This document shows positions 1 through 50,012 of a stretch of 50,012 nt of DNA, piece by piece. The DNA comes from an uncultured Atopobiaceae bacterium. Its GTDB lineage: Bacteria; Actinomycetota; Coriobacteriia; Coriobacteriales; Atopobiaceae. The position numbers and the translations under genes are program-made. The number at the start of each line of letters is the position of its first letter. Within the stretch, counting starts at the first letter, position 1. Location of the stretch: assembly GCA_947625235.1 (NCBI GenBank), contig CANQNP010000005.1:1-50012 (forward strand). The letters are read 5' to 3'. The notes under the pieces were generated by a model that did not search any database, was not told the origin of the DNA, and saw only the letters and a list, made by a program, of their open reading frames with translations.

Positions 1-1241
1 TAGTCCGCGACGATGAGGAAGTACGCCGCGAAGCCCTTGCCGCAGATGATCTCGTACTCGTGCTCGAAGCGCTCCACGACGTCCGGGCGCGCGGTCTTCC
101 AGTCGGCGCCATAGCGCTTCGCGAGGCCGATCTCGCAGTCGCGGCGCAGCTGGCTCTCGTTCGTCTCGCCCTCGTCGAGCGGGAACTGCGGGAGGAGGAT
201 GTTGCCCCACTCGAACTCCACGTTGCACTTCTCGGCGATCTCGAGCGTGGTGTCCGCCGCCTCGGGGATCCAACTGAAGAGCGCGCGCATCTCCTCCTCG
301 CTCTTCATGTAGAACTCGCCCTCGCCGCTCTCCGTGCGCTGCATGTGGAAGCGCTGCGTGTCGGAGAGGCTCTTGCCGCTGCCGATGCAGGCGAGGATGT
401 CCTCCGCGAGCGCGTCCTCGCGGTTGAGATAGTGGAAGTCGTTCGTGCACACCACCTTGCAGCCGATCTTCTTGGCGATGGCCACGAGCTGCTCGGAGAT
501 CTGGCGGTCGGTCTTGGGGTTCGCGTCGCGGTGGTACGTGAGGCCGTGCTCTTGGATCTCGATGTAGAAGTCGCCCGGGGCGAAGAGGTCCCTCAGGGTC
601 TCCGCCCAAAGGAGGGCGTCTTCGGGGTTGTCCTCGCGGATGCGCTTGGCGACGATCCCCTGCACGCAGGCGGACGTGCACACGAGCCCCTCGGCGTGCG
701 CGCGGAGCACGGAGAGCGTGACGCGCGGCTTGTAGTAGAAGCCGTGGACCGCCGCGTCCGAGACGATCTTCATGAGGTTCACGTAGCCCCGCTGGTTCTT
801 CGCGAGGAGGATGAGGTGGTAGAGCTCGGGCCTCCCCTCCCTCGAGAGGGTCTCGTCGGGCGTGAAGTAGATCTCGCAGCCGTAGATGGGCTTGATGCGC
901 GGCTGGGGCTTCACGTCCGCAAGCGGCGCGCCCTTCGCGATCTGCGCCTGGTCGAGCTCCCACTGGGCGTGCGAGCGGGGATTCTCGGGGTCGAGCTCGG
1001 ACTGCTCGCGGCCGTGTTCGAGGTTGTCGAGGTCGTGGAACCACTGCTGCCAGTCCGGCTCGGCGTGGTTCACGCGATCCGTCTCGGTGGCGAGCTCGGG
1101 CACGCCGTACATGAAGCCGTGGTCGGTGATGGCCACGGCGGGCATGCCGAGCTTCACGGCCTTGCCCACCATGTCCTTCACGCGCGTGGCGCCGTCGAGC
1201 ATCGAGTAATCCGTGTGGTTGTGGAGATGTACGAATGCCAC
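1..1241 (-). CDS. dnaE: DNA polymerase III subunit alpha, N-terminal part (runs off window)
   Basis: Replicative polymerase alpha subunit; the visible 413 codons cover the PHP domain and the start of the palm region. The GTG start at 1241 is followed by AFVHLHNHTDYSMLDG, the first PHP metal motif. AITDHGFMYG, a CTSAC segment and NDFHYL follow, so the PHP metal-binding residues look retained. About 55 extra residues, rich in W, D, E and H, sit between the DHG motif and the IKPIYGCE motif, where most DnaE proteins have a short linker. The gene is divergent from the membrane-protein gene at 1458. Its promoter probably lies at 1281-1308. The 3' end lies outside the window. Confidence 0.95.
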   Translation of the reverse strand, partial: MAFVHLHNHTDYSMLDGATRVKDMVGKAVKLGMPAVAITDHGFMYGVPELATETDRVNHAEPDWQQWFHDLDNLEHGREQSELDPENPRSHAQWELDQAQIAKGAPLADVKPQPRIKPIYGCEIYFTPDETLSREGRPELYHLILLAKNQRGYVNLMKIVSDAAVHGFYYKPRVTLSVLRAHAEGLVCTSACVQGIVAKRIREDNPEDALLWAETLRDLFAPGDFYIEIQEHGLTYHRDANPKTDRQISEQLVAIAKKIGCKVVCTNDFHYLNREDALAEDILACIGSGKSLSDTQRFHMQRTESGEGEFYMKSEEEMRALFSWIPEAADTTLEIAEKCNVEFEWGNILLPQFPLDEGETNESQLRRDCEIGLAKRYGADWKTARPDVVERFEHEYEIICGKGFAAYFLIVAD

Positions 1242-1280
1242 CGAACGTTCCCTTCCGTGCCTTCGTCGTCGTGCGAGAGC

Positions 1281-1308
1281 AGCCTACCACCAGAACTTGA
1301 CGAGAATT
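1281..1308 (-). promoter_or_regulatory. Putative dnaE promoter of the TTCTCGT-N13-TANNNT class
   Basis: On the minus strand AATTCTCGT is followed by 13 bases and TAGGCT, about 40 bases before the dnaE GTG. The same arrangement with identical spacing occurs before gatC (12867-12893) and the nucleotidase gene (18131-18158). There is no TTGACA-like -35. The promoter role is inferred from position and recurrence. The rest of 1242-1457 holds a TATATA at about 1388 that could serve the plus-strand gene, but I see no convincing -35 for it. Confidence 0.45.
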
Positions 1309-1457
1309 CGCACCCCCTGGCGCCGCCACGGGAAAACCTCGCGCACCCATGCTCGGCGTCTCTTAGGGGCATGGGCCCTGAGCTGGGTATATACGAAACG
1401 CGTGGCGCGTCGGCGAGAGGCGCTCCACCGAATCGACGCAACGAGGGGGCAAGGCGC

Positions 1458-3998
1458 ATGCACGAGGCCATCCACGCCATCTGGTATGTCGCCCTCGCGC
1501 TCGGGCTCGCCTCGCTCGGCTGCCTCGTGGCCGCCATCGTGAGCGAACGGTTCAACCGCTGGTTCAGCTGGTCGTCGAAGATGGCCGGCAAGCTCGCCAT
1601 CATCATCGTCGGCACGTTCTTCCTCGTCTTCCCCATCGCCGCCTTCGACATGGACGGCTCCGGCAACATCGTGTGGCAGACCCTCTCGGAATCAATTCCC
1701 GGCGCCATCTACGAGACGGCGCAGGTGCTCGTCTTGCAGGTGGGGCTCGACACGTGGTCGCTCGAGGTGTTCGGCGCCATCGGCGAGGGCATCCTCGGCC
1801 ACGTGTACTTCTGGCTCCTCGTCTTCTTCGCGATCGCCTGCCCCGTGGCGCTCGCCATGACGGCGATCGACGTCGTGCTGAACGGCCTCTCGGGCTTCGC
1901 CGTGCGCGCGAAGAGCCTGAAGAAGGCCGTGCGCCGCGCCCCGATCTACGTGTTCTACGGCCTCTCCGACAACACCGTCACGCTCGCGCTCGACCTCCTC
2001 GCGCACGTGGGCGCGCGCGAGACCCCGGCGCGCGAGCGCATGCCGCTCCTCGTGTTCACGAACGTCTCCGGCGAGAGCGCCTCCTCGGGCGAATCCTTTG
2101 AGGGCCAGGTGAGGGAGGCCGCGGCGGGCGTGGCCGACATCGTGGTGACTCCGATGGTCCTCGAAGACCTCCCGCGCCACATCGCCCCATGGGCGAGGAA
2201 GCGCTGCCAGACGCACTACCTCGTGATCTCCAACGACGAGGCCCTGAACGTGCGCACCACCATCCGCCTCACCGACGTCTTCGTCGAGGAGCTCCTCGCC
2301 CGCGAGCTCGATCGGCTGAACTGGAACGTGGCGAGGGTCGCCGAGCGTCCCGAGGTCTCCGACGAGACGCGTGCGCTCGCCGCGAACATCCACGTGTGGT
2401 GCACGCACGACAACCCCGACGACGACCTCATCTTCGATTCGCTTCCCTTCCGCGGCCCCTCCGAGGAGATCATGTCCGCGCTCCTGAGAGCGCGCGAGGG
2501 CCACGCGCACCTGAGCTCGCCCGCCGCCATCGCGCGGCGCGTGCTTCCGCTCGAGCAGCGCATCCGGAGCCTCTTCGAGGTGCGCCTCATCTTCGAGGCG
2601 CGCGAGATGGTGTGGGACGCCCTCGTGGAGCACCCGCTCACGGAGGTGCTCGACCCCATCGACCTCTCACGTGGCGCGCCGCCCGCCCAGCGCCTCTTCG
2701 TGCTCGTCGTCGGGCTCGGCGCGAGCGGCGTCGAGGCTGTGAAGGCGGCGTTTTGGTTCGGGCGCCTTCCCGGGGTGGAGCTCAACATCTGCGCGGTGGA
2801 TAGGGACGCCTCCGCGCGGCTCCTCGAGCTCGGCGCCGCGGCGCCCGGCCTCGTGGAGGAGCGCCACGCCACGCCCTCCGGATCTCGCGTGCCCACCGTC
2901 ACGTTGATCGAGGCCGATCCCGCCTCGCTCGACCTCGAGTGCCTCCTCAAAGGAGACGAGATGCGCGGACTCACGCTCGAGAACGGCGAGGTCCGCTCCC
3001 TTCCCTTCCGCCTCCCCGACGAGGCGCACGTCTACGCGATGGCCACGCTCGAAGACGATTCCGAGAACATGGCGATCGCCCTTCGCCTCCAGCGCGCCCT
3101 CGCCGATCGCGCGCTCGAGGGGCGCCTGCCCGCGGCGCTTCGCGAGCGGCCCGTCGTGTCCCTCGAGCTCGTGGACGAGGAGCTCTTCGATTCGGTGGCG
3201 CACCTCGCCGACGGCGAGGAGGTCTTCCCGCTCACGCCCTTCGGCGCCACCTACCGCACGTTCTCCTACGAATCGGTGCTCGCCGCGCCGTGGGAGCGCG
3301 CCGCGCTCAACCTCCAGGGCGCCCACGAGGCGGCCTTCGCGCTCGCACGCGGCGGTTCTGCCGAGGTGAGCGCGGCCGACGCCGTGGAGTCCTACAACTC
3401 GCTCGAGGTGCGCAAGCTCTCCGATCGCGCCGAGGTGCGCTTCGCGATCTATCGCCTCTGGTGCCTCGGGCTCGACCATGGAAGCGGCCTCGACGACGAC
3501 CTGCACGAGGAGTGGCTCGAGAAGCTCGACGCGGTGGGCGTGCTCGAGGCGGCGCACGAGGGAGATCCCGAGGCGCGCGCCTGCGTGAGCGGCACCCCGT
3601 TTGCCACCGAGGCCATGGACGCCGCCTCGCGCGAGGCGCGCGTGGCCCAGACGCTCGCGGAATCGAAGGTCGCGCGCGATCGCTGGCCCGTGCTCTCCGC
3701 CCTCGGCGACCTCGAGCACGCGCGCTGGTGCGCCTTCTTCCGCGCGCAGGGCTGGCGCACCATCGCGGACTTCGACGAGCTCGAGCGCACGATGGCGCTC
3801 GTCGGGCGCACGGACGAGCCCGCCTGGCCCTACCCACACCAGTCGACGCGCCTCCACGCGCACTACTACCTCGTGGACGATCCGATCGAGGCCGCAAGGC
3901 GCGGCGCCGAGTGCCGAGACGACCCCTGCTCCGACGATCGCCTCATCGTCCTCGAGACCATCCGCGCCCTCCGCGGCGACATCGTGCCCCTCGGCTAG
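1458..3998 (+). CDS. Membrane protein with two Rossmann-like (TrkA/RCK-type) domains and a RyR-like C-terminus
   Basis: 846 residues. Three hydrophobic segments (about 8-28, 44-63 and 115-141) are followed by a basic stretch and a cytoplasmic region. That region has a first nucleotide-binding-like fold starting near 162 (IYVFYGLSDNT) and a second near 412 with a proper glycine motif (VLVVGLGASGVEA). Near 751 comes LEHARWCAFFRAQGW, resembling the H-x-R-W...GW signature of bacterial RyR domains. TrkA-N/RCK folds bind NAD(H) or nucleotides and gate ion transporters, so a ligand-gated or nucleotide-sensing membrane complex is plausible. The function is unknown. The ATG at 1458 fits the start of TM1. 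The gene stands alone, divergent from dnaE and followed by REP-like palindromes. The domain calls are by eye. Confidence 0.8.
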   Translation: MHEAIHAIWYVALALGLASLGCLVAAIVSERFNRWFSWSSKMAGKLAIIIVGTFFLVFPIAAFDMDGSGNIVWQTLSESIPGAIYETAQVLVLQVGLDTWSLEVFGAIGEGILGHVYFWLLVFFAIACPVALAMTAIDVVLNGLSGFAVRAKSLKKAVRRAPIYVFYGLSDNTVTLALDLLAHVGARETPARERMPLLVFTNVSGESASSGESFEGQVREAAAGVADIVVTPMVLEDLPRHIAPWARKRCQTHYLVISNDEALNVRTTIRLTDVFVEELLARELDRLNWNVARVAERPEVSDETRALAANIHVWCTHDNPDDDLIFDSLPFRGPSEEIMSALLRAREGHAHLSSPAAIARRVLPLEQRIRSLFEVRLIFEAREMVWDALVEHPLTEVLDPIDLSRGAPPAQRLFVLVVGLGASGVEAVKAAFWFGRLPGVELNICAVDRDASARLLELGAAAPGLVEERHATPSGSRVPTVTLIEADPASLDLECLLKGDEMRGLTLENGEVRSLPFRLPDEAHVYAMATLEDDSENMAIALRLQRALADRALEGRLPAALRERPVVSLELVDEELFDSVAHLADGEEVFPLTPFGATYRTFSYESVLAAPWERAALNLQGAHEAAFALARGGSAEVSAADAVESYNSLEVRKLSDRAEVRFAIYRLWCLGLDHGSGLDDDLHEEWLEKLDAVGVLEAAHEGDPEARACVSGTPFATEAMDAASREARVAQTLAESKVARDRWPVLSALGDLEHARWCAFFRAQGWRTIADFDELERTMALVGRTDEPAWPYPHQSTRLHAHYYLVDDPIEAARRGAECRDDPCSDDRLIVLETIRALRGDIVPLG

Positions 3999-4013
3999 CC
4001 CCCCTTCCGCGCC

Positions 4014-4050
4014 CCCTCGCAAGACAAAAGGATCCGCCCCTTTCGTCTTG
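4014..4050. repeat. REP-like palindrome, copy 1
   Basis: Imperfect palindrome with arms CAAGACAAAAGG and CCCTTTCGTCTTG, 16 bases downstream of the membrane-protein stop. It is almost identical to the next copy at 4055-4097. It may act as a terminator hairpin but lacks a T run. Confidence 0.75.
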
Positions 4051-4054
4051 TCCG

Positions 4055-4097
4055 CCCTCGCAAGACAAAAGGATCCGTCCCTTTCGTCTTGCGAGGG
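4055..4097. repeat. REP-like palindrome, copy 2 with extended arms
   Basis: Arms CCCTCGCAAGAC... and ...GTCTTGCGAGGG pair over about 18 bases. The single imperfect pair is A-C on plus-strand RNA but G-U on minus-strand RNA, so the structure is slightly better on the minus strand. It is a tandem copy of the unit at 4014-4050. Confidence 0.75.
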
Positions 4098-4109
4098 GGG
4101 TGCTTCTGG

Positions 4110-4138
4110 CGAAACGGGGACGGTGCCCTACACTTTCG
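4110..4138. repeat. Third short palindromic element (GGGGACGGTGCC type)
   Basis: CGAAAC-GGGGACGGTGCCC-TACACTTTCG has CGAAA/TTTCG ends and an inner GGG/CCC pair. It lies directly after the two REP-like units and 31 bases before the flippase start. It resembles short GGGGACGGTGCC-type repeats seen in many bacterial genomes. That link is from general knowledge and untested here. Confidence 0.5.
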
Positions 4139-4169
4139 CGTGAGGTTGGCGGCGCGAAGGGGAGGTGGC

Positions 4170-5591
4170 GTGGCGGCGCTCGACGCAAGACGCCTCGCGG
4201 GGGACTTCGGCTTCGCCATCGTGGCCCAGGTGGCGGCCATGGTCGTGGGCTTCGCCAACGCGCTCCTCCTCCCCAAGCTCTTTTCCGAGGCCACCTACGG
4301 CTATTGGCAGCTCTTCCTCTTCTACGCGAGCTACGCGGGCATCTTCGGCGTGGGCCTCGTGGACGGCGTCTACCTCATCCACGGCGGCGAGCGGCGGGCC
4401 GAGGTGGACAAGCGCCTCGTGAACTCCGAGTTCTGGTGCTGCGCGGCCATCCAGCTCGTGGTGGGCGGGACGCTCCTCGGCCTCGGGCTCTCCCCGCTCT
4501 TCGACCTCGACCGCGCGACGGTCGTCATCGGCGTGGCCCTCTACCTCGTCTTCTTCAACCTCGCGAACTTCCTCGGCTACGTCTTCCAGGCCATCGGCGA
4601 GACTCGGCGCTACAGCGCCTCCACCATCGTCGAATCGCTCGTCTTCCTCGCGCTCCTCCTCATCCTCATGCTCGCGGGCGTCGCGAGCTTTTCGCCCTAC
4701 GTGGCGTTCTACGTCCTCGCGAGGGCAGCGCGCCTCGGCTACTGCGCGCTCTACGCGAGGGACTTCCTCCGCGCGGGCCTCCTCTCCCTCTCGCGCGCGG
4801 TGCGCGAGAGCTGGCAGACCATGCGCGTGGGCGTGAAGCTCCTCGTCTCGAACCTCGGCGGCATGCTCATCGTGGGCTCGGCGCGCTTCGTGATCGACAT
4901 CGCCTGGCCCATCGAGGAGTTCGCGGTCGTCTCGCTCGCGCTCTCCCTCGTGAACTTCTTCATGACCTTCACGAGCCAGGCGGCCATGGTGCTCTTCCCC
5001 GCGCTCCGCAGGATCGAGCGCGCGGAGCTCTCCGCGCTCTTCCTCTCCCTGCGAGACGGCCTCTCGCTCCTCCTGCCCGCCCTCTACGTGCTCTACGTGC
5101 CGATGGTCTTCTTCCTCGAGCTCTGGCTGCCGAACTACGCCGCCTCGTTCGAGCTCTTCGCGATCCTGCTCCCGCTCTGCATCTTCAACGGCAAGATGGA
5201 CATCGTGGGCATGACGATGCTGAAGGTCATGCGCGAGGAGGGGCGGCTCCTGCGCATCAACGTCATCGCCTGCGTGGCGAGCGTGGCGGGGGCGCTCATC
5301 GGCGGCTTCGCGGTGCACTCGATCCCGTTCATCCTCGTGTGGATCGTCGTCTGCGTGATCTGCCGCTGCCTCTGGGCGGAGCGCTTCGTCACCGCGCGAC
5401 TCGGGCTCGAGGACGGGTGGATCAACCTCGGCTCCGTGGTGGTGACGGCGGTGTGCGTGCTCGCGGTGAGCTTTGCCGGCCCCCTCGCCGCGGAGTGTGT
5501 CGTCATCGGCGCCTACCTCGCCTACCTCGTGATCTTCAGGAACGAGACGGCAAAGCTCCTCGGAGCCGCGAGGGGCCTTCGCCGCAGCTGA
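4170..5591 (+). CDS. Oligosaccharide/polyprenol-linked polymer flippase (MOP superfamily, Wzx-like)
   Basis: 473 residues, strongly hydrophobic, with about 12-14 predicted membrane segments spread along the chain, as in Wzx/MATE-type MOP exporters. Such proteins flip undecaprenyl-linked glycan units from the cytoplasmic to the outer face of the membrane. The GTG at 4170 is chosen because GGAGG sits 4 bases upstream and the protein then begins just before the first membrane helix. An in-frame ATG at 4089 would put unlikely basic residues in front and overlap the repeats. It is the first gene of a plus-strand cassette with TarI, epimerase, GT2 and LicD genes, which supports export of a phosphorylated cell-surface polymer. 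Confidence 0.85.
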   Translation: MAALDARRLAGDFGFAIVAQVAAMVVGFANALLLPKLFSEATYGYWQLFLFYASYAGIFGVGLVDGVYLIHGGERRAEVDKRLVNSEFWCCAAIQLVVGGTLLGLGLSPLFDLDRATVVIGVALYLVFFNLANFLGYVFQAIGETRRYSASTIVESLVFLALLLILMLAGVASFSPYVAFYVLARAARLGYCALYARDFLRAGLLSLSRAVRESWQTMRVGVKLLVSNLGGMLIVGSARFVIDIAWPIEEFAVVSLALSLVNFFMTFTSQAAMVLFPALRRIERAELSALFLSLRDGLSLLLPALYVLYVPMVFFLELWLPNYAASFELFAILLPLCIFNGKMDIVGMTMLKVMREEGRLLRINVIACVASVAGALIGGFAVHSIPFILVWIVVCVICRCLWAERFVTARLGLEDGWINLGSVVVTAVCVLAVSFAGPLAAECVVIGAYLAYLVIFRNETAKLLGAARGLRRS

Positions 5592-5655
5592 CCGGCACCC
5601 GGCGTTTCCGTCACAATCTTGGCCGAGAGGCATTCCACGTCCCCAGGGGTTCGCC

Positions 5656-6405
5656 ATGGAGAGCACAGCGCCGAGGGCCATCGCGGTCATCTTCGCCGGC
5701 GGCACCGGCTCGAGGATGCACGGGGCCACCATGCCCAAGCAGTTCCTCGAGCTCGGCGGCCGTCCGATCATCGTGCACACGCTTCGCCACTTCCAAGAGC
5801 ACCACGAGGTGGACGCGATCTTCATCGCCTGCCTCGAGCCGTGGATCGGCGAGCTCGAGGCCCTCGTCGCCCGCTTCGACCTCGGCAAGGTGCGCGCCAT
5901 CGTGCCCGGCGGCGAGACCTGCCAGCTCTCCATCGCCTCGGGCCTCGAGGCGGCGAAGGCGTGGCTCGACGCGTGCGCGCCGGACGCGGACCCCGTGGTC
6001 CTCGTGCACGACGGAGTCCGTCCGCTCATCGACGAGAGCACGATCTCGCGCTGCATCCGCTCGGTGGCAGAGCACGGCGCCACCGCCACCATCGCGCCCG
6101 CCGCGGAGACGGTGATCGTCACGAGCGACGGGCAGGTGGACGAGGTGCTCGACCGCTCGCGCTGCCAGCTCGCGCGCGCCCCTCAGGGCTTTCGCTTCTC
6201 GGAGCTCCTCGCGGAGCATCGGCGCGCCCAAGCGGAGGGCCGCACGGACTTCATCGATTGCGTCTCCCTCATGAACCACTACGGCCACGCCATCTCCACC
6301 ATCGAGGGGCCGCCCGACAACATCAAGATCACGACCCGGCGCGACTTCTTCGCCTTCAAGGGCTACGTGGACTACAAGGAGATGGCGCAGCTATGGGAGA
6401 TCTAG
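5656..6405 (+). CDS. tarI: TarI/IspD-family cytidylyltransferase (probable ribitol-5-phosphate cytidylyltransferase)
   Basis: 249 residues. It transfers CMP from CTP to a phosphorylated polyol. The N-terminus has IFAGGTGSRM...MPKQFLELGGRPII, the nucleotide-binding loop shared by IspD and TarI. The HDGVRPL motif near 119 and NIKITT near 223 also fit. The spaced AGGTGSRM..MPKQF form and the neighbouring LicD favour TarI over the isoprenoid enzyme IspD, but the two families are hard to separate by eye. The stop lies 13 bases inside the next gene, so the two are translationally coupled. No TarJ-type dehydrogenase is adjacent. Confidence 0.8.
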   Translation: MESTAPRAIAVIFAGGTGSRMHGATMPKQFLELGGRPIIVHTLRHFQEHHEVDAIFIACLEPWIGELEALVARFDLGKVRAIVPGGETCQLSIASGLEAAKAWLDACAPDADPVVLVHDGVRPLIDESTISRCIRSVAEHGATATIAPAAETVIVTSDGQVDEVLDRSRCQLARAPQGFRFSELLAEHRRAQAEGRTDFIDCVSLMNHYGHAISTIEGPPDNIKITTRRDFFAFKGYVDYKEMAQLWEI

Positions 6406-7433
6406 CCTCCTTCCTGCGCGCACGCGCGCGGGCGATCGCCGAGGAGGCGGCGCTTGGCTGGGAGGCGCTCGATGGCTGCCGGGTGCTCGTCACCGGCGGC
6501 ACCGGCCTCATCGGCGCCCAGCTTGCCCGCGCGCTCCTCGCGCGAGCGCAGGTGCGCGAGGTCGTGCTCCCCGTGCGCGACGTGGCGCGGGCGCGGGCGC
6601 TTTTCGGCGACAGCCCGCGCCTTCGCCTCGAGCCGTGGAAGGCGGGCGAGCCCCTTCCCGCACACGAGCACGTGGACTACGTCGTCCACGGCGCCGCGCC
6701 CACCTCGAGCGCGGGCTTTATCAACGAGCCCGTGGAGGTGATCGGCGCGATCGCCTGCGGCACGCGCGCCGTCCTCGAGGCCGCGCGCTCCTGGCGGCCC
6801 AAAAAGCTCGTCTTCCTCTCCACGATGGAGGTCTACGGCGAGGCCTTCGGCAGGCTCCGCGAGACGACCTTCGGGCCACTCGACCCGATGCGCGCGCGGA
6901 GCAGCTATCCCGAGGCCAAGCGCCTCGCGGAGTGCCTCGTGGCCGCCTACGCGAAGGAGTACGGGGTCGCGGGCTGCGTCCTTCGCCTCGCGCAGACCTT
7001 CGGCGAGGGCGTGGCAGCGGACGACGGCCGGGCGTTCGCGGACTTCGGCCGCCACGCACTCGCGGGCGAGGACGTGGTCCTCCTCACGACCGGCGAGAAG
7101 AAGAACCCCTACCTCTCCGTGGACGACGCCGTGCGCGCCATCCTCGTCACGCTCGCGAAGGGCGAGCCCGGCCTCGCCTACAACGCGGCGAACGAGGCCA
7201 CCTACGTGGCGGTCCGCGACCTCGCGCGCGCGGCGATCGACTCGCTCGCGCCCGAGGGGTCCGCGCCCGAGGTCGTCTTCGAGCTCGACGCGCGCGCGGC
7301 GGCGGCCTTCCGCCCGCCCTCGGAGCTCGACCTCGACACCTCGCGCCTTCGCTCCCTCGGGTGGCAGCCGACGGAAGGGCTCCCCGAGATGTTTCGCGCG
7401 ATGGCCGAGAGCTGGGGATTCGCTCGTGGGTGA
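6393..7433 (+). CDS. NAD-dependent epimerase/dehydratase (extended SDR)
   Basis: 346 residues. A helical leader of about 28 residues precedes the Rossmann motif VTGGTGLIGA. VVHGAAP, LSTMEVYGE and SSYPEAKR follow, giving the SDR Ser/Thr-Tyr-x-x-x-Lys active site. The substrate is probably a nucleotide-activated sugar or polyol. Given its overlap with the cytidylyltransferase, it may modify the CDP-linked product, but this is inference. The ATG at 6393 overlaps the upstream stop by 13 bases, and the stop overlaps the next gene by 8 bases. The cassette is therefore one translational unit. Confidence 0.85.
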   Translation: MGDLASFLRARARAIAEEAALGWEALDGCRVLVTGGTGLIGAQLARALLARAQVREVVLPVRDVARARALFGDSPRLRLEPWKAGEPLPAHEHVDYVVHGAAPTSSAGFINEPVEVIGAIACGTRAVLEAARSWRPKKLVFLSTMEVYGEAFGRLRETTFGPLDPMRARSSYPEAKRLAECLVAAYAKEYGVAGCVLRLAQTFGEGVAADDGRAFADFGRHALAGEDVVLLTTGEKKNPYLSVDDAVRAILVTLAKGEPGLAYNAANEATYVAVRDLARAAIDSLAPEGSAPEVVFELDARAAAAFRPPSELDLDTSRLRSLGWQPTEGLPEMFRAMAESWGFARG

Positions 7434-8394
7434 GCGAGCGCGCCCAAGGGTCCTCGTGCTCATGGCCACCTTCAACGGGGCCGCGGGCGACGGCGCGCAC
7501 CTGCGCGACCAGATCGATTCGATCCTCGTGCAAGACGGCGTGGACGTCGACCTCCTCATCTCAGACGACGGTTCCACCGATGGCACCGCGGAACTCTGCC
7601 GCGCCTACTCGACACTGCTCCCGAACGTCGCCTTCCGGCAAAGCGCCGAGAACCTCGGCGTCGCGCGCAACTTCATGGCCATGGCCTACGACGCGGACCC
7701 CGCGGCCCACGACTACTTCGCCTTCGCGGACCAAGACGACCTCTGGCTCGTCGACAAGCTCGAGCGCGCGACGACCCTCCTCGAGGGGGCGGGCCCGCGG
7801 GCGCTCTACTACTCGGACGTCACGCACGTGGATGCGAGGAGCGGGGAGATCCTCCCCTCGGATGCCCCGCTCTACGAGGGCCTTGCGCGAAACCTCGGCA
7901 CGCTCCTCGTCTCCAACTGGGCCGCCGGCTGCACGATGGTCTTCGACTCGGAGCTCCTTCGCCTCCTCCAGGCGCATCCGCAGGCGCGCTTTGCGCGCAT
8001 CCACGACGCGTGGGTGCACCTCGTGGCGCTCTCTTGCGCAAAGACCGTGCCCGACCTCGCGCATTCCTCCATCGTGCACAGGATCACGGGCGAGAACGCC
8101 ACCCTCGAGCGCGTGGAGCGGGATTTCGGGCGCCTGAGCGCGAGGCGCCTCTCCTCCGCGCTTCGCCACATCGCGGGCGCGCGCGACCACGCCTTCTCCG
8201 CCGCCGCGGAGGCGCTCCTCGAGGGCTACGGGGATCTCATGGCGCCGAGGGATTGCGAGCTCTGCCGCCTCGTGGCGAGCCTTCCCCACTCCGCGCGCTC
8301 GCGCCTTCGAGCGCTGACCAACCCGGCCCTCGCGCTTCCCTCCGCCCTCGAGCAGGCGATGCTCAAGGCGCGTATCCTCGGCAACTACCTCTAG
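7426..8394 (+). CDS. Family 2 glycosyltransferase (rhamnosyltransferase-like)
   Basis: 322 residues, GT-A fold. VLMATFNG opens the domain, DDGSTDGT (about 46) is the nucleotide-sugar binding DxD-type motif, and FADQDDLWLVDKL (about 102) is the acceptor-side motif typical of rhamnosyl-type GT2 enzymes. It starts with GTG at 7426, 8 bases inside the epimerase gene. It likely adds a sugar to the lipid-linked repeat unit handled by this cassette. The donor and acceptor cannot be read from sequence. Confidence 0.87.
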   Translation: MGERARPRVLVLMATFNGAAGDGAHLRDQIDSILVQDGVDVDLLISDDGSTDGTAELCRAYSTLLPNVAFRQSAENLGVARNFMAMAYDADPAAHDYFAFADQDDLWLVDKLERATTLLEGAGPRALYYSDVTHVDARSGEILPSDAPLYEGLARNLGTLLVSNWAAGCTMVFDSELLRLLQAHPQARFARIHDAWVHLVALSCAKTVPDLAHSSIVHRITGENATLERVERDFGRLSARRLSSALRHIAGARDHAFSAAAEALLEGYGDLMAPRDCELCRLVASLPHSARSRLRALTNPALALPSALEQAMLKARILGNYL

Positions 8395-8419
8395 CCCGCG
8401 CGAAGGGAGCCGAGCAGCC

Positions 8420-9268
8420 ATGCAGCTTTCGCACGACCAGGCGCTCGAGCGCCTCCACGCGACGATCCTCGAGATCCTCGACGCCATCGCCGCCTTCTGC
8501 GAGGCGCACGGGATCGAGTGGTTCCTCGATTCCGGCACGACGCTCGGCGCGCTTCGCCACGACGAATTCATCCCCTGGGACGACGACGCGGACGTGGGGA
8601 TGCTCCGCGGCGAGTGGGAGCGTTTCGTCGAGCTCGCCGCCACCGAGGGCTTCGTGCCGGGCTTTTCCGTGCACACGGCGCGCGACACCAAGGGCTTCGA
8701 CGGCATCATGGCGAAGGTCTTCAAGGACGGCACGAGGTTCCTCGACCAACGCGCCATCGACGAGGGCTTCGCGCAGGGGATCTTCGTCGACGTCTTCCCC
8801 TACGACGCCCTCCTCGCCGATCCCCGCGCCCAGAGGCGCCAGCTCATGGGTGCGCGCCTCTGGACCTACCTCCTCTACCTCGACGGCTCGGGCGACGTGC
8901 ACGTGCCGCACGCGGGCGCGCTCGGCGCCACGGAGCGCGTGGCCTGCGCGCTCGCGAACCCCGTGGTCCACGCCCTCGTGGGCCACGCGCGCTCGCTCGC
9001 AGGATTCGAGCGCTCGATCCCCGCGCCCGGCGACGAGGTGACGGACATCTGCGTGCCGCTCCCCTACGAGCTCCGCCATCCGAAGGACACGCTCGTGCCG
9101 GTCTCCTCCCACGAGTTTTGCGGGCGCATGTGGCCCGTGCCGGCGGACCCTGACGCCTACCTCACCGTGAAGTACGGCGACTGGCACAAGCTCCCGCCCG
9201 TGGAGGCCCGCAAGAGCCACCTCCCCGTCCTCATCGACTTCGGCGACGGCGACGTCTACGAGGGCTGA
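8420..9268 (+). CDS. LicD family phosphotransferase
   Basis: 282 residues. LicD/fukutin-type enzymes transfer phosphocholine or phospho-polyol groups from CDP-linked donors to cell-surface glycans. The diagnostic stretch at about 34-62 is present: WFLDSGTTLGALRH then FIPWDDDADVGM, with the acidic metal/CDP-binding cluster. The ATG at 8420 follows GAAGGGAG. No choline-uptake or LicC gene is seen nearby, so the donor is more likely the product of the cytidylyltransferase at 5656. It is the last gene of the cassette; an inverted repeat that could end transcription follows at 9359-9389. Confidence 0.9.
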   Translation: MQLSHDQALERLHATILEILDAIAAFCEAHGIEWFLDSGTTLGALRHDEFIPWDDDADVGMLRGEWERFVELAATEGFVPGFSVHTARDTKGFDGIMAKVFKDGTRFLDQRAIDEGFAQGIFVDVFPYDALLADPRAQRRQLMGARLWTYLLYLDGSGDVHVPHAGALGATERVACALANPVVHALVGHARSLAGFERSIPAPGDEVTDICVPLPYELRHPKDTLVPVSSHEFCGRMWPVPADPDAYLTVKYGDWHKLPPVEARKSHLPVLIDFGDGDVYEG

Positions 9269-9358
9269 TCCTTTTCGCGGCAAGGGCCTTCTTCCGGATG
9301 ATCGTCGGCGGCCTTGGCGGTTGGGGGATTCTTTTCGAAGAGCGCAAGGCCCGAGAAT

Positions 9359-9389
9359 CATCGAGGCCTGCGCGGTGCAGGCCTCGATG
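9359..9389. terminator. Bidirectional terminator-like hairpin between convergent genes
   Basis: CATCGAGGCCTGC and its exact complement GCAGGCCTCGATG are separated by 5 bases and followed by CCGGTTTTG on the plus strand. It lies between the convergent LicD gene and gatB and could serve both. The T run is short. Confidence 0.65.
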
Positions 9390-9414
9390 CCGGTTTTGCC
9401 ACGCGAGACGAGGG

Positions 9415-11040
9415 CTAGCCGAGCGATTCGCGGAGAAGCTCGTTGAAGCGCTTGGGATTGCCGGTGCCCCTTGACGCCTTCATGCACTGGCCGACGAGGT
9501 AGCCGATCACCTTCTGATTGCCGTCTCGGTACTGCCGCACCTGGCTGGGACTGGAGGAGATCACCTGCTCCACGACGGGCATGAGCGCGTCGTCGTCTGA
9601 GACCTGGCGCATCCCGCGGGCGTCGACGATGGCCTCGGGGGCTTCGTCGGTCTTCGCCATGGCGGCCGCCACCTCGCGCGCCTGCGCGCTCGTGATCGCG
9701 TCCTCGGCCACGAGGTCGGCGAGGCCCGCCACCTGCGCGGGCGTGACGCTCGAGGTTGCCGCGCTCTCGCCCGCGGCCCTCCACTGCCCGAGCACCACGT
9801 TCAAGAGCACGTTCGCCACGCTCGCGGCGCCCTTCCTCGCGCTTGCCTGGGCCTCCTCGAAGAAGGCGGCGAGCGCGGGATCGCCCGCGAGCGCCTCGGC
9901 ATCGCTTCGGCGCACGCCGAGCTCGGCCACGAAGCGGTCGCGCTTCGCGTCGGGAAGCTCCGGCAGCTCGGCCCGGCAGCCTTCGATGAAGTCGTCCGAG
10001 AGGTCGAAGGGCGCGAGGTCGGGGTCGGGGAAGAGGCGGTAGTCGTCTGCCGTCTCCTTCACGCGCATCACCTGCGTGCGGCGCCGCGCCGGCTCGAAGT
10101 GGCGCGTCTCCTGCGCGATCGTGCCGCCGGATTCGAGGACCTCGGCCTGCCGGCAGATCTCGTATTCGAGCCCGTCGTGGAGGCTCTTGAAGGAGTTCAG
10201 GTTCTTGAGCTCGGTCTTCGTGCCGAGCGTCGTCTGCCCGCGCCGACGAAGCGACACGTTGCCATCGCAGCGCATGGAGCCGCTCTCGAGCGAGCAGTCC
10301 GAGATGCCGATCGCGAGGAAGATGCGACGGAGCTTCTCCATGAAGAGGCGCGCCTCCTCCGGCGTGCGGAGGTCGGGCTCCGTCACGAGCTCGATCAAGG
10401 GCGTGCCGCAGCGGTTGTAGTCGATGAGCGATTCCGCCGCGCCGCCGATGCGCCCCTCGGCGCCGCCGATGTGCGTCATCTTCGCCGCGTCCTCCTCCAT
10501 ATGGATGCGGAGGATGCGGATGGGCACCTCGTAGCCGTCCTCGATGCGCGTGAGTTCGCCCTTCCCGGCCGCCTCGTCGAGCGCGAGCGCGCCCGTGCCG
10601 CCGTGGGCGTTCATGGCCACGCTCGGCGTGGAGGCGTAGCGCTCGCGCGGCGCGTCCTCGGGAAGCTCCGCCGCCCCCTGCCCGCGCACCTCGAGGTTCA
10701 GGTGCCCGTGCATGCAGAAGGCCACCGGCCCCTGCGTGGTCTGGAAGTTCTTCGCCATGTCGGGGTAGAAGTAGTGCTTGCGGTAGAACATCGAGCGCTT
10801 CTGGATGGCGCAGCCCGTGGCGAGGCCGGCCTTCACGATGCTTCGGATGGCCTCCTTGTTCGGCACGGGGAGCGCGCCCGGGAGCCCGAGGCAGACGGGG
10901 CAGACGTTCGCGTTCGGCTCGTCGTCGTGCGAGAGCTTGCAGCCGCAGAACATCTTCGTCTCGAGCGTGGTGAGCTCGGTGTGCACCTCGAGGCCGATCA
11001 CGGCCTCCCAATCGCGGAGCACCTCGGCGAGTTTCCTCAT
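9415..11040 (-). CDS. gatB: Aspartyl/glutamyl-tRNA(Asn/Gln) amidotransferase subunit B
   Basis: 541 residues. It converts Glu-tRNA(Gln) and/or Asp-tRNA(Asn) to the amide form together with GatA and GatC. The N-terminal signature WEAVIGLEVHTEL is followed by the CGC...CPVCLG zinc region and YFYPDMAKNFQTTQ. The C-terminal YqeY-like tail-binding domain ends with GQCMKASRGTGNP. The start ATG at 11040 overlaps the gatA stop by 4 bases (ATGA), indicating coupled translation. Last gene of the gatC-gatA-gatB operon. Confidence 0.97.
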   Translation of the reverse strand: MRKLAEVLRDWEAVIGLEVHTELTTLETKMFCGCKLSHDDEPNANVCPVCLGLPGALPVPNKEAIRSIVKAGLATGCAIQKRSMFYRKHYFYPDMAKNFQTTQGPVAFCMHGHLNLEVRGQGAAELPEDAPRERYASTPSVAMNAHGGTGALALDEAAGKGELTRIEDGYEVPIRILRIHMEEDAAKMTHIGGAEGRIGGAAESLIDYNRCGTPLIELVTEPDLRTPEEARLFMEKLRRIFLAIGISDCSLESGSMRCDGNVSLRRRGQTTLGTKTELKNLNSFKSLHDGLEYEICRQAEVLESGGTIAQETRHFEPARRRTQVMRVKETADDYRLFPDPDLAPFDLSDDFIEGCRAELPELPDAKRDRFVAELGVRRSDAEALAGDPALAAFFEEAQASARKGAASVANVLLNVVLGQWRAAGESAATSSVTPAQVAGLADLVAEDAITSAQAREVAAAMAKTDEAPEAIVDARGMRQVSDDDALMPVVEQVISSSPSQVRQYRDGNQKVIGYLVGQCMKASRGTGNPKRFNELLRESLG

Positions 11041-12533
11041 GCGAGCTCGCCTCCCTTCCGCGCACACGCCGGCGCCACGGCGCCCTCCGCCTCGAAGGCG
11101 CGCTCGATCGCGCGCGCGAAGGTGAGGAGCCGCCGATCCTTGAAGGCCGGGCCCTGGAGCTGCACCGCAAGCGGCATGCCGCTCTCGGGCCCCGGCCCCA
11201 CGGGCACGGAGATGGAGCCGTTGCCCGCGATGTTGCTCGAGATCGTGAACATGTCGGAGAGGTACATCTCCGTGGGGCTCGAGATCTCGCCGAACTTGAA
11301 CGCCGTGCGCGGCGCCGACGGGAAGAGCAGCACGTCCGCGCGCTCGAAGGCCGCCGCGTAGGAGCGCGTGATGAGCGTGCGCGCCTGCTGGGCCTTGTAG
11401 TAGTAGCGGTCGTAGACGCCGGAGGAGAGCAGGTACGCGCCGAGCATCTGGCGACGCTTGGCCTCGGCGCCGAAGCCCTTCGCGCGGCTCTTCTCGCTCT
11501 GCTCGGCGAGCGTGGCGCAGCCAGGCTCCTGATAGCCGTAGCGCACCCCGTCGAAGCGCGCGAGGTTCGAGAAGGCCTCGCAGGGACCGATCACGTAGTA
11601 CGCGGCGATGGAATCGTCGATGTGCGGGAGCTCCACCTCGATGGTCTGGGCGCCTTGGTCCTCGAGCGCCTTCGCCGCGGCCCGCACCGCGCCGCGCACC
11701 TCGCCCGAGATGCCCTCGGCTTCACAGAGCGCGGGCACGAGGCCCACCCTCAGGCCCTCGACGCCGTCCTCGAGGTGCTCGAGGAAGTCGACCGGGCACT
11801 CCTGGCTCGTGGAATCCATGGGGTCGGCCCCCGGGCCCACGAGCGCGTTCATGGCCATCGCCACGTCCTCCACGCGACGCCCGAAGGGCCCCACCTGGTC
11901 GAGCGAGGAGCCGAACGCGACGATGCCGTAGCGGCTCACGGCGCCGTACGTGGGCTTCAGCCCCACGACCCCGCAAAACGCCGCGGGCTGGCGGATGGAG
12001 CCGCCGGTGTCGGAGCCGAGCGAGAGCGTGACCTCGCCCGACGCGACGCTCGCCGCAGATCCTCCCGAGGAACCGCCGGGCACGCGCGCCGTATCCCACG
12101 GGTTCGCCGTCTTGCCGAAGTAGCTCGTCTCCGTGGAGGAGCCGAAGGCGAACTCGTCCATGTTCGCCTTGCCCATGGGCAGGCATCCGGCGTCGACCAT
12201 GCGCTGGACGCATGTGGCCGTGTAGGGCGATTCGTAGTCCTCGAGCATCCTCGAGCCGCAGGTCGTGCGGCTCCCGATGAGGTTCATGTTGTCCTTCACG
12301 GAGAGCGGCACGCCCGCGAGCGGCGGCAGCTTCTCGCCCCTCGCGCGCATCTCGTCGAGCTCGCGCGCCCGCTTGAGCGCGAGCTCCTCCGTCACCTGCA
12401 GGAGCGCGTGGATCTCGCCGTCGCGCGCGGCGATGGCGTCGAGCGAGGCGCGCGCCACCTCCTCCGCGGAGAACTCCCCCGCGGCCACGCCCCGCGCGAT
12501 CTCGGCCGCGCTCAGCTCGTCGAAGCAGCTCAT
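11037..12533 (-). CDS. gatA: Aspartyl/glutamyl-tRNA(Asn/Gln) amidotransferase subunit A
   Basis: 498 residues, amidase-signature family. It hydrolyses glutamine and channels ammonia to GatB. The Lys-Ser-Ser catalytic triad is visible: Lys80 in LSVKDN, Ser155 in PGGSSGGSA and Ser179 in SDTGGSIR. Start and stop both overlap neighbouring genes by 4 bases (gatC before, gatB after), as in a tightly coupled gatCAB operon. Length and motifs are normal. Confidence 0.97.
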   Translation of the reverse strand: MSCFDELSAAEIARGVAAGEFSAEEVARASLDAIAARDGEIHALLQVTEELALKRARELDEMRARGEKLPPLAGVPLSVKDNMNLIGSRTTCGSRMLEDYESPYTATCVQRMVDAGCLPMGKANMDEFAFGSSTETSYFGKTANPWDTARVPGGSSGGSAASVASGEVTLSLGSDTGGSIRQPAAFCGVVGLKPTYGAVSRYGIVAFGSSLDQVGPFGRRVEDVAMAMNALVGPGADPMDSTSQECPVDFLEHLEDGVEGLRVGLVPALCEAEGISGEVRGAVRAAAKALEDQGAQTIEVELPHIDDSIAAYYVIGPCEAFSNLARFDGVRYGYQEPGCATLAEQSEKSRAKGFGAEAKRRQMLGAYLLSSGVYDRYYYKAQQARTLITRSYAAAFERADVLLFPSAPRTAFKFGEISSPTEMYLSDMFTISSNIAGNGSISVPVGPGPESGMPLAVQLQGPAFKDRRLLTFARAIERAFEAEGAVAPACARKGGELA

Positions 12534-12835
12534 GAGAGCCCTCCCGTGCCGAGGATCGACGGCACGCGGAAGAGGCGGCCCTCGGTGGCGTGCGCGTTCT
12601 CGAGCGCCGGCTCGAGCTCGAGCCCGGGCCGCACCTCGTCTGCGCGCATCACGTCGGAGAGGTCGCCGATGGGATGGAACGTGGGCTCGACGCCCGCGGG
12701 GTCGAAGTCCACGATCGGCTGGAGCATCGCGACGGCGTCGTTCATGTAGGCCGTCATCTCACGCAGTTCCTCGTCATCGAGGCCAATGCGCGCGTACTCG
12801 GCGATCGCGCGCACGTCGTATTCGGAAAGCGCCAT
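12530..12835 (-). CDS. gatC: Aspartyl/glutamyl-tRNA(Asn/Gln) amidotransferase subunit C
   Basis: 101 residues. This small helical subunit wraps around and stabilises GatA-GatB. The pattern MALSEYDVRAIAEYARIGL, a central acidic helix and VMRADEV fits GatC. The ATG at 12835 follows a GGAGG about 7 bases upstream; an earlier in-frame GTG-type start has no such site. First gene of the operon, with a promoter of the TTCTCGT class just upstream. Confidence 0.95.
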   Translation of the reverse strand: MALSEYDVRAIAEYARIGLDDEELREMTAYMNDAVAMLQPIVDFDPAGVEPTFHPIGDLSDVMRADEVRPGLELEPALENAHATEGRLFRVPSILGTGGLS

Positions 12836-12866
12836 GGGATTCCCTCCAAGCGAAACAGCTCCGGCC

Positions 12867-12893
12867 ATTGTAGGGAACCAGGTTTACGAGAAT
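12867..12893 (-). promoter_or_regulatory. Putative gatCAB promoter of the TTCTCGT-N13-TANNNT class
   Basis: On the minus strand ATTCTCGT, 13 bases, then TACAAT (5 of 6 to the -10 consensus), ending 31 bases before the gatC ATG. The spacing is identical to the dnaE and nucleotidase boxes. Confidence 0.5.
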
Positions 12894-12970
12894 GTGACAG
12901 CTCGACGCTCAGGAGACGCTGACGTTTTTCGGACTCCCTCTCTCCACCATTGTCGAGGCAAGGACTTTCG

Positions 12971-13171
12971 GGGTCGGGGACGCACATAGTCTCCGGAGCC
13001 CTGCGGGAGCAGCGGTTGGGAGGTGTTTATCCGAGGCCCCCTTAGGACTGGTCCGCCGGAGCCAAAGTCCGTATGCCAGCGTGAGATGTGCACCCTCGGA
13101 TAGGCACCGGGAAGAGCCGTAGATCGTCCGAGCGGGAGCCGGGCTCCGGGGACTATGTGCGTCCCCGACCC
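12971..13171 (+). ncRNA. Unrecognised structured RNA-like element, copy 1
   Basis: Outer arms 12971-13001 and 13141-13171 pair at 30 of 31 positions plus one G-U on the plus strand. An inner stem pairs 13022-13036 with 13094-13108 (13 Watson-Crick, two G-U on the plus strand). Between them lies the core TGGTCCGCCGG..CAAAG.CCGTATGCCA, shared with copy 2 at 47311-47501. All three imperfect pairs are wobble pairs only if the plus strand is the RNA, so the plus strand is the likelier sense strand. It lies between msrAB and gatC, antisense to both. By eye it is not tmRNA, SRP, RNase P, 6S or a T-box. Confidence 0.65.
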
Positions 13172-13188
13172 ACCAACGTCTCGCAGCG

Positions 13189-14151
13189 TCAAACAAGATT
13201 CCGGTACTGCCCATATCCCTCTTCGTCGAGCTCGGAGAGGGGGATGAAGCGGAGGGCGGCGGAGTTGATGCAATAGCGCACGGTCGTGGGGCTCTCGGGG
13301 TCGCCGTCGAAGACGTGGCCGAGGTGCGAATCACCGGCTCGGCTGCGCACCTCCTGGCGGATCATGCCGTGGCTCGTGTCGCGCCTCTCGCGCACGACGT
13401 CGGCTTCCACGGGGCGGGCGAAAGCCGGCCACCCGCAGCTCGAGGCGAACTTGTCGCGCGAGGAGAAGAGCGGCTCGCCCGTGACCACGTCCACGTAGAG
13501 CCCTGGCTCGTCGAAGTCCCAGAACTCGTTTCGGAAGGGCGGCTCGGTGGCGGCCTCCTGCGTAACCTCGCGCTGCGCGTCGGTGAGGCGCGCGGCGATC
13601 ACGCTATCGGCCGGTCGCTCGTAGGCGGCGGGATCGATGGTGCCCTTCGCGAGGGCGTCGACGAGCGCGAAGGGGATGTGGCAGTAGCCGCCGGGGTTCT
13701 TCTCGAGGTAGTCCTGGTGGTAGTCCTCCGCGGGGAAGAAGTTCTCGAGCGGCTTCAGCTCCACCGCGAAGCGCGGATGCCGGCGACGCTCCACCTCCGC
13801 CACGCGCGCCACGATCTCGGCGCTCTCCGCATCGCCCGGCGTCCAGTAGATCCCCGCCTGGTACTGCGTGCCGATGTCGTTTCCCTGGCGGTTCGGGGTC
13901 TCGGGGTTGATGGCCGCGAAGAACGCGAAGAGGAGCCGCTCGAGCGAGGTGGCCTCGGGGTCCCAGTCCACCTTCACCGTCTCGCGAAAGCCGGTCCGCC
14001 CGCTGCACACGCGCTCGTAGGTGGCATCGAATGCGCCCGTGCCGTTCGCGTAGCCCACCTCGGTGCCCACGACGCCCGGCATGCGGCCCATGAGGTACTC
14101 CGTGCCCCAGAAGCACCCGCCCGCGAGATAGATGGTCTTGGTCGTGCCCAT
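13189..14151 (-). CDS. msrAB: Bifunctional peptide methionine sulfoxide reductase MsrA/MsrB
   Basis: 320 residues. It repairs both S- and R-methionine sulfoxide. The MsrA half opens with YLAGGCFWG, with catalytic Cys13. The MsrB half has SSCGWPAFARP, DSHLGHVFDG and the catalytic RYCIN near residue 300. The ATG at 14151 follows AGGGAGG. No signal peptide is visible, so it is cytoplasmic. It is divergent from eno across 192 bases. The MsrA-MsrB order as one chain is common in Gram-positive bacteria. Confidence 0.96.
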   Translation of the reverse strand: MGTTKTIYLAGGCFWGTEYLMGRMPGVVGTEVGYANGTGAFDATYERVCSGRTGFRETVKVDWDPEATSLERLLFAFFAAINPETPNRQGNDIGTQYQAGIYWTPGDAESAEIVARVAEVERRRHPRFAVELKPLENFFPAEDYHQDYLEKNPGGYCHIPFALVDALAKGTIDPAAYERPADSVIAARLTDAQREVTQEAATEPPFRNEFWDFDEPGLYVDVVTGEPLFSSRDKFASSCGWPAFARPVEADVVRERRDTSHGMIRQEVRSRAGDSHLGHVFDGDPESPTTVRYCINSAALRFIPLSELDEEGYGQYRNLV

Positions 14152-14193
14152 GTGCGCCTCCCTGCAATGCCGCGCGGTTTTGCGTCCGAGCGA

Positions 14194-14222
14194 ATTGTTC
14201 CCCTTCGCTCGCACATTCAGAA
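14194..14222 (-). promoter_or_regulatory. Weak candidate msrAB promoter
   Basis: TTCTGA-17-AACAAT on the minus strand, about 45 bases before the msrAB ATG. The match to consensus is modest. A GAGCGA/TCGCTC inverted repeat overlaps the -10 side at 14188-14210. Confidence 0.3.
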
Positions 14223-14253
14223 GCAAAGCGACCCTGCGCGAGGGGCGTCCTAG

Positions 14254-15636
<1,383 letters not shown>

Positions 15637-15673
15637 GTTCCCGATAGTCCGCGAGGACCCATCGCACGACCTC

Positions 15674-15705
15674 AAGCCCCCGGCCGCGAGACCGGGGGCT
15701 TTTCG
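15674..15705 (+). terminator. Rho-independent terminator of eno
   Basis: AAGCCCCCGG and CCGGGGGCTT pair perfectly around an 8-base loop and run into TTTTCG, about 38 bases after the eno stop. Confidence 0.9.
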
Positions 15706-15734
15706 CTTTGCCACTTCGAGGCAGAACGCCAGAG

Positions 15735-15773
15735 GCGCCCACTTGGCCCGCACCTGCGGGGCCGAGTGGGCGC
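15735..15773 (-). terminator. Terminator-like hairpin downstream of the nucleotidase gene
   Basis: GCGCCCACTTGGCCC pairs with GGGGCCGAGTGGGCGC around a short loop. It lies between the eno terminator and the convergent nucleotidase stop and most likely ends the minus-strand transcript. It has only a weak T tail on either strand. Confidence 0.55.
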
Positions 15774-15816
15774 TTCTTGCGTAAGGGACTCTGCGAATTC
15801 TTAAGGCGTGGAGACG

Positions 15817-18066
15817 CTACTGGCCGATGGCCTTCACGGCGTACCAGCCGATGTCCTCGTAGTCCCAGCCGAGCTCGTCGAGCTCGTCCTTCTCGGCCTC
15901 GGACGTCGTCCAGAGATGGCTTCCCGCGCCGCCGTTGGCCGTCATGTAGGGGTTCCAGAGGCGATAGACCGGCACGTCGCTCGTCTTGGGCGCCCAGAAG
16001 GCGATGCCATCGGAAACCCAGCCATTTGCATCGAGGAGCATGAGGCCCTGCGCCTCGGCCGTGGAGGTGGTGAAGAGGTGGTCGCCGTTATAGCGGTTGT
16101 AGAGGCGATAGACCGGCATGTACTCGTTGCCCTCGTTGAAGGGATCGTCGGGGTTGTCCGATTCGCCGTACTCGGTGAAGCGCGCGCCCTCGTTCGTCCA
16201 GCCGAGGCCGACGAGCGTCTGGACCTCGTCGACGTCGATCGTGAAGAGGTGCTCGCCGCTCCAGCGGTTGTAGAGGCGGATCACCGTGGCGGGCGTGCCG
16301 ATGAGGTTGATGCGGCCCTGGCCGTTCGGGTTCGCGTAGGCGCTCCCGATCGTGCCGTGAAGGTCGTCTTGGAGGTACGTGACGAGCGCGTCGTAGTCGA
16401 GGCCGGCATCGGGGCGAAGGTACGTGCAGTCGGCGAACATCGGGTAGTCGCCGGAGGCGTTGAGCAGGAGCGGGATCGTGGCGAGGGTGTAGGTCTTGCT
16501 CGCATCGATTGGCTCGTCGCCCACCATCACGTCGCTCACGCGTCGCGTGACGAGGGGGTCGATCGAATCGAAGCCGCCGTCGGCGTTCTCTTTGACGGGG
16601 CTCGGGATCGACACGTCGGCCGTGAAGGTGATGCCCGAAACCTGCAGGAAGGAGCCCATGTTCTCCGTCGCGTCATCCATCGCGGGCGTGAGCTTGTGCA
16701 CGCTGTACTCAAGCGCGTCGAGGAGGTCCTGGCCGCTCACCTCCACGAGCTGGAGGTTGTTCGCGAAGGAGTTGATGGAGATGAAGTCTTGGTAGGTCAT
16801 GGAGCCCGGCGCCTTGCCGAAGGTGCCGTTCGCGAGCGGCTCCACCCACGTCTGCGGGGCGCGAATGCCGCCGCCGTTGATGAAGGCCACGTCGGCGTCG
16901 AGAAGGGCACGGTAGGCGTCGGCCACGTAGTCGCCGAGGTTCGTCTCGTGCATGCGCGCGGCGTACCACCAGGGCTCGCCATTCTCGTTCGGGCCGTAGA
17001 CGGAGAGGCCGACCTCGGAGGTTCCCACCTGTTGGCCGAGCTCCGCGTTGACCGCGGCCTGCTTCGCGGCGACCGCGCTCGCCACCGTCGCGTCCTCGGC
17101 CACGGGCGCGTCGAGGTCCGCCGCCACGACGACCTCGCTCGTCACGTCCTCGGGGCCGGGCGTGTCGTCGGGCGTGATCGTCATCTTGCCGTAGGCCGCG
17201 AACTGCGTGCCGCACTGGGCGACGCTCACCTGCTGGCCGTCTTTATTCGGAAGCGTGGTGTTGTAGACCTGGTGCGTGTGGCCGTCGATCACGCCGTCGA
17301 TGCCGGTCGTGTTCGCCACGACGGCGGTCGAGGTGTAGCACGCGGGCACCGTCGAGGTGGCGTCCTTGCCGAGGTGCGCGATGGCGATCACGTAGTCCGC
17401 GCCGGCCGCCTCCGCGGCGTCCACGCTCTTCTGCACCTGGGCGTAGAGCGCCTGGCCGTCGTCCTCGCCGTAGAAGCTGTAGATGGTGGCCCCGGAGGCG
17501 TCCTGGAAGATGCTCGGCGCCTCGGAGGTGAGCGTCGTGGGGGTGGTGATGCCGACGTAGGCGACCGTCACCTCCTGGCCGTCCACTGAGTAGGTCATGA
17601 GCGTGTACGGCTCGAAGAGCGCCTCGCCCGTCTGCGTGTTCACCACGTTGCAGGACACGTAGGGGTAGCTCGCCATCTTCGCGAGCTCCTGGAGGCGCGG
17701 GATGCCGTAGTCGAACTCGTGGTTGCCGGGCACGGCGACGTCGTAGGCCGCGGCGTTCATGAGATCCACGAGGTCGGCGCCGGTGGAGATCGTGCCGATG
17801 GGCTGGCCCTGGATGGCGTCGCCCGCGTCCACGAGCGTGACGTTGTCCTCGCCGAAAAGGGCCTCGGCGTCCGTGGCCGCCTGCGCGATGCCCGCGTAGC
17901 CGATGGCGCTCGCGCTGGTGGCGAGGCCCCCGCAGTGGACGTCGTTCGAGTGGATGATGGCGATGCCCGAGTTCGGCTCATCGGCGCGCGCAACGACGGG
18001 CGCGAGGCCCACGAGGAGCGCGGCGAAGAGCGCCGCGAGCACGAAGGGATGACGGTGGCGATTCAT
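15817..18066 (-). CDS. Secreted 5'-nucleotidase / 2',3'-cyclic phosphodiesterase family protein with C-terminal DUF5648-like repeats
   Basis: 749 residues. A signal peptide (basic start, hydrophobic 8-25, cleavage near ARA-DEP) directs export. The calcineurin-like phosphoesterase domain shows HSNDVHCG, DAGD, GNHEFDYG and DGHTHQVYN. The 5'-nucleotidase C-terminal domain shows FINGGGIRAP and, near its end, a NASGDYPMF variant of the usual GGDGY-like loop. The last 200 residues hold three repeats of the YRLYNR..G.HLFT..GW type, matching DUF5648. I see no LPXTG motif or membrane anchor. A likely role is extracellular nucleotide salvage with wall association through the repeats (inferred). ATG 18066 is preferred; an in-frame ATG two codons upstream is possible. 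Confidence 0.88.
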   Translation of the reverse strand: MNRHRHPFVLAALFAALLVGLAPVVARADEPNSGIAIIHSNDVHCGGLATSASAIGYAGIAQAATDAEALFGEDNVTLVDAGDAIQGQPIGTISTGADLVDLMNAAAYDVAVPGNHEFDYGIPRLQELAKMASYPYVSCNVVNTQTGEALFEPYTLMTYSVDGQEVTVAYVGITTPTTLTSEAPSIFQDASGATIYSFYGEDDGQALYAQVQKSVDAAEAAGADYVIAIAHLGKDATSTVPACYTSTAVVANTTGIDGVIDGHTHQVYNTTLPNKDGQQVSVAQCGTQFAAYGKMTITPDDTPGPEDVTSEVVVAADLDAPVAEDATVASAVAAKQAAVNAELGQQVGTSEVGLSVYGPNENGEPWWYAARMHETNLGDYVADAYRALLDADVAFINGGGIRAPQTWVEPLANGTFGKAPGSMTYQDFISINSFANNLQLVEVSGQDLLDALEYSVHKLTPAMDDATENMGSFLQVSGITFTADVSIPSPVKENADGGFDSIDPLVTRRVSDVMVGDEPIDASKTYTLATIPLLLNASGDYPMFADCTYLRPDAGLDYDALVTYLQDDLHGTIGSAYANPNGQGRINLIGTPATVIRLYNRWSGEHLFTIDVDEVQTLVGLGWTNEGARFTEYGESDNPDDPFNEGNEYMPVYRLYNRYNGDHLFTTSTAEAQGLMLLDANGWVSDGIAFWAPKTSDVPVYRLWNPYMTANGGAGSHLWTTSEAEKDELDELGWDYEDIGWYAVKAIGQ

Positions 18067-18130
18067 ACACATACCTGCGCTTCCCACGTAATTCTCTTAA
18101 AGCCGCCCCAGAGGGCGGCGAAGCCCTCCT

Positions 18131-18158
18131 ACGATACCGCCGAACCCCGACGAGAATT
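18131..18158 (-). promoter_or_regulatory. Putative nucleotidase promoter of the TTCTCGT-N13-TANNNT class
   Basis: On the minus strand AATTCTCGT, 13 bases, then TATCGT, 64 bases before the start codon. The bases upstream (GTGCG) also match those at dnaE. The leader would carry a GCCGCCC/GGGCGGC hairpin (18102-18119). Confidence 0.45.
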
Positions 18159-18264
18159 GCGCACATTCGCGACCGTCTCGCCCATGGCGCGAGAGTCCGC
18201 ATCCATGCTTATAAAGGGAGGGATCCACCCATAGATCCTTGTCGCAACAAACGGAGAGCCAAAA

Positions 18265-18325
18265 GACGAGCAAAAGGCCAGCGAGGCGCTCTGTGGTGCC
18301 CCAGAGTGGCGCAGCGTCGGCTACG
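18265..18325 (-). repeat. Intergenic palindromic repeat, copy A (possible terminator)
   Basis: It shares GACGAGCAAAA..CC.GCGAGGCGCTCTG.GGTGCCC with copy B at 47567-47640. On the minus strand it forms CTCTG/CAGAG followed by CGCCTCGCTGGCCTTTTGCTCG, directly after the exporter stop, so it may end that transcript. Confidence 0.6.
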
Positions 18326-19322
18326 CGAAGGCGAAGCCTGAAGCGAGCACGAGTAAGCCCACCAGCACGCCCACGCCGAAGAGGGTGGCGGTGATGGCGA
18401 GGTTCTGGCCCGCGTGGCGGTTCGCGCGGAAGAGCACGAGGAGGGCCACGCCGGTGCCCGAGAGGAGGCCCGCGATGAGGGCGCTCGAGGCGAGCGTGCC
18501 CTCGAGGAAGAGCTCGGAGATGATCACGGATCCGCCGCAGTTGGGGATGAGGCCCACGAGCGCGGCGACGAAGATCGCCGAGACGGGGTTTTGCGCGAAG
18601 AAGGCGGCGATCACGTCGTGGCCCACCGCCTCGAGCACGAGGTCGATGCCCCAGGTGACGAGGAAGATGAAGATCGTCACCTTCACCGTGTGGTAGAGCG
18701 CCGAAGTCACGATCACCCGAAGCGCCGAGCCGTGGCCGTGCGCGTGGTCGTGCGAATGCGCGTGGTCGTGCCCATGCGCCGACGCGTGGTCGTGCGCGGG
18801 CGCCCCGTCCTCGCGCTCTTCGTAGCAGCGCGCCTCGCACTCCCCCTCCTCGCAGTCCGCGCAATGGCAGCCCTCGCGCTCGCAGAAATCGCGGATCGCG
18901 GGCTTCTCCGGATGCCCGAACCACACGCGCACCGCGAGGTCCACGAGAAAGCCCGCCGCCACCGCCACCACGACCTTCACGAGGAAGATCTCGCCGATGA
19001 GCGAGACGGGCGCCCCCTGCGCCACGAAGACCGGGAGCATCTCGTCGGAGGTGGAGAGCATGACGGCGAGGAGGGTGCCCACCGTGACCACGCGCACCGA
19101 GTAGAGCGTGGCCGCCATGGCCGAGAAGCCGCACTGCGGCACGATCCCGAGGAGGGCGCCCACGAAGGGGCCCGCCACGCCGGCGCGCCGGATGAGGCGC
19201 TCGGAGGCCCCGAGGCCGGCGTGCTCGATCGCCTCCATGACGAGGTAGGTGGCGAAGAGGAAGGGAACGAGCGCGACGGTGTCGAGCACCGCGTCCCATA
19301 GGCCCTCGAGGAAGGCTCCCAT
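18321..19322 (-). CDS. Putative manganese / heavy-metal exporter (ArsP_2-like 10-TM family)
   Basis: 333 residues, integral membrane. Two similar halves each start with a long hydrophobic segment and contain a VPQCGFS / IPNCGGS motif (GALLGIVPQCGFSAMA and GLIPNCGGSVIIS), typical of the putative 10-TM metal exporter family. The central cytoplasmic loop has a cysteine-rich cluster (CEREGCHCADCEEGECEARC) and a long His-Asp-rich run, probably metal-binding. The start at 19322 overlaps the truA stop by one base (TGATG), so it is translationally coupled to truA. The metal is not determined: manganese is the usual annotation, arsenic or another metal is possible. Confidence 0.78.
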   Translation of the reverse strand: MGAFLEGLWDAVLDTVALVPFLFATYLVMEAIEHAGLGASERLIRRAGVAGPFVGALLGIVPQCGFSAMAATLYSVRVVTVGTLLAVMLSTSDEMLPVFVAQGAPVSLIGEIFLVKVVVAVAAGFLVDLAVRVWFGHPEKPAIRDFCEREGCHCADCEEGECEARCYEEREDGAPAHDHASAHGHDHAHSHDHAHGHGSALRVIVTSALYHTVKVTIFIFLVTWGIDLVLEAVGHDVIAAFFAQNPVSAIFVAALVGLIPNCGGSVIISELFLEGTLASSALIAGLLSGTGVALLVLFRANRHAGQNLAITATLFGVGVLVGLLVLASGFAFA

Positions 19323-20158
19323 CACGCGCGCTCCCATGGCTCGAGGAGCCCCGGCTCGTAGCGCACTACTTGGAAGGTGAGGCCCTTGGCGGGCGCCGTG
19401 GGGCCGGCGGCGCGCCGATCGCGCGCGGCGAGCACCTCGGCAAGCCACTCCGGCTCGCGTGCGCCCTCGCCTATGAGCGCGAGCGACCCCACGATCGTGC
19501 GCACCATCGTGTGGAGGAACGAGCTCGCCGCGATGTCGATGGTGATCACGCGCTCACCCATCTCGTGCCGGCGCTGCACGCGCACCGCGTGCACGTTTCG
19601 CATCGTGGGCTTTCCCTCGGCCGAGGAGGCGCGGCAAAAGCTCTTGAAGTCCCGCTCGCCGAGGAGCGCGGGCGCCGCGGCGGCCATCGCCTCCACGTCG
19701 AGCGACTGCGGATGCCACCAGGCGAAGTCGTAGAGGAGCGCGGGCGACGCGCCCTCGCAGATGCGATAGCGGTAGCGTCGCTCGCGCGCGTCGAAGCGCG
19801 CGGAGAAGCCGGACGGCGCCGCGCGCACCTCGCGCACCGCGAGGTCATCGGACGTGAGGGCGCCGAGCGCCACGAGGATGCGATGCGCGGAGAGGCCCTC
19901 GCGCTCCTCGGAGGTCACGGGCACGCTCACCACCTGCCCGATGGCGTGCACGCCGGCATCGGTGCGCCCCGCGCACGTGAGCGAGACCGGGCGGCGAAGG
20001 AACGTCTCGAGCGCGCGCCTGAGCTCGCCCGCCACGGTGCGCTGGCCCTCTTGCTCGGCAAAGCCCGAGAAGCCCGCGCCGCGGTAGCCGAGCGTGAGCA
20101 CGAGCGTGGCGTCGAGCGTCTCGCGCGCTATGTTCCGCACCTCATCCATCGCATCCAC
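19322..20158 (-). CDS. truA: tRNA pseudouridine(38-40) synthase
   Basis: 278 residues. It isomerises uridines 38-40 in the anticodon arm. LTLGYRGAGFSGFAEQ opens the domain, AGRTDAGVHAIGQV holds the catalytic Asp, and RYRYRI and SFLHTMVRTIVG follow. A GTG at 20158 is preferred because GAGGGG lies about 6 bases before it. The ATG at 20149 gives the same protein three residues shorter. It follows the rplQ terminator, so it is probably read through or has its own weak promoter. Confidence 0.93.
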   Translation of the reverse strand: MDAMDEVRNIARETLDATLVLTLGYRGAGFSGFAEQEGQRTVAGELRRALETFLRRPVSLTCAGRTDAGVHAIGQVVSVPVTSEEREGLSAHRILVALGALTSDDLAVREVRAAPSGFSARFDARERRYRYRICEGASPALLYDFAWWHPQSLDVEAMAAAAPALLGERDFKSFCRASSAEGKPTMRNVHAVRVQRRHEMGERVITIDIAASSFLHTMVRTIVGSLALIGEGAREPEWLAEVLAARDRRAAGPTAPAKGLTFQVVRYEPGLLEPWERA

Positions 20159-20193
20159 GATACCCCTCTGCCATGCGCCTCCCGAATGGGAAA

Positions 20194-20223
20194 GCCGCCC
20201 CATGGCGCGTGCCACGGGGCGGC
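20194..20223 (-). terminator. Terminator at the end of the ribosomal super-operon
   Basis: GCCGCCCC-A-TGGC pairs with GCCA-C-GGGGCGGC over 12 pairs with one mismatch, loop GCGT. On the minus strand it ends in GGCTTTCCC just after rplQ. Confidence 0.75.
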
Positions 20224-20249
20224 CTTGCGTGCTCGGAATGCGGAGAGGG

Positions 20250-20807
20250 CTACTCCTCGGGCTCCGCGGCGGCGTCGGTCACGGCACCGGTGGCGTCGGC
20301 CACGTCCTCGGGGATGGCGGCGACGTCGCCTTCGGCCATCTCCTCGGCGGCCTCGGCCTCGGCCTCCTCGACCTTCTCCGGCTCCTTCACCGAACCCACC
20401 TTCGTGGGCACGGTCGGGCTCATGGCATCGGCCTTGGGCATCACGGGGTCGGTCACGATCTCGATGAGCGCGACCTCGGCGTTATCTCCCTTGCGGGGGC
20501 CGAGCTTCATGATGCGCGTGTAGCCGCCATCGCGTCCGTCCCAGAGGCCCTGCTTGGCCTTCTCGAACGTCTCGCGCACGAGCTCCTTGTCGCCCACCTC
20601 GGCGATGGCGAGACGGCGCGCGTGGAGGTCGCCGCGCTTGGCCCAGGTGATCACGCGGTCCACGTCGCCGCGGATGGCCTTGGCGCGCGGGAGGGTGGTC
20701 TTGATGCGGTCGTGCTCGAGGATCGAGCGCAGGAGGTTGCGCTTCATGGCGCGCGTGTGCGACGGGCTCGATCCCAGCTTCATACCGTGGTTCTTGGCGT
20801 GTCTCAT
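20250..20807 (-). CDS. rplQ: 50S ribosomal protein L17 with long acidic C-terminal tail
   Basis: 185 residues; L17 is usually about 120-130 or up to about 190 in actinobacteria. The core opens with MRHAKNHGMKLGSSPSHTRAM and contains LLRSILEHDRIKTTLPRAKA. After about residue 128 the chain becomes a Glu/Ala/Pro-rich low-complexity tail, likely disordered on the ribosome surface. Last gene of the alpha group, 6 bases after rpoA, with a terminator downstream. Confidence 0.96.
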   Translation of the reverse strand: MRHAKNHGMKLGSSPSHTRAMKRNLLRSILEHDRIKTTLPRAKAIRGDVDRVITWAKRGDLHARRLAIAEVGDKELVRETFEKAKQGLWDGRDGGYTRIMKLGPRKGDNAEVALIEIVTDPVMPKADAMSPTVPTKVGSVKEPEKVEEAEAEAAEEMAEGDVAAIPEDVADATGAVTDAAAEPEE

Positions 20808-20813
20808 AGTGTG

Positions 20814-21755
20814 CTACTCCTTGAGGGAAAGGCCCATCGATTCGAGCTTGTCCTTGACTTCCTCCACCGACTTGACCCCGAAGTTGCGGATGTTCATGAG
20901 GTCGTTCTCGGAGAGGTCCACCAGTTGGCGCACGTAGTCGATGTTCGCGCGCTTCAGGCAGTTGTAGGAGCGCTGGGAGAGGTCCAGCGCCTCGATGGGC
21001 CTATCGAGGTCCGTCGATTCCTCCGTGGTGCCCGTGGTGAAGATGGAGGAATCAACCTCCACCTCCGGCTCCTCGGAGAGGTCCATGAAGGCCTTCATGT
21101 GCTGGTCGATGATGTTGGCGCTCTCCACCACGGCCTCCTCCGGCGTGATGGCGCCGTTGGTCTCCACCTCGAGCACGAGGCGGTCGTAGTCGGTGCGCTG
21201 GCCCACTCGGCAGGGCTCCACGTACTTCGCGCAGCGACGCACGGGGCTGTAGAGCGAATCGACGCGGATGAGGCCGATGGGGTCGCCATCCTGCTCGTTG
21301 TCCTCGCCGCTCACATAGCCGCGACCGGTGGAGATGGAGAGCGTCATGGCGAGGTGCGCGCCCTCGCCGAGGTGGCAGAGCACGAGCTCGGGGTTCACGA
21401 GCTCGAAGCCGGCCGGGAGGTCGAGATCGGCGGCGGTGAGGGTCATGGGGCCGTCGGCCACCACGGAAGCCTCGCCCACCTCGATGGAGCTCACGGCCTT
21501 GAAGACGAGTTTCTTCACGTTCAAGACGATGTCGGTGACGTCCTCGTAGACGCCCTCCACCACGGAGAACTCGTGCTGGACGCCTTCGATCTGGATGGCG
21601 TCGACCGCCACGCCCGCAAGCGAGGAGAGCAGCACTCGGCGCATGGAGTTGCCGAGCGTGTCGCCGTAGCCGCGCTCGAGGGGCTCGACGGAGATGCGGG
21701 CGATGGTGGGAGTGACTTCCTTCACCGACACGCGGGGTCGAATGAATTCGGACAT
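20814..21755 (-). CDS. rpoA: DNA-directed RNA polymerase subunit alpha
   Basis: 313 residues. The N-terminal domain (RISVEPLERGYGDTLGNSMRRVLLSS) drives dimerisation and beta/beta' assembly. A flexible acidic linker leads to the alpha-CTD (about 250-310: LDLSQRSYNCLKRANIDYV..., NIRNFGVKSVEEVKDKL), which contacts UP elements and activators. The ATG at 21755 is preferred over a TTG two codons upstream. Compare the very similar extra domain at the end of RpoC (39432-39605). Confidence 0.98.
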   Translation of the reverse strand: MSEFIRPRVSVKEVTPTIARISVEPLERGYGDTLGNSMRRVLLSSLAGVAVDAIQIEGVQHEFSVVEGVYEDVTDIVLNVKKLVFKAVSSIEVGEASVVADGPMTLTAADLDLPAGFELVNPELVLCHLGEGAHLAMTLSISTGRGYVSGEDNEQDGDPIGLIRVDSLYSPVRRCAKYVEPCRVGQRTDYDRLVLEVETNGAITPEEAVVESANIIDQHMKAFMDLSEEPEVEVDSSIFTTGTTEESTDLDRPIEALDLSQRSYNCLKRANIDYVRQLVDLSENDLMNIRNFGVKSVEEVKDKLESMGLSLKE

Positions 21756-21779
21756 GGGCAACCTTCCCGTCTCGACCGG

Positions 21780-22376
21780 TTACTTCGAGTAGAGCTCGAC
21801 GATGAGCTGCGCGTCGATATCGAGGTCAATCTGGTCGCGTACGGGAATCTGGAGCACCTGCCCCGAGAGCTTCTCGATGTCCACCTCGAGCCATGCGGGG
21901 ACGGCCATCGACTGCGAGGCGATGATGGCCTCCTTGATGGGCAGAAGGTCGCGGTACTTCTCCGCGACGGCCACCACGTCACCGGCCTTCACGCGAAAAG
22001 ACGGAATGTCGACGCGCTTGCCGTTCACGGTGATGTGGCCGTGGCGCACGGTCTGGCGCGCCTCCTTGCGGGTGCGCGCGAAGCCGAGGCGGAAGACCAC
22101 GTTGTCGAGGCGGGTCTCGAGGATCGACATCAGGATGTCGCCCGTGATGCCCTCGTACTTCAGGGCGAGGTCGTAGTAGCTGCGGAACTGCTTCTCGAGC
22201 ACGCCGTAGATGAACTTCGCCTTCTGCTTCTCGCGAAGCTGGCGGCCGTACTCGGATTCCTGGCGGCGCTGGCGGCGGGAGGGCTGGCGGTTGGACTGCT
22301 TGTTGTAGCCCATGACCTGCGGCTCGATGCCCAGCTGGCGGCAGCGTTTAAGGACGGGCGTCCTATCAATTGCCAT
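21780..22376 (-). CDS. rpsD: 30S ribosomal protein S4
   Basis: 198 residues. A primary 16S-binding assembly protein, often an autoregulator of the alpha operon. The N-terminus lacks the Cys zinc motif except a single Cys (LKRCRQLG), so it is the zinc-free form. The S4 RNA-binding fold is clear (RLDNVVFRLGFARTRKEARQTVRHGHITVNG). Confidence 0.97.
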   Translation of the reverse strand: MAIDRTPVLKRCRQLGIEPQVMGYNKQSNRQPSRRQRRQESEYGRQLREKQKAKFIYGVLEKQFRSYYDLALKYEGITGDILMSILETRLDNVVFRLGFARTRKEARQTVRHGHITVNGKRVDIPSFRVKAGDVVAVAEKYRDLLPIKEAIIASQSMAVPAWLEVDIEKLSGQVLQIPVRDQIDLDIDAQLIVELYSK

Positions 22377-22394
22377 GGGGATCTCCTTGGGATG

Positions 22395-22796
22395 CTAGAC
22401 GCGACGACGCTTGCACGGACGGCAACCGTTGTGCGCGATGGGGGTCTTGTCCTGGACGCTCGACACCTCGAGGCCGGCGGCCTGCAGCGAGCGAATGGCC
22501 GTCTCGCGGCCGGACCCTGGCCCGCGCACGAAGACGGCGACCTTCTTCATCCCGTGCTCCATGGCGGTGCGGGCGCAGGCCTCAGCGGCCATCTGCGCCG
22601 CGAACGGGGTCGACTTGCGCGAGCCCTTGAAGCCCACGGTGCCCGCCGACTGCCAGGCGATGACGTTTCCCTGGGGGTCGGTGATGGAGATGATCGTGTT
22701 GTTGAACGAGCTCTTGATGTGGGCCTGGCCCACGACGATGTTCTTGCGGTCGGCGCGGCGGATGCGCGTCTGCTGCGTACGCTTGCGTGATGGCAT
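22395..22796 (-). CDS. rpsK: 30S ribosomal protein S11
   Basis: 133 residues. It forms part of the 30S platform near the mRNA exit. [34 protein letters not shown] and RGPGSGRE are canonical. The C-terminus reads [12 protein letters not shown], where nearly all bacteria have CRPPKRRRV, so one proline is replaced by cysteine. It lies 3 bases downstream of rpsM. Confidence 0.97.
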
Positions 22797-22799
22797 GGG

Positions 22800-23171
22800 C
22801 TAGCCCCTCTTCTTCGCGCCGATTTGACGCCTCTTGCCCTTGCGGGTGCGGGCGTTGGTGTGGGTGCGCTGGCCGCGCACGGGGAGCCCGCGACGATGGC
22901 GCAGGCCGCGATAGCACCCGATGGCCATGAGGCGATCGATGTTGGTGCGGGTGTCGCGGCGAAGGTCGCCCTCGACGGTGAGGTTCTGATCGATGTAATC
23001 GCGGATGCGGCTGGTCTCGTCCTCGGTGAGGGCGCTGACCTTGGTGGCAGGATCGACGCCGGTGGCCTCGCAGATCTTGGAGGCGGTCGTGCGTCCGATG
23101 CCGAAGATGTAGGTGAGGCCGATGTCGACGCGCTTCTCGCGTGGCAGGTCTACGCCGGAGATACGTGGCAC
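22800..23171 (-). CDS. rpsM: 30S ribosomal protein S13
   Basis: 123 residues; contacts the 50S head bridge and the P-site t[27 protein letters not shown] and [14 protein letters not shown] are canonical. The GTG start at 23171 (VPRISGV) is chosen because GAGGAG lies 8 bases upstream and the family begins here; upstream in-frame sequence overlaps rpmJ. Confidence 0.97.
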
Positions 23172-23187
23172 TTTACGAGGCTCCTCT

Positions 23188-23301
23188 CTAGCCTTGGCGC
23201 TGCTTGTGGCGCGGGTTCTCGCAAATGACATAGACCCTGCCGTGACGGCGAATGATCTTGCATTTGTCGCACATCTTCTTGACCGAAGGGCGAACCTTCA
23301 T
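23188..23301 (-). CDS. rpmJ: 50S ribosomal protein L36 (zinc-binding form)
   Basis: 37 residues. [21 protein letters not shown]...[11 protein letters not shown], with the C-x2-C...C...H zinc ligands of the C+ type. Located 16 bases before rpsM; start ATG at 23301. The usual infA-rpmJ-rpsM order is kept. Confidence 0.96.
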
Positions 23302-23418
23302 GGTGTGCTCCTTAGAAAACCGTGGCTTCGCTTGCTATGAAAACGCCCAGCCGCAGGCGTGGATGGTCGTGCTCGGATGGAACGGGCAGTGCTGGTGGTG
23401 CGGGGAGTGCGGTGCGCG

Positions 23419-23637
23419 CTACTTGTAGCGATACGTGATGCGTCCGCGGGTGAGGTCGTAGGGCGATATCTCCACGACCACGCGATCGCCCGGGAGGATG
23501 CGGATGTAGTTCATGCGGATCTTCCCGGAGATGGTGCAGAGAATCGTGCGGCCGTTCTCCAGCTCGACGTTGAACATGGCGTTGGGGAGCGGTTCCCTCA
23601 CCGTACCCTCGAGCTCGATGGCGTCCTGCTTGCTCAC
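23419..23637 (-). CDS. infA: Translation initiation factor IF-1
   Basis: 72 residues, exactly family length, S1-like OB fold. [22 protein letters not shown] and [23 protein letters not shown] are diagnostic. It occupies the A site during initiation. Lies between map and rpmJ; the 117 bases down to rpmJ show nothing else. Confidence 0.98.
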
Positions 23638-23731
23638 GAAACCCCTTTCAAGCGTCCAGCGCGCAATCCTCTATGCTAGTGGTTGCGCGTCCTTTTTGCC
23701 ATGGCGAGCGCGAAGGACCCAGAAGGGCTCC

Positions 23732-24523
23732 TCATGCGGGCACGCCGCCTTCCATGGCGCACCACGGTCCCTCGTCATCGGTGGTGAGGATGACGGGGCC
23801 ATCGTTCGTGATGGCGATCGTGTTCTCGTAGTGAGCCGCGCACGAGCGGTCTTTCGTGACCACCGTCCAGCGGTTCGGCATCGTCTCGTTCTTCGGGCTG
23901 CCGCGCGTGATCATCGGCTCGATGGCGATGACCATGCCCGCCTGGAGGCGCGTGCCGCGGCCGCGGCGCCCGTAGTTCGGCACGTTTGGCTCCTCGTGCA
24001 TCACGTGGCCCACGCCGTGGCCTACGTACTCGCGCACGATTCCGAAGCCGTGGCGCTCGGCGTACTCCTGCACGGCGGCGCCGAGGTCGCCGAGGTGGTT
24101 GCCGGGCACCGCGAGGTCGATCGCGCGCTTCAGGCAATCGCGCGTCACCTCGCAGAGCTCGCGATCCACGGGATCGGGCTCTCCGCAGTAGAACGTCCAG
24201 GCGTTGTCGCCCACCCAACCGTCAACCACGGCGCCGGTGTCGATGGAGACGATGTCACCCTCCTTGAGGACGGTCTCGGTGGAGGGGATGCCGTGGACGA
24301 TCTGCGCGTTCACGGACGAGCAGATGGAGGCCGGGAAGCCGCCGTAGCCCTTGAAGGCGGGGGTGCCGCCGTGGAGGCGGATGATCTGCTCGGCGATGCG
24401 GTCGAGCTCGGCCGTCGTCACCCCGGGGCGGATATGCGCGCCCACCCGCCGAAGCGCCATCTTGGAGAGCGCTCCCGCGGGCTTCATCGCCTCGATTTCC
24501 TCTGGGGTCTTCAGGCGGATCAA
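23732..24523 (-). CDS. map: Methionine aminopeptidase, type I
   Basis: 263 residues. Removes the initiator Met from nascent proteins. The metal ligands of the pita-bread fold are visible: VSIDTGAVVDGWVGDNAWTF (two Asp), VGHGVGHVMHEEP (His), IAIEPM (Glu) and the final HYENTIAIT (Glu). The start is TTG at 24523, overlapping the adk stop as TTGA; the MIRLKTPEEIEAM start matches the family, so the unusual codon is accepted. Confidence 0.97.
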   Translation of the reverse strand: MIRLKTPEEIEAMKPAGALSKMALRRVGAHIRPGVTTAELDRIAEQIIRLHGGTPAFKGYGGFPASICSSVNAQIVHGIPSTETVLKEGDIVSIDTGAVVDGWVGDNAWTFYCGEPDPVDRELCEVTRDCLKRAIDLAVPGNHLGDLGAAVQEYAERHGFGIVREYVGHGVGHVMHEEPNVPNYGRRGRGTRLQAGMVIAIEPMITRGSPKNETMPNRWTVVTKDRSCAAHYENTIAITNDGPVILTTDDEGPWCAMEGGVPA

Positions 24524-25146
24524 AGGCCCAAACGCTCCTTCACCTCGGCATAGACGGCGTCGGGATCGCGATCCCCGTCCACCTTCACGAGCAGGCCCTC
24601 GTCCTCGTAGTAGCCGAGGAGGGGTTCAGTGGCCTTCGCGTAGACGTCGAGGCGGTTCTTGATGGTCTCGGGCTTGTCGTCGTCGCGCTGGTACATCTCG
24701 CCACCGCAGCGCGGGCACACGGCGTCGGCGGAGGTGCCGGTGTAGCCGCAGTTCCTGCAGACGCGGCGGTTCGAGAGGCGCTCGATGATCACCTCCGGCT
24801 CCACGTCCACGAGGAGCGCGGCGTCGATCTTCACGCCGAGCTCGGGGAGCGCGGCGTCGAGGGCGCGCGCCTGGTCGAGGTTGCGCGGGAAGCCGTCGAG
24901 GATGAAGCCCTTCTTGGCGTCGGGCTCGGCGAGGCGCTCCTTCACGAGGCCGATCACGAGCTCGTCGGGCACGAGCGCGCCCTTGTCCATGTAGCCCTTG
25001 GCCTCCACGCCGAGCGGCGTGGCGTTCTTCACCGCCGCGCGCAGGAGGTCGCCCGTGGAAATGTGGGCGAAGCCGAACTCCTCGACGAGCTTCTGGGCCT
25101 GGGTGCCCTTGCCGGCTCCCGGGGCTCCGAGCAAGACGATGTTCAT
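24520..25146 (-). CDS. adk: Adenylate kinase (zinc-lid form)
   Basis: 208 residues. ATP + AMP to 2 ADP. The P-loop GAPGAGKGTQA, GFPRNLDQA and a four-cysteine LID (CRNCGYTGTSADAVCPRCGG) are present; the LID likely binds zinc as in Gram-positive enzymes. Sits between secY and map as in most spc operons. Confidence 0.98.
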   Translation of the reverse strand: MNIVLLGAPGAGKGTQAQKLVEEFGFAHISTGDLLRAAVKNATPLGVEAKGYMDKGALVPDELVIGLVKERLAEPDAKKGFILDGFPRNLDQARALDAALPELGVKIDAALLVDVEPEVIIERLSNRRVCRNCGYTGTSADAVCPRCGGEMYQRDDDKPETIKNRLDVYAKATEPLLGYYEDEGLLVKVDGDRDPDAVYAEVKERLGL

Positions 25147-25182
25147 GGGCGCTCCCTTCGAGCGAAGCCGGTGCGGGCGGGG

Positions 25183-26472
25183 CTAGCGGATGAAGAGCCC
25201 GTCGTAGTCGTGGGTCTTCAGCTGGCTCTCGATCTGCGTGAGGGTGTCGAGGGCGACGCCCACCATGATGAGGATCGAGGTGCCACCGAACGCCTGGATG
25301 AGGGCGTTGTTGGTGAAGGTGAAGAGGATCGAGGGCACCACGGCGATGAGCGCGAGGAAGAGCGCGCCTGGCAGCGTGATGTGGCTCAGCGTGTTGCGGA
25401 TGTAGCGCGCGGTGGCGGAGCCCGGGCGCACGCCGGGGATGAAGCCGCCCTGGCGCCTCAGCTGGTCGGCCGTCTCATCGGGGTTGAAGACGATCGTCGT
25501 GTAGAAGTACGCGAAGACGACGATGAGCACCACCGTGAGGATCCAGTTGATCCAGCCGTTGGAGATGGCGTTCGCCGTGGCCTGGATCCACCCCACCGTG
25601 GGGAAGAAGACCGCGATTTGCGCCGGGAAGTAGAGGATGGCGGACGCGAAGATGATGGGGATCACGCCCGCGGTGTTCACCTTGATCGGGAGGTAGGTGG
25701 ACTGGCCGCCCATCACGCGACGTCCCACCACGCGCTTGGCGTATTGGATGGGGATCCTGCGCTGGCCGCGCTCGATGTAGATGATGAGCGGGATGATGAC
25801 GATCGTGATGAGCAGCACCGCGATGGTCATGATGATGCCCGTCACGTCGCTTCCGAGCGAGGAGAGGATCGACGTCGGCAGGCCGCTCATGATGTTGCAG
25901 AAGATGATGAGGCTCATGCCGTTGCCGATGCCGTACTGCGTGATGACCTCGCCGAGCCACATGATGATGATCGCGCCCGCGAGCATCGTCACGACGACGA
26001 TCGTCGAGGTGAGCCAGAGCGGCGCGTCGATGGCCGTGAAGTCGATGCCGTAGGCGTCGCTCTGGAAGAGGAAGAGGTAGCCCACGGAGTTCAGCAGCGC
26101 GAGGCCCACGGTGAGGTAGCGCGTGTACTGCGTGATCTTGCGCTGGCCCGCTTCGCCCTCCTTGGAGAGCGCTTGGAGCGACGGCACCACGCTCTGGAGC
26201 ATCTGGATGATGATCTGCGAGGTGATGTAGGGCATGATGCCGAGGCTGAACACCGACATGCGCGCGAGCGCGCCGCCCGAGAAGAGGTTCAGGAGGGCGA
26301 GCGCGCTTTGGTCGGAGAGCGCCGTCTGGAATTGGTTCAGCATCCCCTCGAAGGGGATGCCGGGGATCGGCACGTAGGCGCCCACGCGATAGAGCAGCAG
26401 GATCGCGAGCGTGATCGCGATCTTCTTGCGCACATCGTGGACTTTGAGCGCCCGGCTGACGGTTTCAAACAC
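25183..26472 (-). CDS. secY: Protein translocase subunit SecY
   Basis: 429 residues, ten membrane segments. Channel of the Sec translocon. The first cytoplasmic stretch (ALKVHDVRKKIAIT) and PGIPFEGM, GIMPYITSQIIIQML, GEAGQRKITQYTRYLT and FNPDETADQLRRQGGFIPGVRPG are canonical. Start codon overlaps the rplO stop by one base. Confidence 0.98.
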   Translation of the reverse strand: MFETVSRALKVHDVRKKIAITLAILLLYRVGAYVPIPGIPFEGMLNQFQTALSDQSALALLNLFSGGALARMSVFSLGIMPYITSQIIIQMLQSVVPSLQALSKEGEAGQRKITQYTRYLTVGLALLNSVGYLFLFQSDAYGIDFTAIDAPLWLTSTIVVVTMLAGAIIIMWLGEVITQYGIGNGMSLIIFCNIMSGLPTSILSSLGSDVTGIIMTIAVLLITIVIIPLIIYIERGQRRIPIQYAKRVVGRRVMGGQSTYLPIKVNTAGVIPIIFASAILYFPAQIAVFFPTVGWIQATANAISNGWINWILTVVLIVVFAYFYTTIVFNPDETADQLRRQGGFIPGVRPGSATARYIRNTLSHITLPGALFLALIAVVPSILFTFTNNALIQAFGGTSILIMVGVALDTLTQIESQLKTHDYDGLFIR

Positions 26473-26912
26473 TACGCAACCTTCCCGCCGGCGGCCTCGA
26501 TCTTGCCCTTGGCCGCGGCCGAGACCTTGGCCACGTCGACGGTGAGCGTCTTCGTGAGCTCGCCGTCGCCGAGGACCTTCACGAGTGTGTTCTCATGCTT
26601 GATGACGCCCTTGGCCACAAGCGCGGCGTTGTCCACGGTGTCGCCGGCCTCGAAGAGGCCCTCGAGGCGTCCCACGTTCACCGGCGCGTACTCCACGCGA
26701 TTGCGGTTGGTGAAGCCGGGGAGCTTGGGGAGGCGCATCGCGAGGGGCATCTGCCCGCCCTCGAAGCCCGAACCCTTGCCGCCGCCGGAGCGCGAGAGCT
26801 GGCCCTTGTAGCCGCGTCCCGCCGTGGTGCCCTGGCCTGAGGAGTTGCCGCGGCCGAGGCGCTTGCGGTTCTTGGTGGCGCCCTTGGCGGGCGCGAGGTC
26901 GTGAAGCTGCAT
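26472..26912 (-). CDS. rplO: 50S ribosomal protein L15
   Basis: 146 residues. Long basic N-terminal extension that threads into 23S rRNA ([21 protein letters not shown]) and the [19 protein letters not shown] core. Ends in an Ala/Lys-rich stretch. Overlaps secY by one base. Confidence 0.97.
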
Positions 26913-26918
26913 GATGGG

Positions 26919-27104
26919 CTAAACCTCCTCGACCTTCACGAGATGCTTGACCTTGAAGAGCATGCCGCGGACGCTCGGGTTATCCGGCTTTTCCACGACG
27001 TCGCCCGTGTGGTGCAGGCCGAGCGCGTGCACGGTGGCGCGCTGGTCCTTCTTCACGGAGGCCTGCGCGCTCTTCACGAGCGTGATCTTGAGGGTGGAGG
27101 CCAT
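26919..27104 (-). CDS. rpmD: 50S ribosomal protein L30
   Basis: 61 residues, the short bacterial form. [26 protein letters not shown] then [24 protein letters not shown]. Six bases before rplO and three after rpsE. Confidence 0.95.
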
Positions 27105-27107
27105 GGG

Positions 27108-27632
27108 TTAGTCCTCCTTCTTCGAGCCGAACATGTGGCCCACGGTGATGCCGCGGCGCTCGGCGGTCTGCTCGGGGCTCTGGAGCTCCTTCAGGCCCTC
27201 TGCGGCGGCCTTGATGATGTTGAGCGCGTTGTTCGTGCCGAGGGACTTCGAGAGCACGTTGCGAATGCCGGCGAGCTCGAAGAGCGGGCGCACCGGACCG
27301 CCGGCGATGACGCCGGTGCCCTCGATGGCCGGCTTGATGAGCACGCGGCCGGCGCCGAAGCGACCCTCCACCGCGTGCGGGATCGAGCCGCCCTCGGTGA
27401 GGGGGATCTCGAACATGTTCTTCTTGGCGTCCTCGACGGCCTTGGAGATGGCCAGCGGCACCTCGGCGGACTTGCCCATGCCGAGGCCCACCTTGCCCTT
27501 CCCGTCGCCGACCACGACGAGCGCGGCGAGCGAGAAGCGGCGGCCGCCCTTGACGACCTTGGACACCCTGTGGATGAAGACGACGCGCTCCTGGAGCTCG
27601 GAAGCTTCGCGCGGACGTCGAGTGCGTGGCAT
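27108..27632 (-). CDS. rpsE: 30S ribosomal protein S5
   Basis: 174 residues. N-terminal double-stranded RNA-binding domain with the [17 protein letters not shown] loop, the site of spectinomycin-resistance changes, here essentially wild type. Followed by [21 protein letters not shown] and the C-terminal [19 protein letters not shown]. Helps translational accuracy and mRNA unwinding. Confidence 0.97.
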
Positions 27633-27643
27633 CTTGCTACCTC

Positions 27644-28012
27644 CTAGAACTCCAGGCCCGCCTCGCGGGCACCCTCGGCCAAAGCCTGCACGCGGCCATG
27701 GTAGATGCGGCCACCACGGTCGAAGCGCACCTGCTTCACCCCGGCGGCGACGGCGCGCTCGCCCACCATCTTGCCCACGAGCTTGGCGGCGTCCTTGTTC
27801 GAGCCGATCTTGCCCGTGGCGCGGAACTCGGGATCGAGCGTGGAGCCGGCGCAGATGGTGTGCGCGTCGACGTCGTCGATCACCTGAGCGTAGATGTGCT
27901 TGTTCGTGCGCGTGACGGCAAGGCGCGGACGATCGGGGGTGCCCCGAAGCTGGTCCTTGCCGCGACGATGGCGGTGCTTGAGGCCCTGGTGCTTTGCCTT
28001 CATCTTGTTCAT
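27644..28012 (-). CDS. rplR: 50S ribosomal protein L18
   Basis: 122 residues. Binds 5S r[37 protein letters not shown] and the C-terminal [26 protein letters not shown] are canonical. The start is uncertain: ATG 28012 lies 13 bases after AAGGAG, and a second ATG at 28003 is possible. Confidence 0.95.
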
Positions 28013-28064
28013 GGGCTTGTTCAGTCTCCTTCGGAAAGCGGATGACGTGCGGGCGTGCCGCGCG

Positions 28065-28601
28065 CTACTTGGCGGCCTTGCCGAGCTTGCGGCGCACGTG
28101 TTCGTTCTCGTAGCGGATGCCCTTGCCCTTATAGGGCTCGGGGGGCCGCTTGGCGCGGATATCGGCCGCCACCTGGCCCACACGCTCCTTGGAGATGCCC
28201 TTCACGGAGATGTGGGTGTTGTCGGGCACCTCGAAGGAGATGCCGTCGCCCGCCGCGATCTTCACGGGGTGCGAGTAGCCGAGCGCGAGCTCGAGGTCGC
28301 GGCCCTTCAGCGTGGCGCGGTAGCCCACGCCCACGAGCTGGAGCTTCTTCTCGAACCCCTCGGAGACGCCGACGACCATGTTGTGCACGAGGGTGCGCGT
28401 GAGGCCGTGCTGCGCGTTGGCCTCGGAGCTCTCGTCCACGGGAGCGACGACGAGCGTCTCCCCCTCCTCGGCAATCTTCACGAGCGGCGAGAAGGTGCGC
28501 GTGAGCTCGCCCTTGGGACCCTTCACGGTGAGGGTCTGCCCGTCGATGGTGCACGTGACCCCGTTGGGGATCTCGACGGGGATCTTTCCGATGCGCGACA
28601 T
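28065..28601 (-). CDS. rplF: 50S ribosomal protein L6
   Basis: 178 residues, two related RNA-binding folds. [17 protein letters not shown] and the C-terminal [24 protein letters not shown] signature are clear. Lies near the factor-binding region of the 50S subunit. Confidence 0.97.
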
Positions 28602-28625
28602 CCGCTTATCCTTTCGCTTCTTCTC

Positions 28626-29024
28626 TTACCAAACGTAGGCGATTACCTCGCCGCCCACGCCGGCGGCGCGGGCGTCGCGATCGCACATCATGCCCTTTGA
28701 CGTGGAGACCACGGCCGTGCCGAGGCCGCCGAGGACGCGCGGCAGGTCGTCGACGGAGCTGTAGATGCGCAGCCCCGGCTTCGAGATGCGACGCAGCCCG
28801 CGGATGACGCGCGTCTTCTTCGGGCCGTACTTCAGGGTGATGGTGAGGGTCTTCTGGGGCTCGGTGTCCTCGACGACGTAGGACTCGATGTAGCCCTCCT
28901 CCTCGAGAACCCGGGCGATCTCAGCCAACACCTTAGAAGACGGCATGGACACGGTGTCCTTGTGGGCCGTCCCGGCGTTGCGGATGCGGGTGAGCATGTC
29001 GGCGATGGGGTCTGTGACGTTCAT
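28626..29024 (-). CDS. rpsH: 30S ribosomal protein S8
   Basis: 132 residues. [17 protein letters not shown] and the C-terminal [31 protein letters not shown] are diagnostic. Central 16S-binding protein, and in other bacteria the repressor of the spc genes. Confidence 0.97.
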
Positions 29025-29093
29025 CCTCGAACTCCTTGGGTGACGATGGCCTGCGCGCCCGAACGGGCGGGCGCGGGCACAGCGCGCGGTCTC

Positions 29094-29279
29094 CTACCAG
29101 CTGGCCTTACGAACGCCGGGCAGCTCGCCGGCGAGCGCGAGCTCGCGCAGGCACACGCGGCAGAGGCCGAACTTGCGGTAGACCGAATGCGGCCTGCCGC
29201 ACCTCTGGCAACGCCTGACCTCTCGGCAGCTGTACTTCGGGGTGCGTTGGGACTTGACGATCATCGACGTCTTGGCCAC
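29094..29279 (-). CDS. rpsZ: 30S ribosomal protein S14 type Z (zinc-binding)
   Basis: 61 residues, the short C+ form: [24 protein letters not shown] gives the C-x2-C...C-x2-C zinc site. [16 protein letters not shown] opens it. The usual place between rplE and rpsH. Confidence 0.97.
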
Positions 29280-29313
29280 GGGGAAAGTCCTTTCGTGCGA
29301 GAGGGGGGGCGCC

Positions 29314-29922
29314 TTACGCGGCGTCGCGCTGGAATGGGAAGCCGAAGCCGTCGAGGAGCGCCTTGCCCTCCTCGTCGGTGGCGGCGGTGGTGACGATGGT
29401 GATATCCATGCCGCGCGTGCGATCCACCTTGTCGAAGTCGATCTCGGGGAAGATCGTCTGCTCGGTGACGCCCATGGAGAAGTTGCCGCGCCCGTCGAAG
29501 CTCTTCGGGCTGATGCCGCGGAAGTCGCGGATGCGCGGGATGGCCACGGCGATGAGGCGATCGAGGAAGTCCCACATGCGATCGCCGCGGAGCGTGACCT
29601 TCGCGCCGATCCTCATGCCCGCGCGGAGCTTGAAGCTCGCGATGGACTTCTTCGCCTTGGTGACGAGCGGCTGCTGGCCGCAGATGGTGCGGAGGTCGGC
29701 GACGGCGCCGTCAATGGCCTTCGAATCCACCGCCGCTTCGCCCACGCCCATGTTCACCACGATCTTCTCGATCTTGGGGACCATCATGGGGTTCGTGTAG
29801 TTGAAGCGCTCCTGGAGCTGGCCCCTCACCGTGTCGGCGTAGAGGGTCTTCAGGCGCGGGACGTAGGCCTCGGCCTTGGCGTCAGCGGGAGCCGCTTGCT
29901 TCTTGGCATCCTTGGTGGCCAT
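29314..29922 (-). CDS. rplE: 50S ribosomal protein L5
   Basis: 202 residues; about 20 residues longer than most L5 because of an Ala/Lys-rich N-terminal extension before [42 protein letters not shown] and [15 protein letters not shown] are canonical. Binds 5S rRNA and the P-site tRNA elbow. Confidence 0.97.
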
Positions 29923-29972
29923 GGTTTCCTTCCTTTAGCGAGGTTTGGTGCGCGGGGTTTCCGATCTCGCGC

Positions 29973-29994
29973 CCTTCGGGGGCTGCCCCGAAGG
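29973..29994 (-). promoter_or_regulatory. Perfect hairpin in the rplX-rplE spacer
   Basis: CCTTCGGGG and CCCCGAAGG pair perfectly around GCTG within a 91-base spacer, the longest gap in this part of the spc group after those around infA and map. It lacks a T tail, so RNA processing or translational control is as likely as termination. Confidence 0.4.
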
Positions 29995-30013
29995 CCTCAT
30001 GCTCGCGCGGCTC

Positions 30014-30328
30014 CTAGAAATGGGCGCCGCACTTCTTGCAGACGCGGACCTTCTTGCCGTTCTCCACGACATGGCCCACGCGGGTCTTCTCAGAGCACTT
30101 CGGGCACACGAGCATCACGGTGGACGCGTCGACGGTGCCCTCGCGGTCGACGATGCCGCCGGGGTTGTTCGGACCCTGGGCGCGCTGGTGCTTCTTCACC
30201 ATCGCGACGCCCTCGACCGTGACCCTGCCGGTGGCGGGATGGACGCGACGCACCTCGCCGCGGACCCCGCGATCCTTGCCAGAGAGCACCTCGACGGTGT
30301 CGCCCTTCTTCACATGCAGGCTGTTCAT
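30014..30328 (-). CDS. rplX: 50S ribosomal protein L24 (zinc-type)
   Basis: 104 residues. KOW motif HVKKGDTVEVLSGKDRGVRGEV at the start, then two CxxC pairs (CPKCSEKTRVGHV...CKKCG). Initiates 50S assembly. The second of two adjacent ATGs (30328) is chosen, since the AGGAG containing the rplN stop then has a workable 4-base spacing; 30331 is the alternative. Confidence 0.96.
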   Translation of the reverse strand: MNSLHVKKGDTVEVLSGKDRGVRGEVRRVHPATGRVTVEGVAMVKKHQRAQGPNNPGGIVDREGTVDASTVMLVCPKCSEKTRVGHVVENGKKVRVCKKCGAHF

Positions 30329-30335
30329 CATTCTC

Positions 30336-30704
30336 CTAGAGGGTCTCGGGGGCCAGGGAGACGATCTTCATGTAGCGGCGATCGCGCAGCTCGCGCGCCA
30401 CCGGACCGAAGATGCGGGTCCCGACCGGGCCACCGTCCTTGTCGATGAGGACGCAGGCGTTCTGGTCGAAGCGGATGAAGGAGCCGTCCTTGCGGCGGAG
30501 CGCCTTCTTCGTGCGCACCACGACGCAGCGCACGACGTCGCCCTTCTTCACGTTGCCGCCGGGCGTGGCCTCCTGCACCGCGCAGACGATGACGTCTGCG
30601 ATGCCGGCGTAGCGACGCTTGGAGCCACCGAGCACCTTGATGCACCTCACCTTGCGTGCGCCGGAGTTGTCGGCGACGGTGAGCATCGTCTGCATTTGGA
30701 TCAT
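30336..30704 (-). CDS. rplN: 50S ribosomal protein L14
   Basis: 122 residues, exact family length. [27 protein letters not shown] and [29 protein letters not shown] are canonical. Forms an intersubunit bridge. Confidence 0.98.
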
Positions 30705-30750
30705 GGGTTCCTCCGATAGGTCTTGATCGCTTGGCGAGCGGGGCGGCGCC

Positions 30751-31017
30751 CTACTCGGCCTTCTCCACCACGTCGACGAGGCGCCAGCGCTTGGTCTTGG
30801 AGAGCGGACGCGTCTCCATCACGCGCACGGTGTCGCCGAGCGCGGCCTCGCCCTTCTCGTCGTGGACGTGGAGCTTCTTCGAGCGGTTCATCATCTTCTT
30901 GTACTTGGGATGCGGGATCCGCTCGTTGATGGTGACGGTGATGGTCTTCTCACCGGCGAGCGAGGTCACCTGCCCCTGGCGCACCTTACGGCGGTTGCGA
31001 GCTTCGGTTTCAGGCAT
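30751..31017 (-). CDS. rpsQ: 30S ribosomal protein S17
   Basis: 88 residues. [38 protein letters not shown] and [21 protein letters not shown] are diagnostic. ATG at 31017 follows AGGGGAG; sequence upstream is not conserved. Confidence 0.97.
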
Positions 31018-31027
31018 GGACACTCCC

Positions 31028-31237
31028 CTACTTGGACGCGTTGGCCGCGGCGAGCTCACGGGCGCGGATCTCGGTTTGGATGCGGGCGATATCGCGCTTC
31101 ACGGTGGTCACGCGCGCCGTGTTGTCGAGGCGGCTCGTGGCCATCTGGAAGCGGAGGTTGAAGAGCTCCACGCGACCGTCCTCGAGCTTCTGGGCGAGCT
31201 CGGCGTCGGAGAGGGCCCTCACTTCTTGAGGCTTCAT
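31028..31237 (-). CDS. rpmC: 50S ribosomal protein L29
   Basis: 69 residues, two helices: VRALSDAELAQKLEDGRVELFNLRFQ then LDNTARVTTVKRDIARIQTEI. At the peptide exit, a docking site for trigger factor and SRP. ATG at 31237 is 8 bases after GGGGG; an upstream TTG is less likely. Confidence 0.96.
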   Translation of the reverse strand: MKPQEVRALSDAELAQKLEDGRVELFNLRFQMATSRLDNTARVTTVKRDIARIQTEIRARELAAANASK

Positions 31238-31250
31238 ACGCAAATCCCCC

Positions 31251-32378
<1,128 letters not shown>

Positions 32379-32382
32379 GGCG

Positions 32383-32748
32383 CTACGCCTCCCTTCTCGG
32401 AGCGACGGTGACGGTGATGTGGCTCGTGCGCTTGTTGATGCGCGACGCGGAGCCCTTGGCCCTCGGGCGGATGCGCTTCAAGGTGGGGCCCTCGTCCACA
32501 TAGGTCTCGAAGACGTAGAGCTCGTCTTCGCGGATGCCGTTGTTCTCGTAGGCGTTCGCCACGGCGGAGCGCAGGACCTTCTCCACGTCGGTGGCCACGG
32601 CCTTCGGGCTGAAGTGCAGAAGGTCGAAGGCGTCGGTCACGCTCTTCTTGCGGATCTGGTCCACCACGAGGCGCGCCTTGCGCGGGGCCACGCGCACATA
32701 CTTGGCCGTCGCGGAGACGTGGTTTTTGTTGGTGTCGGTCTTGACCAT
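32383..32748 (-). CDS. rplV: 50S ribosomal protein L22
   Basis: 121 residues. [20 protein letters not shown] and the long beta-hairpin that lines the exit tunnel ([16 protein letters not shown]). The hairpin tip has Ser where E. coli and B. subtilis have Arg (GRA to GSA), a position facing the tunnel constriction near the macrolide site. Confidence 0.97.
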
Positions 32749-32771
32749 GTTTTGCGGTCTCCTTAGCGCGC

Positions 32772-33029
32772 TTAGGACTTATGTCCGCGGAAGGTGCGGG
32801 TGGGAGCGAACTCGCCGAGCTTGTGGCCCACCATGGATTCGGTGACGTAGACGGGCACATGGCGGCGACCGTCGTGGACGGCGATGGTGTGGCCCACCAT
32901 GTCGGGGAAGATCGTCGAGGCCCGAGACCACGTCTTGATGACGTCGTGGGTGCCGGCCTCGTTCTGGGCGATCACGCGCTCGAGGAGACGGGTCTCCACG
33001 TACGGTCCCTTTTTCAGGCTTCTACTCAT
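32772..33029 (-). CDS. rpsS: 30S ribosomal protein S19
   Basis: 85 residues. [52 protein letters not shown] at 33029 follows AAAGGAG. Forms the 30S head with S13. Confidence 0.98.
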
Positions 33030-33048
33030 GGGATTCGCTCCTTTGGCG

Positions 33049-33882
33049 CTACTTCGTGCGGCGACGACGGATGATGAGCGCGTTGCTCTGCTTCTTGGGG
33101 TCGCGGGTCTTCTTGCCCTTGGAGGGCTTGCCCCACGGAGACACGGACGGACGGCCCGAGGTGTGGTTCTTGCCCTCGCCGCCGCCATGCGGGTGGTCGA
33201 CCGGGTTCATGACGGTGCCGCGCACGTGCGGGCGACGACCCTTCCAGCGGTTGCGGCCGGCCTTGCCGATCTTGATGTTGCCGTGGTCGGCGTTGCCCAC
33301 CTCGCCCACCGTCGCACGGCAGGTGAGAAGGACGCGGCGCATCTCGGAGGAGGGCATGCGGAGGATGGCGTACTTGCCCTCCTTGCCCATGAGCTGCACC
33401 GAGGTGCCGGCGGAGCGGGCGATGGCCGCGCCCTTGCCGGGCTGGAACTCGATGGCGTGGACGAGGGTGCCCACGGGGATCGCGGAGAGCGGCAGGGCGT
33501 TGCCGGGCTTGATGTCGGCGTCGGGACCCGCCTCGACGGTGTCGCCCACCTTGAGCCCCTTCGGGCAGAGGATGTAGGCCTTCGCGCCGTCGGCGTAGTG
33601 GAGGAGCGCCAGGCGAGCCGAGCGATTCGGGTCGTACTCGATGGCGGCCACCTTCGCGGGTACGCCGTCCTTGTTGCGCTTGAAGTCGATCACGCGATAG
33701 CGGCGCTTGTGGCCGCCACCGTGGTGGCGCATGGTGAGGTGGCCGTCGTTGTTGCGGCCGGCCTTCTTGGAAAGCGGCTCGATGAGCGCCTTCTCCGGAG
33801 TGGTCTTGGTGATCTCGGAGAAGTCGGAGATCGTCTGGAAGCGGCGACCGGCGCTCGTGGGCTTCAGTCTCTTAACGGGCAT
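33049..33882 (-). CDS. rplB: 50S ribosomal protein L2
   Basis: 277 residues. Needed for peptidyl transfer and subunit joining. [16 protein letters not shown] and the C-terminal [17 protein letters not shown] with the conserved His are present. Ends in the basic RRRRTK tail. Confidence 0.98.
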
Positions 33883-33906
33883 GTGCTACGTCCTTCCGAG
33901 GAGCGC

Positions 33907-34206
33907 CTAGGCGCTGGCCGATTGGTCGCCGAAGATCTCGATGGTGTCGCCCTCCGCGAGGGTGACCACGGCCTTCTTCCACGTGCGTGTGAGGCCGCGC
34001 TGGTAGCGCATGCGCTTGGGCTTCGGCTTCATCCAGAGCGTGTTCACCTTGGTGACGTGCACGCCGAATACCTTCTCCACCGCGTCCTTGATCTCCTCCT
34101 TGGGGGCGTCGGGCGCCACCTCGAAGGTGTACTTGTTGGCCTCCATGAGGTCATAGGAACGCTCGGTGACGATGGGCCGGATGATGACGTTGTAGGGCGA
34201 GTTCAT
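33907..34206 (-). CDS. rplW: 50S ribosomal protein L23
   Basis: 99 residues. PIVTERSYDLMEANKYTFEV and VTKVNTLWMKPKPKRMRYQRG are canonical. Docking point for trigger factor and SRP at the tunnel exit. Overlaps the rplD stop by one base. Confidence 0.97.
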   Translation of the reverse strand: MNSPYNVIIRPIVTERSYDLMEANKYTFEVAPDAPKEEIKDAVEKVFGVHVTKVNTLWMKPKPKRMRYQRGLTRTWKKAVVTLAEGDTIEIFGDQSASA

Positions 34207-34832
34207 CAGGCGAGCACCTCCCCAAAGTGAGTCGCAACGGCCTCGGTGAGGATGAGGCAGGCGTTGTCCACGAGGTTGTGGGCGTTGGCCTGCGCGTCTT
34301 CGACAACGCGAACGCCGGGAATGTTCCTGAAGGAGAGCTCGACGACGTCGCTCTCGCGTGGCACGACGAGCGTCACGCGCTTGCCCTCGGCGCCGAGCGC
34401 GTTGAGCACCTTTGCGGCATCCTTGGTCTTGGGCGCGTCGAGCTCGATCTTGTCCACGACCACCAGCTCGCCGTCGGCAAGCTTGCCGGAGAGCACGGAG
34501 CGCATGGCGAGCTTGACTTCCTTCTTATTGGAGTGCTTGGCGTGCGAGCGCGGGGTAGGCCCGAAGACCACGCCGCCGCCCTTCCACTGCGCGGCGCGCG
34601 TGGAGCCCTGGCGCGCACGGCCGGTGCCCTTCTGGCGCCACGGCTTGCGGCCGCCGCCGGACACGTCGGAGCGGCCCTTCACGGCGTGCGTCCCCTGGCG
34701 AAGGGAGGAGAGGTAGTTCGTGACGACGCTGTGGACCACGGCGATGTTCGGCTCGATGCCGAAGACGGCGTCGGCAAGCTCGAGCGTGCCCGCCGCCTTT
34801 CCCGTCTGGTCCTTCATCTCTACGGAAGCCAT
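34206..34832 (-). CDS. rplD: 50S ribosomal protein L4
   Basis: 208 residues. The tunnel loop ([30 protein letters not shown]) is normal for actinobacteria. In other bacteria L4 also represses the S10 operon. No clear leader structure that would show this was seen upstream of rpsJ. Confidence 0.97.
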
Positions 34833-34868
34833 CGATCTTTATCCTGTCTCTTCGATCTGTCGCCTGGC

Positions 34869-35492
34869 TTAGCGGACGCGGGAGACCTCGATGAGGCCAC
34901 CCTTGCCGCCGGGCACGGCACCGCGCACGAGCATGAGGTTTCGCTCGGGGTCGACGGACATGACTTTGAGGTTCTTCACGGTCACGCGCGCGTTGCCCAT
35001 CTGCCCGGCCATCTTCAGGCCCTTGCGGACCTCTCCGGGATAGGCGCACTGGCCGATGGAGCCGGGACGGCGCTGGTTGCGCGAGCCGTGGGTCATCGGG
35101 CCGCAGGCGAAGTTCCAGCGGCGGATGGTGCCCTGGAAGCCCTTGCCCTTGGAGGTGCCCGCCACGTCCACGAGCGCCACGTCCTTGAAGTCCTCGGCGC
35201 TCACGACGTCGCCCGCCTTGAGCTCGGCGCCGTCTTCGGCCTTCACCTCGCGGAGGAAGCGCACGGGCTCCACGCCCGCCTTCGCGAAGTGGCCCGCGAG
35301 GGGCTTGTTCACGCGCGAGGCCTTGACCTCGCCGAAGCCGAGCTGAACCGCCGCGTAGCCGTCGGTCTCGGGGGTCTTCACCTGGCAGACCACGCAGGGA
35401 CCGAGCTCGATGGCGGTGACGGCGACGACGTTGTCGGCTTCGTCCCAGATCTGGGTCATGCCGATCTTTCGTCCGAGGAGGGTGTTCACCAT
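34869..35492 (-). CDS. rplC: 50S ribosomal protein L3
   Basis: 207 residues. MVNTLLGRKIGMTQIWDEADN starts the family homology, and GTSKGKGFQGTIRRWNFA...HGSRNQRRPGSIG holds the loop near the peptidyl-transferase centre. The ATG at 35492 has only a weak purine stretch upstream; start chosen by homology. Confidence 0.96.
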   Translation of the reverse strand: MVNTLLGRKIGMTQIWDEADNVVAVTAIELGPCVVCQVKTPETDGYAAVQLGFGEVKASRVNKPLAGHFAKAGVEPVRFLREVKAEDGAELKAGDVVSAEDFKDVALVDVAGTSKGKGFQGTIRRWNFACGPMTHGSRNQRRPGSIGQCAYPGEVRKGLKMAGQMGNARVTVKNLKVMSVDPERNLMLVRGAVPGGKGGLIEVSRVR

Positions 35493-35571
35493 GGTTCGCG
35501 TTCCAAATCTCTTCGGCGGTCGCGGGCGCATTTCCCGGAGGACCGCGGGCTTTCGGCCGCTCGGGGCCGCT

Positions 35572-35880
35572 CTAGAGCTTGATCTCGATGTCAACTCCGG
35601 CGGGGAGCTTGAGGTTCATGAGCTTGTCCACCGTGGAGGGCGTCGGGTCGAGGATGTCGATCAGGCGCTTGTGCGTCTTCATCTCGAACTGCTCCCGCGA
35701 GTCCTTGTCCTTGTGCGGGGAGCGGATGACGCAGTAGAGCGAGCGCTCGGTGGGCAGCGGGATGGGGCCCGCGACCCGCGAACCGTTCTGCTGCGCGGTG
35801 TCGACGATGAGCTTGGAGGACTGGTCCACGACCTCGTGGTCGAAGCCGCGAAGGCGGATCCTGATCTTCTCGCTTGGCAA
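35572..35880 (-). CDS. rpsJ: 30S ribosomal protein S10 (NusE)
   Basis: 102 residues with a TTG start at 35880, which follows AAGGAG by 6 bases and gives the canonical [19 protein letters not shown] and exact family length. Contains [38 protein letters not shown] without change. Also acts in NusB-S10 antitermination. First gene of the S10 group, 70 bases after fusA, with no promoter evident between, so read-through from the str genes is likely. Confidence 0.96.
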
Positions 35881-35950
35881 AACCGCTCCTTCTCCTCGGG
35901 GCGCGAGGGTTGCCCGCGCCACCGGTCGTTTCTCGCCGGACGCCGCTCCC

Positions 35951-38041
35951 TTAGGAGTTCGTCCCTGCCTTGGCTCTGATCTCTTCGGACACCGAGGCGG
36001 GCACGGGCTCATACTCGGCGAATTGCATCGTGTAGCTCGCGCGACCCTGCGTCTGGCTGCGGAGGTCCGTGGCGTAGCCAAACATCTCGCCCAGGGGCAC
36101 CTTGGCTTTGATGACCTTGGAGTTGCGACGATCCTCCATGCCCTCGATCTTGCCCCTGCGGCTGGAGAGGTTGCCCATGACGTCGCCCATGTAGGCTTCG
36201 GGCGTCTCCACCTCCACGGCCTCGATGGGCTCGAGGAGCACGGGCTTCGAGCGCTTGAGGGCTTCCTTCACCGCCATGGAGCCGGCGATCTTGAAGGCGG
36301 CTTCGGAGCTGTCCACCTCGTGGTAGGAGCCGTCGATGAGCCGCACCTTCACGTCCACCACGGGGTAGCCCGCGATGACGCCGGCTTGGAGGGCCTCTTG
36401 GATGCCCTTGTCCACGGCCGGGATGAACTCCTTGGGGATCACGCCGCCCACGATGCCGTTCTCGAACTCATAGCCGCTGCCCGGCTCGAGGGGCTCGAGG
36501 CTGATGACGGCGTGGCCGTACTGGCCGTGGCCGCCCGTCTGGCGCACGAACTTGCCCTCGGCCTTCGGCACCGCCTGGCCGGCGGTCTCGCGATAGGCCA
36601 CCTGGGGCTTGCCAACGTTCGCGTCCACTTTGAACTCGCGACGCAGGCGGTCGATGATGATCTCCAAGTGCAGCTCGCCCATGCCGGCGATGATCGTCTG
36701 GCCGGTCTCGTGGTCGGTGCGCACCTGGAAGGTGGGGTCCTCCTCGGCGAGCTTCGCGAGGCCCACGCTCATCTTGTCCTGCTCGGCCTTCGTCTTCGGC
36801 TCCACGGCCACGTCGATGACGGGCGTGGGGAAGTCGATGGATTCGAGGATGATGGGGTGCTTCTCGTCGCAGAGGGTGTCGCCGGTGGTGGTGTTCTTGA
36901 GGCCCACGCAGGCCACGATGTCGGCCGTGGAGCAGGCGTCGAGGTCCTGGCGGTCGTTCGCGTTCATCTCGAGGATGCGCCCGAGGCGCTCGCGCTCGCC
37001 CTTGCCGGCGTTCAGCACGTAGGAGCCGCTCTTCGCGGTGCCCGAGTACACGCGCAGGTACGTGAGCTTACCCACGTAGGGATCCGTCATGATCTTGAAC
37101 GCGAGCGCGCTGAAGGGCTCGTCGTTTTGGGCCTTGCGCTCCTCGATCTGCCCGGTCTTGGGGTTCTCGCCCTCCACGGGCGGGATGTCGAGCGGGCTCG
37201 GGAGGTAGTCCACCACGGCGTCGAGGAGCTCCTGGATGCCCTTGTTCTTGTAGGCGGAGCCCACGAGCACGGGGTTGAGCTCGTTCGCGAGGGTGCCCTT
37301 GCGGATGGCCGCCTTGAGCACGTCCACGGGGATCTCGGCGTCCTCGAGGATGAGCTCCATGAGTTCGTCGGAGTAGTCCGCCGCCGCCTCGAGGAGCTCG
37401 GTGCGCTTCTCCTCCACGATGTCGGCGAACTCCGCGGGGATCTCGTCGAGCTCCTCGGGGTAGATCATGCCGTCGGAATCCTCTTTGAAGTCCCAGGCGG
37501 TCATGGTCACGAGGTCGATGAGGCCCCAGAACTGGTTCTCGGCGCCCATCGGCACCTGGATGGCCACGGCGTTCGCCGCGAGGCGATCCTTCATCGTCTC
37601 GATGGCGTTCCAGAAGTCCGCGCCGATGCGATCGTACTTGTTGATGAACGCGATGCGCGGGACGTTGTAGTTCGTGGCCTGGCGCCACACGGTCTCGGAC
37701 TGCGGCTGCACGCCGGCCACCGCGTCGAACACGGCCACGGCGCCGTCGAGCACGCGGAGGCTGCGCTCGACCTCGCTCGTGAAGTCCACGTGGCCCGGGG
37801 TGTCGATGATCTGGATGACCTTGTCCTTCCAGAAGCACGTGGTGGCGGCGGAGGTGATGGTCACGCCGCGCTCCTGCTCCTGCACCATCCAGTCCATGAC
37901 GGCGGCGCCGTCATGGACCTCACCGATCTTGTGGGTCTTGCCCGTGTAGTAGAGGATGCGCTCGGTGGTGGTCGTCTTGCCGGCATCGATGTGGGCCATG
38001 ATGCCGATGTTGCGAATGTCTTTGAGCTTGTACCTGCTCAT
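35951..38041 (-). CDS. fusA: Elongation factor G
   Basis: 696 residues. Translocation GTPase: P-loop [15 protein letters not shown], switch [14 protein letters not shown]3 DTPGHVDF and G4 [10 protein letters not shown] (most EF-G have NKMD). Domains II-V follow with full length. Followed by rpsJ rather than tuf, so the EF-Tu gene must lie elsewhere in the genome. Confidence 0.98.
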
Positions 38042-38069
38042 GAGATGCGAATTCCTTTGCGTCCGCGCA

Positions 38070-38540
38070 CTACCAGCGGTAGTGAGAGAAGGCGCGGTTG
38101 GCCTCGGCCATCTTGAACACGTCCTCGCGGCGCTTCACCGAGGCGCCCACGCCATTGGAGGCGTCGAGGATCTCGGCGGCCAGGCGCTCCTTCATGGTCT
38201 TCTCGCGCCTTCCGCGGGAGAACGTGACGATCCAGCGGATCGCGAGCGTCTGGGCGCGGCGGGAGTTCACCTCCATGGGCACCTGATACGTGGCGCCGCC
38301 GACGCGCTTGGGCTTCACCTCGAGCGTCGGGCGGACGTTGTCCATGGCCTTCTTGAAGACAGACAGGGGATCCTGGCCGCTCTTCTCGGCGATCTCGTCG
38401 AACGCGCCGTAGACGATGCGCTCGGCCACGGACTTCTTGCCGTGGAGGAGGACCTTGTTGATGAGCTGGGTGACCAGGCGATTGTTGTAGACGGCGTCGG
38501 GAGCGATTTCCCGGCGGGTAGCGGCGGCACGACGCGGCAT
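38070..38540 (-). CDS. rpsG: 30S ribosomal protein S7
   Basis: 156 residues. [36 protein letters not shown] and [24 protein letters not shown] are canonical. Organises the 30S head and the E-site; represses the str operon in other bacteria. Confidence 0.98.
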
Positions 38541-38564
38541 GGACGCGATCCTTTCGAAGGGGGA

Positions 38565-38933
38565 CTAGGAGCGCTTGGCGCCGTAGCGCGAGCGGGCCCG
38601 TTTGCGGTTCTGGACGGCAGCGCAGTCGTAGGCGCCGCGGATGATCTTGTAGCGCACGCCAGGGAGGTCCCTCACGCGGCCACCGCGCACGAGCACGATG
38701 GAGTGCTCCTGGAGGTTGTGGCCCTCGCCGGGGATGTAGGCCGTGATCTCGATGCCGTTCACGAGACGCACGCGAGCCACCTTGCGAAGCGCCGAGTTGG
38801 GCTTCTTGGGAGTGGAGGTGTAGACCCTCGTGCACACGCCGCGCTTCTGGGGGTTGCCCCTGAGCGCCGCGTTCTTCGACTTGGACTTCACCGTCTCGCG
38901 TCCCTTGCGGACGAGCTGGTTGATGGTTGGCAC
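38565..38933 (-). CDS. rpsL: 30S ribosomal protein S12, with Arg at residue 88
   Basis: 122 residues. GTG start at 38933 after GGGAG, giving [13 protein letters not shown]. Decoding-centre loops: [11 protein letters not shown] (Lys42 and Lys43 intact) and [12 protein letters not shown], where residue 88 is Arg (AGG, 38670-38672) instead of the nearly universal Lys. The K88R change is a known streptomycin-resistance substitution (K87R in mature E. coli numbering). Otherwise a full-length normal protein, first gene of the str operon. Confidence 0.98.
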
Positions 38934-39011
38934 ATGAACTCCCTTGGTCTCGGTTCTCGCGCGGGCAGGAGGCGGCCGATTCACAGCAACCCCCTAAGAG
39001 CGCAAGGGGCA

Positions 39012-39040
39012 ACAATATACGTCCTAAGCTAGGGTGTCAA
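39012..39040 (-). promoter_or_regulatory. str operon (rpsL) promoter
   Basis: TTGACA, 17 bases, TATTGT on the minus strand (alternative TATATT with a 15-base spacer), about 80 bases before the rpsL start. Best sigma-70-type match in the window. Confidence 0.8.
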
Positions 39041-39100
39041 TGAACACCGTTCCGGGCGTATCCATGCCCTATTTCCCGCGCGTCGCGCCTGCGACATGCA

Positions 39101-39153
39101 CCGCAAAGGCGGCTCACGATGCGCGTTGCGCAGTGCGTGAACCGCCCTTGCGG
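39101..39153 (-). terminator. Large hairpin between rpoC and rpsL
   Basis: CCGCAAAGGCGGCTCACG pairs with CGTGAACCGCCCTTGCGG over 18 positions; its two imperfect pairs are G-U on minus-strand RNA. It lies 20 bases after the rpoC stop. No clear T run follows, so termination may be partial or factor-assisted. Confidence 0.6.
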
Positions 39154-39173
39154 AATGTGCTTCCTTAAAGACG

Positions 39174-43661
<4,488 letters not shown>

Positions 43662-43666
43662 GCTAG

Positions 43667-47173
<3,507 letters not shown>

Positions 47174-47227
47174 CAGGTGATTCCTCCTCATGCCACAGGC
47201 ACACTAATTCGATCATCGCAAACGAGC

Positions 47228-47256
47228 AGAATACAAAGGTCCCCCCTCCCCGTCAA
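47228..47256 (-). promoter_or_regulatory. rpoBC promoter
   Basis: TTGACG, 17 bases, TATTCT on the minus strand, about 55 bases before the rpoB GTG. Separates rpoBC from rplJL, together with the rplL terminator. Confidence 0.75.
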
Positions 47257-47310
47257 CCTCCCCCTCGACATGTGGACGAATCGTGAAGCACGAGAGGATC
47301 CTCCCCAGGG

Positions 47311-47501
47311 CCGGGTGCCTATGGTCTCTGGCTCCCTGTGGGAGCCGCAAGGAGAAGGCCCTTTTTCTCGGACCTCAGGAGTGGTCCGCCGGCATCAAAG
47401 CCCGTATGCCAATGTGAGGTGTGTCACCCGAGAAAAAGGGCCGGTGAAAGCCGTTTGCCCGTGCGAGCGGGAGCCGGGAGCCAGAGACCATAGGCACCCG
47501 G
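47311..47501 (+). ncRNA. Unrecognised structured RNA-like element, copy 2
   Basis: Outer arms 47311-47336 and 47476-47501 pair perfectly (26 of 26); inner arms 47357-47371 and 47428-47442 pair perfectly (15 of 15). The loop core matches copy 1 (12971-13171) at 40 of 47 positions, but the inner stem differs at eight pairs, six of them changed on both sides with pairing kept. Lies between the rplL terminator and the rpoB promoter, 55 bases upstream of the latter. Strand assigned from copy 1. Confidence 0.65.
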
Positions 47502-47566
47502 ACCCCGCAAGTCGTTGCCAAAGCAGCCAAAGAGCGCGGCTCTTGAATCGCCGTGGTGAGCGAGGG

Positions 47567-47640
47567 ACGAGCAAAACAACCGCGAGGCGCTCTGGGGTGC
47601 CCGAGATCGCGCGCAGATCGGGTGCAGCGGAGCGCCGCGG
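47567..47640 (-). repeat. Intergenic palindromic repeat, copy B
   Basis: GGCGCTC...GAGCGCC ends with an inner CCCGA/TCGGG stem; on the minus strand it is followed by TCGCGGTTGTTTTGC. It is homologous to copy A (18265-18325) and copy C (49786-49893) and could be a second terminator behind rplL. Confidence 0.65.
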
Positions 47641-47662
47641 CGTCAGGCCTAGTTCCACGCAC

Positions 47663-47695
47663 AAAAAAGGAATGCCAGGCATCGCCTGGCATTCC
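47663..47695 (-). terminator. Rho-independent terminator of rplJL
   Basis: GGAATGCCAGGC and GCCTGGCATTCC form a perfect 12-base stem with a 3-base loop, followed on the minus strand by six T. Just downstream of rplL. Confidence 0.95.
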
Positions 47696-47717
47696 GTCAA
47701 ACAATGGGCGCGTGGAA

Positions 47718-48092
47718 CTAGGCGAGGGTCACGGCGGCGCCGGCGGCCTCGAGCCTCTCCTTGGCGGCCTCGGCCTCCTCCTTCTTCACGCCCTCGAGGA
47801 CGGGCTTCGGAGCGCTCTCGACGAGGTCCTTGGCCTCCTTGAGGCCAAGCGTGGTGAGCTCGCGGACGGCCTTGATGACCTGGATCTTCTGGTCGCCGTA
47901 GCCCTCGAGCACGACGTCGAAGCTGGTCTTCTCCTCGGCAGGCTCGGCGGCGGCGGCCACGGGGCCACCCATCATCACGGGAGCGGCGGCGGAGACGCCG
48001 AAGACGTCCTCGAGCTCGTGGACGAGCTCGGAGAGCTCAAGCGCGGGCATTTCCTTGATGGCTTCGATGATTTCGTCCTTGGTGACAGCCAT
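47718..48092 (-). CDS. rplL: 50S ribosomal protein L7/L12
   Basis: 124 residues. Multi-copy stalk protein recruiting translation GTPases. N-terminal dimerisation helix ([26 protein letters not shown]), Ala/Pro-rich hinge and the C-terminal domain ([29 protein letters not shown]) are all normal. A strong terminator follows. Confidence 0.98.
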
Positions 48093-48167
48093 GGTGGTTG
48101 TCCTCCTTCATGTGTGCGGGGCCTCCTCGGGCCCATGGGTCTTGGAATGAGCGGATCCGAGGATCCC

Positions 48168-48692
48168 CTAGGCGGCCTCCTCCTCGTTCTCGCTGATGCG
48201 GGTGAGCACGGTGGCGAGGCCTTGGACGGGGCCGTTGAGCACGCGCGCGAACCCGGTGAGCGGGGACGCGAGCACGTTCGCGAGCATACCGATGAGCTCG
48301 GTGCGACCGGGAAGGTCGGCGATGGCGAGGGCCTGCGCGGCGTCAATTGCCTTGCCGTCGGAGATGCCGCCGAGGAACTCGATCTTCTTGAGCTTCTCGG
48401 AGGCCTGCTTGATGGCCTTGGCGGCGTCCACCGGGTCCTCCGCGTAGAAGACGTAGGCGCACGGGCCCTTGAGCACGTCATCGATCTCCGGGAGGTCGTG
48501 CTCCTTGATGGCCAGCTTGACGATGGTGTTCTTGTAGATCTTCATCGTCGCCTTGGCCTCGGTGAGGGAGCGGCGGAGCTCCTGGGATTCCTGGACGGTG
48601 AGGCCGCGGTAGTCGATGACGAAGACGCCCTTGGCGCTGTCGAACGATTCCCGCGCGTTCTTGAGCATTTCGACGTTCGCTTGAGATGGCAT
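48168..48692 (-). CDS. rplJ: 50S ribosomal protein L10
   Basis: 174 residues. Stalk base that binds 23S rRNA and L12 dimers. KGVFVIDYRGLTVQESQELRRSL and TIVKLAIKE are canonical, and an acidic C-terminal helix (NEEEAA) binds L12. ATG at 48692 follows GAAGGAGG. Probably autoregulated through the long leader at 48693-48898. Confidence 0.97.
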   Translation of the reverse strand: MPSQANVEMLKNARESFDSAKGVFVIDYRGLTVQESQELRRSLTEAKATMKIYKNTIVKLAIKEHDLPEIDDVLKGPCAYVFYAEDPVDAAKAIKQASEKLKKIEFLGGISDGKAIDAAQALAIADLPGRTELIGMLANVLASPLTGFARVLNGPVQGLATVLTRISENEEEAA

Positions 48693-48898
48693 GGCTACAC
48701 CTCCTTCGTGCCTGATCGGGCACGTCGCTCGAGGCGAGCGGGTTCTCGAAAGGAGAAGGCCCCGCCGGCGCCTGCCAGACGGAGCCTCTGGAGATCTCGA
48801 CCACAAGGGACGATCCTTGGCGCCTCGGCCGGTGGTTTCCCATTGAACCTCGAGGGTACCGGCTGTCTGTGGCAGCAACGTGCGTGGTTGCGAAGAGC
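48693..48898 (-). promoter_or_regulatory. Long rplJL mRNA leader (probable L10 leader)
   Basis: About 200 untranslated bases between the rplJ promoter and start codon, with several GC-rich short inverted repeats. Its length and place fit the L10 autoregulatory leader known from many bacteria. I did not establish the kink-turn core by eye. Confidence 0.55.
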
Positions 48899-48927
48899 AT
48901 TGTCCGCATCCTCCGGGAACACGTCAA
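48899..48927 (-). promoter_or_regulatory. rplJL promoter
   Basis: TTGACG, 17 bases, GACAAT on the minus strand. The -35 lies in the loop of the inverted repeat 48904-48943. Confidence 0.65.
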
Positions 48928-48943
48928 GCCCTGGAGGATGCGG
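48904..48943 (-). terminator. Inverted repeat between rplA and rplJ, overlapping the rplJ promoter
   Basis: CCGCATCCTCC and GGAGGATGCGG are exact complements 18 bases apart, 27 bases after the rplA stop. It could end the rplKA transcript or hold a regulator; there is no T run on the minus strand. Confidence 0.5.
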
Positions 48944-48969
48944 GAAGAGCGCATGGGGCGAGGCGGCTT

Positions 48970-49674
48970 CTACGCCTCGGTGAAGTTCCTCACGACGAGC
49001 GGGTCGACGCGCACACCCGGGCCCATGGAGCTCGAGAGCGTGACGGAGCGCACGTAGCGGCCCTTGGCCGCGCTCGGGCGCACGCGGATGAGCTCGGTGA
49101 GGAGCGTGCCGTAGTTCTCGGCGAGGTCGGTGGCGGGGAAGGACACGCGGCCGATGGGCACGTGCACGATGCCGTAGCGGTCGGCGCGATACTCCACGCG
49201 GCCCGCCTTGAGCTCCCTCACCATTTTGGCCACGTCCATGGTCACGGTGCCGAGCTTGGGATTCGGCATGAGGCCGCGGGGGCCGAGGATGCGGCCGATG
49301 CGGCCGACCTTGGCCATCATCGGCGGGATGGCGATGGCGGCGTCAAAGTTGATCTCGCCGCTTTGGATCTGCGCGATGAGGTCGTCGGAGCCCACGACGT
49401 CGGCGCCGGCCTCCTCGGCCTCGCGCGCCTTGTCGCCCTCGGCGAAGACGGCCACGCGCACGCTCTTGCCCGTGCCGTGGGGAAGGCTGATGGAGCCGCG
49501 GACGTTCTGGTCGGCGCGACGGGTGTCGACGCCGAGGCGGATGGAGGCCTCGACGGTCTCGTCGAAGTTCGCGAAGGCGACCTCCTTCACGAGCTCGGCG
49601 GCGGCGAGCGGGGTGCGGAGCTCGCGGCCGACCTTGGCCTCTGCGGCCTCGTACTTCTTGCCATGCTTTGGCAT
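48970..49674 (-). CDS. rplA: 50S ribosomal protein L1
   Basis: 234 residues. L1 stalk, moves deacylated tRNA out of the E site. MPKHGKKYEAAEAKV, VFAEGDKAREAEEAGAD, GRILGPRGLMPNPKLGTVT are canonical. ATG at 49674 follows AGGAGG. Separated from rplK by 224 bases, unusually far, filled by repeat copy C. Confidence 0.97.
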   Translation of the reverse strand: MPKHGKKYEAAEAKVGRELRTPLAAAELVKEVAFANFDETVEASIRLGVDTRRADQNVRGSISLPHGTGKSVRVAVFAEGDKAREAEEAGADVVGSDDLIAQIQSGEINFDAAIAIPPMMAKVGRIGRILGPRGLMPNPKLGTVTMDVAKMVRELKAGRVEYRADRYGIVHVPIGRVSFPATDLAENYGTLLTELIRVRPSAAKGRYVRSVTLSSSMGPGVRVDPLVVRNFTEA

Positions 49675-49785
49675 TGCGCTACCTCCTGTGGTCAACGAGA
49701 CGCGCGGTCTCTCCCACGTAGGCTTCGGGATCCCTGCGATCCCTCACTTCAAACTCTTCATCCCTCGAAATCCTCTCGAAGGGGG

Positions 49786-49893
49786 ATAGCGAGGGTTTCT
49801 GGGGTGCCCCAGATTCGTGGGATCTCGGCCACGTAGCGTACTTACGCTACGTGAGTGGCCGAGATCGCGCGAAGATGGGGTGCACCAGGAAGC
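49786..49893 (-). repeat. Intergenic palindromic repeat, copy C (about 108 bases)
   Basis: Long imperfect hairpin just after the rplK stop. Its outer part matches copy B (GCACCC.ATCT.CGCGCGATCTCGG ... GCACCCCAGA), with about 50 extra bases in the middle forming CTCGGCCAC...ACGTAGCGTA/TTACGCTACGT...GTGGCCGAG. It sits inside the rplK-rplA operon. Confidence 0.7.
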
Positions 49894-49898
49894 CGCAG

Positions 49899-50012
49899 CT
49901 AAGCGTCAGCCACGGTGACGCCCATGGAGCGGGCAGTGCCGGCGACGACCTTCTTGGCGGCCTCGATGTCGTTGGCGTTGAGGTCCGGCATCTTGATCTC
50001 GGCGATCTTCGT
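49899..50012 (-). CDS. rplK: 50S ribosomal protein L11, C-terminal part (runs off window)
   Basis: The last 37 residues are visible: [33 protein letters not shown], the rRNA-binding end of L11 at the GTPase-associated centre. Upstream part lies outside. First visible gene of the long minus-strand ribosomal block. Confidence 0.96.

Follow-up and report, generated by a model that had tools for sequence, protein, structure and literature searches.

The locus at positions 12971-13171 (plus strand) of the window, a stretch of 50,012 nucleotides from an uncultured Atopobiaceae bacterium, raises the question of whether its long paired stems are kept at the level of RNA or at the level of DNA. A functional RNA is normally proved by compensatory changes in its stems. 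A sequence-only reading of the window had noticed such changes between this locus and a second one, and had proposed an undescribed RNA family. The two matching structured loci are real, and the anatomy was recovered at 12971-13171 (copy 1) and at about 47308-47504 (copy 2), each with two outer arms around a core and all features on the plus strand. In copy 1, the left outer arm (12971..13001, GGGTCGGGGACGCACATAGTCTCCGGAGCCC) is identical at 30 of 31 positions to the reverse complement of the right outer arm (13141..13171), and the remaining position is a G-U pair. The conserved core (12992..13148; covariance model R1, 155.9 bits, E 2.5e-31), a span that here takes in the innermost 8-10 bp of the arms, contains an inner stem whose 5′ strand (13022..13036) forms 15 pairs with the 3′ strand (13094..13108), two of them G-U. 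The imperfect pairs of copy 1 are three G-U pairs on the plus strand, as had been described. Enclosed by the inner stem is a conserved internal domain with small hairpins (13037..13093, TGGTCCGCCGG...CCGTATGCCA..GTGAG), with columns that are invariant or nearly invariant over 38 copies. In copy 2, the left outer arm (47308..47336, GGGCCGGGTGCCTATGGTCTCTGGCTCCC) is complementary to the right outer arm (47476..47504) at 28 of 29 positions, the single mismatch lying at the outer end. Its core (47327..47483; R1, 187.8 bits, E 2.5e-38) carries an inner stem of 15 Watson-Crick pairs between 47357..47371 and 47428..47442. Comparison of the two copies gave the same picture as before: eight pairs of the inner stem differ, six on both sides and two on one side, with all positions paired, and the outer stem differs in sequence and pairs within each copy. 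The common core is present as well, at a likeness slightly lower than the 40 of 47 positions first given (38 of 47 ungapped, 44 of 58 gapped). Copy 1 lies between genes that we take, from their reading frames, to be a peptide-methionine sulfoxide reductase gene (msr) and gatC, copy 2 between genes that are presumably rplL and rpoB. At both sites, the flanking genes are encoded on the strand opposite to the plus strand of the element. Elsewhere in the window, ARAGORN called a tRNA-SeC at 11921-12013 (plus strand), which is probably a false positive because it overlaps the gatA reading frame of the opposite strand.

To describe the element as a two-copy structure proved wrong: this genome contains 12 copies of what is an intergenic repeat, and sister species add another 30. 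A degenerate core pattern detected the 12 copies. Covariance modelling, which the sequence-only reading had put forward, was applied to 11 of them, and the resulting model recovers the same 12 and also detects the copies in the sister species. Four of the five other genomes of the genus carry the element according to this model, with 21, 4, 3 and 2 copies; the genome with 21 copies is G005, of which about 1.55 Mb served for comparison. With the same model, no copy was found in G001 or in the other 54 sampled genomes of the family and order. Within the family, 140 genomes gave no other positive genus, and when a core-only model was run over the class (398 genomes from 153 genera), the element was found in one genus only. 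Public matches come from uncultured Atopobiaceae of the rabbit gut. The statement that no known family is recognisable holds up for both copies: none of 4227 Rfam families reached the gathering threshold in the window, and the best E value for both copies was 0.56, which reflects sub-threshold chance matches. In the literature on Coriobacteriia, we found nothing relevant on a named family of such repeats. The element is a new genus-specific interspersed repeat family of Atopobiaceae. Phage or plasmid cargo was considered as a separate candidate and rejected, as searches of phages and of plasmids gave no match and the exact core pattern is absent from IMG/VR.

An alignment of 38 full copies shows two inverted arms of about 28 bp and variable sequence around a conserved core of about 140 bp, giving about 200 bp in total. 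The core holds the 15-bp inner stem and the small hairpins, and its conserved segments over the 38 copies are CTGYGGRAGC, TGGTCCGCCGG, CCGTA.GCC, GAGGTGTG and GCGGGA.CCGGG. Arm sequences diverge among copies, and a single dominant arm variant is seen only in G005; most arms show a recognisable consensus across loci. Further copies with sequence-identical stems, which had been named as an observation that would speak against an RNA family, do occur in part, as many G005 copies have one common arm sequence. A unit of about 61 bp is often found upstream of the element, at times in tandem. The upstream tail of copy 1 (12901..12970, plus strand, GACGCTGACGTTTTTCGGACTCCC...GCAAGGACTTTCGGG), which a comparison of flanks showed to be common to other copies, is part of this unit, which is present in tandem at some loci. 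In G005, the right arm is tandemly repeated together with its tail, and in a pattern scan of this genome, solo arms were not detected outside the copies of the element with their tandem tails.

Intergenic contexts were convergent in 9, tandem in 19 and divergent in 2 cases (n=30), so that divergent regions are under-used (2/30, P = 0.02-0.06), and many copies lie 50 bp or less from a stop codon. In tandem contexts, no preferred orientation to the neighbouring genes was observed (10 vs 9), and a replication-strand bias was not found (9-11/18). Several other arrangements were observed near copies of the element. Two copies in opposite orientation (L005 and L012, G000:C102, about 3299-3690) lie about 80 bp apart between genes, and the orthologous G005 site is empty. 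On the G005 contig C5 (about 101,000-111,000), the two flanks of copy L074 from G004 are separated by about 8.6 kb and face opposite directions. This arrangement, with the G005 copies L055 and L064 in the interval, points to a rearrangement between copies of the element. Moreover, the element is often adjoined by another dispersed repeat, which is palindromic and about 100-110 bp long. In many cases this repeat begins with TYGACGCTGCGGC at a stop codon, and it contains a central hairpin (for example ACGTAGCG-AAGTA-CGCTACGT) whose stem varies with the pairing kept. Sites of this repeat include L176:700-850, L170:190-460, a position upstream of the element at L003 and other G005 intergenic sites, e.g. 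C14:6560-6659.

The covariation that had been noticed between two copies extends to the whole family. In the alignment, 97.1% of the cells are paired, and changes on both sides are seen in 72 cells, compared to 13.7 ± 3.5 after shuffling, while slid controls were paired to at most 56%. Part of this covariation, and much of the helix 3 signal, comes from one subfamily split (L001, L003, L005 and L079 against the rest). One explanation for such figures is that the copies form an undescribed family of small or cis-acting RNAs, with selection for RNA pairing maintaining the inner and the outer stem alike. The strong covariation over the whole structure agrees with this explanation, as do the conserved unpaired segments of the core, the lack of an Rfam match and the fold of copy 1, which at -127.4 kcal/mol is far more stable than dinucleotide shuffles (-86.7 ± 4.9 kcal/mol, z = -8.2). 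On the other hand, neither an intrinsic terminator nor a sigma-70-type promoter match was found at copy 1, and the absence of such a promoter match together with the balanced orientation in tandem contexts is unfavourable to a small RNA or cis-acting RNA.

The imperfect pairs allow RNA and DNA to be told apart. If pairing in an RNA is what preserves a stem, most of its imperfect pairs are expected to be G-U when read on the transcribed strand, rather than A-C, which corresponds to a G-U pair of the other strand, or other mismatches. In the outer arms, 969 of 1026 pairs (27 positions in 38 copies) are Watson-Crick, and the mispairs comprise 12 G-U, 13 A-C and 32 others. Over 35 copies, the numbers are 5 G-U, 8 A-C and 23 others, and counted as distinct mispair classes, with L072 and the G002 copies left out, 3 G-U, 6 A-C and 18 others. 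Double changes in the outer stem are almost free of G-U intermediates. In the core, i.e. the inner stem and the small hairpins, the distinct classes are 10 G-U, 4 A-C and 2 others (G002 copies left out). Core and arms thus differ in G-U against other distinct classes (10 vs 6 and 3 vs 24; Fisher p = 0.0012, in a test on classes that are not fully independent), and the core excess taken alone is small (10 G-U vs 4 A-C). As a control, 38 tRNAs of the same genome gave 56 G-U and 0 A-C pairs, a count that is biased by ARAGORN's own scoring. Because no G-U excess is present in the outer arms, the covariation of the outer stem by itself is not proof of an RNA, and the proposed RNA family loses much of its appeal for this part of the structure. 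For the core, the tolerance of G-U pairs on the plus strand is in line with that proposal, and the core therefore looks like a plus-strand RNA or a strand-specific single-stranded DNA structure. Judged from these sequence patterns, its probable role is that of a folded RNA or of single-stranded DNA with a fixed strand. That the core alone might be a functional RNA is suggested by its G-U pattern and by the fact that it is conserved throughout the genus, the diverged G002 copies included; we regard this as a nearly balanced question, with the odds slightly against. The earlier claim of selection at the RNA level is supported in part, by the covariation and by the plus-strand G-U preference of the core, but not by the outer stem, which lacks the plus-strand signature.

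Orthologous loci provide a second view of the arms. Same-orientation orthologue pairs were compared between G000, G003 and G005, with one genome per species. In these pairs, the two arms of a copy match at 24-27 of 27 positions (14 in L072, due to an arm deletion), whereas an arm and its counterpart in another species mostly agree at 12-23 positions only. Over all comparisons, the values are mostly 23-27 of 27 within copies and 12-25 of 27 between species, with L072 and L082 (22/27) as within-copy exceptions. At one locus shared by two species (L070/L080), the arms are unrelated in sequence and each pair is almost perfectly paired. At two further loci (L057/L011 and L053/L078), the flanks are colinear and the core is inverted between the arms. 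Complete exchange of the arms between orthologues and inversion of the core in place are both difficult to combine with an RNA family whose outer stem is under selection. The same holds for orthologous sites that are empty or retain one arm. We therefore consider it unlikely that an RNA family accounts for both stems. A switch of the inverton type, where inversion of the core between the arms by a site-specific recombinase alters transcription of the neighbouring gene, would explain the differing core orientation between species at two common loci. However, the arms lack the conservation expected of a recombinase site, no promoter-like site is seen at copy 1, and the inversions were observed at two loci and between species only, with orientation retained at most common loci. 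The signs of an inverton stop at the inversion itself, and we give this explanation hardly any credence.

At several orthologous sites, a lone arm is found: in G004 (weakly also in G003) at the L003 locus, in G003 at the L001 locus and in G002 at the L053 locus. At others the element is missing, so that presence and absence are polymorphic between species. Such lone arm-like palindromes at core-free sites would be expected if a short palindrome already present at the target receives the core, or is inversely duplicated by it, the arms being host target sequence; the locus-specific arms of L070/L080 and the occurrence of both orientations at one locus fit as well. This explanation has to face the recognisable arm consensus across most loci, and lone arms can equally be deletion remnants. 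At the L001 locus, G003 has an arm alone and the distant species G002 has a full copy with core (L082), whose strong divergence argues for old residence there. Overall, we judge an origin of the arms from target palindromes very unlikely. It seems about as unlikely that the core is a genus-specific RNA- or single-stranded-DNA-based mobile unit which, each time it inserts, forms new arms through fold-back copying of target sequence. If true, fold-back copying would give an inverted instead of a direct target duplication and would explain how two species can have wholly different, near-perfectly paired arms at one locus. To our knowledge, no such mode of insertion has been described.

The missing G-U signature of the outer stem, the divergence of arms between orthologues and the flips of the core are marks of homogenisation at the DNA level. 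They undo the argument that the ends of a mobile element would be conserved between copies and that the variable stems must for this reason belong to an RNA. The explanation that we find somewhat better than evenly supported by these comparisons is a genus-restricted, dispersed, REPIN/BIME-like repeat with arms that are matched mainly at the DNA level and a core that is RNA-like. We infer that the arms are copied as DNA. One arm would serve as template for the other during replication, by template switching at inverted repeats, and the arms would stay complementary; alternatively, an extruded hairpin might be corrected by mismatch repair with the same outcome. Arm templating would also flip the core and yield double changes without G-U steps, and the inner stem could draw the arms together across the spacer of about 140 bp. 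Template switching has been reported to homogenise the arms of inverted repeats and to invert spacers (PMC8604942), and it has been proposed to create and maintain perfect hairpins, with multi-base compensatory changes in one step (PMC8794818). It would most simply account for the data, as one known process covering arm matching and core inversion together.

Some observations do not sit easily with DNA-level homogenisation of an RNA-like repeat. Published template-switch events mostly involve short spacers (PMC8604942), and here the spacer is about 140 bp; L072 retains an uncorrected deletion in one arm; the G-U excess of the core is small on its own; and no linked mobilising enzyme was found, Y1_Tnp and reverse transcriptase being absent from the genome with 21 copies. 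Mismatch repair of hairpins or ectopic conversion would leave traces similar to those of template switching, and ectopic gene conversion between copies could produce species-specific copies at common loci. The likeliest biology would be that of a non-autonomous repeat, selfish or tolerated, that is spread and homogenised by recombination or by mobilisation in trans. It may settle just behind stop codons and sit in transcripts as a stable 3′ structure.

Mobilisation in trans is best known from REPINs, which are REP doublets that form hairpins of roughly 100 bases, with nearly invariant arms and a spacer that varies with compensation (Bertels and Rainey 2011, PMC3116915). A true REPIN, whose hairpin arms would be the substrate of a mobilising RAYT (a Y1 tyrosine transposase), would share with the element the inverted palindromic arms, the hairpin, the intergenic location, the lone-arm remnants and the tandem clusters described there (PMC3116915). 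A search for Y1_Tnp (PF01797) was positive in G000 and G004 only, where a RAYT-like Y1 transposase gene of 258 aa is located at L195:1465-2241 and L194:1099-1875, respectively. However, Y1_Tnp was not found in G005 with its 21 copies, nor in G003 and G002, the contigs with the Y1 gene carry no copy of the element, and the gene is flanked by another, GACGGTTCTTTTGTCTTG-like repeat (flanks of L195 and L194). In addition, conserved and variable parts are exchanged relative to a REPIN, and we regard a true REPIN as improbable. Since the arms are not conserved and no Y1 gene is found in the 21-copy genome, the element is REPIN/BIME-like and not a proven REPIN. Palindromes of the GACGGTTCTTTTGTCTTG type are also among the longest inverted repeats of G005, though Y1_Tnp was not found there. 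Linkage to a RAYT is unsupported, as the distribution of Y1_Tnp does not follow the copies, and linkage to a reverse transcriptase of retron or group II-like type was rejected because RVT_1 was found only in G000 and G003 and not in G005.

Our data describe one element with two strongly covarying stems and unlike mispair signatures, RNA-like in the inner stem and like a DNA inverted repeat in the outer stem. It is a natural case for separating RNA-level from DNA-level covariation, and it suggests a simple control for RNA discovery pipelines, in which G-U is compared with A-C on a given strand and orthologous loci are checked for spacer inversion.

MITEs are miniature inverted-repeat transposable elements with conserved terminal repeats that are related to a transposon, and with a target-site duplication. 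The element is likewise short and multi-copy, has inverted-repeat flanks and shows presence/absence polymorphism between species, but its terminal repeats are not conserved between copies and no related transposon was found. A MITE was rejected on account of the unconserved arms and because no target-site duplication was evident at the junction of the L071 locus compared with G004, the only junction clean enough. A MITE with TYGACGCTGCG ends was also considered; the 28 matches include a single facing pair, 3.6 kb apart, and do not form a unit. Structured RNA families of Rfam share with the core the conserved loops, the covarying stem and the tolerance of G-U on one strand, whereas the element has no significant match among the 4227 families and its outer stem is without the mispair signature of an RNA. 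With REPINs and BIMEs, it has in common the dispersed intergenic location, the inverted arms that form a long hairpin with the spacer, lone arms, tandem clusters with flanks and compensatory changes. It differs from REPINs in its variable arms around a conserved spacer of about 140 bp, in its length of about 200 bp instead of roughly 100 and in that the richest genome is without Y1. Inverted repeats homogenised by template switching resemble the element in their copied, identical arms, in the inverted spacer and in multi-base compensation in one step. Whereas those cases mainly have short spacers, the element has a structured spacer of about 140 bp, and the process would recur across a whole repeat family.

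Follow-up and report, generated by a model that had tools for sequence, protein, structure and literature searches.

The DNA analyzed here (the window) is a stretch of 50,012 nucleotides from the genome of an uncultured Atopobiaceae bacterium. On the minus strand of the window, dnaE, gatC, and a gene for a 5'-nucleotidase/UshA-like protein are each preceded by a nine-base box that is separated by exactly 13 bases from a -10 hexamer of the form TANNNT. The genes, their promoter elements, and two ordinary promoters included for contrast are as follows.

1..1241, minus strand: 5' part of dnaE, with a GTG start at 1241; the gene continues beyond the window.
1281..1308, minus strand: dnaE promoter element, with the box AATTCTCGT at 1300-1308, a 13-base gap, and the -10 TAGGCT at 1281-1286.
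12530..12835, minus strand: gatC, followed by gatA (TIGR00135, TIGR00132).
12867..12894, minus strand: gatC promoter element, with the box CATTCTCGT at 12886-12894, a 13-base gap, and the -10 TACAAT at 12867-12872.
15817..18072, minus strand: 5'-nucleotidase/UshA-like gene, predicted to be driven by the box at 18131-18158.
18131..18158, minus strand: nucleotidase promoter element, with the box AATTCTCGT at 18150-18158, a 13-base gap, and the -10 TATCGT at 18131-18136.
39012..39040, minus strand: ordinary promoter, TTGACA-17-TATTGT, downstream of rpoC; it is the rpsL promoter according to the preliminary description only.
47228..47256, minus strand: ordinary promoter, TTGACG-17-TATTCT, upstream of rpoB.

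The product of 1..1241 is DNA polymerase III alpha (TIGR00594, E = 3.1e-87). The best NCBIfam match to the product of 15817..18072 was NF040549 (E = 3.4e-44), which falls under the cut-off of that model. The start codons of dnaE, gatC, and the nucleotidase gene are located 31 to 58 bases after the end of the -10 hexamer. In the preliminary description the three elements had been read as TTCTCGT-N13-TANNNT, and these strings were confirmed on the minus strand at 1281-1306 (TAGGCT), 12867-12892 (TACAAT), and 18131-18156 (TATCGT). The sequence GTGCG, which was said to be common to two of the boxes, lies outside of the element, is one base farther away in the copy before the nucleotidase gene, and is not conserved at other sites. 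Promoters with TTGAC at a spacing of 17 had been claimed for rpsL, rpoB, and rplJ; an exact search returned two, those at 39012-39040 and 47228-47256.

Orthologues of the nucleotidase gene are also preceded by the box in two congeneric genomes, G003 (AATTCTCGT, L437) and G004 (AATTGTTGT, L432). For dnaE, either AATTGTCGT or AATTGTTGT was found at the equivalent place in four of five congeners, and the box is missing in the fifth (L093). No evident box was found upstream of dnaE from Collinsella, Olsenella, or Kribbibacterium. The gatC box is the weakest of the three in the window, with two departures from AATTGTCGT, and an identical box precedes the gatC orthologue of G003 (L433), the only orthologue to show one. 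Given these two departures and the single orthologous box, the gatC box taken alone could be a chance member of the class.

A search of the genome (1,731,449 bases) for TTCTCGT-N13-TANNNT returned three matches, all within the window, and no matches to the reversed pattern used as a control. When one mismatch was allowed within the window, three matches were observed; shuffled windows averaged 0.66 matches, and three were reached in 4 of 100. The enrichment within the window is weak on its own, and the choice of the pattern was itself post hoc. TTCTCGT was found to be a minority spelling and was rejected as the consensus: it has three copies in the genome, and in a search of 60 relatives it did not clearly exceed control outside of the genus. 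Freeing the third base in a one-mismatch scan uncovered 11 TTGTCGT-N13-TANNNT sites elsewhere in the same genome. When the gap in TTGTCGT-N{6,20}-TANNNT was allowed to vary, it was exactly 13 in 11 of 15 pairs from this genome. The fixed spacing of the preliminary description held up across six congeneric genomes, where, with gaps of 4 to 24 bases permitted, 35 of 65 TTGTCGT...TANNNT pairs were found at 13 and every other gap accounted for four pairs or fewer.

Two further counts were made on about 401 kb of the same genome. In the first, which was made without conditioning on the -10 in a 401-kb sample that includes the window, TANNNT follows exactly 13 bases after five of the seven AATT[GC]T[CT]GT 9-mers; TANNNT has a background of ~0.001 per position, and no such case arose in 60 first-order Markov resamples. 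In the second, a weight matrix whose training set includes some of the scored sites gave eight sites above 18 bits at a spacer of 13 and none at 18 other spacers, with three for the reversed control over all spacers.

The alignment of 38 distinct sites gave AATTGTCGT at -34 to -26, followed by TANNNT, which was fixed by the search pattern. AATTGTTGT was found to be as common as AATTGTCGT, so the box is AATTGTYGT and the consensus of the class is AATTGTYGT-N13-TANNNT. The two bases before TT are AA in 32 of the 38 sites, and 25 of these 32 have G at -22. A scan of the six congeneric genomes with two mismatches allowed returned 199 sites, compared with 39 for the reversed pattern; the sites in G000 (the genome of the window), G003, G002, G005, G004, and G001 number 43, 38, 27, 39, 27, and 25, with controls of 6, 10, 1, 12, 3, and 7, respectively. 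These results support a second class of promoters, which lack TTGACA and hold the gap constant at 13 bases. A spelling taken from a single window and wrong in one base can still lead to a real class.

The spelling AATTGTCGTN13TANNNT (AATTGTCGT) is confined to the genus, with 28 matches and no controls in the six congeners and 1 match and 4 controls in 64 other genomes. For AATTGTTGTN13TANNNT (AATTGTTGT), the matches and controls were 38 and 0 in the genus, 41 and 0 in 67 other genomes of the family, and 5 and 7 in 47 genomes of other families. A class restricted to the genus was rejected, since AATTGTTGT is present throughout the family. Outside of this genus, the family has the element in the form AATTG-TTGTCCGGTC-N7-TANNNT or a variant of it. 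The conserved DNA reaches -22 in the genus of the window and -20 in the other genera. Several of the surveyed genomes are incomplete assemblies.

The three promoters belong to a genus-wide set of about thirty, which stand before recA and genes for replication and repair. Pfam families were matched for 22 of the 26 target proteins scanned from the genome of the window; this set excluded L254, for which the frame is doubtful, and three copies of the box without a chosen downstream frame. The target starts were chosen by a simple rule, without independent gene calls, and gene names beyond the Pfam family are our reading of domains and N-termini. The replication and repair targets include dnaX, a DHH-family gene (recJ), two UvrD-type helicases, dnaB, and sbcD. 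The other targets include metK, the metG-, valS-, asnS-, and proS-like synthetases, purH, GH5 and HAD proteins, a YugP-like zinc peptidase, LigB/AMMECR1, a radical SAM protein, a Cas3-like HD helicase, and ddl. The Cas3-like HD/DEAD gene lies behind its class promoter at L247:3-1484 (minus strand) on contig C82. Two paralogous genes on contigs C6 and C101 (L242:1162-1380, minus strand, and L256:166-390, plus strand) encode small acidic proteins of 73 and 75 amino acids that begin with MKVQIDVD; these proteins have no Pfam match, and promoters of the class with AATTGTTGT and AATTATTGT are found upstream.

The recA gene of this organism was not found in the parts of its genome that were examined. 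In the congener G005 the targets include recA (L423), recQ (L413), trigger factor, purE, and a DNA methylase. In other genera, elements in the same register were found upstream of recA (L371, G017), DHH/recJ in two genera (L396, L407), the zinc peptidase (L401), GH5 (L383), purE (L380), a HIRAN protein (L392), and priA (L223). The targets that recur in both the genus of the window and other genera are DHH/recJ, the zinc peptidase, GH5, purE, and recA. A gatC target in genus g4 (L235, L236), which was guessed from the N-terminus, was dropped; the frame is 289 residues long and its product is unlike GatC.

The register of these elements is that of a known mycobacterial promoter type. The published RecA-NDp consensus is tTGTCRgtg-8 nt-TannnT, which places TTGTC 17 bases before the -10 (PMC5656591). 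The mycobacterial activator PafBC is reported to reprogram the housekeeping holoenzyme by inserting between promoter DNA and sigma domain 4; the helix-turn-helix of PafB reads a -26 motif, and PafBC is activated by single-stranded DNA (PMC11804915). Its regulon is described as rich in genes for replication, recombination, and repair, and recA has such a promoter (PMC8223512, PMC5656591). The promoters described here resemble the PafBC/RecA-NDp (P1) promoters in that a TTGTC-like element is found 17 bases before TANNNT with no usable -35, the targets include recA and genes for replication, recombination, and repair, and a PafB-PafC pair is encoded.

In the AATTG-TTGTCCGGTC-N7-TANNNT form from the other genera, TTGTC occupies the exact RecA-NDp position, and the letters of that consensus are largely present, most clearly in g4. 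The pattern TTGTCNGKK-N8-TANNNT returned 22 matches and no controls in the four g4 genomes, with the letters TTGTCCGGT. In the noncongeneric genomes of the family besides g4, it returned 98 matches and 82 controls (120 and 82 with g4 included), and in the genus of the window 4 matches and 6 controls. In families f2-f10 it was below control, with 37 matches and 84 controls, and neither promoter motif was enriched there, though several of these families encode the PafBC-like pair. Tandem PafBC-like pairs with neither motif enriched were observed in f4, f6, f8, and f10 (G039, G041, G058, G052, and others). The promoters in the genus of the window differ from RecA-NDp in having TYGTn followed by RRG, a fixed upstream AATTG, and an altered PafB recognition helix. 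The set also differs in that it includes dnaE, dnaX, dnaB, tRNA synthetase genes, metK, and pur genes.

A tandem pair of WYL proteins, in the operon order B-C, is encoded in the genome of the window (G000:C24) and in most genomes of the family. The family profile of the first genes (A1) gave a full-length match to the PafB half of 6SJ9 (E = 8.7e-43), and that of the second genes (A2) gave a full-length match to the PafC half (E = 6e-52). The HTH_PafC domain was found in 9 of 15 second genes, and the PafB proteins of the genus were matched to the other PafB proteins with an hhalign probability of 99.5. The two proteins from the genome of the window gave, singly, only weak WYL matches in Pfam (E = 2.3e-7 and 8e-6) and, as single queries against the PDB, no match to PafBC, being too diverged; their probable assignment as PafB and PafC rests on the family profiles. 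No match was found for 16 PafB-like proteins against NCBIfam. A third WYL protein, which has a WCX domain and lies outside of the PafBC pair, was observed at G000:C6:34740-34979 (L361), and G003 likewise has a third WYL match.

R44 and R48 of PafB are reported as strictly conserved, and changing the M. smegmatis equivalents reportedly gave the deletion phenotype (PMC6789036). At the position of R44, the five PafB proteins from the genus of the window have T, M, T, A, and A, whereas 9 of 11 others have R or K; R/K44 is therefore also absent from 2 of the 11 proteins outside of the genus. D49 is lost in all five and kept in 10 of the 11 others, and the position of R48 is R or K in all five. The change in the PafB helix and the change in the box fit a co-change of protein and DNA site, though the five related proteins may represent a single event. 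The altered R44 lowers the case for canonical membership among the PafBC-dependent RecA-NDp promoters and leaves unaffected the case for working like them.

The preliminary description had offered either an alternative sigma factor or an activator box overlapping the -35. The second class and its fixed gap stand, the activator box fits best, given the mycobacterial RecA-NDp register and the PafB-PafC-like pair, and the sigma factor is disfavored by the ordinary TANNNT -10. We consider it probable that the boxes belong to sigma-adaptation promoters of the PafBC type (RecA-NDp-like), that their sequence is specific to the lineage, and that the activator takes the place of the -35. This proposal builds on what was observed directly, namely, the element, its rigid spacing and spread, the target genes, the PafB/PafC-like pair, and the register. 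The housekeeping sigma factor (sigma A) would recognize the TANNNT -10, and the heterodimeric WYL-domain activator PafB-PafC would be positioned between the DNA and sigma region 4, its PafB helix-turn-helix lying on the element from -29 to -22. An activator in that position would make a TTGACA -35 unnecessary and would hold the box at a rigid distance from the -10 ("sigma adaptation"). From an arrangement like that of the other genera, [AT-rich 5-mer]-TTGTCCGGTC-N7-TANNNT, the genus of the window would have drifted to AATTG-TYGTnRRG-N9-TANNNT, and during this drift its PafB recognition helix would have lost residues that are conserved elsewhere. The predicted regulon consists of genes for DNA replication, recombination, and repair, together with those for tRNA charging, SAM, and purines, and it is probably raised upon DNA damage through single-stranded DNA. 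Against this reading, the RecA-NDp consensus is matched within the genus by position more than by letters (the TTGTC core has become TYGTn), and the published RecA-NDp motif contains nothing equivalent to the fixed upstream AATTG.

It is odd that dnaE, metG, and valS, which are essential and need basal expression, would have a purely damage-induced promoter. It is conceivable, though doubtful, that the genus has rewired PafBC into a growth-coupled form of sigma adaptation with a new DNA specificity that routinely drives genes for the replisome, tRNA charging, SAM, and purines. If so, some thirty to forty promoters would have changed in step with the recognition helix of PafB, and dnaE, dnaX, and dnaB would be activated routinely and not only upon DNA damage.

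A PafBC-type damage-response promoter class would, under the preferred reading, be placed in gut Coriobacteriales, with core replication genes inside the promoter set. It would also be a natural example in which an activator and all of its promoters changed together between related genera. Within the literature library searched, no paper contained both "PafBC" and "Coriobacteri", and a search on Coriobacteriia promoters returned nothing pertinent.

It is unlikely that a different monomeric activator or cofactor unrelated to PafBC, such as an unassigned HTH protein, WhiA, or a ClgR-like protein, binds near -30 and appropriates sigma A. As in other sigma-appropriating architectures, the box is centered near -30, and a -10 is present but no -35. 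At the middle promoters of phage T4, a nine-base MotA box near -30, ~13 bases before the -10, replaces the -35 through sigma appropriation. The T4 promoters differ in using the phage proteins AsiA and MotA and another box sequence. The Pcauto promoters of acetogens are similar in that a lineage-restricted motif is tied to essential genes and a transcription factor is reported to aid sigma A (PMC6873888), but the TetR-family activator CAETHG_0459 comes from another factor family and another phylum, with no sequence link shown. ClgR has been reported to recognize the mycobacterial P1 motif (PMC5656591). The Streptomyces promoters activated by WhiA/WhiB resemble the class in their asymmetric monomer site (PMC3781837, PMC4850268), with WhiA described as a monomer on GACAC (PMC3781837). 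However, the orientation of GACAC is reported to be variable at those promoters (PMC3781837), and GACAC is absent from the boxes described here; WhiA was rejected on its motif, since the consensus contains neither GACAC nor GTGTC. PafBC is favored by the register, by the co-change of PafB, and by the presence of recA and recJ among the targets.

It is improbable that an alternative sigma factor, most likely a SigB/SigF-type protein of 290 residues, reads AATTGTYGT as a shifted -35 together with the TANNNT -10. A sigma-70 search of the genome of the window returned three matches, of which the strong ones were RpoD and this SigB/SigF-type protein. A second strong match to sigma-70 region 4 besides RpoD was found in this genome and in nearly all of the f1 genomes searched, and the rigid distance from the box to the -10 is typical of sigma recognition. 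However, the -10 is an ordinary TANNNT, and the conserved DNA extends to -22 in the genus and -20 in the others, beyond the usual reach of sigma region 4. SigB/SigF-type promoters have the form GTTT...GGGTA, and the 32 aligned sites show no preference for GGG or GTTT at -15 to -13 or in the box. The targets include core replication and tRNA charging genes and not general stress genes, and families f3 and f10, which show no enrichment of the motif, have the same SigB/SigF-type sigma factor. The gene for the 290-residue protein is located at about G000:C11:32547 (L292), and G029 has two neighboring copies.

The very remote reading that three similar strings were selected by chance or by the reader and share no function draws on the confinement of the exact pattern to its defining window, the 4 of 100 shuffles, and the one-mismatch matches in the genome, which barely exceed control (48 versus 37 in total), and it is refuted for the class by the freed consensus, the spacing, the orthologous promoters, and the control counts beyond the window.

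L235 and L225 had suggested a palindromic operator, which was rejected because its left arm is not conserved. At L235 (about 1500-1560; contig 10 of G008), two divergent boxes overlap at AATT and form the perfect palindrome GACCGGACAACAATTGTTGTCCGGTC between two genes.
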